64,000 bases of DNA. Origin: Sphingorhabdus sp. (GTDB lineage: Bacteria > Pseudomonadota > Alphaproteobacteria > Sphingomonadales > Sphingomonadaceae). Of the stretch, positions 1 to 64,000 are shown piece by piece. The stretch lies in contig NZ_JAAVVZ010000013.1 in NCBI RefSeq assembly GCF_023910635.1, positions 1 through 64,000 of the forward strand. Reading direction: 5' to 3'. How positions within the stretch are numbered: the stretch's first letter is position 1; each line of letters starts with the position of its first letter. A program made the translations under genes and the position numbers. The notes under the pieces are model-generated. The model did not search any database. It saw only the letters and a program-made list of their open reading frames with translations, and had not been told where the DNA came from.

Positions 1-1
1 T

Positions 2-23
2 CCCCTCCCGCAGGCGGGAGGGG
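2..23. repeat. REP-like palindrome, copy 1
   Basis: A perfect inverted repeat with 10-bp arms (CCCCTCCCGC / GCGGGAGGGG) and a 2-base loop. A second palindrome with the same arms lies at 80-101. Paired GC-rich palindromes of this kind are common between genes in sphingomonads (family knowledge). It may be half of a two-hairpin REP/BIME-like unit. Confidence 0.7.
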
Positions 24-79
24 TTAGGGGTGGGAGCGAGCCGGAGGCGAGCCTTGAAACCTCACCGTCACAGGCCCAG

Positions 80-101
80 CCCCTCCCGCTTGCGGGAGGG
101 G
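80..101. repeat. REP-like palindrome, copy 2
   Basis: The same 10-bp arms as at 2-23, with loop TT. It directly abuts the truncated restriction-modification remnant that starts at 104, so the repeat marks the breakpoint of that gene. Confidence 0.7.
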
Positions 102-103
102 AG

Positions 104-322
104 TATGGCCGTGTTCACATAAACGCGGATCAATATTTCGATAATGTCCCGCGCATCGCATGGGAATTTCACATCGGCGGGTATCAGCCCGCGCAGAAAT
201 GGTTGAAGGACCGCAAGGGCAGGGCATTGTCCTTTGACGATGTGGTCCATTATCAAAAGATCATCAAAATCCTGTCCGAAACCGACCGCATCATGCGCGA
301 CATTAGATTGCCTCTTCCCTGA
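104..322 (+). pseudogene. 3' remnant of a type ISP restriction-modification gene
   Basis: An open frame without a start codon runs from 104 to a TGA at 320-322 and encodes 72 residues. It contains YFDNVPRIAWEFHIGGYQPA, then QKWLKDRKGR, then LSFDDVVHYQKIIKILSETD. This matches the very C-terminal specificity part of type ISP restriction-modification enzymes and related large DNA methyltransferases (from memory of the family; not searched). Those proteins have about 1,000 residues or more, so over 90 percent of the gene is missing. The break coincides with the palindrome at 80-101. No start codon or ribosome-binding site precedes it, so it is read as a dead fragment. Confidence 0.75.
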
Positions 323-420
323 ACCATTGATGCCCGCGGCAGGGTGCATGGACGCCGACATAAAGTTAATATTACTTATGTTTTAGTAAACTATAATATT
401 AGTTATAGTTGTTAATAATA

Positions 421-450
421 AAAAAGGGGGAACATACGCCCCCCCTTTCT
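421..450 (-). terminator. Rho-independent terminator after the 32-residue ORF
   Basis: Read on the minus strand, an AAGGGGG arm pairs with CCCCCTT across a short loop, followed by TTTTATTATT. It lies 18 bases past the stop of the small ORF at 468-566. It supports transcription of that ORF and marks the end of the unit. Confidence 0.65.
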
Positions 451-467
451 CATTAATTTAGAAATTA

Positions 468-566
468 TTATCCGTTGACGCCGCCTGCGCGACCGCCACC
501 AAAAAGCCAGTCCCAAAAACCTGCTGTTTGGTCTTCGACTTGTTTAGCTTTTTCAAGCGCTTTCAT
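468..566 (-). CDS. 32-residue peptide of unknown function
   Basis: A short ORF (32 codons plus TAA) with GGAGAAACGAC immediately before its ATG. The product starts MKALEKAKQVEDQTAGFWDW and ends with a Gly-rich tail containing LFGGGRAGGVNG. The first half is amphipathic and charged, the middle is Trp-rich, and there is no signal peptide or cysteine. A good promoter lies at 609-636 and a terminator at 421-450, so it looks like a free-standing expressed unit downstream of the CHASE2 receptor gene. No family is recognised. It could be a small regulatory protein, a secreted or signalling peptide, or a small membrane-interface protein. Confidence 0.55.
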   Translation of the reverse strand: MKALEKAKQVEDQTAGFWDWLFGGGRAGGVNG

Positions 567-608
567 GTCGTTTCTCCATTAAAACGTGGCCTGCTCGACC
601 AACATGTT

Positions 609-636
609 AATATAATGGAAAATTAACTATCTTCAA
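609..636 (-). promoter_or_regulatory. Sigma-70-like promoter for the 32-residue ORF
   Basis: On the minus strand TTGAAG (631-636) and TATATT (609-614) are spaced by 16 bases, about 45 bases before the start codon at 566. It sits between the stop codon of the CHASE2 gene (647) and the small ORF, so the small ORF need not rely on readthrough. Confidence 0.5.
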
Positions 637-646
637 CAATTGTTTA

Positions 647-2941
647 TTAACCAACTTTATTATGAAATGTGGTTAAGTAGATGGAGCAGAAATTGAGAAG
701 ATTCAGTGGTATAGCAATAATCTTTCCTTTTCCTTTATCACAACCATGACGTCGTAACGCGGTAAGTACATCGCGATCATCAATGCCATTTGCTGTAGTA
801 ATGATGTGATTTGCTTTAGCGATTCGCAGTGCGCCAACAGCAAAGATCGCACTGCTTGTTGAACCAAGAAGTTCTGCGCAAAAACTCTTTGCCAAGAATA
901 TTTCATCGGGCTGAAATTGATTGATGAAATCAATGTCAGCATCGGTTGTGCCAAAGTTACTTATACCAATGCGAAAGCCGTGCGTTTGTAATTTGTGCAA
1001 TGCCACGCGGACGGCATCATTCAATTTATAGTCGTGGAGGTCGATGACTTCGAAGGTCAGGTTGGATGGCTGGCATTTTGCATTCCATATGTGTTGCAGC
1101 ATATCCGAAGCAAAGCCGTCATCTAAAAGCATAGCCGGTGATATTTTGACATTTACGGCAAAGTCGGACTGCTGTTTGACCAATTGCCCTGCGGCCATGA
1201 TCGCCTGTGTGCATAAATAGGTGCTTACGGTTTTTAAGTTGCCGCTATGCCGGGCCATCGCAAATAATTTGGCGGTATTGATTTGACCATAAGCAGGATG
1301 CGTCCAACGCAGCGCGGCTGCGGCGGAGCGGACCTGACCGTCACCCAAATTCTGTTGTGCCTCCAGCACCAATTCCATATCGCCATTGTTCATCGCGGTT
1401 TCAAATTCGGACGCGAACTGCGGTTGTAACACACTGTCGAAATCGGCAGTGGTCGCTATGGTGAAGCTAGATTGCGATATGCTGGCGTCTACCGATGCCG
1501 CAAGCGCGCTTTCCATGCGGCTCTTGATATTTTTGTTCACGTTGCGGTCAACGCCGAAATAGATATCAATATCGATTTTGCGACCGTTGATGACCAGCGG
1601 TTCAGCAAATAATCGCCGCAAACCTTCCAGATGATCCGCAAGCTTGCTTGTCGCGATGCTTGGCATTTCCCAGAGGAATTGTTGATTATCATTATGGGTG
1701 ATCTGTTGTTCGTCAATCACCGTGGACAGGCGGTGGCCCACTTCCTTCATAATGGCGATTTCGTCCTCTTGCCGGACATATCCCAATCGTGTTTCGGCGC
1801 GGATCAGCGTTGCGCCAATGAACAGGGCGTTTGAAACAACTTCCTCCACCAAATATCCGGTCATATTGAAAAAGCCGGTGCCCGCATTGCGTTGGGAACG
1901 AATAAGCGCTGCCTTTTGGCGCGACACTAATATGCCCACGCCTGCTATCAATGCCAAAGCGGGCATCGGATCATTGGCAATGTTAAGCGTTGCCAGCCAG
2001 GTGCTCGCGCTCAAAATCGCCAAAGCTGCTGCCCAGCTAATATATTTGCTATATTGGAGGCCGCGCCGTGTTAGCTGCATCGCGCAAATGACAAGGGCAA
2101 AGGCGAAAAAGTAAAACCAGCCCCAGTTGACCGGAATACCGCTTTTGAGCGTCTCTGCGGCCAACGCATGAAAGATAACGCCGGGTTGGTCGCCCCATCC
2201 GGGCATCGAGTGGATATCATTTTGGGTGGGGTCGGTTACACCCAATATGACGGTCTTACCTTTCAATATATCGGGGTCTGCGGTCTGTTCTAAGAGACCG
2301 ACAGGCGATATCAACGGCACCGATTTGGGGTCAAACGCATAGTCGACCGGAAAAGTATTGAGGTTTTTCGGGTCCAAACCCGCGATACTGGCCGCAAGGG
2401 AAATAAGCGGGCCACGTTCGGTCTGTATGCTTATCGGCGCGTCCCAAACGAAACCGAAAAGATACGGAAGCGAGGCGGACACCACGTCGGTTGACCCCAC
2501 AACATCCGGGTGGGAGAAAATGGAACGGGCTGCGTCATTCTCGGATCGTGCGGCAAGCGCGATGACTTTGGTCGGCGCTTTTAGCGTTTCGAGCGTATTG
2601 CGCAGGCGGCTGTCTGCATATGCGGTCGTGCGGCCTTGATAGCCGATGTCCACATAAATCGCCGCTGGTGCGTAACCGTCGATTTTCCGGAGCAACTCAG
2701 CCTGCTTGTCGCGCGGCCACGGCCAACGGCCAACGGCATCGATAGACGCAGAATCGATGCCGACCACGACAATATCGCCGGATACTGGTTTAACCGCAGC
2801 CTTGGTTTGAAGGGCGTAGAGCCCAAGTGCCAAGGGTTGAAAAAGATTGAGCGCGCCCAGCACGCCGCAGACAATTGCGACGAGCAGAATTTTTCGGCCG
2901 ATGGTTGCCTTGTTGAGATTAAGCGCCATGCGTCGGGGCAT
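647..2941 (-). CDS. CHASE2-domain receptor with degenerate GGDEF and EAL domains
   Basis: A 764-residue membrane receptor. An N-terminal membrane segment (about 17-45) is followed by an extracytoplasmic CHASE2 domain (about 50-270; DSASIDAVGRWPWPR is the typical entry motif). Two or three membrane helices follow (about 272-345), then a GGDEF-like region (about 370-500) and an EAL-like region (about 510-745). The EAL domain has lost its active site: EAL-RW is AAL-RW, DDFGTG is SNFGTT, and the AEGVE motif is ANGID. No GGDEF signature is seen either. Cyclic-di-GMP synthesis or hydrolysis is therefore unlikely; it may bind a nucleotide or act as a scaffold. The start could also be Met5 (2929). 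The 32-residue ORF lies 80 bases downstream on the same strand. Confidence 0.8.
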   Translation of the reverse strand: MPRRMALNLNKATIGRKILLVAIVCGVLGALNLFQPLALGLYALQTKAAVKPVSGDIVVVGIDSASIDAVGRWPWPRDKQAELLRKIDGYAPAAIYVDIGYQGRTTAYADSRLRNTLETLKAPTKVIALAARSENDAARSIFSHPDVVGSTDVVSASLPYLFGFVWDAPISIQTERGPLISLAASIAGLDPKNLNTFPVDYAFDPKSVPLISPVGLLEQTADPDILKGKTVILGVTDPTQNDIHSMPGWGDQPGVIFHALAAETLKSGIPVNWGWFYFFAFALVICAMQLTRRGLQYSKYISWAAALAILSASTWLATLNIANDPMPALALIAGVGILVSRQKAALIRSQRNAGTGFFNMTGYLVEEVVSNALFIGATLIRAETRLGYVRQEDEIAIMKEVGHRLSTVIDEQQITHNDNQQFLWEMPSIATSKLADHLEGLRRLFAEPLVINGRKIDIDIYFGVDRNVNKNIKSRMESALAASVDASISQSSFTIATTADFDSVLQPQFASEFETAMNNGDMELVLEAQQNLGDGQVRSAAAALRWTHPAYGQINTAKLFAMARHSGNLKTVSTYLCTQAIMAAGQLVKQQSDFAVNVKISPAMLLDDGFASDMLQHIWNAKCQPSNLTFEVIDLHDYKLNDAVRVALHKLQTHGFRIGISNFGTTDADIDFINQFQPDEIFLAKSFCAELLGSTSSAIFAVGALRIAKANHIITTANGIDDRDVLTALRRHGCDKGKGKIIAIPLNLLNFCSIYLTTFHNKVG

Positions 2942-2990
2942 AGCCCTAACATGGTGAAAATTTTGTTAACCTTGCGTCGCGTGCACGTAC

Positions 2991-3037
2991 CTTTGTCATT
3001 TTGACGCCGCGAAGGTGCATTTAAGTGGTCCTGACCC
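2991..3037. repeat. Right-end fragment of the TA-type MITE
   Basis: Forty-seven bases match the right end of the full elements at 6135-6397 and 28204-28466, ending in GTGGTCCTGACCC and followed by TA. The left part is missing. It lies between the CHASE2 gene and the M20 peptidase gene. Confidence 0.8.
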
Positions 3038-3043
3038 TAAATG

Positions 3044-3180
3044 ATTTGATGGGTTACCCATCATGCGACCGCGCGCCAATTCGCGTTGGGCCAGATCGCG
3101 GCACGTAATGTGCCGGCAATGGCCATGATGGACAAATTGCAATGCGACGGCCAAGGTGGACGGGTACGCAACAGACGATA
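3044..3180 (+). other. Start-less open frame, possible gene remnant
   Basis: After the MITE end a frame without a usable start reads through about 43 codons (ARQFALGQIAARNVPAM, then MMDKLQCDG) to TAA at 3178-3180. The composition looks coding-like, but no family is recognised. It may be the tail of a gene cut off when the element arrived, or chance. Confidence 0.25.
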
Positions 3181-3192
3181 AGGATGCCGCAG

Positions 3193-4467
3193 ATGCAATT
3201 TACCGCCGGCTTGATAATGCTCGCCTCTTTAGGCGCAACGATGACGCCAGCGAAAAGCGACGATGCAGTGCAGCGCGTCGCGCAAAGTGCAAGCTATTAT
3301 GGCTTGGTGCAGCAGCTTGATTCCGAACATGACCGCATCGTGGACGAAATCATCACACTGGTCGAAATTCCTGCCCCACCTTTCAAAGAGGCAGCGCGTG
3401 CCAAGGCATATCACGATATGTTGCGCGTAGCGGGGCTTCAGGACGTCGAAATAGATGCAGAGGGTAATGCGATGGGCCTGTATCGCGGATCGGGCCCTGC
3501 GGGCGGCCCTGTGCTCGTCCTTGCGGCGCATCTCGATACGGTCTTTGCCGAAGGCACGCCGTTAAAGGTGCGCCGCGACGGCACCAGATTATATGCGCCG
3601 GGCATCGGCGACGACACACGAAGCCTTGCCGTCATTCTGGCCTATGCACGGGCGATGAAGGACAAAAATGTGCGTCCGCGTACCGATATATTGTTCGTTG
3701 GCAATGTGGGTGAAGAGGGGCCGGGCGACTTGCGCGGTGTGCGCTATCTGCTCACCAAGGGCAAGTATAAGGATCGGGTGAAAGCATTTGTGTCCATGGA
3801 CGGCACCAACCCCGAACGCGTGGTCAACGGCGGCGTAGGGTCACGGCGGTACCGGATTAGCTATAAGGGACCGGGTGGCCATAGCTATGGCGCATTCGGC
3901 CTGGTGAACCCCATGGTGGCCATGAGCCAGACCGTGACCGAATTGTATAAGATACCGGTGCCCGTTTCACCAAAGACGACCTATGCGGCGTCTGTTACGG
4001 GCGGCGGCACGTCGGTAAACTCCATTCCCAATGAAGTGTTTATGGAATTTGATTTCCGTTCCGAAAGTCCGGCGGAGTTGACCAAAGTCGAACAACGGTT
4101 TTTGTCCATCGTGCAGAACAGCATAGATGCTGAAAACAACGCGCGCGCCATTACAGAGGGAAAGATTGTCGCCGAAACGAAGCTTATCGGTGACCGGCCA
4201 GCAGGCATGACGGCGCAAAGCGCCGCGATTACGCAAATCGCGGCGGCCGCCATTCGCGCAAATGGTATGACGCCGCAACTGACCGCGTCGTCGACAGATG
4301 CCAATCTGCCCATGAGCTTAGGCGTGCCAGCCTTGACCATTGGATCGGGCGGAAGTGGCGGCCGCGCGCATGCGCTCGACGAATGGATTGACGTGGAAAA
4401 AGGACAAAGCGTCAAGGGCATGTCGACAGGATTGCTGATGTTATTGACCATGGCCGATATGCCATAG
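3193..4467 (+). CDS. Exported M20-family metallopeptidase
   Basis: A zinc aminopeptidase/carboxypeptidase-like protein of the M20 family (ArgE/DapE/PepT relatives). Metal-binding and catalytic motifs are visible: AAHLDTVF (His-x-Asp), GIGDDTRSLA, GNVGEEGPGD (catalytic Glu pair), the dimerisation-domain GPGGHSYG, and the final ligand motif GRAHALDEW. The N-terminus (MQFTAGLIMLASLGATM) is a signal peptide, so it probably acts in the periplasm. ATG 3193 is chosen because AAGG at 3180-3183 stands a proper distance before it; ATG 3184 and 3142 are in frame upstream but badly spaced. The substrate cannot be told from sequence. The gene stands alone. Confidence 0.85.
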   Translation: MQFTAGLIMLASLGATMTPAKSDDAVQRVAQSASYYGLVQQLDSEHDRIVDEIITLVEIPAPPFKEAARAKAYHDMLRVAGLQDVEIDAEGNAMGLYRGSGPAGGPVLVLAAHLDTVFAEGTPLKVRRDGTRLYAPGIGDDTRSLAVILAYARAMKDKNVRPRTDILFVGNVGEEGPGDLRGVRYLLTKGKYKDRVKAFVSMDGTNPERVVNGGVGSRRYRISYKGPGGHSYGAFGLVNPMVAMSQTVTELYKIPVPVSPKTTYAASVTGGGTSVNSIPNEVFMEFDFRSESPAELTKVEQRFLSIVQNSIDAENNARAITEGKIVAETKLIGDRPAGMTAQSAAITQIAAAAIRANGMTPQLTASSTDANLPMSLGVPALTIGSGGSGGRAHALDEWIDVEKGQSVKGMSTGLLMLLTMADMP

Positions 4468-4565
4468 CCTCAGCGGGAACTTCGTTGCGGAACCTAGGAT
4501 TATATCTGGGTTGTTACGAACTGTTTTAGGCACTAGCAGTCAGGCAACTAAGGGTGATCTAAAAA

Positions 4566-6170
4566 ATGTTGCGACGTAAAGCAGTTGTCATTGGTGCAGG
4601 TATTGGCGGCATATCATGTGCCATGCGGTTACAAAGCCTTGGCTTTGATACGCAAATATTGGAGGCATTGGATGCCCCCGGTGGCCGTGCCTATGTCCGC
4701 AAGGCGGATGGCTTTACATTTGATATGGGGCCGACGGTGCTTACGGTGCCGCATTTCATCGAGGAATTGTTTAGCCTGCAGCAAGACCATGCCATGCTTG
4801 GCGAGCCCGACTTTCCGCCGCATGTTTTGGATGAAAATAACCGCGTGCGTGAGGGCATCTCGGGCGGACCCAATACCAGCAAATATGTCGAAATAGTCCC
4901 AATTCTTCCATTTTACCGTATCTATTTCGATGACGGCACGTTTTTTGATTATGATGGCGATCCCGTCAGCACGCGGGCGCAGATCAAGCGTTTGGCGCCC
5001 GAGGATCTTGCGGGATATGAAGCCTTTCACGATCAAGCCAGAGCCATATTTAAACGTGGATTTTTGACGCTGGGCTATACCTATTTCGGCAGCCTTGGAT
5101 CGATGCTGCGCGTTGTGCCCGATTTGCTGAAGCTTGGCGCGGTGCGGTCGCTTTTCGGGATGGTAAGCAAATATTTCAAATCAGACAAAATGCGGCAGGT
5201 ATTCAGCTTTGAACCTTTGCTGGTTGGCGGCAACCCGATGAAGGTGCCTGCGATTTATGCGATGATCCATTTCGTCGAAAAGACTTGGGGCATTCATTAC
5301 GCCAAGGGCGGCACAGGCGCTCTGGTGGCGGCTTTAGTCAAAAAGTTTGAAGAAATGGGCGGCCGGTTGCGGCTCAAGGCACCTGTGCAACGGATACTGG
5401 TGGAAGACGGCGTTGCCAAGGGCGTCGAGCTTGCAAGCGGTGAAACGATATTTGCGGATGTTGTGGTGTCGAACGCCGATTACGCAACGACCTATCTAAA
5501 GCTGGTAGATAAGGCGCATCGGCGCATTAACCGCGATGCATTGGTGAAATTCCGCAAGCAATCCATGTCGTTGATGGTAATTTATTTCGGCTATGAATGC
5601 CGCGACAATGACCCTGATTTGCGCCATCATAACATCATATTGGGTCCCCGATACGAAGCTTTGCTTGATGAGATTTTCGAGAAGAAGGTGATGAGCCCGG
5701 ACTTCTCGCAATATCTGCACATTCCGACACTGACCGATCCGGCTATGGCGCCTGCGGGCCATCATGCCGCTTATACGCTCATTCCAGTTCCCAATAACGC
5801 AAGCGGCATCGACTGGGACGTCGAAGGGCCAAAGCTGAGCGCGCGGGTGCTGACCTTCTTGGAAGAGCGCGGCTATATCCCCGATCTTGCCGCGCGGTTG
5901 AAGCATATGAGCTTCATCACGCCGGATTATTTTTCAGAAACCTTGGGTTCCTATCTTGGCAATGGGTTTGGCGTGGAACCTGTTTTGACGCAGACCGCCT
6001 TTTTCCGTCCACACAATAAGTCGGAAGATGTGCACAATCTCTATCTGGTAGGCCAAGGCACGCAGCCAGGTGGCGGTACGCCGTCGGTGATGATGTCGGC
6101 CAAAATGACCGCACGCGAGATAGCCCGCGACCTAGGGTCAGGACGACTTAAATCCACCTTCGCGGTTTGA
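4566..6170 (+). CDS. Phytoene/carotenoid desaturase family protein, C-terminus altered by a MITE
   Basis: An FAD-dependent amine-oxidase-fold desaturase of the CrtI family (534 residues). It has the N-terminal dinucleotide motif [16 protein letters not shown], then APGGRAYV and [11 protein letters not shown], and the C-terminal [20 protein letters not shown]. It would act on a polyene at the membrane, but no other carotenoid gene is next to it, so the exact substrate is uncertain. The last 12 residues after Leu523, and the TGA stop, are encoded by the element at 6135-6397. Taking the element out with one TA joins the frame to 6400-6456 and gives 18 different residues (GVDASVVNGVPDQREAAL) ending in TAA. 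Catalytic parts are intact, so the protein may still work. Confidence 0.85.
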
Positions 6171-6397
6171 GGCCATACTGTTCAGTGCAAGGCGGCAAGC
6201 GCAGGACTTAGTGGTTCTAAGTCCAAGCTTGTCAACGTGGCAATGGACAATATGGGCCAAATCCAAAGGACGCCAAAATGGCTTCGATCTCAAAGCAAAA
6301 CGCCCTTGCAGGCAGACTTACTGCCTACGGCGGCCATTTTCCTTCGATATCTTTGCCATTTTGACGCCGCGAAGGTGGATTTAAGTGGTCCTGACCC
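6135..6397. mobile_element. Full-length MITE, copy A (263 bp, TA duplication)
   Basis: The element is bounded by TA at 6133-6134 and 6398-6399. Its terminal inverted repeats begin GGGTCAGGAC and contain TTAAATCCACCTTCGCGG on both ends. It has the same length as copy B at 28204-28466 and is readily aligned to it over the whole length. It carries nested internal hairpins and no transposase, so it must have been moved by an enzyme encoded elsewhere. TA target choice is typical of IS630/Tc1-mariner transposases (family knowledge). It interrupts the 3' end of the desaturase gene. Confidence 0.9.
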
Positions 6398-6399
6398 TA

Positions 6400-6456
6400 G
6401 GCGTCGATGCATCCGTCGTAAACGGCGTGCCAGATCAGCGGGAAGCCGCATTATAA
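6400..6456 (+). pseudogene. Displaced native 3' end of the desaturase gene
   Basis: Eighteen codons followed by TAA that continue the desaturase frame exactly if copy A plus one TA is removed. It is now separated from the gene by 265 bases and has no start. Confidence 0.65.
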
Positions 6457-6492
6457 GGACGGCCTCCTAGTTCAGCGGCGTGCTGGAACCCT

Positions 6493-7983
6493 TCATGCGG
6501 CGCGTTCGCTGATTTGGTCAAAAGGACAATCGAGCCGCCAGGAAAAGCCCGTTGGTGCAAAATTGGCTGTGACTTCTCCGCCGAGGCCCATCTCAACAAC
6601 TTTACCTGTGACCATCGAACCAAATCCGAGTTCTTTTGGAGGAAAAACGGGAGGGCCTTCAGACTCGATCCAGCTCATGACAAGGCGATCAGAGGTCTTA
6701 CCCGCTATCTTTTGCCAACTTATGTCAATGCGACCTTCGATATTTGACAACGCCCCGTGTTTGGCGGCGTTTGTGGCGAGTTCGTGCACTGCCATTCCAA
6801 TTGTCTGGACTGCCGCTGGCGACAATTGCACACTATCTCCCGAGATCGTAATGCGCGATCCGATAAGATCTTTGAAATGGTTGAGTTGGGCACGGATCAG
6901 GGCATCAAGCGATACCCGCTTCCACTGATTCGCGACAAGAACGTCCTGACCGGCGGCCAAGGATCGAACTCGGGCAGAGAATTTTTTCAGAAAATCGGCA
7001 TGATCCACCCCGCGTGTCTGGCTTGCGACGGATAAAACGACCGCGAGAAGATTTTTGGCGCGATGGTTTATCTCACCCATCAGAAGTTGAATGTGGCGTT
7101 CACGATTTTTTTCCTCCGTGATGTCGAGATTAGTGCCGACTACCCACTCGGTCTTTCCATCGGGACCCGCACGCGCTGTTTCTACAGCGCGAATGTATCG
7201 AACGTCACCACCGTCGCGTGGAAGGATCCGAAATTCGCGTTTGCTTGCGCCGCACCTGATGACCGTGTCTTGTAAAACGGCATTTTGGTTGGCCGCGTCT
7301 TCAGGATGAACGCTCGCGATATAGTCTTCATATTTCACCAGACCATCTGTGGTTGGAGGTATCCCATATAGGTCGAACATTGCCTTGTCCCACGTGACTT
7401 GCCCAGTTGGAATATGCCATTGCCAAAGGCCAATACCGGCGGTTTCAGTTGCCAGATGTGTTTTAACTTCACTTTCGCGCAGTTCATCGATGGCGTTTTT
7501 TCGTTCGGTAACCCGCTGCTGCAGTTCCAAGACCAGCTCTGCTTTTGCATTCGCCAGATTAAGGGTTAATTCGCGCTCCTTAATCAATTGCTGGTTCGCC
7601 GCCTGCATACCGTGAACAAGCAACAAATCGGTCGCCACCACAAAAACGTAAAAACCAAGTGCAACTTGCTTTCCAGCGATGCTGAACGAATAAGTGGGGG
7701 TGAGGAAGTAATAATACGCAACCGCGCCACACAGCATCGCCGATATCAAGCCAAACCGAACGCCAAACAGGAATGAAGTGATAATGACAGCCGGAAAAAA
7801 TGTGACGTAGGGAAATCCCGGCGGGAGCATGGGAGCGGTCTCAACGCGCAAAAACCATGCCGCAGCGAAAATAGCTAATGTGCAAGCCAACTGCAAAACT
7901 GGGTTCTGATCTGCCAAAGGGAGGCGCATGATCCAGGCGGTCATTCGGCTGGGCTTTCCGCGATCGAGAGTGGTTGTTGCCAT
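6493..7983 (-). CDS. HWE-family sensor histidine kinase with PAS domain
   Basis: About 496 residues. An N-terminal membrane region resembling DUF4118 has about four helices (about 30-125). A coiled linker follows, then a PAS/PAC domain (about 165-290; GIGLWQWHIPTGQVTWDKA to TNLDITEEK) and an HWE kinase core. The phospho-acceptor H-box is EINHRAKNLLAVV, the N-box is VHELATNAAKHGAL, and the W-x-E signature is SWIESEGPPV; the glycine box is GFGSMVTG. HWE kinases in alphaproteobacteria often feed the general stress response or light signalling, but no response regulator is adjacent. ATG 7983 is preceded by AAGGCGGATC; an upstream ATG at 8022 lacks a good site. Confidence 0.88.
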   Translation of the reverse strand: MATTTLDRGKPSRMTAWIMRLPLADQNPVLQLACTLAIFAAAWFLRVETAPMLPPGFPYVTFFPAVIITSFLFGVRFGLISAMLCGAVAYYYFLTPTYSFSIAGKQVALGFYVFVVATDLLLVHGMQAANQQLIKERELTLNLANAKAELVLELQQRVTERKNAIDELRESEVKTHLATETAGIGLWQWHIPTGQVTWDKAMFDLYGIPPTTDGLVKYEDYIASVHPEDAANQNAVLQDTVIRCGASKREFRILPRDGGDVRYIRAVETARAGPDGKTEWVVGTNLDITEEKNRERHIQLLMGEINHRAKNLLAVVLSVASQTRGVDHADFLKKFSARVRSLAAGQDVLVANQWKRVSLDALIRAQLNHFKDLIGSRITISGDSVQLSPAAVQTIGMAVHELATNAAKHGALSNIEGRIDISWQKIAGKTSDRLVMSWIESEGPPVFPPKELGFGSMVTGKVVEMGLGGEVTANFAPTGFSWRLDCPFDQISERAA

Positions 7984-8042
7984 GATCCGCCTTAGCTGTA
8001 GCTGTATAGCTATTGGTAACACAACTATTCTTGAAACGAACT

Positions 8043-8061
8043 ATTTAAGTGGTCCCGACCC
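8043..8061. repeat. MITE right-end fragment
   Basis: ATTTAAGTGGTCCCGACCC followed by TA matches the right terminus with one change. It lies just upstream of the histidine kinase gene. A second right end in the same orientation is at 8213-8236. The intervening bases, about 150, hold no recognisable gene. Confidence 0.7.
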
Positions 8062-8212
8062 TAACAGTAATCTGAAAAACGACACCGCCATTTTGTCATG
8101 ATACCGCCCCGGTTTTACCAATCCGATGCGGGTCGCCGCCGGCAGTATATTCGCCGCCAAACTGCATTTGCCGCCATTTGCTTATCGCACTGGGCCACGG
8201 TCAGCTGATGTA

Positions 8213-8236
8213 GGCGGATTTAAGTGGTCCTGACCC
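8213..8236. repeat. MITE right-end fragment forming the LysR stop codon
   Basis: GGCGGATTTAAGTGGTCC continuing to TGACCC, followed by TA. The flanking TA and the first G of the element, read on the minus strand, form the TAG stop of the LysR gene (8236-8238). The rest of the element is lost or replaced. Confidence 0.8.
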
Positions 8237-9138
8237 TAGCAAGCATCCTTTTGTATCGCAAAAGCGTTTTTCAGCGCATTCAACACAGGGTCAGGATTAT
8301 CATTTTTGAGCGTGATTGCGCTGACGTCATACCGCGCGCCATCGCTTAAGGGCATGGGCATGACCGTCAGGTCGAGCGCACGTGCTTCCCTATTTGCGAA
8401 GGAGGCGGGCAATAAGGTAATCATGTCGCTTTCAGCCACCAGAGCAAGGCACGACACGAGGCTGAGAACGCGGTAATGTGGGAAGCCGGAGCGGCGATAT
8501 TTTTCTTCTATGTCTGACGGAATTGCCGAGCGGTAGTTTCTATCATAGCCAGGAATGGCCCATTTATACTGAAGCATCTCATCCGAACCAAAGGCGCGTT
8601 GCAACACCGGATGGTCTTTGCGCATCACGGCAACATACGCCTCGTCGATTATCTTATTGATGTGAAACAACCGCTGTTCGGGAATGGCGCTAACGCTGGT
8701 GGAATGAAAAAGTAACATGTCCGCCTCCCGTTGGCGTAAACGGCCTGCGGCTATATCTAGGGGAAGGGTTTCCGCCGTCACGCGAATGTTGGGATGTGCC
8801 TTGTAAAATGACGTGAGGGCTGGCGCTAAGGATGCTTCCATCACTGCGGGTCCTGCAATAAGCCGCAAATGTCGTGTACCGGATAAGACCTCATCGCCGA
8901 TTTGGTCCGCTAAAGCCAAAAGCTCCTCCGCCCGTTGCGCAAGGCGGTTGCCGGCATCGGTGGGGACAACACTGCGCGTGGTCCTGTTAAACAATTCTGT
9001 GCCCAGTTCTTGTTCAAGCATTTGAACCGATTTGGTCAGTGCCGAATGCGTCATGCCGAGCTCGTTGGCGGCCCGGCTGAAACTTTTGTTGCGATACACG
9101 GCGACGAACCGGGATAGCCTATTCAGATTTATATTCAT
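8236..9138 (-). CDS. LysR-family transcriptional regulator
   Basis: A 300-residue LysR-type regulator. The N-terminal winged helix-turn-helix reads FVAVYRNKSFSRAANELGMT, then HSALTKSVQMLEQELGTELF; the rest is the periplasmic-binding-protein-like effector domain. ATG 9138 (MNINLNRL) is preceded by TTGGAAC; an upstream in-frame ATG at 9174 adds a cysteine-rich tail unlike the family. It is divergent from the sterol-desaturase-family gene and most likely controls it (inference from gene arrangement). Its TAG stop is built from the TA flank and first base of a MITE end, but the length is normal for the family, so little or nothing has been lost. Confidence 0.88.
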   Translation of the reverse strand: MNINLNRLSRFVAVYRNKSFSRAANELGMTHSALTKSVQMLEQELGTELFNRTTRSVVPTDAGNRLAQRAEELLALADQIGDEVLSGTRHLRLIAGPAVMEASLAPALTSFYKAHPNIRVTAETLPLDIAAGRLRQREADMLLFHSTSVSAIPEQRLFHINKIIDEAYVAVMRKDHPVLQRAFGSDEMLQYKWAIPGYDRNYRSAIPSDIEEKYRRSGFPHYRVLSLVSCLALVAESDMITLLPASFANREARALDLTVMPMPLSDGARYDVSAITLKNDNPDPVLNALKNAFAIQKDAC

Positions 9139-9228
9139 GTTCCAATAATTACATAATATGCATTTATTATTCAATTTTTTAATTTTTTAGGCCGTCTATC
9201 TCTGTCATCAATCGTGGGAGAGAAATGT
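9139..9228. promoter_or_regulatory. Divergent LysR/desaturase control region
   Basis: An AT-rich intergenic region between two divergent genes. An imperfect palindrome AATAATTACATAATATGCAT (9144-9163) continues to TTATTATT and includes T-N11-A arrangements as in LysR binding sites. The assignment rests on position and base pattern only. Confidence 0.35.
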
Positions 9229-10164
9229 GTGACCATAGGGCAGTTCATCAACCAAAATTGGTTCGTCATAATACTTGCTGCTTTTGCACTGGGTATCTTG
9301 CTCGAACTGGGTGCTATTCGCTTTCTCAAGCGCAAGGGTGATGTGCCGTTGAAAGACTCAGCTCTCTCGATTTTTCTGGGGCTCGCAAGTGATCCTGTAA
9401 ATGCAATATTTGCCTTTATCACCACCGCCGCTTTATTTGCGGCGGCACCCTTTGCCATTGGCGAAATACCAATCACTTGGGGATCGTTCCTGTTGTGCTT
9501 TGTTCTCGACGATCTGCGGTTCTACGTGCACCACCGCATATGCCACCGCGTCCGTTGGGGTTGGGCCATGCATGTGGTCCATCATTCTTCCACCAACTTT
9601 AATATGCCCATTGCGCTGCGCCAAAGTTGGATGAAGCACTTTACGGGCACGATGATGCTTAAGATTCCGCTCATTTTAATCGGTTTTGATCCTGTATTGG
9701 TTGTTTTTTGTGGGGTCTTGAATGCAGCCTACCAATTCTTCCTCCACACCGAGACGATCGACCGTTTGCCAAGGTGGTTTGAATATATTTTCAACACGCC
9801 AAGCCATCACCGCGTGCACCATGGTCGAAATCCAGAATATCTGGATGCGAATTTTGCCGGTACGCTGATTATCTGGGATCGCATGTTTGGCACATTTGTG
9901 GAGGAAGACCGCGCCGTGCCGGTTGACTATGGCCTGGTCAAGAATCTGGAGACATTTAACCCATTCACGATCTTAACGCATGAATATGTAGGTATTGCGC
10001 AGGATGCGACGCAGCGCGGGCTGAGTGTATGGCAGAGATTATGTTACATTTTTGCGCCGCCCGGCTGGAGCCATGATGGGTCGCGTTTGACATCAGCAGA
10101 CATCAAACGTGAGGCGGGTTTGCTGCCCAATAATGAAGTCACAGCGCCACTGCCGAGAATATAA
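9229..10164 (+). CDS. Sterol desaturase / fatty acid hydroxylase family protein
   Basis: An integral-membrane di-iron oxygenase of the fatty-acid-hydroxylase superfamily. Four to five hydrophobic helices surround the histidine clusters HHRICH, HVVHHSS and, later, HHRVHHG, followed by WDRMFGTF; these are the iron ligands of the family. It would hydroxylate or desaturate a lipid or alkyl glycerol; the substrate cannot be read off. GTG 9229 is favoured because GGGAGAGA ends six bases before it; an in-frame GTG at 9214 lies on top of that site. The stop TAA overlaps the ATG of the next gene, so the two are translationally coupled. The divergent LysR gene is its likely regulator. Confidence 0.85.
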   Translation: MTIGQFINQNWFVIILAAFALGILLELGAIRFLKRKGDVPLKDSALSIFLGLASDPVNAIFAFITTAALFAAAPFAIGEIPITWGSFLLCFVLDDLRFYVHHRICHRVRWGWAMHVVHHSSTNFNMPIALRQSWMKHFTGTMMLKIPLILIGFDPVLVVFCGVLNAAYQFFLHTETIDRLPRWFEYIFNTPSHHRVHHGRNPEYLDANFAGTLIIWDRMFGTFVEEDRAVPVDYGLVKNLETFNPFTILTHEYVGIAQDATQRGLSVWQRLCYIFAPPGWSHDGSRLTSADIKREAGLLPNNEVTAPLPRI

Positions 10165-10739
10165 TGCCTGCCCATTACGCGCTATCCGACGCGGCAATAT
10201 TGCTCGTCACGATCTTTGCTGGAAACATCCTTTGGCGAAACGGAAAGGCTTTGCCGGCATTTGCCATGGCGTGCTTTGGAATAGCGGCCTGTATCGGGGT
10301 AGTGCGTTTTGGCGTTGGTTTGCAGGACGCGCTTGCTGCTTTGCATGCGGGTGCTTCGCAAACATTAGGCCTTGCCGGCGCCTTGGCTATGGTGTCGCAT
10401 TATCTCTTCCCTTCTGAGGGTCGAAAAGAGATAGGAATAATCGCAGCCATGTTAACTGCTGCCTTCGCGATCTTTTGGTTCGCGCAACCCTTGCTAGGCC
10501 CCGTGTTCTTATTGGCCCTCACGCTTGCATGTGTTGCTTCCATTATGCGACCGGGCGCATCGCGGCCTTTATGGCTTGTGCCTATTGCCTGCGCAGTGAT
10601 GCTTGCAAATACGCTGTTCATCCGGCGTGCGGCGTGGCTTGATGAGGCGGTAGCCTGGCATATCTATCATGTGGTCATTGCTTTGGCTCTCGCTGCACTC
10701 GCGAAGGGTTTGATGCCAGTCGAGCGCAGCGTGCGGTGA
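10164..10739 (+). CDS. Multi-helix membrane protein coupled to the desaturase-family gene
   Basis: A 191-residue, very hydrophobic protein with about six membrane helices and no recognised domain. A WHIYHVVIALALAAL segment near the C-terminus carries two histidines facing the membrane. The start ATG overlaps the stop of the preceding di-iron enzyme (TAATG), which suggests a subunit, an electron-transfer partner or a membrane anchor for it. That role is inferred from coupling only. Confidence 0.75.
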   Translation: MPAHYALSDAAILLVTIFAGNILWRNGKALPAFAMACFGIAACIGVVRFGVGLQDALAALHAGASQTLGLAGALAMVSHYLFPSEGRKEIGIIAAMLTAAFAIFWFAQPLLGPVFLLALTLACVASIMRPGASRPLWLVPIACAVMLANTLFIRRAAWLDEAVAWHIYHVVIALALAALAKGLMPVERSVR

Positions 10740-10822
10740 TCCAAAAAACAATTTCCTGCCGCACGCCAGACCCAAACTGTACGGAGTTGCAGATTTAGCG
10801 TTTTTCCATTGAAAGTTCTTTA

Positions 10823-10902
10823 GGATCAGGACCACTTAAATCCACCTTCGCGGTTTGAGGTCATTTTGACACCGCGATGGTGAATTTAAGTGGTCCTGAC
10901 CT
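10823..10902. repeat. Deleted MITE, 80-bp copy made of both termini
   Basis: A left terminus (GGATCAGGACCACTTAAATC...) is joined almost directly to a right terminus (...ATTTAAGTGGTCCTGACCT). TA precedes it at 10821-10822; the right flank is now TT. The interior of about 180 bases is gone, leaving a long hairpin 3' of the membrane-protein gene and 45 bases from the stop of the next gene. Confidence 0.85.
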
Positions 10903-10946
10903 TTGGTAGTTGCGACCTGCGTCGCCTTTGGGAACGCGATCTTAGG

Positions 10947-11399
10947 TCAATTATTCCACTGACCAGTGCCAGTGGCTTTGTTGCCCTTTATGTGACCAGT
11001 CATGTTGCCGGATCGTTTCGTATAGGCACCAGTCAGTCCAAGCATGCCGCCGATGCACGACTGCTCGGCAGACCCCATGATCGTGCAGCCCCAGTACGAT
11101 GTGTACGTTCCGTCGGGAGCCGTTGTGTCGCACATCATATGGACGTTGAAGATTTGCGCGTTAGCGGGTTGGGTCATGCTGATGCATTTCGAGCTGGTTT
11201 TTACCACCTTACCTTCGAAAATACCCTCTGCGGTGGAAGAGATGACCTGCGCGCCAAACGGTCTACCATCAGGTGCTACGCCACCCACAGTGGTGCTTGG
11301 TGGAGAAGAAGTTGAAGTCCAAGTGAAGGATTGTGCGGAAGCAAGGCTACTATTGGCCAGTGCGGCAACGGCGATGACTACATAAAAACGAGTTCTCAT
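10947..11399 (-). CDS. Small secreted protein of unknown function
   Basis: About 150 residues. It starts with a clear signal peptide (MRTRFYVVIAVAALANSS then LASAQ). The mature part has four cysteines (SSKCISM, HMMCDTT, WGCTIM, QSCIGG), a run of Ser/Thr and Gly, and a beta-rich look. GGAGGACAATAATC precedes ATG 11399, which rules out the longer upstream frame. No family is recognised. It is followed by unusually AT-rich DNA upstream (11400-11679), and the lower GC suggests acquired DNA. Confidence 0.7.
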   Translation of the reverse strand: MRTRFYVVIAVAALANSSLASAQSFTWTSTSSPPSTTVGGVAPDGRPFGAQVISSTAEGIFEGKVVKTSSKCISMTQPANAQIFNVHMMCDTTAPDGTYTSYWGCTIMGSAEQSCIGGMLGLTGAYTKRSGNMTGHIKGNKATGTGQWNN

Positions 11400-11679
11400 G
11401 ATTATTGTCCTCCAAACAACGCCATTTTGGAAACAACATTCCACGACGTTGTTTTTAAAACATAGAAATATTATATGTTTTGTCAATTTAAATGGTCTAA
11501 AGTTATTTATACTATATTGTTCAATAATTTAAAATATTAAACTTTTTAAATAGACAAATTATATATATCAAAAGATATGTAATTAAAATTTACGTTATTT
11601 TACCACATTTTTTTTGACTCAGAATGACAAATGATACTTTAACAAGGTCACTACACGAACTTTTCGGGGGAAAATTCTG
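11400..11679. other. Very AT-rich intergenic segment
   Basis: About 280 bases with long A/T runs between two divergent genes. It must hold the promoters of both, but no single -35/-10 pair stands out among many AT-rich candidates. No ORF or RNA gene was recognised. Confidence 0.5.
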
Positions 11680-12504
11680 ATGCCTTACAGATACGGTCAT
11701 TATTATGTCGGCTTCGTGCTGGCCGTTATCTTAGCGGGCTTTTGGAAAAGCTACTTTAGCATAGCAGGTGCAGTTCCATTTGCGTTTCATGCACATGCAT
11801 TTTCAGCGACGATCTGGCTCCTGCTGCTGATCCTCCAAAGCGCGACAATACACGGACGTCACAACGCCTTTCATAAACTGGCGGGACTGGCGAGTCTTGG
11901 TCTTTTCCCGCTTCTTATTGCCGGTTTTGTAATGATACTTAACGTGACAGCGGCACGATACGCGGCTCAAGAAAGCCCGTTCGTCATGTTGCTTGGGCCA
12001 TCATTCGGCATCGGCATGTTCATCGCGATTGCAGCATATCTAACGCTTTTTTACCAAGCGTTGCGACACCGAAGAAACATTCGGTTGCATGCAGGGTATA
12101 TGCTTGCGACCCCGCTAATCCTGTTTGAATCTCCATTTAGCCGGTTGATGGAGCAGGCACTCCCTTGGATGAACTTTATTGGAAGTGAAGGGCCAATGGC
12201 TGTGATCGACGTCATCGCAATTAGTAACGGCTTGGCGATCCTCTTTGCAATGACCCTCTACTTTATGGATCGCAAGCATGGCGCGCCTTGGTTGGTGGCC
12301 TCAGCGTTCATGGCGACGCAAACCATCATGATGTGGTTTGCGCCATCCACTCCATTGTTGCATACACTGTTTAAATTCTACGCTATGCTTTCCCCAGAAC
12401 TCACTGTCTTAACGGGTATGTTAGCGGCTGTTCTGGTTGGTTATTTCGGTTGGCTGCGGGGGATACGAGCGATCCGGCCACCAGTGCAAACCAGTCCGAC
12501 TTAG
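11680..12504 (+). CDS. Seven-helix-type membrane protein of unknown function
   Basis: A 274-residue integral membrane protein with about seven hydrophobic segments. Conserved-looking histidines sit in or next to helices: FAFHAHAFSATIW, NAFHKLAGLAS and IRLHAGYML. That pattern vaguely recalls heme- or quinone-handling membrane families such as DUF2306, but the match is not firm. The C-terminus is polar (IRPPVQTSPT). The stop is TAG made of the native TA plus the first G of a 54-bp MITE; removing the element gives TAA at the same place, so the protein is unchanged. Confidence 0.7.
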   Translation: MPYRYGHYYVGFVLAVILAGFWKSYFSIAGAVPFAFHAHAFSATIWLLLLILQSATIHGRHNAFHKLAGLASLGLFPLLIAGFVMILNVTAARYAAQESPFVMLLGPSFGIGMFIAIAAYLTLFYQALRHRRNIRLHAGYMLATPLILFESPFSRLMEQALPWMNFIGSEGPMAVIDVIAISNGLAILFAMTLYFMDRKHGAPWLVASAFMATQTIMMWFAPSTPLLHTLFKFYAMLSPELTVLTGMLAAVLVGYFGWLRGIRAIRPPVQTSPT

Positions 12505-12557
12505 GGTCAGGACCGCTTAAATATCACCGCGAAGGTGCTATTTATGCGTTCGCGCCC
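12504..12557. repeat. Mini-MITE (54 bp) inserted in a stop codon
   Basis: Flanked by TA at 12502-12503 and 12558-12559. The ends are GGGTCAGGACCGCTTAAAT and a degenerate GCGTTCGCGCCC, with CACCGCGAAGGTG forming the hairpin centre. On paper, deleting the element with one TA converts TAG into TAA in the upstream gene. Confidence 0.75.
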
Positions 12558-12612
12558 TAATTACAAATGGATGAAATTTACGGAGTCACATCGCGCACCG
12601 ACACCAGCTCTT

Positions 12613-14118
12613 TTAAGCAGGCGCGGGGCAATATTGCTTCAGATATTCACCATGTGACGGCATGTGCTGGACAACAAACTGGATCGATTTTTCCATTTCA
12701 TCGATTTCGCGCCGCGTAGTGGGTTCTTTCACTGCGTCAGCCATGGCGTTGTGCCCGCCCATCTTAATACCCTGTCCCATCATGACTGCTGCCCAACTGG
12801 TTTCGGTAAATAGCTCATCATCTTCGCGGAATATTTGGCCGTTTTGGCGGAACAGCTCAACTTTCTCTGTCAGGCTGTCGGGCACGGACATGTTGCGGCA
12901 ATAGTTCCAGAAGGGGCTGTCGTCGCGTGTCGTGCTGTTATAATGCAGAATGAGGAAGTCGCGAATGCGCGCATATTCCTTGCCTGTTAAGCGGTTAAAG
13001 GCATCCTCTTGGGTTTGGGTAACGCCGTCGAGGGAAAGCAACGCAATCAGCTTGTTTATGCCCGTGTTCACCAAGTGCAGCGACGTCGACTCCAGCGGCT
13101 CCATGAACCCCGATGCAAGCCCGAGAGCTACAACATTTTTGTTCCAGAACTTCTTTCGCCGTCCGGTTACAAATCGCAGGAAATTTGGCTCCGCGCCCGG
13201 TTTGCCGGCAATATTGTTGATGAGGATAGAATGCGCCTCGTCATCAGACATATATTCATTGCAATAGACATGGCCATTGCCGTTGCGGTGCTGCAACGGC
13301 ACCTGCCATTGCCATCCCGCCGAATGCGCAGTGGCGCGGGTATACGGCAAGGGGCCGCTGCCATCTTCACGCAGGCAAGGCAAAGCCACGGCGCGGTTAC
13401 AGGGCAGATAATTGGACCAGTCATCATATCCAGTCTTGAGCGCTTGTTCGATGAGTAATCCGCGAAAACCCGAGCAATCGATGAAAAGATCGCCCTTCAA
13501 CACGTCACCGTTCTCCATGGTCACCGACGATACAAAACCGTTTTCATTGTCTAATGTGACGTCAGAAATCTTGCCTTCACGGCGGACAACGCCGCGCGTT
13601 TCTGCATAATTGCGCAAATATCTGGCGTAGCGTCCCGCGTCGATGTGATAGGCGTAGTTCACCGGCGGAAGATCTTCGCGCTGATAATCTTCGGTTCGGG
13701 CAAAGCGCCCGAAATGTGCTGCCATTGTTTCTACATTGAAGACCTGGATTGGCCGTTTGTCACCCGATTGCTGATATTTGTGCCAAACATGGTGAAAGGA
13801 AATACCGTCAACCTGATAGCCGTAATTACCAAAAGGGTGTATATAGCTATCGCCGATTTTGCCCCAGTTTACGAACTGGATGCCAAGCTTGAAACTGCCT
13901 TGCACCATCGACAGCATGTCGCGCTCGTCGATACCCAATAATTGGTTGAATTCAATAAACGGAGGTATCGTTGCTTCGCCCACGCCAACGGTGCCGATTT
14001 CTTCGGATTCGATAAGCGTAACCGAGACTCTTTTGCTCTCGCACAAGCGCGACATGGCTGCTGCGGCCATCCAGCCCGCGGTTCCACCTCCAACAATGAT
14101 GATATGCTCGATTGCCAT
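12613..14118 (-). CDS. Flavin-dependent tryptophan-halogenase-like protein
   Basis: A 501-residue FAD protein of the tryptophan halogenase family. It has the N-terminal GGGTAGWMAAAAMSRL, the GVGEATIPP motif, the catalytic-lysine-region VQGSFKLGIQFVNWG, and the halogenase WxWxIP-type motif as GWQWQVPL. The usual WxWxIP is therefore nearly kept (Ile to Val). In sphingomonads and Caulobacter such proteins commonly sit beside TonB-dependent receptors for carbohydrate uptake and their substrate is unknown. Here the gene is divergent from a TonB receptor and shares its operator region. No biosynthetic cluster is nearby, so natural-product halogenation is not implied. Confidence 0.85.
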   Translation of the reverse strand: MAIEHIIIVGGGTAGWMAAAAMSRLCESKRVSVTLIESEEIGTVGVGEATIPPFIEFNQLLGIDERDMLSMVQGSFKLGIQFVNWGKIGDSYIHPFGNYGYQVDGISFHHVWHKYQQSGDKRPIQVFNVETMAAHFGRFARTEDYQREDLPPVNYAYHIDAGRYARYLRNYAETRGVVRREGKISDVTLDNENGFVSSVTMENGDVLKGDLFIDCSGFRGLLIEQALKTGYDDWSNYLPCNRAVALPCLREDGSGPLPYTRATAHSAGWQWQVPLQHRNGNGHVYCNEYMSDDEAHSILINNIAGKPGAEPNFLRFVTGRRKKFWNKNVVALGLASGFMEPLESTSLHLVNTGINKLIALLSLDGVTQTQEDAFNRLTGKEYARIRDFLILHYNSTTRDDSPFWNYCRNMSVPDSLTEKVELFRQNGQIFREDDELFTETSWAAVMMGQGIKMGGHNAMADAVKEPTTRREIDEMEKSIQFVVQHMPSHGEYLKQYCPAPA

Positions 14119-14169
14119 TTAGCCTCTCCCTTAAATATTTCTATAACGATATTGTCTCAATGTGCAAAT

Positions 14170-14181
14170 TGTGAACGTTCA
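14170..14181. promoter_or_regulatory. LacI-type operator, copy 1
   Basis: TGTGAACGTTCA in the divergent halogenase/TonB-receptor region. It shares its core TGTGAACG with 14192-14203 and with 24541-24554 before the GH3 gene. AACGTT is a palindromic centre with a CpG, as LacI-family operators have. The LacI protein at 18525-19586 is the likely ligand (inference). Confidence 0.6.
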
Positions 14182-14191
14182 TTTTATCTCT

Positions 14192-14203
14192 TGTGAACGC
14201 TCT
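14192..14203. promoter_or_regulatory. LacI-type operator, copy 2
   Basis: TGTGAACGCTCT, 22 bases (two helical turns) from copy 1. This spacing puts both sites on the same face of the DNA, which suits cooperative repressor binding. Confidence 0.5.
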
Positions 14204-14270
14204 CAACTAGAGATATGACTATGGTCAAAGAGGGAAAATACCCTCCGAATCACTCATGAGGGAGGATCTT

Positions 14271-17200
14271 TTGGCACACAAATCTTTATTCGGAGCATCG
14301 CGATTACAGCGCCTTGCCGTCTTGACGACAGCTTCCAGCATTGCACTATGTGCAGCGCAGCCCGTGTTTGCACAAAGTGCAGATCAACCGGATGACGCTG
14401 CTGAAGGCGCTGAGGCTGAAGACGCTATCATTGTTACTGGGTTTAAAAAATCACTTGAAAGCGCCCAGAACATCAAGCGCGACGCCGATACATTTGTCGA
14501 CGTTATCACTGCCGAAGATATTGGTGCACTTGCTGATCGTTCCGTTGCTGAAGCATTGCAGCGCGTTCCTGGCGTCAATATTTCGCGTTTCGAACAGCGC
14601 AACGACCCTGACCGATTTTCAGTCGAAGGTTCAGGTGTCATCATTCGTGGCTTACCGTTTGTCCGCTCTGAATTGAACGGTCGCGACATTTTTTCTGCCA
14701 ATGGTGGCCGAGAACTGTCATTCAACGACGTGTCGCCTGAACTTCTTGGCCGCGTCGAGGTGTTTAAGAACAATACCGCCGATATGATCGATGGCGGCAT
14801 TTCGGGAACAGTCAATCTCGTCACCCGCAAGCCCCTTGATAAACGCGGTTTCCACATCGCTGGCACCGTCGAAGGTAATTATGGCGATCTCGCCAAAGAA
14901 TGGTCGCCGGGTTTCTCCGTCCTCGGTTCGAACACCTTTGAAACTGGTATCGGCACATTCGGCATCCAACTAGCTTATGCGCAGTCGGAATTGGTCACAC
15001 GCACCGATGCATCGCAAATTACCGATCCTTGCTATCGCGCGCAGTCGCTTACTGCGGCCTGTATTCGTGTGCGGTCGGTTGGCTCGGGCGGTTTTAGTGG
15101 TGACACGCAACTGAACGAAGCTAATTTCCCACCTGCAGGCGCAGTGTTTGTGCCAAAAGGCGCCGGCGTTCGCACAACCGATCTGACGCGTGATCGCAAT
15201 GCCTATTCTGCGGTCGGCCAGTGGGAGAGCAACGACGGTCGGGCTCAAGTTACGGTTGAATATCTGCGCGCAGAAACCGAAGCGACTTTGAATGAATTTG
15301 CAGTGCTCGCGTTGGTCAATGATGATGGACTATTTCCCGTTATCGCCCCTGGAACGACACCGACTTTCAACGGCAATCAATTTGCCAGCGGGACGCTGAC
15401 CCAATTCCAACCATTTAATGGCGGGCGCGGGATTCCTACCGAATTACTGCGGTTCCAGCGTGAAGATGCGGCTAAAACCGAAGATATGTCGGTTCAGATT
15501 AAGCTGACGCCAACAGACCGTTTGCGCTTGAACTTTGAAGTGCAGCGTATCAAGTCAGACCGGACCGAAGATGGTTTTATCTCGGCGATGCAGACCTACA
15601 CAGACGTTTCGATCGATAACACCGGCAGCACACCGCTGGTTCAGTTCCTTGAGCCTGGCACCGCCAATTCACCTGCGAGCTATTTCAACAATCCCGCACG
15701 TACATTTTACTGGTTCCTTCTGGATAATCAGGTGAAGAATGACGGCGAACTGACGAGCATGCGTTTTGACGGCGAATATGATGTTAGCGAAGATGGCTTC
15801 TTCAAAAAAGCCCGCTTTGGCGCACGTTGGGGTGACCGCAATCGTGTGACCCGCAGCGCCAATTTCTCAAACTGGGGCAATTTGGGCGCGCCATGGACAG
15901 GGCGCGGCGGCAATTGGAATTGCGGCGACTTCCAAGCCTTTGGTTGCGGCGGCGCCTATGTAAAAGACTTCCCGAACTCCTCGCAACTCCGCAATCCTTT
16001 TGGCGACAATTTCCAACGCGGTAACGCGCCAGTTCCTCTCGGCGATGGCTCGGCCTTCTTTTTTGGCGGAGACAATGTACTCCAAGATTATTTGAGCGGT
16101 GCCGTCCGCACACAAGCGGACGCTATTACGGCCTATACGCTAACGCCAAATGCTTGGTTTCCGATTTCAGCGCGGAGCAATGTTTTGCCCGGCGGGCCCT
16201 GGACGAAGGGCGAGATATCTGACGTTGATGAAAGCACTAGCAGTGCCTATGCGCGCGTCGATTTTGGCACGGACCTCGGAGGCGTTACGCTCGACGGCAA
16301 TATAGGCCTGCGGTATGTGAGCACAAAGGTACGAAGCGGGGGGTCGTTTACGCTACCATCGCCAGATTTCTTCGACAATAATGGCAACAAGGACGGCGTG
16401 GTCCAATTGGCAGAGGTGCAGGGATCATGTGCCTTTATTTTGGCAAATAACATAACTCCAGTGCCCGGATATTGCGGTCTGTCACCAAGCCGCCAGGCCG
16501 CCTATGCAGCGCTATTCACGGGCGAGATTATTGCCGATCCGCTGAACGTCCGCTTTACAAACTGGCTGCCGAGCTTCAACGCAAAGCTTGATTTCGGTAA
16601 TGGGATGTTGGTGCGCGGCGCGGTATCGAAGGGAATTTCCCGGCCGGACCTTTCATCATTTGCATCAGGTGGCGGTGCTTACGATAACACCACCAATCTT
16701 CGCGCCGGCGGAATTCTGGACACTGGTCCTTTGCTCGGCATCGGTACGGGTAACAAATTCCTGCGCCCCGCAGAAGCTTGGAACTACGACCTTTCGTTCG
16801 AATGGTATTTCAGCAAAGTCGGTTCGCTTTCCGTCTCAGGCTTCCTGAAAGACATTAAGGGAATCGTTAACGGAGGCGCTATCGTTCGTCCGTTTAAAAC
16901 GCCCGGCGGTGTTAACACAGATATTTTGTTTAATACGCCGGTCAACAGCGATGGCGGTACGTTGAAGGGTTTCGAAGTCGCTTATCAGCAGGCATATGAC
17001 TTCCTGCCGAGCGTCCTGAGCGGGCTGGGGTCACAGTTGACGTACACATATGTCGATGCAGGTGACTTCAACAACTCTAATTTGGGTGCGGAGCAAAGTC
17101 CGTTTAGTGGCGGCTTGCCATTGGCTGGTGTATCAAAGCATACGATCAACGCAGTGGCTTTTTATGAAAAGGGGCCACTGTCAGCGCGCGTTGCCTACAA

Positions 17201-17459
17201 CTGGCGCTCTGACTTCCTGCAGACACCGCGCGACGTCATTTTCCCGTTCTCGCCAATTTATGGCGAAGCGACAGGGCAGCTTGACGGGTCGATCTTTGTG
17301 TCAGTCACACCGCAGTTAAAACTCGGCGTACAGGGCGTAAACTTGCTCGACGAAGTCACGCAGACGTCGCAAGTCATCGACTTTAGCGGAACCCGCGCAA
17401 CGCGCTCGGCGTTCCGGAACGATCGACGCTTCACTTTCCTTGCTCGATTTGAATTCTAA
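14271..17459 (+). CDS. TonB-dependent receptor (glycan uptake)
   Basis: An outer-membrane receptor of about 1,062 residues. The signal peptide ends at PVFAQ. A TonB box-like stretch (DAIIVTGFKKSLESA) is followed by a plug domain (DVITAEDIGALADRSVAEAL, then RVPGVNISRF) and a large beta-barrel ending in aromatic FLARFEF. The length and the KSLESAQNIK box are typical of the Caulobacter-type receptors that import oligosaccharides. The GH16, GH3 and MFS neighbours suggest beta-glucan oligosaccharides. TTG 14271 has GGAGGA just upstream; ATG 14256 is in frame but overlaps that site and lacks its own. A terminator follows at 17481-17518. Confidence 0.9.
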   Translation: MAHKSLFGASRLQRLAVLTTASSIALCAAQPVFAQSADQPDDAAEGAEAEDAIIVTGFKKSLESAQNIKRDADTFVDVITAEDIGALADRSVAEALQRVPGVNISRFEQRNDPDRFSVEGSGVIIRGLPFVRSELNGRDIFSANGGRELSFNDVSPELLGRVEVFKNNTADMIDGGISGTVNLVTRKPLDKRGFHIAGTVEGNYGDLAKEWSPGFSVLGSNTFETGIGTFGIQLAYAQSELVTRTDASQITDPCYRAQSLTAACIRVRSVGSGGFSGDTQLNEANFPPAGAVFVPKGAGVRTTDLTRDRNAYSAVGQWESNDGRAQVTVEYLRAETEATLNEFAVLALVNDDGLFPVIAPGTTPTFNGNQFASGTLTQFQPFNGGRGIPTELLRFQREDAAKTEDMSVQIKLTPTDRLRLNFEVQRIKSDRTEDGFISAMQTYTDVSIDNTGSTPLVQFLEPGTANSPASYFNNPARTFYWFLLDNQVKNDGELTSMRFDGEYDVSEDGFFKKARFGARWGDRNRVTRSANFSNWGNLGAPWTGRGGNWNCGDFQAFGCGGAYVKDFPNSSQLRNPFGDNFQRGNAPVPLGDGSAFFFGGDNVLQDYLSGAVRTQADAITAYTLTPNAWFPISARSNVLPGGPWTKGEISDVDESTSSAYARVDFGTDLGGVTLDGNIGLRYVSTKVRSGGSFTLPSPDFFDNNGNKDGVVQLAEVQGSCAFILANNITPVPGYCGLSPSRQAAYAALFTGEIIADPLNVRFTNWLPSFNAKLDFGNGMLVRGAVSKGISRPDLSSFASGGGAYDNTTNLRAGGILDTGPLLGIGTGNKFLRPAEAWNYDLSFEWYFSKVGSLSVSGFLKDIKGIVNGGAIVRPFKTPGGVNTDILFNTPVNSDGGTLKGFEVAYQQAYDFLPSVLSGLGSQLTYTYVDAGDFNNSNLGAEQSPFSGGLPLAGVSKHTINAVAFYEKGPLSARVAYNWRSDFLQTPRDVIFPFSPIYGEATGQLDGSIFVSVTPQLKLGVQGVNLLDEVTQTSQVIDFSGTRATRSAFRNDRRFTFLARFEF

Positions 17460-17480
17460 CACTTAGTATCAGTGTTGCGG

Positions 17481-17518
17481 AAAAGCGGACCTTGGTCATA
17501 TGACTTGGGTCCGTTTTT
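17481..17518 (+). terminator. Terminator after the TonB receptor gene
   Basis: GCGGACC pairs with GGTCCG across an 16-base loop and is followed by TTTTTCTTT. It separates the receptor message from the GH16-LacI-MFS genes, allowing either partial readthrough or high receptor expression. Confidence 0.7.
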
Positions 17519-17547
17519 CTTTCAGCCCGCGTCTCAGGAGAAATCAT

Positions 17548-18522
17548 ATGCCGTCCAAAATTGCCTTGCTGGTCGCTATCACTGGATTGACCGCCTGCGC
17601 GACAACAGCAGCCAAAGCAGAATCGTTAGACCATGGCTGGAGCCTTGTCTGGGCCGAAGAGTTTAACGGCACCAAATTGGACCGCAAAAAATGGAAGCCT
17701 GCAAAATCGTGCTGGGGTGGCGGTAATCAGGAGCGGCAATGCTATACGGATAGGCCGCAAAATATTAAGGTAGCCGATGGCAATCTGCATTTAATTGCGC
17801 GCAAAGAGACGTTTACTGGCCCCGACCTGCCTCCGGAATTTTCAAATAAGCCTTATCCTCAAAAGACCCAGGAATATACCTCCGGCAAAATCCGAACGCT
17901 GGGCATATCCAGTTGGAAATATGGCAAGATCGAATTTCGTGCAAAGCCACCAAAGGGACAGGGAACATGGCCTGCCGTATGGATGATGCCCGCCAACAGC
18001 GTCTACGGCGGCTGGCCACTTTCGGGTGAGATCGATATTTTGGAGGGCGTCAACCTTGGTGCGACATGCGAAACCTGCAAAGGCGGTGTTGGTGAAAACC
18101 GTATGATTAGTGCGATCCATTTTGGCGATTACGCACCAAAAAACAAATTCCACGATACGCGCGTGGCCCTGCCATCGAACGCTTTGCCTTCCGACGAATT
18201 CCATATTTGGACGCTCGAATGGGGTGAAGGCGTGATGCGTTTTTATCTTAATGGCCGGAAATATTGGGAACGCACAAGCGCAGATTGGGAAACAGCATCT
18301 CCGTTGGCGCAATCAAATCCCGTTGCGCCTTTTGACCAGCCCTTCTACATCATGGCTAACCTCGCCATTGGTGGTGGCCTGTCAGAAAAGAATAACGATA
18401 AAGGCGTTGCATCGAATGTAACACCAGCCGCGTTTTTGATCGACTGGATCCGCATCTATCAATGCAGTGAGGATCAAGAAAAAGGACTAGCCTGCATGCA
18501 GGGCGTCAAAGAAGGTAATTAA
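17548..18522 (+). CDS. GH16-family beta-glucanase lipoprotein
   Basis: A 324-residue glycoside hydrolase family 16 enzyme. The catalytic motif GEIDILEGV contains the nucleophile and acid/base glutamates in the E-x-D-x-x-E arrangement with the beta-bulge residue, as in laminarinases. The N-terminus is a lipoprotein signal (LLVAITGLTAC), so the enzyme is likely anchored to a membrane surface, where it would cut beta-1,3-(1,4)-glucans into oligosaccharides for the receptor. ATG 17548 follows CAGGAGAAATCAT. The next gene (LacI) starts two bases after its stop codon, so the two are one operon. Confidence 0.9.
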   Translation: MPSKIALLVAITGLTACATTAAKAESLDHGWSLVWAEEFNGTKLDRKKWKPAKSCWGGGNQERQCYTDRPQNIKVADGNLHLIARKETFTGPDLPPEFSNKPYPQKTQEYTSGKIRTLGISSWKYGKIEFRAKPPKGQGTWPAVWMMPANSVYGGWPLSGEIDILEGVNLGATCETCKGGVGENRMISAIHFGDYAPKNKFHDTRVALPSNALPSDEFHIWTLEWGEGVMRFYLNGRKYWERTSADWETASPLAQSNPVAPFDQPFYIMANLAIGGGLSEKNNDKGVASNVTPAAFLIDWIRIYQCSEDQEKGLACMQGVKEGN

Positions 18523-18524
18523 AC

Positions 18525-19586
18525 ATGGCGAGACGCCGCCAAGCTGTCACTATCAAGCATGTCGCAGCCGATGCAGGGGTTTCCCTGCAAACGGTCAGCC
18601 GCGTCATCAACAACGAACCCAACGTCCGTCCCGCTATGCAGGAGCGGGTGCAGGCGTCCATTGATAAGCTTGGCTATGTCCCGTCAATCGCGGCACAACG
18701 GATGAGCGGATCACGGTCGTACCTGATCCTCGCCATCAACGACCGCGAGCGCACAATTGCCGATTGGCGGAACCGCCAAGGGTCAGACTGGGTAGACCAA
18801 ATGCTTCTCGGCGGCATGCTGAAATGTGCCGAACATGGATACCGGATGATCTTCGAACTGGTCGATACCCACAATGATCATGTCGAGCGCGAATTGGGAG
18901 CAGCCATTGCTGCGCTTCAGCCAGATGGGGTCATCCTGACACCACCCCACTCTGAAAATCCGCTCATCACCGGATTTCTTGCCAAACGCAAAATTCCTTT
19001 TGCGCGCATCGGCTCAATCACATCGGGACCGGGCATTGCGATGACTATGGATGATGAAGGTTCTGCCCGCCGTGCAACGGAACATCTCATCGCGCTTGGC
19101 CATAGCAGGATTGGTTTCATTGCTGGCCCTGAGGAATATGACCTGTCCAACTGGCGTATCGACGGGTGGCGCGAGGGGTTGGTCACCGCCGGTCTTTCCT
19201 GCGATGCCTTATGCGTCAGAGGCGATTTTGGATATGATAGTGGTGTGCTGGCCGCAAACGCGCTGCTCGACTTGGAAAACCCGCCCACGGCAATCATCGG
19301 CAGCAACGATCAAATGACCCTTGCCGCTTTGGACGCTGCCAAGACGCGTGGCTTAAATATTCCCGGCGATTTATCCCTCATCAGTTTCGACAATACGCCA
19401 GTTGTGCGCTTTACGGTACCTGAACTCACTGCCGTTGATCAGCCCATTGCAGCAACCTTTTCGAAGGCGGTGGAGTTGTTGATTACAAACGGTGACGCAC
19501 CCGTGCCGCATCAACCTATTGTCATTGAGGGCAGCCTTATACAGCGAAGCAGCACCGCACCGCCGTCAAAATATGGTCGTGTATAA
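18525..19586 (+). CDS. LacI-family transcriptional regulator of the glucan locus
   Basis: A 353-residue LacI/GalR repressor. The helix-turn-helix and hinge read VTIKHVAADAGVSLQTVSRV, then NNEPNVRPAMQERV; the C-terminal part is a sugar-binding type I periplasmic-protein fold (GFIAGPEEYDLSNWRIDG, AIIGSNDQMTLAAL). It sits between the GH16 and MFS genes, with GAAGGTAATTAAAC before its ATG. It probably binds the TGTGAACG sites before the receptor/halogenase genes and the GH3 gene and is released by a glucan-derived sugar. Confidence 0.9.
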   Translation: MARRRQAVTIKHVAADAGVSLQTVSRVINNEPNVRPAMQERVQASIDKLGYVPSIAAQRMSGSRSYLILAINDRERTIADWRNRQGSDWVDQMLLGGMLKCAEHGYRMIFELVDTHNDHVERELGAAIAALQPDGVILTPPHSENPLITGFLAKRKIPFARIGSITSGPGIAMTMDDEGSARRATEHLIALGHSRIGFIAGPEEYDLSNWRIDGWREGLVTAGLSCDALCVRGDFGYDSGVLAANALLDLENPPTAIIGSNDQMTLAALDAAKTRGLNIPGDLSLISFDNTPVVRFTVPELTAVDQPIAATFSKAVELLITNGDAPVPHQPIVIEGSLIQRSSTAPPSKYGRV

Positions 19587-20787
19587 ATCTGTCGACAGCA
19601 GCCGGCAATTGGCAACTTTCATGTATTTGTACGCGCTCGCCGTATCCGGGAGTGCTGTCGCCTATATGCCGTTCCTGACGATATTGCTGCCACTGCGTGC
19701 GACAGACATTTCTGGCACTGACGCCCTTGGCCTGTTGGCGATAGCTGCCTTTCTGGGCGCCATTGCCGCAAGCATGGGCAATATCGTTTTTGGATGGGCC
19801 AGTGATAAAACCGGCGAACGACGCCCGTGGATATGGGCAGGATTAGGCTTATCATCGGCTTTGTTACTCACCACCGCTTATGCCAAGAGCCCAGCGGCGT
19901 TGATAGCCATCATCATTCTCTGGCAATTTGGCCTGAACATGATGCTCGCGCCCTTAACCGCGTGGGCCGGTGACAGCATACCCGATTCCCAAAAGGGCTT
20001 CCTTGGTGGTCTATTGGCGTTAGCGCCCGCAATGGGTGCGCTCTCAGGCGTGTTTGTAACAATGAACGATACTGTTCCATCGGAGTACCGCGAAATGACT
20101 ATCGCGATGTTGGTCATAGTCATGGTCAGTCCGGTGCTGATTTTTGGCAGACCAATATCGATGCCGGCGTTGATGTCCGTCCCGACGGATCAAAAAATCG
20201 ATCTGGTGCAGAGTGCTGTAACACGGCACGCCGCCGTTAAAATGTGGATTGCGCGCTTATTGGTACAAATTGCGGAAGCGTCCTTATTTGCGTTTCTCCT
20301 TTTATGGTTCCGCAGCGTTGATCCTGATTTCGGCGAAAATGATGCCGCCAATATCTTTGCGCTCGCTCTGGGTATGGCTGTTTTTATAGCATTGGCGGTC
20401 GGCCGCTGGTCCGACCGTGAAAATCGCCCCATTTTCCCGCTCATTTGCGGGGCAGCGGCAGCGTCGGCCGGACTGATCATCATGTCGGTTTCGGCATCTT
20501 TACCGGTCGCCATTGCCGGCTATGTGGTCTTTGGTTTGGCGAGCAGCCTTTTTCTGGCGCTGCACTCAAGCCAGACTTTGAGGGTGCTTCCCCGTCCGCA
20601 TACGCGCGGACGGGATTTGGGTATTTTCAACCTGACGAACACCGTGCCATCGCTCATCATGCCATGGCTGACACTGGCTATGGTGCCGGCGTATGGCTTT
20701 GGCGGCCTATTTCTGGTGCTAGCGGGGCTGGCGGCCATCGCGTGCCTGTTGTTGGCAACAATGCCACGCCAGCGTGCGAGCAGTTAG
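19573..20787 (+). CDS. MFS transporter (sugar-locus type)
   Basis: About 404 residues with 12 predicted membrane helices. FGWASDKTGERRPW, between helices 2 and 3, is the MFS A-motif. The glycoside-pentoside-hexuronide-like or unclassified MFS pattern plus the neighbours suggest export or import of glucan-derived sugars across the inner membrane. The chosen ATG 19573 overlaps the last 14 bases of the LacI gene; a later start at 19621 is possible. The stop overlaps the convergent sugar transporter gene by four bases. Confidence 0.82.
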   Translation: MVVYKSVDSSRQLATFMYLYALAVSGSAVAYMPFLTILLPLRATDISGTDALGLLAIAAFLGAIAASMGNIVFGWASDKTGERRPWIWAGLGLSSALLLTTAYAKSPAALIAIIILWQFGLNMMLAPLTAWAGDSIPDSQKGFLGGLLALAPAMGALSGVFVTMNDTVPSEYREMTIAMLVIVMVSPVLIFGRPISMPALMSVPTDQKIDLVQSAVTRHAAVKMWIARLLVQIAEASLFAFLLLWFRSVDPDFGENDAANIFALALGMAVFIALAVGRWSDRENRPIFPLICGAAAASAGLIIMSVSASLPVAIAGYVVFGLASSLFLALHSSQTLRVLPRPHTRGRDLGIFNLTNTVPSLIMPWLTLAMVPAYGFGGLFLVLAGLAAIACLLLATMPRQRASS

Positions 20788-22061
20788 GCTTGCTTCCGCG
20801 CGTAGATACCGAATGCCGCGATTATCGCATAGCAAACCATTGGTAACGTGAACGCTATGGCCAGACTTCCGGTCACGTCAGCGATCATGCCCGTGAGCAG
20901 TGGAACCACAGCGCCGCCGACGATAGCGACGTTGATGATGCCCGAACCGTCAGCGGCTCGTGACCCAAGCTTTTCACACGCCAGCGTGAATATCGTCGGG
21001 AACATGATCGCATTGGTAAGGCCCACTGCCAGCAAGGAATAGCCCGCAACTTCGCCCGTGCTTTGTGTGGAAAAGATCAGCAGTGCAATTGCGGCAACCG
21101 ATACAGACGCCAGCACCTTACCCGGACTAAGCACACGCAGCACCGCAGAGCCGATGAACCGGCCAACCATCGCGCCGCCCCAATATAGCCCAATAAGTTT
21201 ACCAGCCTCCTGTTCGGGTAAAGCCATGACATGATCTTGCATCAAATAATTGACGATGAGTGAGCCAATCGCGACCTCTGCCCCGACATATAGGAAGATG
21301 CACAATGCGCCGAAACCGAAACGAGGCCGCTTTAGCAGGTCAAGTCCGGCCAGCCCTTCGCTCGCTTCATGCTTTTCGCCCTTCAGCGCGTTGCGAAACA
21401 GCCACACAACGCCGGCAACAATTGCAAGCGCAACGGCAATGGCGAGATAGCCATTTACGATCGCTTGGCTTTCCGCCGTGCGATAGGCATCAAGCTCAAC
21501 GCCTGAAAGCTGGTCAGCCGTCACTGTGGCTAGGCTACCCAGAATGAGTATCGAGCCGACAATCGGAAACACGGTCGTGCCAAGCGAGTTGAACGCTTGC
21601 GCGAATGTCAGGCGGCTATGTACAGTAGCAGGTTTGCCGAGCAATGAAATGAGCGGATTCGATACGACTTGAACGATAACGACGCCGCTTGCGAGAACGA
21701 ACAGCGCAAACAGAAATACGCCATAGGTCGCCGTCTGGCTGGCTGGAATGAAAAGAAGGCACCCAGCCATCATCGTCAGTAGTCCAGCGACAGCACCCCG
21801 CATATATCCGATTTTCTTAACGAGACGCGCGCCGGGAATACCGATAACGGCATAGGCCGCAAAGAAACAGAATTGGACAAGCATTGCCTGCGTGTAATTG
21901 AGCGTGAACAGCTCTTTTAACTTCGGGATGATAACATCGTTGAGGCTGGTGATGCCGCCGAAGATGAAGAACAGCCCCATCACGAACAATTGCAATTGCG
22001 GTGCGTCGATATGGCTATCGCCATTCTCTGCTGACGCAGATGCGCCGGGTGCCAGTGCCAT
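20784..22061 (-). CDS. FucP/GluP-like sugar:proton MFS transporter
   Basis: A 425-residue MFS protein of the fucose/glucose-galactose permease type. Features are LQLFVMGLFFIFGGITSLND in helix 1, IPGARLVKKIGYMRG in the loop after helix 2, and VQVVSNPLISLLG, all characteristic of this group. It would take up glucose released by the GH3 enzyme. ATG 22061 is preceded by GGGAGAGAGAAG. The start is 26 bases after the GH3 stop on the same strand, so the two form an operon. Confidence 0.88.
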   Translation of the reverse strand: MALAPGASASAENGDSHIDAPQLQLFVMGLFFIFGGITSLNDVIIPKLKELFTLNYTQAMLVQFCFFAAYAVIGIPGARLVKKIGYMRGAVAGLLTMMAGCLLFIPASQTATYGVFLFALFVLASGVVIVQVVSNPLISLLGKPATVHSRLTFAQAFNSLGTTVFPIVGSILILGSLATVTADQLSGVELDAYRTAESQAIVNGYLAIAVALAIVAGVVWLFRNALKGEKHEASEGLAGLDLLKRPRFGFGALCIFLYVGAEVAIGSLIVNYLMQDHVMALPEQEAGKLIGLYWGGAMVGRFIGSAVLRVLSPGKVLASVSVAAIALLIFSTQSTGEVAGYSLLAVGLTNAIMFPTIFTLACEKLGSRAADGSGIINVAIVGGAVVPLLTGMIADVTGSLAIAFTLPMVCYAIIAAFGIYARKQA

Positions 22062-22087
22062 CTTCTCTCTCCCTTTATTTTGCGCGT

Positions 22088-24517
22088 TTAGCTCGGGCAG
22101 GACGCGCTTTCTTTTGTCGTTTCGATATGAACGTTGCGGATTGTCGTAACAAGGCCTTTTGCCGCCTGTATACGTATGGGTGAGCCCACAGCGTCCAATT
22201 TCGCACCGGCTGCGGCAAAGCAACGCAGCGGAATGCGGGTTTGTATAGGCACCCCTGAGGGCAACGCGCGCATCGTGGTTTGCATATCAAGCACGGCGCC
22301 ACCGAAGGACAGCATCACTGGCCCGGTCACTGGCTGATCAATTCGCCAGTCGATCAGCAGCGACCCGTCTTTCTTCAACTGCATACTCAAGTCGACGGCA
22401 GGCCCGTTGACGACAAAGGCACCATCGGCGTTCCAAGTGAATTGACGCGCGTCTTCTTGCGCTGACACATCGACGGCCCGCGCGCTAATCGAACCGTCCA
22501 TCTGCAAATTCCAAGGTGCGGGCACCTTGCCACGGACGAAATATTGCGTGGCGATAGTCAGCGAAGACATATCTACACGCGGGTCTTCGTTCACCGAAGG
22601 AAGCTTGTTAGATTGCGTGTAATCAAGGCCATAGCCCAGCGGAAACAGTGGCGTATCAATCGGTGACCGTGCGTCCGCTGGCCAACTGAAAGGCAAGCGT
22701 CCAGTGAAGTCACGCATCGGCTTTCCGTTTGCGCCAGCGACCAACACATCGGCGACGCCCCGGCCTTGCGTGCCGGGCAACCATCCCGCCACAAAAGCAT
22801 TGGCTTGATTGATAAGCTTACCGGTAAACATCGGCCGACCGGATAGGAACAGGATAACAACAGGAATACCCTGCGCCTTAAGCCGCGCGATTATTTGTTC
22901 TTCGGCCGGCTGAGGCCGGAATGCCAAATTTGGGACGTCACCCTCAAATTCTGCATACGGTTTTTCACCAAGGACAATGATCGCCACATCAGGCTTCTTT
23001 TCAAAAATGCCCGTCGCCGAAACATTGGCGGTGCCGCCCCCGGCTTTAACAGCCTCCGAAATCGCACGGCCAATCGTTTGGCCATTGCTGAAATCGGCGG
23101 CAGTGGTGTCAGTGCCTTGCCAGCTAATCGTCCAGCCGCCAGCCTGCATCGCCATATTGTCTGCGCCGGAACCAGAGATTAGGACATTGCTGCCATTACG
23201 AATAGGCAGAATGCCATCATCATTCTTCAGCAGCACGAGTGATTTTGATACTGCCTCGCGTGCAAGATCCAGATGCTCTTGCTTGCCAACCAAAGACGCT
23301 TGTCCCCGCACAGTCTGTGCGTCACCCATAAGACCAAGCTTGTATTTCACGCGCAATATGCGTCGCACCGCATCATCGAGCCGTGTCTGTGGAATTCTGC
23401 CATCCCGCGCAGCGGCAAGCGTTGACGCAAATAGCCCCTTCCAACTGTCAGGTGCCATGAACAGGTCAAGCCCGGCATTAATGGCCGCAGCGCAGTCGGT
23501 CACAGAGCAGCCCGCGACTTGCCCATGTCCATTCCAGTCGCCGACAACCAGCCCGGCAAAGCCCATCCGGTTTTTTAAGACATCGGTCAGCAGAGAGGCA
23601 TTTCCATGATGCTTCACCCCGTTCCAGCTTGAGAAGCTCGCCATCACGGTCAGTGCGCCTGCGTTGATAGATGCCGGGTAGCCCTGCGCATGTTTTGCAA
23701 CCAGTTCGGTTTCGGTAATCTGTGCATCGCCCTGGTCACGGCCGTCCATTGTGCCACCGTCGGCGAGAAAATGTTTTGCAGTTGCGGCAACATGCTGTGC
23801 TTCCAACGGCGCACCAGCAATCAGATTGCCTTGCAAGCCAGTGGTCATCGAACGGGCATAAGCAGCAATTAGCGCAGGATCGGAGGAATAGCCTTCATAT
23901 GTTCTACCCCAGCGCAAATCTTGCGGTACGGCAAGGGTTGGGGCAAAGGTCCATTCAATACCGCTGCCTGAAATCTCCGCTGCCGTGGCCTTGCCAATCC
24001 GTTGGATCAGGTCGACATCGCGGGCCGCGCCAAGTCCGATATTATGGGGAAAGATGGTCGCTTGCGGCAGGTTTGAATGTCCATGCACCGCATCGACGCC
24101 AAATAATATCGGCACCCCAGCGCCTGATTTACGTGACACATGCCGAAACGCGCTAACCAGTTGCGTCCATTTTGCAGCGTCGGCGCGCTCGTCGCCATAA
24201 GGTCCTGAATTACCACCCGCCAAAATCGAGCCAAGCGGATATTGCGACAAGTCTTCGGGTTTAATCGCGCTGATGTCAGCCTGTATCAACTGCCCGACCT
24301 TTTGTTCCAAGGTCATTTTTGACAAAAGCAGTGTGATCGCGTCTTCGGTTTTTTGGTCGGTGATTGCGGCTGGACTGGCGGCATTCGGCCAGTTAATTGG
24401 GTCTGCGATAGCTTGAGAAGCTGGTGCTGCAGATAGGGCGCTTTGCGGTAGCGTTGCCACAGAAACACATCCAGCCGACACGAAGGCTAGCAGTGCCATT
24501 GTTCCATTCGACCGCAT
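22088..24517 (-). CDS. GH3-family beta-glucosidase (exported)
   Basis: A protein of about 809 residues with a signal peptide (TMALLAFVSAGCVSVATL, with a possible lipobox at SAGC). The family 3 catalytic TIM barrel comes first; the nucleophile is the Asp in GLVVGDWNGHGQV. The alpha/beta domain follows (DVAIIVLGEKPYAEFEGD), and a C-terminal carbohydrate-binding-like domain of about 150 residues follows that. It resembles ExoP-type glucan glucohydrolases and would release glucose from beta-glucan oligosaccharides in the periplasm. ATG 24517 follows TTGGAGTGAGTTTG. A TGTGAACG operator lies 24 bases upstream. Confidence 0.9.
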   Translation of the reverse strand: MRSNGTMALLAFVSAGCVSVATLPQSALSAAPASQAIADPINWPNAASPAAITDQKTEDAITLLLSKMTLEQKVGQLIQADISAIKPEDLSQYPLGSILAGGNSGPYGDERADAAKWTQLVSAFRHVSRKSGAGVPILFGVDAVHGHSNLPQATIFPHNIGLGAARDVDLIQRIGKATAAEISGSGIEWTFAPTLAVPQDLRWGRTYEGYSSDPALIAAYARSMTTGLQGNLIAGAPLEAQHVAATAKHFLADGGTMDGRDQGDAQITETELVAKHAQGYPASINAGALTVMASFSSWNGVKHHGNASLLTDVLKNRMGFAGLVVGDWNGHGQVAGCSVTDCAAAINAGLDLFMAPDSWKGLFASTLAAARDGRIPQTRLDDAVRRILRVKYKLGLMGDAQTVRGQASLVGKQEHLDLAREAVSKSLVLLKNDDGILPIRNGSNVLISGSGADNMAMQAGGWTISWQGTDTTAADFSNGQTIGRAISEAVKAGGGTANVSATGIFEKKPDVAIIVLGEKPYAEFEGDVPNLAFRPQPAEEQIIARLKAQGIPVVILFLSGRPMFTGKLINQANAFVAGWLPGTQGRGVADVLVAGANGKPMRDFTGRLPFSWPADARSPIDTPLFPLGYGLDYTQSNKLPSVNEDPRVDMSSLTIATQYFVRGKVPAPWNLQMDGSISARAVDVSAQEDARQFTWNADGAFVVNGPAVDLSMQLKKDGSLLIDWRIDQPVTGPVMLSFGGAVLDMQTTMRALPSGVPIQTRIPLRCFAAAGAKLDAVGSPIRIQAAKGLVTTIRNVHIETTKESASCPS

Positions 24518-24540
24518 CAAACTCACTCCAAGTATTTTAA

Positions 24541-24554
24541 TGTGAACGTTATCA
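24541..24554. promoter_or_regulatory. LacI-type operator before the GH3 gene
   Basis: TGTGAACGTTATCA, sharing TGTGAACGTT with the site at 14170-14181. It stands just upstream of the GH3-transporter operon, tying both ends of the locus to one regulator. Confidence 0.6.
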
Positions 24555-24775
24555 TAGACGGATGGCAGCAACATCGCCTAAAATCAAGCACCATCATGGT
24601 GACAGGCACATTCTTTTGGTTTTTCAGGATTTAGAGATGCATCTTAAATTTTACACACACGGTTCTATTGCTTTCGTATGTCGTATTGACCGATTACAAT
24701 CGTCCCGTTGAAGGTTCATGAACGGCAAAAATTGTTCTTCTCTTTGATGGTTCAGACCCCCAAGAAGGAAATGGT

Positions 24776-26152
24776 ATGTTTTCTGAGATGATAGGCAGTG
24801 CATTAGAAACACTTTCCAAGGTACTTAGTCCTAATGGCCCCGCTTTGCCTGCAACTGTGAGTAGCTACACACCAACAGATTTCAGCGTCCATTTTTTTTT
24901 GCAGCTGGCACTTATCATCATTACCTGCCGTATTGTCGGTAAGTTGGGCCAAAAGTTTCTTGGTCAACCGCAGGTCGTCGGTGAAATGATTGCGGGTGTG
25001 ATCCTGGGACCATCACTATTTGGGTATCTCTTGCCTGAGACGCAGGCATTGGTTTTCCCTGATGCGACCAAAAATGTGCTATATTCGGGAGCACAGCTTG
25101 GCGTCGGTCTGTACATGTTTTTGATCGGCACAACGTTGCAACTTGATCATTTCAAATCGAAGATGAAAAGTGCCGTGAGCGTGTCGTTGGCTGGTATCGC
25201 AGTCCCCTTTTTGATCGCTATATTGATGACCCCGTGGCTGCTGACTGTCCCAGGTTTATTCGCACCGGGAATTTCGCAATCAAGCGCGACCTTGTTCATG
25301 GGAGCATGCATCGCGCTGACCGCATTTCCGATGTTAGCGCGCATTATCAATGAACGCGGGTTGGCGAAAACTTCGCTCGGCACATTGTCGCTTGCGGCAG
25401 GTGCCTTTGACGACGCTGTATCCTGGTGTGTGTTGGCAGTGGTGCTGGCAACCTTTGGCGCAGGTCCTGGAGTTGCCGTTCTCGCGATCGGTGGTGGGCT
25501 GCTCTACGCCACGTTCATCATCCTGTTTGGTCGCAAACTTCTGGCGCCGCTCGGGCGGATGGTCGAGCGCGAAGGCGAAATGAGCATGACTGTCCTTGGC
25601 ATCACCCTCGCTTTATTCTGTCTGTCCGCGTTTATAATGGACGCCGTCGGCATCCACGCAATTTTCGGCGGCTTCATTCTGGGCGTTGTTATGCCGCGCG
25701 GACTATTCGTTGAAGAACTTAAGAAGAAGGTCGAGCCGCTTGCTGTCGTTCTATTGCTGCCGATGTTTTTTACCTATTCTGGGCTCAACACGCGCATGGA
25801 TATGGTCAACACGGTTCCGTTGCTGCTGATCGCACTGGTCATTCTGGCAGGGTCGATCTTCGCCAAATTTGGTGCGTGCTTCGTCGCGGCGCGGGTTGCA
25901 GGCGAAGATAATCGCACCGCTTTGGGTATCGGTGCTCTGATGAATTCGCGGGGTTTAATGGAACTCATCATCATCAACATCGGCCTGCAAAAAGGCATAA
26001 TCGGACCGACATTGTTCTCAATGCTGGTGCTTATGGCGATTGTCACCACGATGATGGCAAGCCCGTTGTTCGAGTTCGTTTACGGTCGAAAGGCCCGTGA
26101 ATCAGGGGAATTGAGGGCACTTGGGGCAGATGATGCCGTGCGCGCCGATTGA
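24776..26152 (+). CDS. CPA2-type cation:proton antiporter
   Basis: A 458-residue sodium/proton exchanger of the monovalent cation:proton antiporter-2 family, with about 12-13 helices. Typical motifs are QPQVVGEMIAGVILGPSLFG near the N-terminus, GAFDDAVSWCVLA containing the DD ion site in the middle, and ALMNSRGLMELIIINIGL near the C-terminus. It lacks a RCK/TrkA-N domain. GAAGGAAATGGT precedes its ATG. It borders the glucan locus but has no obvious functional tie. Confidence 0.88.
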   Translation: MFSEMIGSALETLSKVLSPNGPALPATVSSYTPTDFSVHFFLQLALIIITCRIVGKLGQKFLGQPQVVGEMIAGVILGPSLFGYLLPETQALVFPDATKNVLYSGAQLGVGLYMFLIGTTLQLDHFKSKMKSAVSVSLAGIAVPFLIAILMTPWLLTVPGLFAPGISQSSATLFMGACIALTAFPMLARIINERGLAKTSLGTLSLAAGAFDDAVSWCVLAVVLATFGAGPGVAVLAIGGGLLYATFIILFGRKLLAPLGRMVEREGEMSMTVLGITLALFCLSAFIMDAVGIHAIFGGFILGVVMPRGLFVEELKKKVEPLAVVLLLPMFFTYSGLNTRMDMVNTVPLLLIALVILAGSIFAKFGACFVAARVAGEDNRTALGIGALMNSRGLMELIIINIGLQKGIIGPTLFSMLVLMAIVTTMMASPLFEFVYGRKARESGELRALGADDAVRAD

Positions 26153-26279
26153 CCTAGGGGCGCTTGATGGCAGCTTCTGGGCCGGGAGCGGAAGGTCTGC
26201 TTTAATCATTGTGGCTGACCACTGCTGAAGTTCGTTTCAGTAACTGAACAGCAAGGCGGCGTTATGAACCGCCCGGTAA

Positions 26280-26745
26280 TTGCCGGAGACGCTTACCTGC
26301 GCGGTGCGAATGGTTTTGGACCACGAGAGCGATTATTCCGCACGCTGGGCAACGGTGGTATCGGTTGCCGAGAAGATTGGCCGTGTGCCACAGACATTGC
26401 ACGATTGGGTGAAGAAAGCTGAGATCGACAGCAGCCAGCGGGCTGGCATTCCGAGCGACACGGCCGACAAGATCAAGGCACTGAAACGCAAAGTGCGAGA
26501 GTTGCGCCAGGCCATGCGGGCAGGCTGAGGACCGAACGCTCGACCATGTTAACCGACAATTTCATGCGCCGGTGCCCAACATGCTCTGGGTGTCGGATTT
26601 TACCTATGTCTCGACATGGGCGGGTTTTGTATATGTGGCGTTCGTGATCGATGTGTATGCTCGCCATATCGTGGGCTGGCGCGTCAGCCGGACAGCGCAT
26701 GCTAGGTTGGCTGTGCCGCCCTTCGGGTCGTTTTCGACGCACTGA
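26280..26745 (+). pseudogene. IS3-family insertion sequence remnant (OrfA fragment plus OrfB fragment)
   Basis: The first frame (26280-26528) encodes a transposase OrfA-like helix-turn-helix: AVRMVLDHESDYSARW, VAEKIGRVPQTLHDWVKK, KALKRKVRELRQ. It breaks off early. A second frame (26530-26745) encodes part of the OrfB integrase core: VNRQFHAPVPNMLWVSDFTY, VAFVIDVYARHIVGWRVSR, containing the first two Asp of the DDE triad. The last Glu and most of OrfB are missing and an internal deletion joins the pieces. It cannot be active. Clear terminal repeats were not found. Confidence 0.8.
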
Positions 26746-26792
26746 GCTTATACCATTAGCTCCCTGTGCCAAGCTACCCTTCTTGGCTGGTT

Positions 26793-27182
26793 CTACACAG
26801 ATGATCGTATGTCCGAATGACGACGATTAAGGAGATGGGCGAAGGTAAGGCCAAAGGCCCCCGCAGCAGTCAGCCAAGTTTCCAAAACCATGCCATGGAA
26901 TAACAACGCACCAGCAGTCAAAGATACTAGGGCAGGCATAGCAATCATGATCGGCATCCAGTTTTTGTGCCGACGTAGCCCTATATAGAGAGCGATCAGG
27001 CTGATTGGCACAGCGATGATAAGCATCCAGAAGTGAAAACTTTCCGGCACAGTTATCCAAACCGCCAGGGCCGGCATCATGAAGAGCAGTGCTGGTAGAA
27101 ACAGACAGTGCACTAGGCACAGCCCCGAAGCTAACATCGCCGCAGCATCGTAGCGTGTCTGCGGGGGTTGCGGTTGAGCCAT
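26793..27182 (-). CDS. MerC-family membrane protein
   Basis: About 129 residues with four helices. The MerC cysteine motif is present in ASGLCLVHCLFLPALLF. Besides mercury uptake, MerC proteins are often under Zur control and serve zinc uptake or handling; the zinc-type neighbours favour that here. ATG 27182 follows GAGAGATAAG; a TTG at 27194 is in frame upstream. It is divergent from a zinc-type GTPase fragment, with a Zur-like box between the two. Confidence 0.8.
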   Translation of the reverse strand: MAQPQPPQTRYDAAAMLASGLCLVHCLFLPALLFMMPALAVWITVPESFHFWMLIIAVPISLIALYIGLRRHKNWMPIMIAMPALVSLTAGALLFHGMVLETWLTAAGAFGLTFAHLLNRRHSDIRSSV

Positions 27183-27234
27183 CTTATCTCTCAAATAGTG
27201 GGTGGACAGAGCGGTTTAGACGATGCTAGTTATT

Positions 27235-27251
27235 ATGTAATAGTATATCAT
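27235..27251. promoter_or_regulatory. Zur-like operator
   Basis: ATGTAATAGTATATCAT is an inverted repeat around a central G that matches the general pattern of proteobacterial Zur boxes (consensus-like TGTTATANTATAACA from memory). It lies between merC and the COG0523 GTPase fragment, where Zur sites typically are. Confidence 0.5.
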
Positions 27252-27273
27252 AACGTATCAGGTCAACCCAGCT

Positions 27274-27477
27274 ATGAACAATTCGAACTTCAACCGCCTC
27301 CCGGTCACCGTCCTGTCTGGCTTCCTCGGCGCGGGAAAAACTACCCTGCTCAATCACATTCTCGCTAATCGCGAGGGCAAGCGCGTCGCCGTCATCGTCA
27401 ACGATATGTCCGAGGTTAATATCGACGCCGATCTCGTACGTGGCGGTGAAGCGCAGACGGCGCTGGAACTCGTATGA
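27274..27477 (+). pseudogene. Truncated COG0523 zinc-type GTPase (ZigA/YciC-like), N-terminal 67 residues
   Basis: The fragment contains the P-loop and switch region of a CobW-family metallochaperone: [20 protein letters not shown] and [17 protein letters not shown]. It ends with TALELV and a TGA. Full-length proteins have about 400 residues, including a CxCC metal site that normally follows directly and is missing here. The frame runs into the next gene, as if an internal deletion fused the locus. A GTPase without the metal site and C-terminal domain should not work. Confidence 0.8.
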
Positions 27478-28043
27478 TCATGAGCGCCTATGCCGATGCC
27501 GTCGAGGACTGGTCTCGCATTCATGCGCGAGAGTGCCCACTAGTTGTCGAACAGCGCACACCGCCGGTGCCGGACACAGTTATCGCGCCGTGGCTTGAAA
27601 GAGCACCGTTTGCGATCCGGGCCGAAGGTGATTTCGCAACTGTAATGGCGCAGCTCGCGGAGCTGCCCGATGCGTTGTGCACGGACGTTGCGGTCCTGGT
27701 ACAACGCTTCATGTTGCTTATGCAGACCGATGCCGTCCGTGTCCGAATGGAAGGGATTACAACCAACGCCTGCAAGAAGGTGCACGCCGACTATACAGAT
27801 GTTCGACTGATCACCACGTACAGCGGACCGGGCACGGATTATGCCCCAAACGGCGTGGCCAATGATGGGTTGGAGTATTATTTGGATAGAGTTCCAACCG
27901 GGGCGATCGCGCTATTCAAGGGCCGAACATACGCGTCCGATCACCCACCCTGCTTCCACCGGTCCCCGCCAGTTGGCGATACAGGTGAGAAGCGGCTTGT
28001 TCTGGTTATTGATACGCTACTACAAGGAACCCTTACGGACTGA
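27474..28043 (+). CDS. DUF1826-like protein of the zinc-limitation locus
   Basis: A 189-residue protein resembling DUF1826 (e.g. [61 protein letters not shown]). DUF1826 genes regularly accompany Zur-regulated COG0523 GTPases; the His/Cys-containing motifs suggest metal binding, but the function is unknown. The ATG overlaps the stop of the GTPase fragment. The protein looks nearly complete; its N-terminus may have been shortened in the same deletion. Confidence 0.65.
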
Positions 28044-28118
28044 TCTGGAATAGCCGATGCAAAAGCGGGGGTGTTGTTCAAGCCTTCGGTCGTAGATTTA
28101 CCAAAATGAGGATAGTCG

Positions 28119-28203
28119 ATGCGTATAGTTTTAAGTGTAGGATTGGCCCTTGCAGCAGCGCCACTTCATGCAGGTGCGGCTCAACCTATTATGTTGCAAC
28201 CTA
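28119..28203 (+). pseudogene. 5' fragment of an exported superoxide dismutase gene (signal peptide)
   Basis: ATG 28119 with GAGG nearby opens a signal peptide (MRIVLSVGLALAAAPLHAGA), followed by AQPIMLQP, and the frame then enters the MITE at 28204 and stops after a few codons (RVRTY, TAA). Deleting the element plus one TA makes the codons CCT-AAG-GAC and continues directly into the superoxide dismutase frame (KDLPSATFSLPALPYD). The original product would have had 249 residues with a cleavable leader. This is now the separated leader-encoding part. Confidence 0.8.
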
Positions 28204-28466
28204 GGGTCAGGACCTATTAAATCCACCTTCGCGGTTTGAGGCCATTTTGTTCAGTGCAAGGCGGCAAAGCGCAGGCTTAGTGGTTCTAAGTCTAGCTTTG
28301 CCAACGCGGCAATGGACAAAATGGGTCAAATCCGAAGGACGCCAAAATGGCTTTGATCTCGAAACAAAATGCCCTTGCAGGCAGAATTACTGCCTGCGGC
28401 GGCCATTTTCCTTCGATATCTTTGCCATTTTGACGCCGCGAAGGTGGATTTAATAGGTCCTGACCC
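28204..28466. mobile_element. Full-length MITE, copy B (263 bp, TA duplication)
   Basis: Bounded by TA at 28202-28203 and 28467-28468, with the same length and ends as copy A. It contains the hairpins GGCAAAGC/GCTTTGCC and GCAGGCAG/CTGCCTGC, and an arm pair CCATTTTGT/ACAAAATGG. It lies inside the superoxide dismutase gene between leader and mature part. An open frame reads out of the right end into the dismutase. Confidence 0.92.
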
Positions 28467-29133
28467 TAAGGACTTGCCAAGCGCGACATTCAGTCTGCCT
28501 GCACTTCCTTATGATGCTAGCGCGCTGGAGCCTGCGATCGACGCCGAGACCATGCGGATACATCATGGCCGCCACCATCAGGCCTATGTCACCAACCTCA
28601 ACAGTGCTGTCGTCGCCGATCCGGCCATGGCGGCGATGACCCTTGAGCAGATGATGGCAACCGTTTCGACGTTGCCCAAAGCCGTCCGTGACAACGGTGG
28701 AGGCCATTGGAACCATAGTTTTTTCTGGCAGAGTATGGCCCCGCCTTCTCAGTCTGGCGCACCGTCTGTCGACCTTATGGAGGCGATAGAGGAGAGTTTT
28801 GGGTCGGTAGACGACTTCAAAGCGCAGTTCGCGCGGGCAGGCGCTGCGCGGTTTGGATCGGGCTGGGTATGGCTGATCGTCGATGGCTCGGGCAGGTTGG
28901 CGATCACTTCCACACCAAATCAGGATAATCCGTTAATGGATATCGCCGAAACGCGTGGCACGCCGATTCTTGGAAATGACGTTTGGGAACACGCCTATTA
29001 CCTCAAATACCAAAATCGGCGCGGTGACTACCTTGCCAATTGGTGGCAGCTGGTGAACTGGGCGCAAGTCTCTCGTCGCTATGCTGAAGCTCAGAGACGC
29101 AGTAAGCGGCATGATCGAGCTGAAAGACTGTGA
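28369..29133 (+). CDS. Iron/manganese superoxide dismutase, leader cut off by MITE
   Basis: The mature enzyme part is complete: FSLPALPYDASALEPAIDAE and MRIHHGRHHQAYVTNLN (first two His ligands), GGHWNHSFFWQSM, FGSGWVWLIVDG, and DVWEHAYYLKYQNRRGDYLA (Asp and His ligands). It converts superoxide to peroxide and oxygen. Its natural 5' end, coding for a signal peptide, is now beyond the MITE (28119-28203). The only upstream in-frame ATG is at 28369 inside the element and has no evident ribosome-binding site; that would add about 34 element-coded residues and no leader. So the enzyme is either unexpressed or has become cytoplasmic. Fe or Mn preference is not decided. Confidence 0.85.
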   Translation: MPLQAELLPAAAIFLRYLCHFDAAKVDLIGPDPKDLPSATFSLPALPYDASALEPAIDAETMRIHHGRHHQAYVTNLNSAVVADPAMAAMTLEQMMATVSTLPKAVRDNGGGHWNHSFFWQSMAPPSQSGAPSVDLMEAIEESFGSVDDFKAQFARAGAARFGSGWVWLIVDGSGRLAITSTPNQDNPLMDIAETRGTPILGNDVWEHAYYLKYQNRRGDYLANWWQLVNWAQVSRRYAEAQRRSKRHDRAERL

Positions 29134-29274
29134 CGAAAGGGCAATATTCTAAAAGCTTTGGTACTCCCGGTCGAGTTCATACCAAAGCTCGGGCACTAAC
29201 GCATGATATAGCGCCATCTGATTACTTTCAACCAAGAGCCGTCCATCCCTATGCCTCTATCCGCACTGATCGCC

Positions 29275-29445
29275 AATTACGGTGACAGTGCACTAAATTA
29301 TAGCAATCTGCGCATCACGGTTCTAAGCCGGAATTAAGTGCACTGTCACCGTAATTGACTGTCACCGTAATTCGAATTAAGTGCACTGTCACCGTAATTC
29401 ACTGTCACCGTAATTCGAACGTAATTGCGTCACCGTAATTGCACT
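29275..29445. repeat. Cluster of AAGTGCACTGTCACCGTAATT-type repeats
   Basis: One inverted unit at 29275-29300 faces two complete direct units at 29331-29356 and 29374-29400. Partial units sit at 29357-29373, 29401-29426 and 29427-29445. The units abut or overlap with no regular spacers, so this is not CRISPR. The pattern looks like repeated or nested ends of a small mobile element or REP-type repeat, partly scrambled. Confidence 0.75.
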
Positions 29446-29462
29446 GCGCCCCATATCCGGCA

Positions 29463-29478
29463 TAAGTGGTCCTGACCC
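29463..29478. repeat. MITE right-end fragment before the exonuclease gene
   Basis: TAAGTGGTCCTGACCC followed by TA. Only the outer 16 bases of the right terminus remain. The in-frame codons of the exonuclease begin right after it, so the element removed the native start. Confidence 0.7.
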
Positions 29479-29565
29479 TAGAAAAGGACCGTCACTATCT
29501 CGCGAAGCGTTGCCCAACATTGGATAGAGCCACATGCGCATGGCATTTATGTCAAGCCAGCCGAC

Positions 29566-30504
29566 ATGTGGATTGACCCGTCGCGCCCCGCCGAACGCGC
29601 TTTGGTGACGCACGGCCATGCCGACCATGCGCGCAGTGGTCATAAAGCCGTCTGGGCAACGCCAGAGACGCTGGCGATCATGGCGCTGCGTTATGGCACC
29701 GACACAGGCACGCCTATGCCCTATGGCGACGGGTTTGAAGCAAATGGTGTGAAGATCAGTTTTCACCCCGCCGGGCATGTTCTGGGGTCAGCGCAGATCC
29801 TGCTGGAACATGCAGGCGAGCGCGTATTGGTGACAGGCGACTATAAACGGGGGTTTGACCCGACCTGCGCGCCGTTTGAAGCCGTTGCTTGCGATATCCT
29901 GATTACCGAGGCGACCTTTGGCTTACCCGTCTTCACCCACCCGCCGATTGAGGATGAGATTGCCAAATTGCTCGCCGCGCGCGACGCCCATGTCGATGGT
30001 TGTATATTGATAGGGGCCTATGCGCTGGGCAAGGCGCAGCGGGTCATCGCGGAACTGCGGCGCGCTGGCTATGACGCGCCCATTTATATTCACGGCGCGA
30101 TGCAGAAAATGTGTGATCTATATGCGGCGCATGATGTCCCCTTGGGCGATCTCATATTGGCGACGGGACTTGCCAAGGCAGAGATGAAAGGCGCGATTGT
30201 CATTGCCCCGCCATCGGCGATGCATGACCGCTGGGCGCAGCGTCTGCCCGACCCGATAACCGCCATGGCATCGGGATGGATGCGGGTGCGGCAACGGGCG
30301 CGGCAACGCAATGTTGAACTGCCTTTGGTCATTTCCGACCATGCCGATTGGACCGAGTTGACCGAAACTTTGTTGGAGCTTCGGCCCACAGAAACATGGA
30401 TTACCCATGGCCGCACCGACGCGCTTGGCCGCTGGTGTGAACTCCACCAATTGAAAGCGCGCGCGCTCGATCTGGTTGGCCGCGAAGACGAGGATGAGAG
30501 CTGA
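29566..30504 (+). CDS. Ligase-associated DNA exonuclease, N-terminus damaged
   Basis: A metallo-beta-lactamase/beta-CASP nuclease of the type paired with ATP-dependent DNA repair ligases. Metal motifs are THGHADHARSGH and, later, FHPAGHVLGSAQILLEHAGE, TGDYKRGFDP and SDHADWTEL. Codons that look native continue upstream of ATG 29566 (QHWIEPHAHGIYVKPAD, from 29515) back to a MITE end at 29478, but no ATG, GTG or TTG exists there in frame. Relatives begin in that upstream part, so about 20-30 residues have lost their start codon. The core is intact. The stop overlaps the ligase ATG (TGATG), so the two are coupled. Confidence 0.85.
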   Translation: MWIDPSRPAERALVTHGHADHARSGHKAVWATPETLAIMALRYGTDTGTPMPYGDGFEANGVKISFHPAGHVLGSAQILLEHAGERVLVTGDYKRGFDPTCAPFEAVACDILITEATFGLPVFTHPPIEDEIAKLLAARDAHVDGCILIGAYALGKAQRVIAELRRAGYDAPIYIHGAMQKMCDLYAAHDVPLGDLILATGLAKAEMKGAIVIAPPSAMHDRWAQRLPDPITAMASGWMRVRQRARQRNVELPLVISDHADWTELTETLLELRPTETWITHGRTDALGRWCELHQLKARALDLVGREDEDES

Positions 30505-32072
30505 TGCAGGCTTTCGCCGCGTTGATTGATGGGCTTATCTACACCCGTTCGCGTGATCAAAAGGTCCGGCTGATCGCCGATTATTTCCGCACGACGCCTG
30601 ACCCGGATCGCGGTTGGGCGCTGGCGGCGCTCGCGGGGACGCTGAGCATAGCAACAGTGAAATCGGCGGCCATCCGCGCGATGGCCGAGGAACGCTTTGA
30701 CCCCATGTTGTTCCGCATGAGCCGCGATTATGTTGGCGACACTGCGGAAACCGTTGCGTTGATGTGGCCAGATGTTAGCGCAGATGCCGTGGCACCAACG
30801 GTGTCTGAAGTCATTGACCTGCTCAACAGCACAAGCCGTTTGCGTGCGCCTGACTTGCTGGCCGAACTGATGGACAGGTTGGATGCCAATGGCCGTTATG
30901 CGCTGCTGAAGCTGGCAACAGGCGGGATGCGCGTTGGCATATCGGCGCGGCTGGCGAAAACCGCCTTTGGCCAGGCCTTTGCCCTTTCAGTGGACGATGT
31001 TGAAGAGGTCTGGCACGCGCTTCGTCCGCCATATGCCGAATTGTTTGCCTGGGGCGAGGGCAAGTCCGAGCGCCCCGACCCCGCCGACAGCGCGTTTTTC
31101 CGGCCCTTCATGCTTGCCCACCCATTGGAAGACGGCACTGTCCATCTCGACGCATTTGCCGCTGAGTGGAAATGGGACGGCATCCGCATCCAGATTGCGT
31201 CAACCGGCGGCGAAACGCGGTTGTTCAGCCGGGGTGGCGATGAAGTAACGGCAGCGTTCCCGGAAATCGCCTCCGCTTTCAACAGCATCGGTGTTGTCGA
31301 TGGCGAATTGTTGGTGCGCGGCGATGTGCAGGGCGGGGAGGCGGCAAGCTTCAACGCGCTGCAACAACGCTTGGGCCGTAAGAATGTGACCGCGGCGATG
31401 CAGGCGGAATATCCCGTATTCGTGCGCCTGTACGACATATTGTTCGACGGGACGCAGGATGTGCGCAGCCAGCCTTGGAGCGCGCGGCGGGAGCGGCTGG
31501 AATATTTCGCCGCCACACTCGACACGGTCCGGTTCGACCTGTCCGCGATTATCGAAGCGCGCGATTTCGACCATCTGGCGGAAATGCGCGCGGCGGCGCG
31601 TGCGGCGGCGATTGAGGGCGTCATGCTGAAGCGGCGCGATTCGCCCTATCTGGCGGGCCGCAAGGTCGGCCACTGGTACAAATGGAAACGCGAACCGCTC
31701 GTTGCCGATTGCGTGATGATGTATGCGCAGCGCGGTAGCGGGAAACGCTCGTCTTATTATTCGGATTATACTTTTGGCTGCTGGACCCCCGACGGCGCCT
31801 TGTTGCCCGTGGGCAAGGCCTATTCCGGGTTCAGCGATGCAGAATTGAAATGGCTGGACCGCTTTGTCCGCAACAACACGGTCGCGCGCTTTGGCCCCGT
31901 GCGCGAAGTCGAAAAGTCTTTGGTGCTTGAGGTCGCGTTTGACGCGGTGCACGAATCCAAGCGGCATAAATCTGGGATTGCGATGCGTTTCCCGCGCATC
32001 TCGCGCCTACGCCGCGACAAGCCAGCCGATGAGGCGGATACGATTGCGGCCTTACGCGCCATGATTGGTTAG
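30504..32072 (+). CDS. ATP-dependent DNA ligase (cisplatin damage response type)
   Basis: A 522-residue ATP-dependent ligase. An N-terminal DNA-binding domain (about 1-200) precedes the adenylation domain, whose nucleotide-binding lysine lies in FAAEWKWDGIRIQI. Then come GELLVRGD-type motif III, EGVMLKRRDSPYL (motif IV) and GHWYKWKREPL (motif V), and an OB fold. It seals nicks in repair together with the upstream exonuclease; in many relatives a DEXH helicase and a phosphatase also belong to the operon, but here the next gene is convergent and unrelated. Its stop overlaps the stop of the hydrolase gene by three bases. Confidence 0.92.
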   Translation: MQAFAALIDGLIYTRSRDQKVRLIADYFRTTPDPDRGWALAALAGTLSIATVKSAAIRAMAEERFDPMLFRMSRDYVGDTAETVALMWPDVSADAVAPTVSEVIDLLNSTSRLRAPDLLAELMDRLDANGRYALLKLATGGMRVGISARLAKTAFGQAFALSVDDVEEVWHALRPPYAELFAWGEGKSERPDPADSAFFRPFMLAHPLEDGTVHLDAFAAEWKWDGIRIQIASTGGETRLFSRGGDEVTAAFPEIASAFNSIGVVDGELLVRGDVQGGEAASFNALQQRLGRKNVTAAMQAEYPVFVRLYDILFDGTQDVRSQPWSARRERLEYFAATLDTVRFDLSAIIEARDFDHLAEMRAAARAAAIEGVMLKRRDSPYLAGRKVGHWYKWKREPLVADCVMMYAQRGSGKRSSYYSDYTFGCWTPDGALLPVGKAYSGFSDAELKWLDRFVRNNTVARFGPVREVEKSLVLEVAFDAVHESKRHKSGIAMRFPRISRLRRDKPADEADTIAALRAMIG

Positions 32073-32938
32073 AGGAATGCCCGCACATCGGCCATGAAAC
32101 GGTCAAACTGGTCATGATGCAACCAATGGCCGGCATTTTCATATTCCACGACCTTTGCCGTCGGGAAATGCGCGAGGCGACCGTCCTTTTCGGGGTTGGA
32201 GGCCCAGCTATTCGCGCCATACATCAGCAACATCGGGCAGGTGATCGACTGCCAAATGGCCAACAAATCCTCACGCGGCATATCGAAGATCGCCCAGATA
32301 TTGAGGTAATTGTCGAACTTCCAGCTCCAGCTTCCATCCTCGTTGCGGCTGATACCATGCACCGTCAGATGCCGCGCTTGTTCGTCGGTTAAATAGCTGT
32401 TTTCGGTTTTCATCCGATCATAAGCGGCTTCGATATTAAGGTAACGCTTTGGCGTGCGACCGGCGGCGTTGCGTTTGTCCTCAATCCACTGGCGGAAACG
32501 GTTTTGAATGCCGATGGCATCGCGCTCGGCCTGCATCTTTGGGGACAGGCCCAGTCCTTCGATGTTTACCATCTTGCGGACATTTTCGGGGAAGAGGCCG
32601 GCATAGCGGGTCGCGATATTGCCACCCATCGAATGCGCAATGACGCTGACGGGGGCAAGATTCAGCTGATGGATCAGTTGCGCCATGTCATAGACAAAGG
32701 TCGACATTTCATAGCTGCCATCGGGCGACCAGGCGCTGTCGCCATGGCCCCTTAAGTCGGGCGCAATGATATGCCAGTCGTGGCGCAATTCCTCGGCTAC
32801 CCAATCCCAGCTTCGCGCATGATCGCGGCCGCCATGGACCAAGAGCAAGGGCGGCGCGTCGGGGTTGCCCCAGTCGACATAATTTAGCCGAAGGCGTTGC
32901 GAGATAAAGCTGTTGGTGATGGGGCCATGTAAAGTCAT
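32069..32938 (-). CDS. Alpha/beta hydrolase
   Basis: A 289-residue alpha/beta-hydrolase-fold enzyme. The oxyanion-hole region is LLLVHGGRDHARSWDWV, the nucleophile elbow is AHSMGG (Ser), and the catalytic His lies in AGHWLHHDQF. No signal peptide is seen, so it is cytoplasmic. The substrate cannot be told; it resembles ester or haloalkane/epoxide-type hydrolases. Its ATG overlaps the smc stop (ATGA), so it is co-translated with smc. Confidence 0.87.
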   Translation of the reverse strand: MTLHGPITNSFISQRLRLNYVDWGNPDAPPLLLVHGGRDHARSWDWVAEELRHDWHIIAPDLRGHGDSAWSPDGSYEMSTFVYDMAQLIHQLNLAPVSVIAHSMGGNIATRYAGLFPENVRKMVNIEGLGLSPKMQAERDAIGIQNRFRQWIEDKRNAAGRTPKRYLNIEAAYDRMKTENSYLTDEQARHLTVHGISRNEDGSWSWKFDNYLNIWAIFDMPREDLLAIWQSITCPMLLMYGANSWASNPEKDGRLAHFPTAKVVEYENAGHWLHHDQFDRFMADVRAFL

Positions 32939-35900
32939 TCTGCGGCCAGTAATTGCTCTGCGCCCCCAAGGTCAACCGATACTAGTCGGCTGATGCCTTG
33001 TTCAACCATAGTCACGCCGAACAAACGGTGCATCCGGCTCATCGTCACGGCATTGTGGGTGACGATTAAATAGCGTGTCTCCGTTTCCTGCGTCATGGCG
33101 TCGAGCAAATCGCAAAAACGTTCGATATTGGCGTCGTCCAAAGGCGCGTCAACTTCGTCGAGGACGCAAATCGGCGCGGGGTTCGTCAAGAATAGCCCAA
33201 AGATGAGCGCGACCGCCGTGAGCGCCTGCTCACCGCCCGACAATAAGGTGAGCGACTGCAGTTTCTTGCCCGGTGGTTGCGCGAAAATTTCGAGGCCAGC
33301 CTCCAACGGATCGTCGCTGTCGATCAACGCCAAATGCGCTTGCCCGCCATTGAACAAGGTCGAAAACAGGCGACGGAAGTGGCCGTCTACCGCCTCAAAA
33401 GCCGTCAGCAATCGCGCGCGGCCTTCGCGGTTCAAGCTGCCGATGGAACCGCGCAAGCGGTTGATGGCGAGGGTCAGATCTTCGCTTTCGGCAAGGCCAC
33501 TGCCTTGCTGCATTTCGAGTTCGGCCAGTTCGTCGGCGGCGATCAGGTTGACCGGGCCAATGCGTTCGCGTTCATTTTGTAGGCGGTCGAGGCGGTTTGA
33601 TTCCACGCCCGCTTCGTCCATCGCATCTTCATCAAAGTCCCATTTTTCCGGCAAGACTGGTGGCGGGCATTCGAACCTTTCCCCTGAAATCCGGCCCATT
33701 TCGACGCGGCGCTGTTCCTGATTTTCGGCGCGGGCCTCTGCGCCGGCGCGGGTTTCGCGGGCAATGGATAGCTGCTCGGCTGCTGCTGAATATTCGCTTT
33801 CGAGTGCGCGCAACGTCGTTTCATGCGCCGTTTCGGCGGATTGCAGCCCAGCGAGCTTCTCGGCAAACTGCGCCTTATCTGCCTGCATAGTAGCAATCTC
33901 GCGGGCCAGTATTTCCGGCCTTCCTGCCATGTCTGCTTGCTCAGTAGCAATGTCGGCGCTGCGTTTGTTCATTTCGGCGATCCGGCGTTCGGCTTCGCCT
34001 GCACGTTCCTGCCAACCGCGAATTTCGGCCATCGCCACGGCGCGGCGCTCGCGGCTTTGCGCTAATCTTTGTTCGAGCGCAGACAGGTCCGCCTGATTGC
34101 GCGCCAACAGGTCGCGCGTTGCATCATGTGCCGCCGCGAGGTTTTGGACGCGGTCGGCATGATGCGACCCGTCGGGCAGGGCATGTCGGGCCGTCTCGGC
34201 CGCTGTGCGCTCCGCTTGCGCCTCGGCCACATCTTGCGCGGCGGCGGCCATCCTGTCGCCAAGCGCCGCCTTTGCAGATTTTAGGCGCGCCAAGGCGTCT
34301 TCGGCTTGATCGACTGCGCGTAGGGCTTGCCGCAACTGGCCTTCAGTTACCACACGCGCCGCCGCTGCCGCGCGGACCGCGTCCTGCGCCGCTGCAATCT
34401 TATCGGTCATCTGCAACAGGCTTTGCGCTTGTGCATCGAGCGCGGCTTGCGCAGGCGCGATGAGCATATCCAATTCGGCCAAACGGTTGGCGCGGACCAA
34501 TTGTTCGGCAATCGTCGCGCCATCGCCATCGGTGGCAAAGCCATCCCAGCGGCGCAACCTGCCTGCCAATGTCACCAGACGTTCGCCAGGGGCGAGTGCT
34601 TGGCCATCGTCGGTCTCGACGACGCGCACCATAGACAATCGCGCGGCAAGCTCTGACGGCGCGTCGACAAAATGGATCAGGGCCGTGTCGGCGACCTTGC
34701 CCAGCGCCGCCGCCCCGCCAATCCAGCGGCGTCCGGTTTCGCCGCCAATGCTGGCGTCCGCATCCTCACCCAGTGCAGCGGCCAAAGCATGTTCATAGCC
34801 TGGCTTGACCGAAATGCGGTCAATCGCCTTGTTGCCTTGGCTTTTGGTCAAGGAACGCTGCAGCGCGCTTTGTTCGGTCAACAACGCCGCAAGTTCCGCC
34901 TTGGCACTGGCGATTGCGACTTGGGCAACATCGCGGGCGGAGGTCAGTTCAGCGCGCTGCGCCTCGGCGGTTTCATGCGCATGGCTGTCCGCTTGCAATT
35001 GTGTCTGCAAGGCCTGGACGTCCGCATCCGCTTGGCTTTTGGATGCGGCATATTGCGCCTCATCCCCCAACGCATCGCGTTCGGTCATAATCCGCGCGCA
35101 GACCTGTTCAGCGCGCCCTACACGCGTTGTTGCCGCCGCCAGCGCAGCATCGGCCACGCGCAATTCGGCGTCTGCGCGTGCTTGCTCGGCGGATGCATTG
35201 GCCAATGCTATTTCGCTCTCACGCGCTTGCCGTTCGGCATTTTCCGCCGTGCGCAGCAGGGCAGGGCGCTCCTCCTCTTGCGCTTTAATCTCGTCGGCCA
35301 GCTTGACGCTTTCTGCCTGCAACCGGGCGAGTGCGTCTGCCGCATCATGGGTCAGCTTGCCCTCGCGCGCGCCATCTTCGGCCATACGCGCCGCTTGCGC
35401 CGCCAGGTCGGATTGGCGCTGGATTATGCGTTCATGTTCGCCAGTCAGTTGCACGAGCTTGTTCGACAGTTCGCTGGCCGCATCGCGCGCCGCCATGGCC
35501 ACTGCCCGCGCATCGGCAAGTTGTCGCACCGCCTCCTGTTGCTTTTCGGAAAGGATGCGCTGGGCGACGGCTGCGTCCTCAACGGCTTTAGCGGCTGTGT
35601 TGGCGTCGGCGCGGGCCGTGTCTGCCGCTGCCTTGGCCTCACGCCAGCGGACAAAGATCAAACGCGCCTCTGCCTGCAAAATGTCTTTGGTCAGCGTGCG
35701 ATAACGTTCGGCTTGCTTGGCTTGGCGACGTAATTGGCCTGCGCGGGCGTCCATATCGGCAAGGATGGTCGCCAGCCGCGCCAAATTACTTTCGGCCGCG
35801 CGCAGCTTTTGCTCGGCATCTTTGCGCCGGACATGCAAGCCGGAGATTCCAGCCGCTTCCTCCAGCATCTGCCGGCGCTCCTGCGGTTTGGCCGAGATGA

Positions 35901-36348
35901 TTGCGCCAATGCGGCCTTGGCTTACCAAAGCAGGGGAATGCGCGCCCGTTGCCGCGTCGGCGAAGATAAGCGCAACATCCTTGGCGCGGACGTCGCGGCC
36001 ATTGGACCGATAAGCAGAGCCAGCCCCGCGTTCGATCCGGCGGGTGACTTCCAATTCTTCGTCGCTGTCACTGTCGGCAGTGTCGTCGCTGCGTTCGGCC
36101 AATATCGTGACTTCAGCAAAATCGCGCGGCGGGCGTGACGCGGTTCCGGCGAAGATCACATCTTCCATGCCTGCGCCGCGCATCGATTTGGCGCTGCTTT
36201 CCCCCATCACCCAACGGATGGCCTCCAACAGGTTGGATTTGCCGCAGCCATTGGGCCCGACAATGCCGGTGAGCCCGCTCTCGATCCGCAGTTCAGCGGG
36301 CTCGACAAAGCTTTTGAAGCCGACAAGTTTCAGCTTCTTTATCCGCAA
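32935..36348 (-). CDS. smc: Chromosome segregation protein SMC
   Basis: A 1,137-residue SMC ATPase. It has an N-terminal Walker A (GPNGCGKSNLLEAIRWVMGE), two long Ala/Glu-rich coiled coils, a hinge at about 490-640, and C-terminal signature and Walker B motifs (LTLLSGGEQALTAVAL, ICVLDEVDAPLDD). It compacts and segregates the chromosome with ScpA/ScpB, which are not in the window. The hydrolase gene overlaps its stop. Two DsbA-like genes lie upstream on the same strand with a 52-base gap. Confidence 0.96.
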   Translation of the reverse strand: MRIKKLKLVGFKSFVEPAELRIESGLTGIVGPNGCGKSNLLEAIRWVMGESSAKSMRGAGMEDVIFAGTASRPPRDFAEVTILAERSDDTADSDSDEELEVTRRIERGAGSAYRSNGRDVRAKDVALIFADAATGAHSPALVSQGRIGAIISAKPQERRQMLEEAAGISGLHVRRKDAEQKLRAAESNLARLATILADMDARAGQLRRQAKQAERYRTLTKDILQAEARLIFVRWREAKAAADTARADANTAAKAVEDAAVAQRILSEKQQEAVRQLADARAVAMAARDAASELSNKLVQLTGEHERIIQRQSDLAAQAARMAEDGAREGKLTHDAADALARLQAESVKLADEIKAQEEERPALLRTAENAERQARESEIALANASAEQARADAELRVADAALAAATTRVGRAEQVCARIMTERDALGDEAQYAASKSQADADVQALQTQLQADSHAHETAEAQRAELTSARDVAQVAIASAKAELAALLTEQSALQRSLTKSQGNKAIDRISVKPGYEHALAAALGEDADASIGGETGRRWIGGAAALGKVADTALIHFVDAPSELAARLSMVRVVETDDGQALAPGERLVTLAGRLRRWDGFATDGDGATIAEQLVRANRLAELDMLIAPAQAALDAQAQSLLQMTDKIAAAQDAVRAAAAARVVTEGQLRQALRAVDQAEDALARLKSAKAALGDRMAAAAQDVAEAQAERTAAETARHALPDGSHHADRVQNLAAAHDATRDLLARNQADLSALEQRLAQSRERRAVAMAEIRGWQERAGEAERRIAEMNKRSADIATEQADMAGRPEILAREIATMQADKAQFAEKLAGLQSAETAHETTLRALESEYSAAAEQLSIARETRAGAEARAENQEQRRVEMGRISGERFECPPPVLPEKWDFDEDAMDEAGVESNRLDRLQNERERIGPVNLIAADELAELEMQQGSGLAESEDLTLAINRLRGSIGSLNREGRARLLTAFEAVDGHFRRLFSTLFNGGQAHLALIDSDDPLEAGLEIFAQPPGKKLQSLTLLSGGEQALTAVALIFGLFLTNPAPICVLDEVDAPLDDANIERFCDLLDAMTQETETRYLIVTHNAVTMSRMHRLFGVTMVEQGISRLVSVDLGGAEQLLAAE

Positions 36349-36400
36349 GGGGCGGGCCCCGTTGCGGTTAAAGCTATGCCTTGGTCCCCCCGAGCCATAT

Positions 36401-37138
36401 TCAGCGTGCGCCGGCCTCGACCAGCTTGTTTTTCACCTGCACCCACGAACTGGCATCCAACTTCGCGCCGTTCAGCAGGAAGAATGGCGTGCCAGCGACC
36501 TCGTCTTCCTTCGTGCCGCGCTCGGTTGTTTTGATCAGCGCGTCAATCCCGGCCTTGTCAGTCAAACACGCTTTGGCTTGGTCTTCGCTAATGCCGCGTG
36601 ATTTCACAAATTCGATCAAGCCCATTTTCGTGCCAAGCAAAGTTGAGATTTGTTCGGGCGACATTTTCTGCATCGCTTGCTGGTCCGCCTCGGTCACGCT
36701 GCTGATTTTACTGAGCCATGACGCCTGTTCGGCATAGAGCTGGTCGGTCAGCGGGAAGAATGCCTCCGGGCCGCTGCATTGGGCCAAGAGGAAGCCTGGG
36801 ATGTCTTGAATACCATGGACCAAGAATGGCCGGAATTCCATCGACACAGTGCCGTCATTAACCAGCTTGTGCAATTCCTCGGTCGACTGCACCGAAAATT
36901 GCGCACATCCGGGGCACGTAATCGCGCCATATTCGACCAGCTTCAATTTCGCGTTGGGGTTACCCATTTGATAGCCGCCAAATTCGGTTTTGGTGACAAC
37001 ATCGACCCACGCCTTATCCGCAGGGGCGGCAACCTTGGCCAGCGGTTCGCCTTTTGGTGCGCCAGCCGTATCTGCTCCGCCGCAAGCGGCGAGCGCCATG
37101 GCGGCGGCAGTTGTCAAAATGAATGTCTTGATACGCAT
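36401..37138 (-). CDS. DsbA-family thiol oxidoreductase, lipoprotein
   Basis: A 245-residue thioredoxin-fold protein with the redox motif CPGC (GAITCPGCAQFS) and the cis-Pro loop GTPFFLLNG. The N-terminus is a lipoprotein signal (TTAAAMALAACGG), so it is tethered to a membrane in the periplasm. It likely forms or reshuffles disulfides. A paralogue with CGKC lies directly upstream (37179-37865); the pair form an operon with the DUF721 gene. Confidence 0.87.
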   Translation of the reverse strand: MRIKTFILTTAAAMALAACGGADTAGAPKGEPLAKVAAPADKAWVDVVTKTEFGGYQMGNPNAKLKLVEYGAITCPGCAQFSVQSTEELHKLVNDGTVSMEFRPFLVHGIQDIPGFLLAQCSGPEAFFPLTDQLYAEQASWLSKISSVTEADQQAMQKMSPEQISTLLGTKMGLIEFVKSRGISEDQAKACLTDKAGIDALIKTTERGTKEDEVAGTPFFLLNGAKLDASSWVQVKNKLVEAGAR

Positions 37139-37178
37139 ATGCTATCCTTCTGTCTGGCCTTCTGTCTGGGATCTCGGT

Positions 37179-37865
37179 TTACTTCATGACTGCCTTCAAT
37201 TCAGCAACGTTACGAATGCGGTCCTGCAAAACGCCATTGACCAAAAATGCTGGTGTGCCGCGGACACCAAGCCCGGATCCTGCGTCCGTCATGCCAGTAA
37301 TGATTTTAAGTGCTGTCTTGTCGGCCAAGCAGGTTTTTGCCTGCTTTGGCGTGATTCCGCGTTTTTGCATGATGGGGCCAAGGCCGATTTCGTCAAAGGT
37401 GCCGACCATGAACCCGGTATAATCTTCGGATTTCAATTTTTCGCGTGTGGCGGCGCTAATGTTCTTGGTATTGCCAGACCAGATGGCTTGAGTCGCGAGC
37501 AGATGCCTATGATTACCGAAGAATTTTCCCTTACCGCCGCAACGCGCCAACATGGCAGCCGTCAGATCGAAGGGATTGAGCACCATGTTGCGAATTTCGA
37601 GACTGGCCTTTCCGGATGCCACAAATTGCGTTTTGAACGCAGGCACTTCCTTTATTTCAAAATCCGCACATTTGCCGCATGTGTAGCTCATATACTCGAC
37701 CACTTTGTTTGGCGCAGCGGGGTTGCCGAGGATATGTGCGCCTTTGTCCGTGACCGTCACGGTCGAAAGCCATTTGCTTGGTGCAGGCGCGGCAACGAGC
37801 GCGGTCGAGAGCGCCATTACGCCCACCAAAACTGCGCCCAGATATTTTTTTTTCATATACGACAT
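37179..37865 (-). CDS. DsbA-family thiol oxidoreductase, exported
   Basis: A 228-residue DsbA-like protein with a signal peptide (KKYLGAVLVGVMALSTALVA), the active site CGKC (SYTCGKCADFE) and the cis-Pro loop GTPAFLVNG. It is a paralogue of the next gene, with a different active-site dipeptide and therefore probably a different redox potential. AAGGACC lies upstream of ATG 37865; Met4 (37856) is another possible start. Confidence 0.87.
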   Translation of the reverse strand: MSYMKKKYLGAVLVGVMALSTALVAAPAPSKWLSTVTVTDKGAHILGNPAAPNKVVEYMSYTCGKCADFEIKEVPAFKTQFVASGKASLEIRNMVLNPFDLTAAMLARCGGKGKFFGNHRHLLATQAIWSGNTKNISAATREKLKSEDYTGFMVGTFDEIGLGPIMQKRGITPKQAKTCLADKTALKIITGMTDAGSGLGVRGTPAFLVNGVLQDRIRNVAELKAVMK

Positions 37866-37909
37866 AAAGATGGTCCTTATACTTCTGGTTTTACGTTGAA
37901 ATTTTAGGA

Positions 37910-38473
37910 TTACGCGCCGCCTTTGGCAAGGCTTTTTGCGAGGCTTTCGAGGACGGCAAAAAGCTCTGGATCGCCAATTTCACGCAAGGATTCGCCCAAT
38001 TCCATCGGCACAGGTTTCAGCATGGGCGCGGCGGTGGGTTGGCGGACATTTGGCTTGGCGACGGGCCCCTGGCGGACTTTGACCCGCGCCACGGCCCCAT
38101 AACCAAAAAAGCGGTTCACGCGTTCGATGATTTCGGGAAGCACATGCTGGATCATAGTGGCATGCGCGCCCTCCACCGTGAGTTCAAGTGTGCCGTCGGA
38201 TTTCTTGCCAATGGGAAAGCGGATAGCCTCCGGCGCGGACACAGCGGCATAGCGCGCGCCGACGATTTCGTCCCAACGGCTTACGACGGAGCTTTGCACG
38301 AAGCCGAATTTCCGAAACGCGGCACGGCCGATATCGGGCATCAGCGACGAAACAGACTTCGCCTCGCCACCGCGCGGGCGCTGAAATGTTTTGGGCGTCA
38401 GCGCCTTTTTGGTGCCTTTTGGCGGTGGTGGTGACTTGCCTTTATCCATCCCGTCATTCATGCCATTTTTCAT
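37910..38473 (-). CDS. DUF721 (DciA-like) protein
   Basis: About 187 residues with a DUF721 domain (RKFGFVQSSVVSRWDEIVGA, FPIGKKSDGTLELTVEGAHA, INRV-type motif as IIERVNRFFGYGAVARVKV). DUF721/DciA proteins load the DnaB helicase in bacteria lacking DnaC-like loaders (family knowledge). The N-terminus is poorly conserved; ATG 38473 is chosen after GGACGGCTGGC, while 38449 (MDKGKSPPP) is also possible. The start lies head-to-head with mutY, with a few bases of overlap. Confidence 0.75.
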   Translation of the reverse strand: MKNGMNDGMDKGKSPPPPKGTKKALTPKTFQRPRGGEAKSVSSLMPDIGRAAFRKFGFVQSSVVSRWDEIVGARYAAVSAPEAIRFPIGKKSDGTLELTVEGAHATMIQHVLPEIIERVNRFFGYGAVARVKVRQGPVAKPNVRQPTAAPMLKPVPMELGESLREIGDPELFAVLESLAKSLAKGGA

Positions 38474-39548
38474 GCCAGCCGTCCAACACGCCATCCATAA
38501 ATCTGGGGATATCGCGCAGGCCTTGCACACGCATTACAACGCGCATGCACGGACCCTGCCTTGGCGCTCGCCGCCGGGTCGGGGCTTTGCCAACCCTTAT
38601 CATGTGTGGCTGTCGGAAATCATGTTGCAGCAGACAACGGTCGCAGCGGTGGGTGCCTATTTCCAAAAATTCACGCAAACATGGCCGGATTTTGCGGCTT
38701 TGGCGGCGGCGGATGATGCCGATGTTATGGCGGCATGGGCTGGCCTTGGCTATTATGCCCGCGCGCGCAATGTGTTGAAATGCGCGCGGGTGGTTGTGGC
38801 GGAATATGAAGGTCGTTTGCCGCAGACCGAGGCGGCGTTGCTGAAACTGCCCGGCATTGGTCCCTATACCGCCGCCGCGATCGCCGCGATTGCGTTCGGG
38901 CAACGGGCGGTGGTGGTGGATGCCAATGTCGAGCGCGTGGTATCGCGGCTATTTGCGATCTCTGCGCCCCTACCGCAGTCAAAGCCCCTGATTCGTGCGG
39001 CGATGGACAGCATCACGCCCGACACCCAATCTGGAGACTTTGCGCAGGCTATGATGGATTTGGGGGCGGGCATATGTTCGGTGCGCGCGCCGTCTTGTCC
39101 AGCTTGCCCCCTTGCCTTTGCCTGCGATGCCATGCGTTCGGGCAATCCGGAAGCTTACCCTGCCAAAACGCCCAAGGCCGCCAAGCCGCAACGGACGGGG
39201 AATGCATATTGGATCGAGCGGGACGGACAACTCTGGTTGGTGCGCCGTGCGGACAAGGGCCTTTTGGCAGGGATGCGCGCCTTACCCGATGATCAATGGA
39301 CCGCACGATTGGATGGCCATGCGACGCCCCCTGTGCGTGCCAATTGGCACAAATTGCCCGTGCAGGTGTCGCATGTTTTTACCCATTTTTCGCTTCTTCT
39401 CGACATTGCCGTTACGGCATGGCCCGCGGGCGCTGACGACCCCGGCGACGGCATATGGTGGCCATTAAAATCGCTCGACAAGGCCGGTCTGCCAACCCTA
39501 TTCAGAAAAGCAATAGAGGCGGTTTTGAACGCAGGGGAGAGAGTATGA
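38460..39548 (+). CDS. mutY: A/G-specific adenine glycosylase
   Basis: An approximately 362-residue MutY. It has the helix-hairpin-helix LPGIGPYTAAAIAAIAFG followed by the catalytic Asp region VVVDANVERVVSR, the 4Fe-4S cluster loop CSVRAPSCPACPLAFAC (C-x6-C-x2-C-x5-C), and a C-terminal NUDIX-like domain that reads 8-oxoguanine. It removes A mispaired with 8-oxoG. The start is uncertain (38460, 38472 or further up); no clear ribosome-binding site. The stop overlaps the start of the next gene (ATGA). Confidence 0.93.
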   Translation: MPFFMPAVQHAIHKSGDIAQALHTHYNAHARTLPWRSPPGRGFANPYHVWLSEIMLQQTTVAAVGAYFQKFTQTWPDFAALAAADDADVMAAWAGLGYYARARNVLKCARVVVAEYEGRLPQTEAALLKLPGIGPYTAAAIAAIAFGQRAVVVDANVERVVSRLFAISAPLPQSKPLIRAAMDSITPDTQSGDFAQAMMDLGAGICSVRAPSCPACPLAFACDAMRSGNPEAYPAKTPKAAKPQRTGNAYWIERDGQLWLVRRADKGLLAGMRALPDDQWTARLDGHATPPVRANWHKLPVQVSHVFTHFSLLLDIAVTAWPAGADDPGDGIWWPLKSLDKAGLPTLFRKAIEAVLNAGERV

Positions 39549-40846
39549 ATATGCAGGATAGTGGTCAGGCCATGATTGGCCGACGCGGGTTTTTGTCGTG
39601 GGGCGGCCAATTGGCAGCGGCGGGTGCGATAAGCGCATTTGCGCCTGCGCGGGGCTGGGCACAGGCGGCAGATTTATATCCGACCATCCGGACGCAGTTT
39701 GAAAACTATGTCTCTTCGGGCAAGCTGCCCGGTGTGCTTGCCACCATTGGTCGTGCAGCCGGGATGCCTGATGTCGTCGCCATTGGCACGCAAGGGCTGG
39801 GTGAAACGACGCCGGTGAATATCGACACGCTGTGGCGTATTTATTCGATGACAAAGCCTGTCACTGGCATTGCCGCGATGATCCTTGTCGGCGAAGGCAA
39901 GATGAAGCTGGATCAGCCGATTGCCGATTTCCTGCCAGAATTTGCCAATATGACCGTGCTGACCGACCCGGACAAAAGCCTGGATGCGGTGCCAGCCAAG
40001 ACGCAGATTACCGTGCGCCATTTGCTGACCCATACCGCTGGCTTGGGCTACTCGATTGTCAGCAAGGGACCATTGCTTCAGGCCTATCTGGACAATGGTA
40101 TCACGCCGGGCATCATCAGCCGCTTTCCCATTCCGGGCCAGTCAAAAAGCGCGCCGACCCCTGATCTCAAGACATTTGCCGAACGTCTGGCAAAGCAGCC
40201 TTTGATTGCCGAGCCGGGCACGAAATGGAGCTATTCGATCTCGCTCGATTTGCTTGGCCGCGTGATAGAAGTCGCGAGTGGCATGGATTTTGAGGCGTTT
40301 TTGAAAACGCGCATTTTTGAACCGCTGAAAATGACCAGCAGCTATTTCCAAGTGCCCAAGTCGGAAACCAAGCGCTTCGTGTCCAATTACGCGCCTGTTA
40401 ATGGCGTGTTGTTCCCCATCGACCCCGCATCGACGAGCATTTACCTCGACAAGCCAGCCTTTGCCTTTGGTGGCGCTGGCATGGTGACGTCCGCGCGCGA
40501 TTATGACCGTTTCCTCAACATGCTCGCTAATTATGGTGAATTGGATGGCGTCCGCGTGATGTCAACGGCGACTGCCAAGCTAGCCATGTCCGATCTACTG
40601 CCATCGGCTGTTTCAACCGACGGCACCTATGCCGACGGCGCTGGCTTTGGCGCGGGTGGCCGGGTTGGCAAGGGCGTGAATGCAGGCGTGTTCGGCTGGG
40701 GCGGCGCGGCTGGAACGGTGGCTTTTGTCGATCCAAGACGCAAATTGCGCGCCGTCTGCATGGCACAATATATGCCAAGCAGCGCCTATCCGTTCCATCA
40801 AGACTTCGCCAAATGGGTCCTGAAGGACCTGAGTTTGCCAGCCTGA
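39545..40846 (+). CDS. Serine hydrolase of the beta-lactamase/esterase family
   Basis: A 433-residue class C beta-lactamase-fold hydrolase. A twin-arginine signal is present (GRRGFLSWGGQLAAAGAI), so it is exported folded. The S-x-x-K catalytic motif is YSMTKPVTG, the second motif is WSYSISLDLL, and the third region is GWGGAAGTVAFVD. Such proteins are usually esterases or peptidases, not drug-resistance enzymes. GGGGAGAGAGT precedes ATG 39545, which overlaps the mutY stop; the upstream extension (39455) is a shadow of mutY. Confidence 0.87.
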   Translation: MNMQDSGQAMIGRRGFLSWGGQLAAAGAISAFAPARGWAQAADLYPTIRTQFENYVSSGKLPGVLATIGRAAGMPDVVAIGTQGLGETTPVNIDTLWRIYSMTKPVTGIAAMILVGEGKMKLDQPIADFLPEFANMTVLTDPDKSLDAVPAKTQITVRHLLTHTAGLGYSIVSKGPLLQAYLDNGITPGIISRFPIPGQSKSAPTPDLKTFAERLAKQPLIAEPGTKWSYSISLDLLGRVIEVASGMDFEAFLKTRIFEPLKMTSSYFQVPKSETKRFVSNYAPVNGVLFPIDPASTSIYLDKPAFAFGGAGMVTSARDYDRFLNMLANYGELDGVRVMSTATAKLAMSDLLPSAVSTDGTYADGAGFGAGGRVGKGVNAGVFGWGGAAGTVAFVDPRRKLRAVCMAQYMPSSAYPFHQDFAKWVLKDLSLPA

Positions 40847-40850
40847 TCCG

Positions 40851-41732
40851 GTGCCTGATCCGATGATGGCTCCGGGTTTTACGGGCTCCCCGCTCGACCG
40901 CGCGGACCGCGTGCGCAATGATGCAGAGGCTTATGGCCTGTTGCTGGGGGACTGGCGCGCGCGGGTGTTGGGGCTTGACGGGCTTGACCCGCGGGTCAGC
41001 GACGCAGGCGGATTGCACTGGCATTCCTTGGCCGAACTAGACGGTTCGGAAGAGCTGATCCTGCTTGGCCTTTCCGATGGGAAGCCGCATTTTGTGGCGT
41101 TGGTTGATGCTACGGGCGATGCGTTTCGTTCGCCTGCTATCTGGCGCGCCTTGTCGATGTTACCCGCCGAGGACGCCGCGATTTATGGCACGGCGCGCAG
41201 CCTGATCGAATGGCATAATGGCCATCGTTTCTGCGGACGCTGCGGCGCGGCGACGGCGCTGTTCCGCGCAGGCTGGGGCCGCAAATGCGGTAATTGCCAA
41301 AAGGAACATTTTCCGCGCACTGACCCTGTGGTCATCATGCTCGCCGAATTTGAAGGCAAGGCACTGGTCGGACGGCAATCGCGCTTCCCGCCGGGCAATT
41401 ATTCGGCGCTAGCGGGCTTTTTGGAACCCGGCGAATGCATTGAAGAGGCCGTCCGCCGCGAAATCCATGAAGAGGCCGGCGTCACCTGCGGCGCGGTGCG
41501 TTATGTCACCAGCCAGCCCTGGCCCTTTGGCGGATCGCAATTGATGATTGCGTGCACCGCCGATGCGTTGGGCGATGCACTCACGCTCGATACGACCGAG
41601 ATTGAAGATGCGATGTGGGTGACGAAGGATGAGGCCATCGCTGCTCTAAAGGGTGATACCGACCGCCGCTTCAACGCGCCGCCACCCTTTGCCATCGCCC
41701 ATAGCCTGTTGCGCCATTGGGTATCGCGATAA
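40851..41732 (+). CDS. nudC: NAD(+) diphosphatase (NADH pyrophosphatase)
   Basis: A 293-residue NudC-type hydrolase. A four-cysteine zinc ribbon (CGRCGAATALFRAGWGRKCG, then NCQ) precedes the Nudix box GFLEPGECIEEAVRREIHEE-AGV and the NADH-family SQPWPFGGSQLM motif. It cleaves NAD(H) and may remove NAD caps from RNA. GTG 40851 is the first start after the hydrolase gene; ATG 40863 or 40866 would also fit. TAATG overlaps the next start. Confidence 0.92.
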   Translation: MPDPMMAPGFTGSPLDRADRVRNDAEAYGLLLGDWRARVLGLDGLDPRVSDAGGLHWHSLAELDGSEELILLGLSDGKPHFVALVDATGDAFRSPAIWRALSMLPAEDAAIYGTARSLIEWHNGHRFCGRCGAATALFRAGWGRKCGNCQKEHFPRTDPVVIMLAEFEGKALVGRQSRFPPGNYSALAGFLEPGECIEEAVRREIHEEAGVTCGAVRYVTSQPWPFGGSQLMIACTADALGDALTLDTTEIEDAMWVTKDEAIAALKGDTDRRFNAPPPFAIAHSLLRHWVSR

Positions 41733-42403
41733 TGGCTGAGGCCGTGCCGTTGCGCATCGACATCGTCTCCGACGTGGTATGCCCATGGTGCATCATTGGC
41801 CTGAAGCAAGTGGAGCAGGCGCTCGCGTTGGTTGGCCAAGACATTGCCGCCGAAACTTACTGGCATCCGTTCGAACTCAACCCGAACATGCCGCCCGAAG
41901 GCGAGGATACCGCAGAGCATATCGCGCGCAAATATGGCAGCACGCCCGAACAAAGCCGCTCCAACCGGAATAGGCTGTCGGACATTGGCAATAATGTTGG
42001 CTTTGCGTTTAATTATGGCGATGGCATGCGCATTTATAACACGTTCAACGCGCATAAATTGCTGACCATATTTGGCAGCGAACGCGGCTGGCGCGCGCAG
42101 ACCGCGTTGAAAATGGCTTTGTTCACTGCCTATTTTCAGGACCGCCGCGATGTCAGCGACACCGACGTCTTGTGCGACATTGCCGAGGCGCAAGGCATGG
42201 ACCGCGCCGTCGCCTTGGCATGGATCAACGATGCCGCGCTCACCACCAGCGTGCGGGCAGAAATGGCGCATTGGACCGACCAAAATATCACCGGCGTTCC
42301 TGCAATCATCTTCGACCAAAAATATATGGTCCCCGGCGCCCAAAGCGCCGAGACCTTCGCCGATGTGATTAAGAAATTGTTGACGAAGCGCGAAGCCGCC
42401 TAA
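41732..42403 (+). CDS. FrnE-like DsbA-family oxidoreductase
   Basis: A cytoplasmic 223-residue DsbA-fold protein with the motif VVCPWCIIGLKQVE (CPWC) and a GVPAIIFDQKYMVPGAQ cis-Pro region. It belongs to the FrnE/polyketide-type group related to 2-hydroxychromene-2-carboxylate isomerase. There is no signal peptide. ATG 41732 shares its A with the nudC stop. Its stop overlaps the convergent DUF1489 gene. Confidence 0.88.
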   Translation: MAEAVPLRIDIVSDVVCPWCIIGLKQVEQALALVGQDIAAETYWHPFELNPNMPPEGEDTAEHIARKYGSTPEQSRSNRNRLSDIGNNVGFAFNYGDGMRIYNTFNAHKLLTIFGSERGWRAQTALKMALFTAYFQDRRDVSDTDVLCDIAEAQGMDRAVALAWINDAALTTSVRAEMAHWTDQNITGVPAIIFDQKYMVPGAQSAETFADVIKKLLTKREAA

Positions 42404-42804
42404 ACCAACCCCATTTTCATCAGTTCATTCAGCATCTTCGGTGACATTTCGTCGCGGCCGTCGGTTTCTACCGAATCCAGATCAGGCGGGGCGTTGGCTT
42501 CTTCGAGATAGCGCCAGCCCTGATGCGCGCGCTTGGGTGTGGAGCGGACGGTGATGAGTTGGGGTACAATGCGGATCCAATGCCGGCCAGCGCCATTTTC
42601 CATAAAGCCGATAATCGGGCTTCTGCCGATAATCGTATGCGTGTGAATCCAATAGAGCGAACCGCCCGCCATTTCTGCGACGCGCTTGGGCAAGTAACGC
42701 GTGGTTAAGCGGACTTCGCCGTCTTGGGCATAAGCGGCAAGGCGTTCCCGCAGATGCTGCGGACTTTGCGCGCCAAAGGCGATTTTGGTCATGTTCAATG
42801 GCAT
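42400..42804 (-). CDS. DUF1489 family protein
   Basis: A 134-residue protein matching DUF1489, a family almost limited to alphaproteobacteria (TTRYLPKRVAEMAGGSLYWI, IGRSPIIGFMENG). Function unknown; no catalytic residues are evident. It is in the same direction as mgtE, 24 bases downstream of it. Confidence 0.8.
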   Translation of the reverse strand: MPLNMTKIAFGAQSPQHLRERLAAYAQDGEVRLTTRYLPKRVAEMAGGSLYWIHTHTIIGRSPIIGFMENGAGRHWIRIVPQLITVRSTPKRAHQGWRYLEEANAPPDLDSVETDGRDEMSPKMLNELMKMGLV

Positions 42805-42828
42805 AAGGATTATGTGCGAACTGCGCGG

Positions 42829-44238
42829 CTAACCGGCAAGGCCGCTGAAAACCGCGAGGCCAAGAAAGATGAGAAAGCCCATCGAATCGGTAATCATCGT
42901 CACAAAGATCGAGCTTGAAACTGCGGGGTCCTGATCCAGCCGGTCCAGCACCACCGGAATGGCGACGCCGGACAATCCCGCCAATGAAATGTTGCACAAT
43001 ATCGCGACCGCAATGACACTAGCGAGCAGCCAGTTGCCAAAAATCACGCCCGCGCCGAGACCCGCAATCACCGCGATCGTTGCGCCAATGAGCAAGGCGA
43101 CCCGGATCTCGCGCCAAATCGAGCGCATGGTGTTCGATTGGGTCAACTGATTGGTGGCCAGCGCGCGCACCGTCACGGCCAAAGTCTGCGTCCCTGCATT
43201 GCCGCCTATCGACGCGACGATGGGCATCAGCACCGCGAGCGCAACCATCGTTTCAATCGCCGCGCCAAATTGCGCAATGATGAAACTTGCGACCATAGCC
43301 GTGCCCAAATTGGCAATCAGCCAGCGCACGCGTGCCTTGTAGCTGTCCGAAATAGGCTCGTTAATGTCGCCTTCGCCTGCACCCGACAGCCGCAGAATAT
43401 CTTCGTCGGCTTCTTCCTGAACAATATGGACAATGTCATCGGCGGTGATGACGCCCACCAACCGGCCAGAACCATCGACAACAGCGGCGGAAATGAGCGC
43501 ATATTTCTGAAAGCGTAACGCGACCTCTTCCTGATCCATATCGACCGGGATGAGCGTTTGTTCATGCATCATGATTTCGCTGACCGGCACCTTGCGCTGG
43601 CTGCGCATGATCCAGCTCAATTTGCATGTGCCAACGGGCCTATGCTGCGGATCGACGACGAAGATTTCCCAGAATTCTGTGGTCAGGTCTTGGTGATCGC
43701 GCAGATAATCGATGAGCTGCCCAACGGTCATATGTTCCGGCACCGCGACCAGTTCGCGCTGCATGATACGGCCAGCGGACTCGTCGGGATACGACAAAGC
43801 ATCTTCGATGACGGCGCGGTCTTCGGGGTCCAGCTCGGCCAAAACGGCTTGCTGGTCCTCCGCCTCCATATCCTCGATAATCGCAACCGCGTCATCGGTA
43901 TCCAACTGTCCGGCAAGTCCGGCGACTTGCGACGCAGGCAGGGCGTCGATGATGTCTTCGCGGACATAATCGTTGACCTCGGCCAACACCTCGGCGCTCA
44001 TGAGGTCGCCTAGGCTGATGGCGAGTACGCCGCGCCGTTCGGATGGCGTCAGTTCGAGAAGGTCGGCAATGTCGGCTTCATGCAGCGGTTCGACCAGCCG
44101 GTAGACTTCGTCGAGATTGCCGTTCTCGACGGCGTCGAGAACGCGGTCGACATAATCGCGCGTCAGGCGATTGTCTTCGTCCAGCATTTCCACGATTTCG
44201 GGGTCAATGACGGTCGGGTTGGCGATGTCGCTGGTCAA
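42829..44238 (-). CDS. mgtE: Magnesium transporter MgtE
   Basis: About 469 residues. The MgtE N domain (TRDYVDRVLDAVENGNLDEV, then superhelical repeats) comes first. Two CBS domains follow (IMMHEQTLIPVDMDQEEVAL, VDGSGRLVGVITADDIVHIV), then five membrane helices with the selectivity region PIVASIGGNAGTQTLAV. The cytosolic part gates the channel by Mg2+. The start is TTG 44238, seven bases after GGGAGG; longer frames have no such site. No M-box leader was seen. Confidence 0.93.
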   Translation of the reverse strand: MTSDIANPTVIDPEIVEMLDEDNRLTRDYVDRVLDAVENGNLDEVYRLVEPLHEADIADLLELTPSERRGVLAISLGDLMSAEVLAEVNDYVREDIIDALPASQVAGLAGQLDTDDAVAIIEDMEAEDQQAVLAELDPEDRAVIEDALSYPDESAGRIMQRELVAVPEHMTVGQLIDYLRDHQDLTTEFWEIFVVDPQHRPVGTCKLSWIMRSQRKVPVSEIMMHEQTLIPVDMDQEEVALRFQKYALISAAVVDGSGRLVGVITADDIVHIVQEEADEDILRLSGAGEGDINEPISDSYKARVRWLIANLGTAMVASFIIAQFGAAIETMVALAVLMPIVASIGGNAGTQTLAVTVRALATNQLTQSNTMRSIWREIRVALLIGATIAVIAGLGAGVIFGNWLLASVIAVAILCNISLAGLSGVAIPVVLDRLDQDPAVSSSIFVTMITDSMGFLIFLGLAVFSGLAG

Positions 44239-44394
44239 TTGCGTGCCTCCCGTTTTTCCATCTGAGACGTTATAGTAAGAATTCGCCCCTCCTACGCAGG
44301 CGGCGTCAAAATGCAATGATTTTGGCTTTGCACCTATGCGATGCATCCCCTAGGGCGGCCATCATCCATTTTAAAAGCCTGAAGGAATATCAAT

Positions 44395-44844
44395 ATGGCC
44401 GATGAAACACTTACCCTTTCGCTCGACAGCGGCGACGTTGTTATCAAGCTGCGTCCTGATCTTGCCCCCAACCACGTCGCCCGCATCACGGAACTTGCAG
44501 GTGAAGGCTTTTACGATGGCGTGAAGTTTCACCGCGTTATCCCCGGCTTCATGGCGCAGGGCGGTTGCCCCAATGGCACCGGCATGGGCGGTTCGTCGAA
44601 GCCAAATCTGAAGCAGGAATTTAACGCCGAACCACATGTGCGCGGCGTTTGTTCCATGGCGCGGACCAATGATCCGAACACCGCCAACAGCCAGTTTTTC
44701 ATCTGCTTTGACGATGCCAGCTTCTTGGACCGTCAGTACACCGTTTGGGGCCAAGTGATCAGCGGTATGGAGCATGTTGACGCTTTGCCCAAGGGTGAAC
44801 CACCTGCGAACCCAGGCGTAATCCGTAAGGCTAAGGTCGCTTAA
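44395..44844 (+). CDS. Cyclophilin-type peptidyl-prolyl isomerase
   Basis: A 149-residue cytoplasmic cyclophilin: FYDGVKFHRVIPGFMAQGG, then MARTNDPNTANSQFFICF, and WGQVISGMEHVD. The catalytic Arg and the Gln/Phe pocket residues are in place. No signal peptide. Transcription ends in the strong hairpin at 44855-44884. Confidence 0.93.
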   Translation: MADETLTLSLDSGDVVIKLRPDLAPNHVARITELAGEGFYDGVKFHRVIPGFMAQGGCPNGTGMGGSSKPNLKQEFNAEPHVRGVCSMARTNDPNTANSQFFICFDDASFLDRQYTVWGQVISGMEHVDALPKGEPPANPGVIRKAKVA

Positions 44845-44854
44845 TAAGAAAAAA

Positions 44855-44884
44855 CGCGCGGGAGGCCAGTTGGCTTCCCGCGCG
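44855..44884. terminator. Bidirectional terminator hairpin
   Basis: CGCGCGGGAGGCC pairs with GGCTTCCCGCGCG around AGTT, flanked by AAAAAA on the left and TCTT on the right. It lies between the convergent cyclophilin and EF-hand genes and can serve both. Confidence 0.8.
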
Positions 44885-44905
44885 TCTTACGCATGTATGA
44901 TTCGG

Positions 44906-45184
44906 TTATTGCGAAGGCTCTGGCGGACGCATTGCTGCCATAGCGGTTTTCAATTCTTCCAAAGAAATCTTGTCGTCCTTGTCCGCATCGATAACTGCGA
45001 AATATTGAACCAATGGCCCTTGCGCTTCATCCTTTGCGATGAAGCCGTCCTTATTGGCATCCATGAATGCGACAATCTGTTCTGGCTCTGGGGTGCCGCC
45101 GCTTGGCGGGGGCGGGGGGGCATCTTGCGCCATGACGGCGGGTGAAAGCAGGAGTGCCGACAAGACGGCGAATGACTTCAGCAT
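44906..45184 (-). CDS. Small exported EF-hand calcium-binding protein
   Basis: Ninety-two residues. A signal peptide (MLKSFAVLSALLLSPAVMAQ) and a Pro-rich spacer precede two EF-hand loops: DANKDGFIAKDE and DADKDDKISLEE. Both have the Asp/Glu ligands for calcium. It is likely a periplasmic calcium sensor or buffer. Confidence 0.85.
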   Translation of the reverse strand: MLKSFAVLSALLLSPAVMAQDAPPPPPSGGTPEPEQIVAFMDANKDGFIAKDEAQGPLVQYFAVIDADKDDKISLEELKTAMAAMRPPEPSQ

Positions 45185-45219
45185 GTATGATCCTTTAACC
45201 TATGGAATGTCGTTGATGG

Positions 45220-46020
45220 TCAGCGCAAGCTGAACATACCCTTTACTACCGTAAAACAATGGCCTGACAACCAAACTCTGTCGCCCTCCAATTGGCAGCC
45301 CAAATATCCGCCGCGCGCCGATGCCTGATAGGCGGTGAAGCTGTCGCGGCCAAGCACGCCTGCCCAATAAGGCGCGATCACCGCATGGGCGCTGCCGGTG
45401 ACGCTGTCTTCATCAATGCCCGCACCGGGCACGAATACGCGGCTGATTATGTCGGTGTCGTCGCCGCGTGCGGTGGCGGTGAAGCTGTCATCGCCTAACG
45501 TCGCGAGCGCCTTCAAATCGGGCTTAAGCGCCAATATCTCGGCAGCGGTGGCATAGACAAACATATTGTAATGGTCTGGGTTTCTGCGCATCGACAAAGG
45601 CTTGCCACCCATCGCCGCCATCATGTCCGCATTGTAGACCTGCTCGGTCGGAATGGCGGGTAGGGCGACAGCATAAGCATCGCCTTCGCGGCGCACTTCC
45701 AGTATTCCTGCTTTGCGTGTGCGGAATGTCACGCGGTCCAGCGCGGGATTTTGGCTCAAGATGATATGCCCGCTTGCCAATGTCGCATGGCCGCAGAGGC
45801 GAACTTCAATGGCTGGCGTAAACCAACGCAGTTCATAATCCGCCGCGCCCGTTGCGTCGGGCACATAAAAGGCGGTTTCCGCAAAATTATTTTCCTCCGC
45901 AATTGCCTGAAGCACTGCGTCATCCAAATATTCGGTCAGCGGCATAACGGCGGCCTGATTACCCGTGAAGGGACGGTCAGCAAAGGCGTCTACATGGAAA
46001 TAAGGCAGTTCAGTCATCAT
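45220..46020 (-). CDS. PhzF-family isomerase-like protein
   Basis: About 266 residues with two diaminopimelate-epimerase-like halves. Typical motifs are YFHVDAFADRPFTGNQAAVM with the downstream catalytic-Glu region NNFAETAFY, LCGHATLASGHI, and DEDSVTGSAHAVIAPYW. The reaction of most PhzF-like proteins outside phenazine pathways is unknown. GGAGAGGAAC precedes ATG 46020, which overlaps the end of the CDF transporter gene. Confidence 0.88.
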   Translation of the reverse strand: MMTELPYFHVDAFADRPFTGNQAAVMPLTEYLDDAVLQAIAEENNFAETAFYVPDATGAADYELRWFTPAIEVRLCGHATLASGHIILSQNPALDRVTFRTRKAGILEVRREGDAYAVALPAIPTEQVYNADMMAAMGGKPLSMRRNPDHYNMFVYATAAEILALKPDLKALATLGDDSFTATARGDDTDIISRVFVPGAGIDEDSVTGSAHAVIAPYWAGVLGRDSFTAYQASARGGYLGCQLEGDRVWLSGHCFTVVKGMFSLR

Positions 46021-46963
46021 GTTCCTCTCCACGTTCTATGGTTTCCGACGGGATATAGCCCATCTCATCCTTATGGCCTTCGGGGTCAGGGTGAATCAAG
46101 ACTTCGACGCCCGGAAATGCGTCCATCAACGCTTGTTCCACCTCATCCATGATATCATGTGCCGCCGCAACCGTCATATTCGGGTCAACCCATACATGGA
46201 ATTGGCAGAAATCATGCGCGCCGCTGGAACGGGTGCGCATATCGTGAATGCCGCGCAATTCAGGGTGGCGCAGCGCGACTTCAATGAAACGCTGGCGTTT
46301 CTCCTCCGGCCATTCGCGGTCCAGCAACTGGTCGAGCGCTAGCTGCGCGGCGCGATATGCACCCCATGATAACCAAGCGGCAATCGCAATGCCGAATACC
46401 GGATCGGCCCCCCGCACATTCAAAATGGTGTCGAGCAGTATTGCAACGATCACCGCGATGTTGAGCAACAAGTCGCTTTGATAATGCACATGGTCGGCTT
46501 GAATCGCGACCGATCCGGTTTTGCGGACCACATGCCGTTGATAGGCCAGCAAACCCAAGGTTGCGACGATGGCAATGACCGACACGCCAATGCCATATTC
46601 GGGATGCGCGGTCTGTTCCTGCGCGCCCAAGCGCATAATGGCGCGCCATGCGATAAATATGGCCGATACGGTGATCAATATGACCTGAAACAGCGCAGAC
46701 AGCGCCTCTGCCTTGCCATGGCCGAACCGGTGGTCATCATCGGCGGGCATGGCGGCATAACGGACGCTGAACAATGTCAGCAAGGATGCCAAAACATCAA
46801 AGCCGGTGTCCGCCAAAGAGGCCAATAAGGCGACTGAGCCGGTTTGCGCTGCGGCAAATATCTTTAGCGCCAGCAGAAACAGCGCTACCGATACGCTGGC
46901 TATGGCCGCGCGCTTGGTTAAAACAATATGCGCATATTGATGGTGATTATGCCCAAGGCTCAT
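46010..46963 (-). CDS. Cation diffusion facilitator (FieF-type) transporter
   Basis: About 317 residues with six helices. The metal-site motifs are SLADTGFDVLAS (helix 2), HRFGHGKAEALSALF, and QADHVHYQSDLLLNIAVI (helix 5); the C-terminal domain is cytoplasmic with HDFCQFHVWVDPNM and HPDPEGH. It exports divalent metals such as Fe, Zn or Co; the specificity is open. The C-terminal tail (ERGEEHDD) overlaps the PhzF start. The 5' end overlaps none of the pdxH coding frame by more than the spacing suggests. Confidence 0.9.
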   Translation of the reverse strand: MSLGHNHHQYAHIVLTKRAAIASVSVALFLLALKIFAAAQTGSVALLASLADTGFDVLASLLTLFSVRYAAMPADDDHRFGHGKAEALSALFQVILITVSAIFIAWRAIMRLGAQEQTAHPEYGIGVSVIAIVATLGLLAYQRHVVRKTGSVAIQADHVHYQSDLLLNIAVIVAILLDTILNVRGADPVFGIAIAAWLSWGAYRAAQLALDQLLDREWPEEKRQRFIEVALRHPELRGIHDMRTRSSGAHDFCQFHVWVDPNMTVAAAHDIMDEVEQALMDAFPGVEVLIHPDPEGHKDEMGYIPSETIERGEEHDD

Positions 46964-46973
46964 CGTGTAAACA

Positions 46974-47570
46974 TCATGGGTAGAGCATGCCGCTTGTCCA
47001 GCCGTCGCCTTCACGTTCATACAGCCAACGCTCGTGCAGGCGGAATTCACGGTCTTGCCAAAATTCGATACGCTTTGGGTTCACCATCCAGCCGGACCAA
47101 TGTGGCGGGCGCGGGACGTTTTGGCCGTCAAAGCGCGCCTCCACCTCGGCAAAGCGCGCTTCAAACGTGGCGCGGTCGGCAAGCGGGCGCGACTGGTCTG
47201 ACGCCCATGCGCCAAGCTGCGAATTGCGTGAACGCGTCGCAAAATAGGCATCAGCGGTCGCGTCGTCGACGGGGTTGGCCGCACCCTCAATACGAATTTG
47301 CCGCCGCAAGGATTTCCAGTGAAATAGCAAGGCAACATGCGCATTGTCCAACAATTGCATGGCCTTGCGGCTTTCAAAATTGGTGTAGAATATAAATCCG
47401 CCATGCGTGCCCAGATCGCGGCCATGGCCTTTCAACAGCACCATCCGCACCGAAGGCTGCCCATCGGCGCCCGTGGTCGCCAATGCCATGGCGTTGGAGT
47501 CATTGATTTCGGTGGTGCGCGCTTCGGCAAACCAGGTGTCGAACAGGCTAAAGGGATCAGGTCTTTCCAT
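46974..47570 (-). CDS. pdxH: Pyridoxamine 5'-phosphate oxidase
   Basis: A 198-residue FMN enzyme that makes pyridoxal phosphate. Typical segments are [50 protein letters not shown], and the C-terminal [13 protein letters not shown] and W-x5-LYP end. It is complete, and a CDF transporter gene follows 10 bases downstream. Confidence 0.95.
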
Positions 47571-47621
47571 AATCCACCGATAGGCTAGACTGATGCGGGT
47601 TAAAAGGGGCTAGACGATAAA

Positions 47622-48089
47622 ATGAACTGGGACATGATATTTGGGTTCGCCAATGCATGGGCTTTGCTGTGTTGGGTGATTTTGGCGCTTGCGCCGAAAC
47701 GCGAGATTATTGTCCCGATTGTGTTTTTTGCAGGGGCGGTCTTGCTCGCATGCCTTTATGCGGGCCTCATCATTCCGTTGATGGCAGGCTGGATTTCGGA
47801 CGGTGGACCCGTGGGACGCCCGCCAGCAGATTTTACGACTTTGGCAGGCGTGATGGCGTTGTTTGACTCGCCTGGCGGTGCAACGATTGGCTGGATACAT
47901 TATTTGGCCTTTGACCTGTTCGTCGGCATCTGGATCGCGCGTAACGCCGACGCGCATAAAATATCCCGCTGGCTTCAGGCCCCGATATTGTTCTTTACAT
48001 TAATGGCAGGGCCGATTGGCTTGCTGCTCTATCTTCTGCTACGCCAGATAAAGGGCGAAAAACCCGAAAATGCCGTGCTTCCAAGTTGA
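47622..48089 (+). CDS. ABA4-like membrane protein
   Basis: A 155-residue protein with four helices: MIFGFANAWALLCWVILALA, VFFAGAVLLACLYAGLI, WIHYLAFDLFVGIWIARN and ILFFTLMAGPIGLLLYLLL. It matches the ABA4-like family (DUF4281), named after the plant neoxanthin-synthesis factor. The bacterial role is unknown; a link to carotenoid chemistry is only suggested by the name-giving relative. Confidence 0.82.
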   Translation: MNWDMIFGFANAWALLCWVILALAPKREIIVPIVFFAGAVLLACLYAGLIIPLMAGWISDGGPVGRPPADFTTLAGVMALFDSPGGATIGWIHYLAFDLFVGIWIARNADAHKISRWLQAPILFFTLMAGPIGLLLYLLLRQIKGEKPENAVLPS

Positions 48090-48146
48090 ATCCCGTTGCT
48101 GTAATGCCAATGTAAGACGGGTAGCATATTTATAACAGGGACAAGA

Positions 48147-49073
48147 ATGGCAGATCCTTATTCCATATTAGGTGTGTCCAAGGGGGCGGACGGCAAGGCG
48201 ATTAAGGTCGCCTATCGCAAGCTGGCGAAGGAATTGCACCCCGACAAGAACAAGGACAATCCAAAGGCGTCGGATCGGTTCAGCGAAGTGACGCAAGCCT
48301 ATGACCTATTGTCCGACCCCAAAAAACGCGGTCAATATGATCGCGGTGAGATTGATGAAAACGGGCAGCCGCGCTTTACGGGTAATCCTTTTGGCGGCGG
48401 TGGCGGCCATGGCCAAGGTGGCCCAGCGGGCGGCAATTTCGATTTCGGCAGTGGCGGCATTGACTTGGGCGATATATTTGATGGTCTGTTTGGCGGCGGG
48501 GTCGGTGCACGCCCCGGCGGCGGACCTGGCCCACGTCCGCAGCAAGCACCGCCGCCCAAGGGCGCGAACATTGCCTATGCGCATTTGGTGTCGTTCACAG
48601 ACGCCGCCACGCTTGCGCCGCAACGCATCATGCTGGGCGATGGCAAGACGGTGGAATTCAAACTGCCCGCTGGCATAGTTGCGGGGCAGCAAATCCGTAT
48701 TCCCGGCAAGGGGCAGCCCGGCCCGGGCGGCCATGGCGACGCGATGGTGACGCTCCAGATTGGCAAGCATCCACATTTGGTGCGGGATGGCGACAATATC
48801 CGCATTGATTTGCCAATTTCACTGAAAGAGGCGGTGGCAGGCGGCAAAGTCAAAGTGCCGACGGTTGATGGCGCAGTGATGTTGACCGTCCCACCACGCA
48901 CCAATTCTGGCGCTGTCCTGCGGATCAAGGGACGCGGCTTTACCGCCAAGACCGGCGCGCGGGGTGATCAGCTTGTGACGTTGATGATCCATCTGCCGAC
49001 GGACCCGGCGGAACTTGCGCGGATAAGTGACGTTCTCTCGGACAGCCCTGTCCGGGAGAATATGCGTGTCTGA
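48147..49073 (+). CDS. DnaJ-domain co-chaperone (CbpA-like)
   Basis: A 308-residue J-domain protein. The J domain with HPD (KELHPDKNK) is followed by a Gly/Phe-rich linker (about 75-130) and a two-part C-terminal substrate domain ending in dimerisation residues. There is no zinc-finger, so it is of the class B/CbpA type and stimulates DnaK. The 3' end overlaps the start of the next gene by eight bases. Confidence 0.9.
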   Translation: MADPYSILGVSKGADGKAIKVAYRKLAKELHPDKNKDNPKASDRFSEVTQAYDLLSDPKKRGQYDRGEIDENGQPRFTGNPFGGGGGHGQGGPAGGNFDFGSGGIDLGDIFDGLFGGGVGARPGGGPGPRPQQAPPPKGANIAYAHLVSFTDAATLAPQRIMLGDGKTVEFKLPAGIVAGQQIRIPGKGQPGPGGHGDAMVTLQIGKHPHLVRDGDNIRIDLPISLKEAVAGGKVKVPTVDGAVMLTVPPRTNSGAVLRIKGRGFTAKTGARGDQLVTLMIHLPTDPAELARISDVLSDSPVRENMRV

Positions 49074-50028
49074 AATTTCGCCTCTGTCGCCGGAGGCGCG
49101 TGCACATCTTCCGGCGACAACACATCCCGATGAAAGCGAAGCCAAATGGTTTGCGCGGCTCGGCCTTCCGGGTCAGGTCATTGAAGTGATAAAGCGCGTC
49201 GGCTTAGGCGTTTATAGCGACGGTTTCATTCACGCGGGCAATTTTGCCTATCTGTCCTTGCTGTCCTTATTTGCCTTTTGCGTTGTGGCGGCAGCGATTG
49301 CTGGTGCATTTGGCCAAACCGAGTCTGGCCTCGCGTTAATCGAAGCATTTTTTAAAACCGTCCCGCCCAGCGTCGCCAGCGCCCTTCAATTACCCATTCA
49401 GTCGGCCATGACCGCCCGCTCGGGCCCCTTATTGTGGCTCAGCGCGGGGGTCAGCCTGTGGACGGCAGCAAGTCTTATCGAAACCTTTCGCGACGTGTTG
49501 CATCGCGCTTATGGCGCAACACCCAGCCGTGCTTTCTGGCATTACCGTTTGGGCTCGCTGGGTGCGATCATCGCTTCGGTCGTTCTGGCGATGGGCGCGT
49601 TTTCTGCGCAGGTGATAGTCACTGCGGCTGAGAACCTCGTATATCGCTACATCCCCACCGCGCAGGCCGTATCGAGCTATTTCGCTTGGGGGCGCATCAT
49701 TCCCTTTATCGTCTTATTTGCAGCGATTTATGTCATTTTTGCGGGGCTGACGCCGTCCAAATATCGCTCCCCCGACTTCCCGAAATGGCCCGGGGCGGCC
49801 TTTGTAAGCATTTGGTGGCTTGGGTTAACCGCGTTACTGCCCATGTTCCTGTCGCGCGTTAGCAATTATGATCTTGCTTATGGCAGTCTGGCAGGGGTGA
49901 TGGTTGCACTCATTTTCTTTTACCTGATCGGCCTTGGCTTGGTAACAGGGGCGCAGTTAAACGCGGCGCTGGCCAACGCACATGAAAATGGACTAAGACA
50001 AGCCAAAGTAAATATCGCTGACGAATGA
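49066..50028 (+). CDS. YihY/BrkB-family membrane protein
   Basis: About 320 residues with six helices of the YihY/virulence-factor BrkB family (HAGNFAYLSLLSLFAFCVVA, YRLGSLGAIIASVVLAMGAF, YGSLAGVMVALIFFYLIGLG). Its function is not established. The preferred start is GTG 49066 with GGGAGA seven bases upstream; it overlaps the dnaJ-like stop. Confidence 0.87.
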   Translation: MSEISPLSPEARAHLPATTHPDESEAKWFARLGLPGQVIEVIKRVGLGVYSDGFIHAGNFAYLSLLSLFAFCVVAAAIAGAFGQTESGLALIEAFFKTVPPSVASALQLPIQSAMTARSGPLLWLSAGVSLWTAASLIETFRDVLHRAYGATPSRAFWHYRLGSLGAIIASVVLAMGAFSAQVIVTAAENLVYRYIPTAQAVSSYFAWGRIIPFIVLFAAIYVIFAGLTPSKYRSPDFPKWPGAAFVSIWWLGLTALLPMFLSRVSNYDLAYGSLAGVMVALIFFYLIGLGLVTGAQLNAALANAHENGLRQAKVNIADE

Positions 50029-50035
50029 GGATATT

Positions 50036-50863
50036 ATGACCGGATTGATGGCAGGCAAACGTGGGCTGATTATGGGACTTGCCAATGACAAGTCGCTTGC
50101 ATGGGGTATTGCAAAGCGCTTGCATGCGCAAGGTGCCGAACTGGCCTTCAGCTATCAGGGTGAAGTCATGGAAAAGCGCGTCCGGCCATTGGCGGCGCAA
50201 CTGGATTGTGATTTCCTGATCGACTGCGACGTTGCGGACATGGCCAATCTCGACCGCGCATTTGAAACGCTGGCGGGCAGATGGCCAACCATTGATTTCG
50301 TGGTGCACGCGATTGGCTTCACCAATAAAGAGGCGTTGCGCGGCAAATATTTTGAGGTCGGATTGGAAGACTTCCTGATGACCATGAACATCAGCGTTTA
50401 TAGCTTCACCGCTGTCGCAAAGCGCGCTGCTGCGATGATGAAGCCGCTCGATCCCGAAACCGGCGAAGGCGGCGGATCGTTGCTGACATTGAGTTATTAT
50501 GGCGCGGAAAAGGTTATGCCGCATTATAACGTCATGGGCGTGGCAAAGGCTGCGCTGGAAACGTCAGTCAAATATCTGGCCAATGACGTGGGGCCGCAGG
50601 GCATCCGCGTCAACGCCATTTCGGCTGGCCCCATCAAAACGCTGGCGGCGTCGGGCATTGGCGATTTCCGATACATATTGAAATGGAATGAATTGAATAC
50701 GCCGCTGCGCCGTAATGTCACGATTGATGATGTCGGTTCTTCGGCGCTGTATTTCCTGTCCGACCTTGCGGCAGGGGTGACGGGCGAAATCCACCATGTT
50801 GACGCAGGCTACCACACCGTCGGCATGAAACAGGAGGATGCTCCTGATATCGCTGTCTCCTAA
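50036..50863 (+). CDS. fabI: Enoyl-ACP reductase (NADH)
   Basis: A 275-residue FabI. The family's nucleotide-binding start GLIMGLANDKSLAWGIAKRL, the motif HAIGFTNKEALRGKY, and the catalytic Y-x6-K in SYYGAEKVMPHYNVMGVAK are in place. It performs the last step in each round of fatty-acid elongation and is the target of triclosan-like inhibitors. It lies seven bases after the yihY-like gene, and the next ATG overlaps its stop (TAATG). Confidence 0.95.
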   Translation: MTGLMAGKRGLIMGLANDKSLAWGIAKRLHAQGAELAFSYQGEVMEKRVRPLAAQLDCDFLIDCDVADMANLDRAFETLAGRWPTIDFVVHAIGFTNKEALRGKYFEVGLEDFLMTMNISVYSFTAVAKRAAAMMKPLDPETGEGGGSLLTLSYYGAEKVMPHYNVMGVAKAALETSVKYLANDVGPQGIRVNAISAGPIKTLAASGIGDFRYILKWNELNTPLRRNVTIDDVGSSALYFLSDLAAGVTGEIHHVDAGYHTVGMKQEDAPDIAVS

Positions 50864-51198
50864 TGTTTGAGGGGCATAGCGACGCGCTGGTTCTTCTTCT
50901 GGCAGGCTGTGCCATGCTGGTTGGCGTCCACGGCTATTTGCATGCGCGTCGGTATTGGGAGGGCTTGCCGCCTTTGTTGGACGCCTTTGTCTCGATGGCA
51001 GGCTTTTTGGGCATCATCGGCGCGTTTGTATGGGCAGGCCGTATTGGCACGATATACGGTTATCCCAACGCGGCCCGCGTGATGGGTATCGCAATCGCAC
51101 TCATCATTTTCCGTGCAATCCGGACTTGGTTGGGCAAGGAGCAGGTGCGCTATCGTTCGGGAAATGTGCAGAAAACGGAAACAGCAAATGAGCTTTAA
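50863..51198 (+). CDS. Small membrane protein, unknown function
   Basis: A 111-residue protein with three probable helices ([51 protein letters not shown]) and a charged tail. No family recognised. It is placed between fabI and aroC, overlapping both (ATG in the fabI stop; aroC ATG inside its end), so it is co-expressed with them. Confidence 0.75.
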
Positions 51199-52264
51199 TA
51201 CTTTCGGCCGCGTGTTCCGTTTTTCGACTTGGGGCGAATCGCATGGTCCGGCGCTTGGCGCGTTGGTCGATGGCTGTCCTCCCGGCCTTGCTTTGTCTGA
51301 GGCGGATATTCAGCCATTTTTGGACCAAAGGCGTCCCGGCACGTCGCGCTTCACGACGCAGCGGCAGGAACCCGATGCGGTGCGGATATTGTCCGGCATA
51401 TTTGAAGGCCGGACGACAGGAACGCCAATTTCATTGATGATCGAAAATGTGGACCAACGGTCGAAGGATTATTCCGACGTCGCCAAGGCCTATCGTCCTG
51501 GCCATGCCGATTACAGCTATGACGCCAAATACGGCTTTCGCGATTATCGCGGCGGAGGCCGGTCCAGCGCGCGTGAAACTGCGGCGCGGGTTGCGGCGGG
51601 TGCGGTGGCACGGGCAGTGATACCGGACGTTGAAATCATGGCTTATGTCGCCGAAATCGGTGGCGATGCGATTGACCGCGACAATTTCGAAGTGGCACAG
51701 ATCGGGAAAAATCCATTCTGGTGTCCCGACGAGGCAGCGGCTGGCCGTTGGGAGAAAATGATCGACGAGGCGCGCAAGGCGGGTTCGTCATTGGGAGCCG
51801 TTATTGAATGTGTAGCGACCGGAGTCCCGCCCGGCTGGGGCGCGCCCTTATATGCAAAGCTCGACAGCGAGCTCGCTTCGGCAATGATGAGCATCAATGC
51901 CGTTAAAGGCGTGGAAATCGGCGCTGGATTTGCCGCCGCTCGTCTGCGCGGCGAGGAAAACGCCGATAGGATGCGCCCATCGGTGGAAGGGTCGAACCAT
52001 CCCGAATTTCTCGCCAATAATGCGGGCGGGATTGCTGGAGGCATTTCGACCGGGCAGCCAGTGGTGGTCCGCGTAGCTTTCAAGCCGACTTCGTCGATAC
52101 TCACGCCGGTTGAAACGATCACTACCGAAGGTGAGGCGACCGATATTATCACCAAGGGCCGCCATGACCCTTGCGTGGGCATCCGAGGCACGCCCGTTGT
52201 GGCGGCGATGATGGCGTTGGTACTGGCCGATCAGAAGCTGCTGCACCGCGCACAATGCGGTTAG
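51188..52264 (+). CDS. aroC: Chorismate synthase
   Basis: A 358-residue FMN-dependent enzyme that makes chorismate from EPSP, the last common step of aromatic amino acid synthesis. It begins [20 protein letters not shown]. The family signatures [38 protein letters not shown] and [16 protein letters not shown] are clear. ATG 51188 overlaps the end of the preceding small gene; an upstream frame start at 51113 is a shadow. Confidence 0.96.
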
Positions 52265-52271
52265 AGGCGTT

Positions 52272-52940
52272 TTAAGTAACAGCGCGCTCTATGCGCTCTA
52301 TCGTCCACGGCTCTTGCGCTGCGGCGGCATAATATTGTTCCATCCACGGATGCGCCATGATGGCCTCAGCATAAGCTTGGGCAAAGCCGGGAAGCGTAAA
52401 GCCGTACGTCACAAACCGCGTGACCACGGGCGCGAGCATGATGTCGGCGGCGCTGAAGGTCCCGAACAAATATGGCCCTTCCTTGCCAAAACGTGACCGC
52501 GCCTCTGCCCAGTTTTGCAATATGCGGACAGCATCGGCGCGGGTTTCTTCGGACAATGTTACGTCGGTGAAGGTCTTGCGCGTGTTCATCGGGCATTCGC
52601 GGCGTAAGGATGTGTAGCCCGCATGCATTTCTGCCGCCATGGAACGCGCCATGCCGCGCGCGACCGCGTCCTTGGGCCAATAACGGTCACGCCCGACCTT
52701 GTCGGCGAGATAATCGATGATCGCAAGGCTGTCCCAAATCACGGCCTCCCCGTCCCACAAGACAGGCACCTTACCAGCGGAAGGCGCGAGGTCTTCCGCA
52801 CGTTTGCGCGCGTCCCAGTCTGCGTCAAACAAAGGAACAATGACCTCTTCAAAATGCAGGCCGGATTGTTTCGCCGCGAGCCAGCCGCGCAACGACCAGC
52901 TTGAATAGGCTTTGTTGCCAATAATCAGTTTCAGGGTCAT
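52272..52940 (-). CDS. Glutathione S-transferase family protein
   Basis: A 222-residue GST. The N-terminal thioredoxin fold contains KAYSSWSLRGWLAAKQSG (Ser catalytic region) and GKVPVLWDGEAVIWDSLAII (cis-Pro, then glutathione-binding D/S); the all-helical domain follows. The substrate is not known. It is in the same direction as yihA, beyond the inverted repeat at 52961-52993. Confidence 0.88.
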   Translation of the reverse strand: MTLKLIIGNKAYSSWSLRGWLAAKQSGLHFEEVIVPLFDADWDARKRAEDLAPSAGKVPVLWDGEAVIWDSLAIIDYLADKVGRDRYWPKDAVARGMARSMAAEMHAGYTSLRRECPMNTRKTFTDVTLSEETRADAVRILQNWAEARSRFGKEGPYLFGTFSAADIMLAPVVTRFVTYGFTLPGFAQAYAEAIMAHPWMEQYYAAAAQEPWTIERIERAVT

Positions 52941-52960
52941 GCGACTTTACATGGCCGTTG

Positions 52961-52993
52961 TTTGCTTTTCTGTCGAGAGGGCAGAAAAGCAAA
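52961..52993. terminator. 12-bp inverted repeat, possible terminator of the yidC-yihA operon
   Basis: TTTGCTTTTCTG and CAGAAAAGCAAA form a perfect 12-bp stem with a 9-base loop, 14 bases beyond the yihA stop. The stem is AT-rich and there is no clean T-tract, so termination is probable but not certain. Confidence 0.5.
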
Positions 52994-53006
52994 ATTTACG
53001 CACTTT

Positions 53007-53627
53007 TTATGAGGCCACGGCTTCCAACACGGCGGCGCGCAGTTCCTCAATCCCGCCGCGCTTTTCGGCGGAGGTCACCGATAGGTCAGGATAAGCCGCA
53101 ACATGCTTGCGCAGTTTTGCCATAGTGTCGGTTTCAACTGCGGCCAAGTCGGTTGCCTTGATCTTGTCGGTCTTGGTCAGCACGATGCGATAGCTGATTG
53201 CGGCACTATCGAGCATCGACATGATGTCATGATCGACCTCTTTAATCCCATGGCGGCTGTCGATCAGGACGAAGACACGTTTCAGCACCACGCGACCACG
53301 CAGATAATCGTTAATCAGGTACCGCCATTGCTGCACGGTCTTGATCGGTGCTTTGGCATAACCATAGCCCGGCATGTCGACGATGCGAAATGTCGCGGGG
53401 TCGCCCACATCAAAGAAGTTTAATTCCTGTGTGCGGCCCGGCGTATTTGACGCGCGCGCCAGATTGTTGCGGTTGACGAGCGCGTTAATCAGGCTCGACT
53501 TGCCGACATTCGACCGTCCCGCAAACGCGATTTCCGGCACCGTTGGTTCGGGCAGGAATTCAAGCTTTGGCGCCGATTTCAGGAAGCTGATCGGCCCTGA
53601 AAAGATTTTGGTCGTCGGTTTGGTCAC
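53007..53627 (-). CDS. engB: Ribosome biogenesis GTPase YihA/YsxC (EngB)
   Basis: A 206-residue GTPase with G1 [18 protein letters not shown], a G2/G3 region [11 protein letters not shown] and [12 protein letters not shown], and G4 VLTKTDKI. It assists assembly of the large ribosomal subunit. It overlaps yidC by four bases (ATGA). Confidence 0.95.
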
Positions 53628-55393
53628 GCCTTGGCATTCGCTTTCGCCTGCGCCTTTTCTTCGGCATCACGGGCCATCTGTTCGCGCAAGACCGGGTGGC
53701 GAGAATATAGCCATTTTTGCTGGGCAATCGAAACGAGGTTTGACATCACCCAATATAATTGAAGACCAGCGGCAAATGGGGCCATGATGAACATCAGGAA
53801 CCATGGCATCACGGCAAATACCTGCTTTTGCACTTCGTCCATCGGCTGCGGATTGAGCCGTTGCATCAGCCACATTGTCACACCCAACAAGATCGGCAAG
53901 ATGCCAATCGCGATGAAAGATGGCGGGTCGAACGGCAGCAACCCAAAGAGGTTGATTGGCGTCAACGGGTCGGGTGCGGACAAATCCTTCAACCATAACA
54001 CAAATGGCTGGTGACGCATTTCAATCGACAGCAGCAAAATTTTGTAGAGCGCGAAGAAGATCGGAATTTGCAGCACAATCGGAAGGCAGCCCGCGAGCGG
54101 GTTCACCTTTTCTTCTTTGTACAAAGCCATCATTTCCTGCTGCAGACGCGGCTTGTCGTCTTTCCAGCGTTCTTGCAGCGCCTTGAGCTTAGGCTGCACC
54201 GCACGCATCTGCGCCATGGACGCAAATTGCTTTTGCGCGACCGGATACATGAATCCGCGGACAATGAGGGTCAGCCCAATAATCGCAACGCCAAAGTTAC
54301 CGAACACGCCAAACAGCCAATGGAGAATCCAGAAGAACGGAATTGCGATGAACCAGAACCAGCCCCAGTCAATGGCATAGTCCAGATAGGGAATGCCCAA
54401 ATCCTGTGAATAAGCGTTGAGGACCGCCATTTCCTTAGCACCCGCAAACAGACGTGAGCTGCTGTCATATGCGGCCCCGGCGGCGACACTGGTATAACGC
54501 GTCGGAATAACCTGCGCCTGATAGACATCGCCGCTTGCGCGGAACTTGGCCGAGACAGGCGTTTTTTGATCCGGGATCAGCGCGCCGAGCCAATATTTGT
54601 CGGTGAAACCAAGCCAGCCGCCCGTGCTGCTGAACGATGCTTCACCCTTATTTTCTTCGACATCGACATAGCCCCAGTCATAATTGGGCTTGTCATCGAA
54701 AACGCCCATGGGGCCGATGTGGATGTGCGTGAATATCGATCCACCTGAGGTCGCGTCGGCGGGCTTACCCGTGCGGCTGAGCAACGCGAAGTTGGCGATT
54801 TCGGCAGGGGTCGTGGCATTATTGGTGAAGCGCTGCTTTGCCGTAATCATGAAATTTTCGTCAATCGACAGAGCGATTTCAAACGTCTGACTTTGCGCGT
54901 TGGTCCAGCTTAAGGTCACAGGCGTTGACGGCGTTAGCTTATTGCCGCTTGGCGTCCACACGGTTTTGTCGTCTGGCGCTATGATGCCTGTTCCGGCCCA
55001 GCCAAAGCGGGCGAAATAGGCGTTTTTGGTTCCAGATGGCGCAAAAAGGCGAACGGGGGGCGAATCCTTGGCAAGCTCGGTACGGTGGGTCAGCAACACG
55101 AGGTCGTCGATTTTCGCGCCCTCAAGATTGATCGAGCCTTTCAGCTTTGGCGTTTCGACCATGATGCGGGCCGAAGATTGCAGCGCATTGCCCAATGGAA
55201 CGGCCTGCGCCTTGGCGGGTGCGGCTTCGACAGACACGTCAGACGTTGCCGCACCTGCGGGATTGGCCGTCGATGCGGCTGTGCTGGTCACAGGCGCTGG
55301 TGTGGGGAAGAAATAGCTGGCGACATAGGGCCAACCGAACAGGATGAGACCAGTCAGCAATACTGCAAATATCAGGTTGCGTTTATCGTCCAC
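53624..55393 (-). CDS. yidC: Membrane protein insertase YidC
   Basis: A 589-residue YidC/Oxa1 insertase. An N-terminal helix ([20 protein letters not shown]) precedes a large periplasmic beta domain (about 60-340). The conserved insertase core follows: [40 protein letters not shown] and a C-terminal [13 protein letters not shown]. The basic tail ([11 protein letters not shown]) may bind ribosomes. It follows yidD with a 34-base gap. Confidence 0.96.
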
Positions 55394-55427
55394 GTCTAAA
55401 ATTCCCCGTTAATCCGTAAGTTGAGCG

Positions 55428-55640
55428 TCATGGCACAGGATCATATCCGTGCCCACCCCAAGGTTGGCAGCGCAATAGCCGTTTGATGGCCAGCCAGCCA
55501 CCCTTAATTGCGCCATATTTTTGTAGCGCCGTAATCGCATATGCCGAACAGCTTGGGCTATATCGGCACGTCGGCGGCAAAACACGCGATGGCCCCATCT
55601 GCCAGGCCCGTGCGACAAGGATGAAGAGCTTTGCGATCAT
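55428..55640 (-). CDS. yidD: Membrane protein insertion efficiency factor YidD
   Basis: Seventy residues, typical for Yid[21 protein letters not shown] and [20 protein letters not shown]. The two C-containing motifs are conserved. ATG 55640 lies 22 bases after the rnpA stop; no strong ribosome-binding site is visible, so it is probably coupled to rnpA. Confidence 0.92.
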
Positions 55641-55662
55641 GGGGAGGATAATGTTTCCATCA

Positions 55663-55998
55663 TCAGCCGCATAACTTCCCCAGCGCCTTGACCATGTCGC
55701 TGCGCAATGCGCCAAAGTCCCGCTCGATCCCGCTGTCGCGGCCAATCAGGATGTGATCTGCGCCCGCCTTGCCATTTTGTCCGAGCATTTCCTGCGCGAG
55801 CGCGCGAAAGCGGCGGCGCATGCGGTTGCGGACGACGGCGTTGCCGACTTTCTTGGTAATGGTAATGCCCAACCGAATCTCGGTGCTTTCATCCTGCCTG
55901 TCTTTCACAAGCAAAACAAAACCGGGAGTTGCATATCGCTTCCCCCGGTTAGCGGCCAAGAAATCCGGCCTTTTTTTGATGACGCTATAACCGCGCAT
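55663..55998 (-). CDS. rnpA: Ribonuclease P protein component
   Basis: About 111 residues. Family motifs are [40 protein letters not shown], and RRRFRALAQ. It supports the catalytic RNA in trimming tRNA 5' ends. ATG 55998 ([10 protein letters not shown]) is chosen because the upstream frame (to 56268) runs through rpmH and lacks homology to the family. Confidence 0.93.
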
Positions 55999-56021
55999 GT
56001 CGCGGTTCGCCTGCTCGCTTA

Positions 56022-56156
56022 TTAAGCCGACAGCTTCTTGCGGCCGCGTGCGCGACGTGCGTTCAGTATGTTGCGGCCAGCAGCAGTTGACATACGGAGA
56101 CGAAAACCGTGGCGACGGGCACGCACGAGATTGCTCGGCTGAAAAGTGCGCTTCAT
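56022..56156 (-). CDS. rpmH: Ribosomal protein L34
   Basis: A 44-residue protein: [20 protein letters not shown], then [20 protein letters not shown], then KLSA. It is a full-length, highly basic L34 of the large subunit. It heads the rpmH-rnpA-yidD-yidC-yihA gene order typical of bacteria. Confidence 0.97.
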
Positions 56157-56271
56157 GACTGTAATCCTTAAATTTTTTGCGTCTTGTTATGAAAATGGTC
56201 GCCGAATCTGCGCAACGACCTTCTCTGTTGCTGTGGCCGATACGGTCAGGATGGTTAAAAGTCAACACGGG

Positions 56272-56622
56272 TCAGGGCATTTTCATGTCTATGTCGTCGC
56301 GACGGAACAGGTGCAGGAAATCGCCTTTGACGTCGGGAAAGGGCGGACGGCCTTTGACCTTGTTGCGCCGCAATGCCCAATTTGCCCAGCGGGCATATTC
56401 GGGATGTTGCTTTGAAAGCCGCGAATATCGCTTCTTTGCCCAACGCGAATGTTTAAGGATGACGCCGAGCCCGATGATAAACAGCAATAGTCCGCCTGGA
56501 CCTGGAAGCCAGCTCACAAGAGGCACCGCAACGATCAGCGCCCAACCCAAAATGACCATCGACCAGCGATAGGCTGGCGTATCGCTCCAGTTTTTTCGTT
56601 TCGAGCGGTGCATATGCGTCAT
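56272..56622 (-). CDS. PGPGW-like small membrane protein
   Basis: A 116-residue protein with two helices around WLPGPGGLLLFIIGLGVIL, a variant of the PGPGW motif of putative transmembrane proteins. The C-terminal part is basic and cytoplasmic-looking. The start may be Met1 (56622) or Met4 (56613). Function unknown. Confidence 0.75.
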   Translation of the reverse strand: MTHMHRSKRKNWSDTPAYRWSMVILGWALIVAVPLVSWLPGPGGLLLFIIGLGVILKHSRWAKKRYSRLSKQHPEYARWANWALRRNKVKGRPPFPDVKGDFLHLFRRDDIDMKMP

Positions 56623-56781
56623 GTGGGATAAAGGAACCGGTGTTGCAAGTTCATGTCAGCTCCAAGCCGTTTCCGCAGAAATAAAAAATCTTTAGCATTG
56701 TCCGTAATTGCCAGCATGTATTCATGTTTTTGCCGTAATAAGGCTGTATGACCGTTTCTTATTGTTTATGATGAAAGCCTG

Positions 56782-57183
56782 ATGACAAAAGCCCTCTCCC
56801 ACCTTCACCGCATAGGCGTGCTGCCTGCTGACATCGATTTCATGGGGCATGTGAACAATGCGCGCTATCTGAACTGGGTTCAAGATGCGGTTCTGGCGCA
56901 TTGGAACAAGCTTGCCCCGCCGGAGACGGCAGCGAAATATCTTTGGGTCGCGCTCAAACATGAAATCACATATCGCAAGCCGGCATTTCTGAATGATGAG
57001 GTGATTGCATCGGTTGTGCTGGAAAAGGTGCAAGGGGCGCGGTCATTTTACGATACGGTGATCAAGCGTGGCGAAGAAGTTCTTGCCGAGGTAAAGTCGA
57101 GCTGGTGCTGTGTTGATGCAAAAACGCTGCGGCCTGCGCGCATTGCGACCGATGTTCAGGCGTATTTTTTCAGTCGGGATTGA
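56782..57183 (+). CDS. Acyl-CoA thioesterase (4HBT/YbgC-type)
   Basis: A 133-residue hotdog-fold thioesterase with the active-site motif DIDFMGHVNNARYLNWVQDA (Asp and the N-N-A-x-Y pattern). It would hydrolyse acyl-CoA or act on a related thioester. It stands alone in an intergenic setting. Confidence 0.88.
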   Translation: MTKALSHLHRIGVLPADIDFMGHVNNARYLNWVQDAVLAHWNKLAPPETAAKYLWVALKHEITYRKPAFLNDEVIASVVLEKVQGARSFYDTVIKRGEEVLAEVKSSWCCVDAKTLRPARIATDVQAYFFSRD

Positions 57184-57204
57184 TTTTGGATTGGCGGTGC
57201 GGCG

Positions 57205-57258
57205 TTTCATCCTGAAACAAGTTCAGGATGACGGGACTCTGTAAGTTCAGGATGACCT
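57205..57258. repeat. Intergenic TTCAGGATGA repeats
   Basis: TCATCCTGAAACAAGTTCAGGATGA forms an inverted pair at 57209-57233, written here as arms TCATCCTGAA and TTCAGGATGA; a further AGTTCAGGATGAC follows at 57244-57256. Such repeats are common between alphaproteobacterial genes and may act as a terminator for the thioesterase or cysH gene. Confidence 0.6.
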
Positions 57259-57278
57259 ACTTCAAATACTGAAAGTCC

Positions 57279-58049
57279 TCAGAAAATAGGATCGTCCGCA
57301 CCGTCGCCTATCGGCGTCACGGCGTTGTGTAACCCACATTCAACCTTGTCCCAGCCCTTCCAACGGCCCGAGCGTGGGTCTTCGCCTGGTGCAACTTTGG
57401 TGGTGCAGGGGGAGCAGCCGATTGATGGATAGCCAAGCTTTACCAAGGGATGTGCGGGCAAGGCATGCTCGACCATATAAGCGTCGATTTTGGCTTGGTC
57501 CCAATCGGTGAGCGGATTGACTTTCAAACGGCCATTTTCGATTTCGAACCGGGGCAGCGCACGGCGGGTTGATGATTGAAACGCTTTGCGCCCGGTAAAC
57601 TGTGCATCAAAGCCGGTCAAAACAGCATTCAATGGCAGCACTTTGCGGATTTCGCAGCAACCATCGGGGTCATATGACCAACGCAGGCCAGTTTCGTCCT
57701 TTTGCTGGAGCAAAATAGGGTCAGGGGTCAGGATACGTAGATCCAACAAGCCAAGCTTGGAACGAAGTTCCTCCCGATAATTAATCGTCTCGGGAAAATG
57801 CTTGCCCGTGTCCAAGAACAAGACGGGTATAGTCGGGTCAATGCTTGCAATGAGGTGCAGCAAAACCGCGCTCTCCGCGCCAAAGCTGGAGACCACAGCC
57901 GCATCGCCCAACATGTTCTCGCGCAACAAGATCGTCAGCATCTCAATCGTATCACAGCCCCGGAACATGTTATTCAGGCGCACCGCGTCGCCGTCTGTAT
58001 AACGCGGGGCAGTGTTGATACGATCGGCGATGCGGACCTCATTACCCAT
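57279..58049 (-). CDS. cysH: Phosphoadenylyl/adenylyl-sulfate reductase
   Basis: A 256-residue assimilatory sulfonucleotide reductase. It has SSFGAESAVLLHLI and FLDTGKHFPET for nucleotide binding and the catalytic ECGLH at the C-terminus. Two Cys pairs (DGCCEIRK and GCSPCTTKV) are the 4Fe-4S ligands of APS-reducing forms, which suggests APS rather than PAPS as substrate. ATG 58049 overlaps the end of the DUF934 gene. Confidence 0.93.
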   Translation of the reverse strand: MGNEVRIADRINTAPRYTDGDAVRLNNMFRGCDTIEMLTILLRENMLGDAAVVSSFGAESAVLLHLIASIDPTIPVLFLDTGKHFPETINYREELRSKLGLLDLRILTPDPILLQQKDETGLRWSYDPDGCCEIRKVLPLNAVLTGFDAQFTGRKAFQSSTRRALPRFEIENGRLKVNPLTDWDQAKIDAYMVEHALPAHPLVKLGYPSIGCSPCTTKVAPGEDPRSGRWKGWDKVECGLHNAVTPIGDGADDPIF

Positions 58050-58464
58050 GGCGTAGCTTCCAAATAGGCACCACGGCATCAGCAGCCCCTTGATACGCAT
58101 GGTCATAATGCGCCAGCGCGCGCGCGACGGCATCGGGGTTTAAGGAGGATTCAGGGGCGAAACTGTCAAAGCCGCAGCGGCGCATGAACGCAATCTGATC
58201 AACCAACACGTCACCTTGGGCGCGCAATTCGCCCTGATACCCGGCCTCGCGCAATATGCGCGCGGCGCTATAGCCCCTGCCATCGCGATATTTGGGGAAA
58301 GCAACTTCGATCAGCGTCAGCCGGTCAAGGAAAGGAATTAAAGCGCGGGCATCATCATCGGGTTCCAACCGGACGGCGGTCGCGTTGGATTGGTCCAGAA
58401 ACGCATCCAGCGTTACCGACGGCTGTTCCGTGACCTCATCGGTGCGATAACGAAACTCAACCAT
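58042..58464 (-). CDS. DUF934 protein of the sulfate-assimilation operon
   Basis: A 140-residue DUF934 protein (LIEVAFPKYRDGRGYSAARI, GELRAQGDVLVDQIAFMRRC, GFDSFAP). Genes of this family lie between sulfite reductase and cysH in many alphaproteobacteria; the function is not established. It overlaps both neighbours. Confidence 0.9.
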   Translation of the reverse strand: MVEFRYRTDEVTEQPSVTLDAFLDQSNATAVRLEPDDDARALIPFLDRLTLIEVAFPKYRDGRGYSAARILREAGYQGELRAQGDVLVDQIAFMRRCGFDSFAPESSLNPDAVARALAHYDHAYQGAADAVVPIWKLRHG

Positions 58465-60085
58465 AAATTGCCTCCTTAAAGGGTTCGAGGCCGACACGGC
58501 GATAGGTGTCGAGGAAACGTTCATCACCCTCCCGCAGTGCCTTGTAGACTTCCGTCGCCTTTTCTACTGCATCGACAACGCCATCTTCGTCAAAGCCGGG
58601 TCCAATGATCTTCCCGATGCTGACGTCTTCCGCGCCAGAGCCGCCAAAAGTAAGCTGGTAATTTTCCACGCCTTTCTTATCGACGCCCAATATGCCGATA
58701 TGCCCTGCATGATGATGTCCGCAGGCATTGATGCAGCCCGAAATTTTAAGCTTCAGCTCGCCCAAATCGCGCTGCCGGTCCATGTCGGCAAAACGTGTCG
58801 CAATTTTCTGCGCGACGGGGATGGAACGCGCGTTGGCAAGGCTGCAATAATCAAGGCCGGGGCAGGCGATGATATCGCTGATCAGGTCAAGATTGGCGTC
58901 GGCCAACGCGGCATCGCGCAACGCGTGCCACACGGCATAGAGGTCGCGCTTTGCCACATAAGGCAGGACGATGTTCTGCGCATGCGTGACGCGCAATTCG
59001 TCAAAGCTGTATTTTTCGGCCAAGTCAGCCATGACATCAATTTGAGCCGACGTCGCGTCGCCCGGAATGCCACCAATAGGCTTCAAGCTGATGTTGACGA
59101 TGGCATAGCCAGCTTGCTTGTGCGGCTTTACATTCTGATCGAGCCAGACGGCAAAATCGGGATCAGTGCGGTCGGGTTCTACGTTTGCGGCATCATAAGC
59201 CGGCGGCGCAAAAAAGGCAGCTATGCGTTCCAACTCAGCCAAAGGCGGGTCGATGCCCAATGTTTTGACATGCGCAAATTCCGTTGCGACCTGACGGCGA
59301 TATGCGTCCGCGCCGATTTCATGGATCAGGATCTTGATCCGCGCTTTGTAGATATTGTCGCGCCGTCCGTAGCGGTTGTAGACGCGCAGACAGGCCTCAA
59401 GATAGCTCAACAGATCATCCGCTTTCACAAAGGGATTGATCTCAGGCGCGATCATCGGCGTCCGGCCCATGCCGCCGCCGACAAATACCCGCGCGCCCAA
59501 TGCGCCATCTTGGCGGATCAGCTCAAGCCCGATGTCGTGTAAACGCATGGCTGCGCGGTCCTCAGGTGACGCAATCACGGCGATTTTGAACTTGCGGGGT
59601 AGGTAGCTGAATTCCGGATGGAAGGTTGACCATTGGCGCAGCAATTCGGCCCAAGGACGCGGGTCTGTGACTTCGTCCGCCGCAGCGCCCGCATATTGGT
59701 CCGACGAAATGTTGCGGATGCAATTGCCACTTGTTTGAATGGCATGCATTTCGACGGTGGCCAGCTCTTCTAGGATATCGGCACAGTCTTCCAGTTTGAT
59801 CCAGTTATACTGAATATTCTGGCGCGTGGTGAAATGGCCATAATCGCGGTCATATGTGCGCGCGATATGCGCCAGCATCCGCATCTGCCGTGAATCGAGC
59901 GTGCCATAAGGAATGGCAACGCGCAGCATATAGGCATGCAATTGCAGATAGAGGCCGTTCATCAACCGCAGGGGTTTAAACTGGTCTTCCGTCATTTCTC
60001 CGGCAATGCGGCGGGTTATTTGGTCACGAAATTCGGCAACGCGCGCGTCCACCATCGCTTGGTCATAAGTGTCATATGTATACAT
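58457..60085 (-). CDS. cysI: Sulfite/nitrite reductase hemoprotein
   Basis: A 542-residue siroheme/4Fe-4S reductase. Siroheme-binding regions are HFTTRQNIQYNWIKLEDC and TSGNCIRNISSDQYAGA. The cluster ligands are CPGLDYC and GCINACGHHH (C-x5-C and C-x3-C). In this operon it reduces sulfite to sulfide. It follows the DUF2849 gene with one base between. Confidence 0.92.
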   Translation of the reverse strand: MYTYDTYDQAMVDARVAEFRDQITRRIAGEMTEDQFKPLRLMNGLYLQLHAYMLRVAIPYGTLDSRQMRMLAHIARTYDRDYGHFTTRQNIQYNWIKLEDCADILEELATVEMHAIQTSGNCIRNISSDQYAGAAADEVTDPRPWAELLRQWSTFHPEFSYLPRKFKIAVIASPEDRAAMRLHDIGLELIRQDGALGARVFVGGGMGRTPMIAPEINPFVKADDLLSYLEACLRVYNRYGRRDNIYKARIKILIHEIGADAYRRQVATEFAHVKTLGIDPPLAELERIAAFFAPPAYDAANVEPDRTDPDFAVWLDQNVKPHKQAGYAIVNISLKPIGGIPGDATSAQIDVMADLAEKYSFDELRVTHAQNIVLPYVAKRDLYAVWHALRDAALADANLDLISDIIACPGLDYCSLANARSIPVAQKIATRFADMDRQRDLGELKLKISGCINACGHHHAGHIGILGVDKKGVENYQLTFGGSGAEDVSIGKIIGPGFDEDGVVDAVEKATEVYKALREGDERFLDTYRRVGLEPFKEAIYG

Positions 60086-60086
60086 G

Positions 60087-60383
60087 TCAGATTATCCAGT
60101 CGCCAGCCGCAGGATCGGCAGGCTTGAGTGTGAGGTCAGTGCGGACGGTTGGTCCCAGCGCGCGAATACGGTCCTTAATATGTGCCGGGCGCGGGCCATC
60201 TTCGGTTGGCAGCGCGTCAATAATGTACGGCGCGTTGACGCGGCGTGCGCCTTCTTCGGCGTGGAGTATTGCCTCGCCATGTTCGCCAACATCGGCGGCA
60301 TCTTCGACATGGATGGACCAGCCATTGCCCGTCCACCAGGTTACAGCGCCAGACCCCAAATCATTTCCCGTCAGTAATTTCAC
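60087..60383 (-). CDS. DUF2849 protein of the sulfate-assimilation operon
   Basis: A 98-residue protein of the DUF2849 family (KLLTGNDLGSGAVTWWTGNG, YIIDALPTEDGPRPAHIKDR). It lies between cobA and cysI with ATGA overlap to cobA in most alphaproteobacteria. Role unknown. Confidence 0.88.
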   Translation of the reverse strand: MKLLTGNDLGSGAVTWWTGNGWSIHVEDAADVGEHGEAILHAEEGARRVNAPYIIDALPTEDGPRPAHIKDRIRALGPTVRTDLTLKPADPAAGDWII

Positions 60384-61147
60384 GTAATTTTCTCCGCCTG
60401 TTTGGCAAAATGGAACAACCGGTCTTCGGCATTGGATTTCAGGACGACATCGCCGACAATGATGATGGCGGGCGAAACAACGCCTTCACGCGCGATCATG
60501 TCGCCAAGGTCGGTTAGTATTGTCCGCATGGCGCGCGCATCGGGCCGTGTGGCGCGCTCCAGCACCGCGACAGGCGTATCGGGTGAAAGGCCATCGCAGA
60601 TGAGCTTTTCGGTAATGTCCGCCGCCGTGGCGATGCCCATATAGATAACCAAGGTGCGGCCTTTACCCGCAAGGCCCGCCCAATTCTGGTCGGTCAGGCC
60701 CTTGCACTGGCCAGCGACGAAAGTCACGGCGCTGGCGGCATCACGGTGTGTCAGCGGCAACATACTGGCTGCTGCACCGCCCATCGCGGCAGAGATACCG
60801 GGAACGACCTCCACATCGATGCCAGCGTCGCGGCAGGCTTCCGCCTCTTCACCGCCGCGTCCGAAAATAAACGGGTCGCCGCCCTTTAACCGCACGACCC
60901 TGTGGCCAGCCAGCGCCTCGCGCACGAGGATGTCGTTGATGCCGTCTTGCGGGACCGAATGGCGGGAGCGGCTTTTGGCGACGGAAATCAGCCGTGCGGC
61001 GGGATTGATGAGCGCCATGATCGCGTCATCGACAAGGCCATCATGCACGACAACGTCCGCGCTCGAAATCAACCGTACGGCCTTAACGGTCAGAAGTTCG
61101 GGGTCACCGGGGCCAGCGCCCACCAAATATACGCGTGCTTGTTCCAT
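60380..61147 (-). CDS. cobA: Uroporphyrinogen-III C-methyltransferase
   Basis: A 255-residue SAM-dependent methyltransferase: VYLVGAGPGDPELLTVKAVR, VRLKGGDPFIFGRGGEEAEA, PGISAAMGGAA. It makes precorrin-2, the precursor of siroheme needed by the sulfite reductase two genes downstream. It is the first gene of the operon cobA-DUF2849-cysI-DUF934-cysH. Confidence 0.94.
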   Translation of the reverse strand: MEQARVYLVGAGPGDPELLTVKAVRLISSADVVVHDGLVDDAIMALINPAARLISVAKSRSRHSVPQDGINDILVREALAGHRVVRLKGGDPFIFGRGGEEAEACRDAGIDVEVVPGISAAMGGAAASMLPLTHRDAASAVTFVAGQCKGLTDQNWAGLAGKGRTLVIYMGIATAADITEKLICDGLSPDTPVAVLERATRPDARAMRTILTDLGDMIAREGVVSPAIIIVGDVVLKSNAEDRLFHFAKQAEKIT

Positions 61148-61237
61148 CTTGCGATCATGGGCAAATGCGCCGCACGCATCAAATCAGGATAAGTTGGCCA
61201 AGGCTTAGAAGAACTTTAGCGTATCATTTTGTCGTTA

Positions 61238-62626
61238 CTAATTCGGCGCCATATGGGCTTGCCCCATCTCCCGAATATCAAGGATTTTGCGCTCCAACAT
61301 TTGCCAGTCATCCTTTTGGGATATGGCCTGCCAGATATCTTCCACCTCGTTGATTAACATCGAACATATCGCGCCCTTCGCCCAATAATCGTGGCGGTCC
61401 CCTTTCACGGGCGCGTAATCACGCAGCAAAGCTGCAAATGCGGCCTCATATTCGCCGGGGGCTTCGCCCGCGTCCGCGTTGCCATAACGATAGCGGTAGA
61501 AGAATTGATCGATTGCAATTTTCTCGCGCGACATCGCGCGTTCGGCGGCTTCGACCAATTGCCTGTCCAATGCCTCTCCGCGCGATGCGACTCCCAACCG
61601 CCACAAAAAACGCCGGATGACCGCTTGCTGATACAGGCCGGGAAAACGCTCCAGCGCCGCAATCAACGGGGGCGCATCCGACAATAGGCGCAGCGCAACT
61701 GCCAACTGCCCCAAGTTCCAATGCAGCGCTTCGGTCTGTCTGCCAAATGCGTAAAGGCCAGATTCGTCGAAATAGGCCGCCGTGAATTGCGGGTCCCAAT
61801 ATTCGGTGAAGCGCCATGGCCCATAATCGAAGCTTTCACCGGTAATATTGATATTGTCGGTATTGAGCACGCCATGGACAAAGCCCGCGACCATGTATGA
61901 CGCCGCAAGATCCGCGACCCGTTCCACCGCCAGCTCAAGCAATTGGGCCGCAGGATTTTCCGTTGCGGCAACATCGTAGAGCTGCGTCAGGCAATAAGCG
62001 ATAAGCTCCTCCATAAACGCAGCATCGCCTTCGGCGGCGACACGTTGGAAGCTGCCAATGCGGATATGGCTATGGCTTAATCGGACCATGACGGCGGACC
62101 TTGTGGGCGATGGTTCATCGCCGCGCATCAATTCTTCGCCGGTTTCAATGATCGAAAATGTTTTGGAGGTGTTGACGCCAAGTGCCTCCAGCATTTCGGT
62201 TGCCAATATCTCGCGCACCCCACCTTTTAGCGTCAAACGGCCATCACCACGCCGGCTATAAGGCGTGGTCCCCGACCCCTTGGTGGCCAGATCAAGCAAG
62301 CGGCCGTCGCCATCGCGCATCTGCGCAAACAGGAAACCGCGGCCGTCACCAATATCGGGATTATAGACGCGAAATTGGTGGCCATGATATCGCAAAGCCA
62401 GCGGTTTAGGCATATTGTCGGGCAGCGGTTCGAAGCGGCCAAAGTGGCGGACCCAGGCGGCGTCGTCATAGTCGGCGAGGCCAATTGTCGCCGCCCAACG
62501 ATCATTCCGAAAGCGCAAGACCGTCTCCGGAAAATGCGCAGGCCGGACGGCGTCACCAATTTTCGCGCCAAGACTGGCGATTTTTGGATCAGGACGGTAG
62601 GGGGAAGGGACAGGTTTCATGTTCAT
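61238..62626 (-). CDS. selO: Protein adenylyltransferase SelO (YdiU)
   Basis: A 462-residue pseudokinase-fold AMPylator. Characteristic segments are LRYHGHQFRVYNPDIGDGRG, LATKGSGTTPYSRRGDGRLT, GGVREILATEMLEALGV, VHGVLNTDNINITGESFDYG. It transfers AMP to protein hydroxyls under redox stress (family knowledge). Confidence 0.93.
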   Translation of the reverse strand: MNMKPVPSPYRPDPKIASLGAKIGDAVRPAHFPETVLRFRNDRWAATIGLADYDDAAWVRHFGRFEPLPDNMPKPLALRYHGHQFRVYNPDIGDGRGFLFAQMRDGDGRLLDLATKGSGTTPYSRRGDGRLTLKGGVREILATEMLEALGVNTSKTFSIIETGEELMRGDEPSPTRSAVMVRLSHSHIRIGSFQRVAAEGDAAFMEELIAYCLTQLYDVAATENPAAQLLELAVERVADLAASYMVAGFVHGVLNTDNINITGESFDYGPWRFTEYWDPQFTAAYFDESGLYAFGRQTEALHWNLGQLAVALRLLSDAPPLIAALERFPGLYQQAVIRRFLWRLGVASRGEALDRQLVEAAERAMSREKIAIDQFFYRYRYGNADAGEAPGEYEAAFAALLRDYAPVKGDRHDYWAKGAICSMLINEVEDIWQAISQKDDWQMLERKILDIREMGQAHMAPN

Positions 62627-62663
62627 CTAACGCATCTGGGCGGTGCATAATAGAAAGGCAAGT

Positions 62664-63812
62664 ATGGCGGCGGTTCGCATCCTGCATTTGCATAGCAGCT
62701 TTGATTTAGGTGATCAGGAATCGCGCACGGTTCGCCTGATGAACCATTTTGGCAATCAAGCCGAACATACGGTTTTGTCGGCTGTTCGCGATGCCTTTGG
62801 CGCGGCGGACATGATTGATCGGCGGGTGAAGGTCAGCTTTCCCAAAGACGCAGCGCCTGCGCTCGCCGGAATGCCCGGCATGGGCCGCTATCGCCGCTTG
62901 GCCAGCTATATGAAGAAATTTCACCTCGTGCTCAGTTACAATTTCGGTGCGATAGACGGGGTCATGGCGCATACCTTGTTTACACGCAGCATGAAATTGC
63001 CGCCGTTGATTCATCATGAGGACGGATTTGAGCATGATGAGGTTGATCGGCTGAAATGGAACCGCAATTGGTTCCGCAATATTGCGCTGCAACGGTCTGA
63101 CGCGCTTGTCGTGCCATCCAAAACGCTTGAACATATTGCCCGCAATGTCTGGCATCAGCCGCTGGAAAAAATCGCCCGCTTTCCCAACGGGATTGATACC
63201 GAACATTATAACCGCCGTCCGCAACGCGGCTCTTTTCCGGGGTTCCAAAAACGGGACGGCGACATTGTTGTCGGCACGATTGCCGATCTGCGCACCGTTA
63301 AGAATGTGCCCCGGCTATTGCGCGCGGTCGCGGCGGCTGGCCCGAATATCCGGCTTGCCATTGTCGGCGAAGGGCCGGATCGCGATGTGATTATATCGGA
63401 GGCAAAGCGGCTTGGTATCGCCGACCGCGTGATGATGCCTGGATATTTGCGTGACCCGGCGCGCTACATTCGGCTTTTCGACATTTTTGCTTTGTCCTCG
63501 GATAGCGAACAATATCCCGTTTCATTGGTTGAAGCGATGACCAGCGCGCTGCCCATTGTGTCGACGGACGTAGGCGATGTCCGCACTATTGTTGCGCGCG
63601 AGAACCGGCCCTTTATCGTTGCACGCGCTGATGAGGACGCGCTGGCTTTGGCTATCGCTAGCTTGGCAAAAGATGCGGCACTGCGTGAAACATTGGGCGC
63701 TGCAAACCGCTTATTGGCCTGTTCTCAATATGATGAGGAAACGATGTTCGCGCGGTATCGGCAGCTTTATGGTTCTGCCATGAAACGCGCTGATTTTGCG
63801 CGACAAAGCTAG
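62664..63812 (+). CDS. Glycosyltransferase family 4 protein
   Basis: A 382-residue GT-B enzyme: N-terminal acceptor domain (RILHLHSSFDLGDQESRT), FPNGIDTEHYNRRPQ, GTIADLRTVKNVPRLLRAVA, and the donor motif SSDSEQYPVSLVEAMTSALP (E-x7-E). Its sugar and acceptor are unknown. AGAAAGGCAAGT precedes ATG 62664. Confidence 0.9.
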   Translation: MAAVRILHLHSSFDLGDQESRTVRLMNHFGNQAEHTVLSAVRDAFGAADMIDRRVKVSFPKDAAPALAGMPGMGRYRRLASYMKKFHLVLSYNFGAIDGVMAHTLFTRSMKLPPLIHHEDGFEHDEVDRLKWNRNWFRNIALQRSDALVVPSKTLEHIARNVWHQPLEKIARFPNGIDTEHYNRRPQRGSFPGFQKRDGDIVVGTIADLRTVKNVPRLLRAVAAAGPNIRLAIVGEGPDRDVIISEAKRLGIADRVMMPGYLRDPARYIRLFDIFALSSDSEQYPVSLVEAMTSALPIVSTDVGDVRTIVARENRPFIVARADEDALALAIASLAKDAALRETLGAANRLLACSQYDEETMFARYRQLYGSAMKRADFARQS

Positions 63813-63884
63813 ATATTTACGATAGCGCAAAATGAGAGAAGCGCACGAAACTGTGCTTTGACGCGCATTTTAGGGGTAGTATTT

Positions 63885-64000
63885 GTGTTCAAGGGTCTGA
63901 AACCCATTATCTATGGTGGCCGCGAAGTATGGCCATTGGTCGAAGGCGGCAAGGGCGTTGCGGCGACCAATCATGCAAGTTCTGGCGCGTGGGCGGCGGC
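63885..64000 (+). CDS. Nitronate monooxygenase-like protein (5' end only)
   Basis: The first 38 codons of a gene cut by the window end. GTG 63885 follows AGGGGTAG. The product starts VFKGLKPIIYGGREVWPLVE and continues GGKGVAATNHASSGAWAAA, as in FMN-dependent nitronate monooxygenase/2-nitropropane dioxygenase proteins. Only the N-terminus is seen. Confidence 0.75.
   Translation, partial: MFKGLKPIIYGGREVWPLVEGGKGVAATNHASSGAWAA

Follow-up and report, generated by a model that had tools for sequence, protein, structure and literature searches.

RUP, a repeat of pneumococci that ends in TA, is proposed to be moved by IS630-Spn1 (PMC2229807). In a 64,000-nucleotide stretch of a Sphingorhabdus sp. 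contig (hereafter the window), a small element interrupts the gene for a putatively exported superoxide dismutase (SOD). As far as the passages of PMC2229807 on RUP go, both repeats have a TA target, inverted ends, no protein and many copies, whereas RUP measures 107 bp, has a 9-bp terminal repeat and lies between genes and in IS elements. The element described here measures 263 bp, has terminal inverted repeats of 31 bp beyond the TA, and no matching IS630 was found for it. The Correia or NEMIS repeats of Neisseria, compared by description only, likewise end in TA and have long terminal repeats (24 bp in Neisseria), with folded transcripts in Neisseria according to the part of PMC2229807 that treats them; they are about 107 or 155 bp long, and our element has two extra internal hairpin arms. 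The CIR repeats of Caulobacter and Brucella are alphaproteobacterial like the element and have two arms with conserved pairing, but as presented in the relevant passages of PMC2229807 they carry no terminal inverted repeat. The GANTC motif of CIR is absent from the element. No title describing the family turned up in the literature searched, which was largely without subscription journals. The split gene is an ordinary kind of mobile-element damage, done by an element from a large, strongly folded family for which we found no published name.

As the original prediction, made from the letters alone, had claimed, a MITE splits the gene for an exported SOD (Table 1): the element's 33-nt ends are perfect and carry TA on both sides, with the leader to the 5' side and the SOD domain to the 3' side. 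The complementary ends (100%), the TA duplication, the many copies and the lack of a transposase, the longest internal frame being 68 aa, are the features of a MITE. Allowing one mismatch, the 12-nt ends of the element are found 10 times in the window where 0.05 would be expected, which is not chance. Lone or degenerate ends lie at 3028, 8052, 8227, 10821, 12502 and 29469, and ORF 11680-12504 takes its stop codon from the one at 12502.

Table 1. Features of the interrupted SOD gene, its neighbours and the sister copy of the element (positions in the window).
Feature	Position	Strand	Basis or remark
MITE-type element, 263 bp	28204..28466	+	without transposase; terminal repeats close two hairpin arms
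Terminal inverted repeat, left (33 nt with its TA)	28202..28234	+	full complement (100%) of the right repeat
Terminal inverted repeat, right (33 nt with its TA)	28436..28468	+	full complement (100%) of the left repeat
TA target duplication, left copy	28202..28203	.	end comparison across copies
TA target duplication, right copy	28467..28468	.	end comparison across copies
5' part of SOD gene: start codon and predicted signal peptide MRIVLSVGLALAAAPLHAGAAQPIMLQ, then interrupted Pro codon	28119..28201	+	Shine-Dalgarno, hydrophobic core
3' part of SOD gene, encoding the mature Mn/Fe enzyme with Pfam domains Sod_Fe_N and Sod_Fe_C	28469..29133	+	domain matches
Sole ATG upstream of the SOD domain in its frame, within the element; weak ribosome site	28369..28371	+	ORF list, ribosome-binding prediction
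MerC-like gene, divergent from cobW	26793..27194	-	domain and neighbourhood comparison
cobW (COG0523-type GTPase), truncated to 67 aa	27274..27477	+	comparison with cobW of Sphingomonas sp. LC-1
DUF1826 gene, 189 aa (196 aa in annotated homologue)	27474..28043	+	domain match, length close
Second full element copy, replaces last codons of crtI	6133..6399	+	absent in relatives aligned
crtI, phytoene-desaturase-like gene	4566-6170		ORF reading

The mature part of the SOD matches Sod_Fe_N and Sod_Fe_C with E-values of 1.3e-28 and 6.8e-41, and its best solved relatives are 6gsc and 5a9g, the former named superoxide dismutase and the latter Mn-SOD. On the other side of the element, the start at 28119 has a good predicted Shine-Dalgarno pairing (-6.1 kcal/mol). 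The leader that begins there, with an Arg near the start and a hydrophobic core of 2.67 on the Kyte-Doolittle scale, is a predicted signal peptide by our own scoring. In the present sequence, the leader frame runs for 33 codons before a stop, and the leader is joined to the mature part only when the flanks are joined on paper. Joined at one TA, the flanks form a single frame of 750 nt (249 residues and a stop) that reads MLQPKDLPSATF, the 249-residue product foreseen for excision in the original prediction. By itself, this open frame is weak evidence, because open frames were no commoner with exact joins than with shifted ones: frames of at least 200 aa spanned the joined flanks in 9 of 52 copies with the exact join, in 18 of 52 with a shift of one nucleotide and in 15 of 52 with a shift of two. 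Restoration of the frame as a general rule of exact excision was rejected by this control, and the case therefore rests on the homologues and on the features of the leader. From 28369 through 29133 the SOD frame is unbroken, and it can begin only inside the element or later; as had been noted at the outset, its only upstream in-frame ATG is the one at 28369, inside the element, which also holds the in-frame non-ATG codons GTG (28444) and TTG (28375).

A simple leader rule was applied to 138 SOD homologues, drawn from same-genus genomes, from a scan of genome contigs of which the best 80 loci were kept, and from a search of 396 genomes of the order (own included; 45 matches at E <=1e-62, 29 others fetched). 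The rows are partly non-independent, as L086 and L183, and L180 and L181, are identical pairs. Homologues in which a leader is joined to such a mature part, on whose existence the original prediction hung, were found. At 65% identity or more, 14 of 15 homologues have a leader by the rule, and the fifteenth has one by eye. Between 60 and 65%, a leader is present in 16 of 38 by the rule and in four more by eye, and the remaining 18 start at the domain, 17 of them from Bacteroidota. The rule finds leaders in 10 of 51 homologues at 55–60% and in 0 of 34 below 55%. As SODs at 55–60% identity mostly start at the domain (41 of 51) and open frames on joining are common by chance, one might suppose that the upstream leader-like frame is a coincidence and that this SOD never had a leader. 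This we regard as very improbable, given the signal peptide, the Shine-Dalgarno sequence and the placement of the window SOD among leader SODs. In the tree concerned, which was made with a quick, less careful method and in which five leader labels were assigned by eye (L074, L084, L179, L180 and L181), the window SOD shares a fork exclusively with 20 leader rows (SH-aLRT 94).

Taken together with the rest of our reading of the locus, it is highly probable that the window SOD was originally of the exported type. It has a domain in common with the leader-bearing Mn/Fe SODs of Sphingobium, Erythrobacter, Sphingomonas and others (55–72% identity), and likewise a leader; there the gene is uninterrupted, whereas in the window it is split. 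Within the genus itself, an SOD match was present in 25 of the 36 other genomes searched, some of which are incomplete, at 24–47% identity, with none in the other 11 and none above 47% in any. These matches were rejected as orthologues: their identity is low (24–47%), and the 16 of these loci that were fetched and read have no leader. As far as sampled, the exported SOD gene appears to be accessory in the genus. An uninterrupted version of the SOD locus was not found among the relatives searched.

The comparison with relatives that lack the element, suggested alongside the original prediction, met no empty site at the SOD locus but did succeed at a sister copy. At crtI, this copy has put about 12 residues of its own and a new stop in place of the last codons. 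Of the same-genus relatives, 11 were fetched and five aligned; in these five the crtI flanks are contiguous, without the element and without any other change in length, and the length of the insertion equals the element plus one TA. All five relatives have TG in place of TA at the target. The TA duplication at crtI is therefore consistent with the ancestor but is not read directly from it. The window offers a clean example of a small element that splits the gene of an exported enzyme and whose sister copy is missing in relatives.

The SOD gene would be the last member of a zinc-type group (cobW, DUF1826 and SOD, with MerC divergent), whose zinc role is presumed. Zur/COG0523 zinc clusters, in the passages of PMC2770081 that present them, combine paralogues of zinc enzymes with DUF1826 and a gene of the cobW type, as in the window. 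However, those passages name no exported SOD among the members, nor did the other literature searched place one in a Zur cluster, and the linkage seen in the window occurs in few loci. MerC and cobW lie near a leader-bearing SOD in L069, L084 and L144, DUF1826 does so in L079 and cobW in L080. Among the best 80 loci, zinc-cluster genes stand beside 5 of 36 leader SODs versus 0 of 44 others (p 0.016), a zinc link that is only suggestive because two of the five linked loci supplied queries. SOD matches occur on 159 plasmid records, with the gene order taken from one (H1); the Sphingomonas plasmid annotation reads GTP-binding protein, DUF1826, M3 peptidase, TonB receptor and SOD. In the window, 51 of 52 residues (98%) of the truncated cobW match cobW of Sphingomonas sp. 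LC-1; the match ends after the conserved GGEA, the frame stops seven codons further on, and this copy is the only cobW-family match in the genome. Because cobW is truncated as well, the SOD locus as a whole is, again as part of our overall reading, very probably decaying. Fragments that we read as IS3-type transposase-like lie beside the damaged operon, at 26280-26750.

As a whole, the explanation in which we have good confidence is that a MITE-type element that duplicates TA recently inserted behind the signal peptide of a gene in a decaying locus, with likely loss of the SOD. A non-autonomous element with IS630/Tc1-type movement would have entered a YTAR site just behind the signal peptide, which would separate the secretion signal from the Mn/Fe superoxide dismutase. 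The upstream part would now make at most a leader peptide of 33 residues, and the enzyme part, left without a good start, would most likely not be made, or would be made weakly as a cytosolic protein with an N-terminus encoded by the element. Loss is more likely than relocation because the inner start at 28369 has a weak ribosome site (predicted binding of -1.5 versus -6.1 kcal/mol at 28119) and lies in a predicted hairpin arm of the element; we judge that the enzyme was probably mostly lost rather than moved. The proposal that it moved to the cytoplasm is possible, but has this weak ribosome site against it. The loss of a defence enzyme of the periplasm, as first put forward, holds in that the gene is split, but is overstated, as two further SODs are encoded in the genome, a Cu/Zn-SOD whose leader we read as lipoprotein-type and another of the Mn/Fe type (42% identical, in a frame of 207 aa), and cobW is cut too.

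With the SOD frame intact from the inner ATG to the stop, the split gene could still be in use, either by initiation at 28369, which would yield a cytosolic SOD with about 33 element residues, or by rare excision that switches export; bacterial MITE sequence fused in frame to genes is described in the portion of PMC2229807 on such fusions. The weak ribosome site, the position of the start within a predicted stable hairpin, the existence of the second Mn/Fe-type SOD gene and the fact that excision was not seen make this unlikely. A further possibility is compatible with the insertion and loss that we propose and differs only on the effect: the operon may have been dead already through the cobW deletion, in which case the element would be a neutral passenger and its insertion would have cost nothing. 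This would fit a cobW cut after 60 residues with no other family match in the genome, the IS3-like remnants beside it and the lone element end downstream at 29469. However, the intact SOD and DUF1826 frames fit a young lesion, and the sequence gives no order for the cobW and SOD lesions; we put the chance of a cost-free insertion at slightly below even.

At least 38 near-full copies of the element are present in the host assembly (3.05 Mb, 89 contigs), as 38 of the 40 scored places, from 171 candidates, match over 264 or more of the 267 bases. Exact copies of the 12-nt end number 191 in the genome, versus one for the reversed control. The family was matched in 32 of 45 same-genus genomes (own included) and on five plasmid records, four of them at full length (Sphingopyxis, Sphingobium (two) and Novosphingobium; 67–74% identical). 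By inference, the kin of both the SOD and the element indicate a host in the Sphingomonadaceae. Shorter forms with the ends of the element measure 84, 143, 162, 181, 186 and 207 bp. The terminal repeat was also seen on one viral contig. Of the 64 rows examined, in which one copy appears twice (L167 and L229), 50 have kept TA at both ends; 48 of these have Y before it and 47 have R after it. On the host's own contig C12 (203500-206000, L170), the IS630-like IS-B is inserted in a copy of the element, both halves of which match the SOD-gene copy exactly. This identity and the intact SOD frame suggest that the insertion into the SOD gene is recent.

Duplication of TA is the mark of IS630/Tc1 transposases, and a transposase of this class is proposed for the element as part of our reading of the locus as a whole. 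A limited search did not find an autonomous IS630 element with matching ends, and DDE_3 genes occur in 5 of 45 genus genomes, versus 32 of 45 for the element. The two kinds of DDE_3 element in the host genome, IS-A (3 copies of about 1062 bp) and IS-B (5 copies of about 1177 bp), have ends that differ from those of the element and are unrelated to them, and both were rejected as autonomous partners. Stretches between pairs of ends were listed for the host's contigs up to C13 and for ten genomes except G020 and G007. Those of 1.3 kb (L168), 4.4 kb (L169) and 4.5 kb (L241) held ordinary genes by ORF reading and were dismissed as candidates, and those of 7.2 kb (L171) and 5.1 kb (L242) lay outside that reading. 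A RAYT/REP system (HUH Y1 transposase) was rejected too, the host genome having no match to PF01797 at E 0.001. Because no IS630 with shared ends was found, we file the element as MITE-like and not as a derivative of a named IS630.

As single-stranded DNA, positions 28202-28470 are predicted to fold at -98 kcal/mol (z -15.6). The interior was aligned over 50 of the 64 rows; the 14 left out had mostly a changed end or length, and one was the duplicate. In this alignment, the 63 interior pairs outside the ends are 98.1% paired, versus 27–45% in a control with slid partners. Two-sided changes are seen in 26 of the 63 pairs, a number matched by 0 of 500 shuffles, which give no probability since the rows are related by descent and transposition and the structure was derived from the same alignment. 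The interior thus keeps its pairing via two-sided changes across genera, although the pairing could also persist by copying between arms, without selection. In the interior, G-U and A-C cells number 170 versus 21 with the structure derived on the same strand, and 198 versus 27 with that derived on the other strand, which folds slightly better. A polarity that would mark an RNA strand was dropped, with neither strand favoured, and because both strands fold alike no RNA is claimed. Rfam gave 0 matches at gathering scores in the window, the three weak matches to the element being far below the cut-offs.

The element is more unusual than the gene split, in that its interior shows paired changes across genera and no transposase with its ends was found. 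The larger question is what moves and maintains a strongly folded, co-varying repeat family of sphingomonads without a visible partner transposase. Tentatively, the internal hairpin arms may be kept by selection since the folded strand is used, in movement or at the RNA level, and the element may be served in trans by a transposase that is neither IS630-like nor RAYT-like and is not yet recognised; the family, sphingomonad-wide, would then split genes and alter protein ends throughout the genome. We regard this combination as a whole as doubtful.

Promoters and terminators around the SOD locus showed no excess, with 1 and 2 predicted versus 1.3 and 1.6 expected. Downstream of the SOD gene, at 29275-29450, lies a different palindromic repeat, which consists of four copies of CACTGTCACCGTAATT, one of them inverted.
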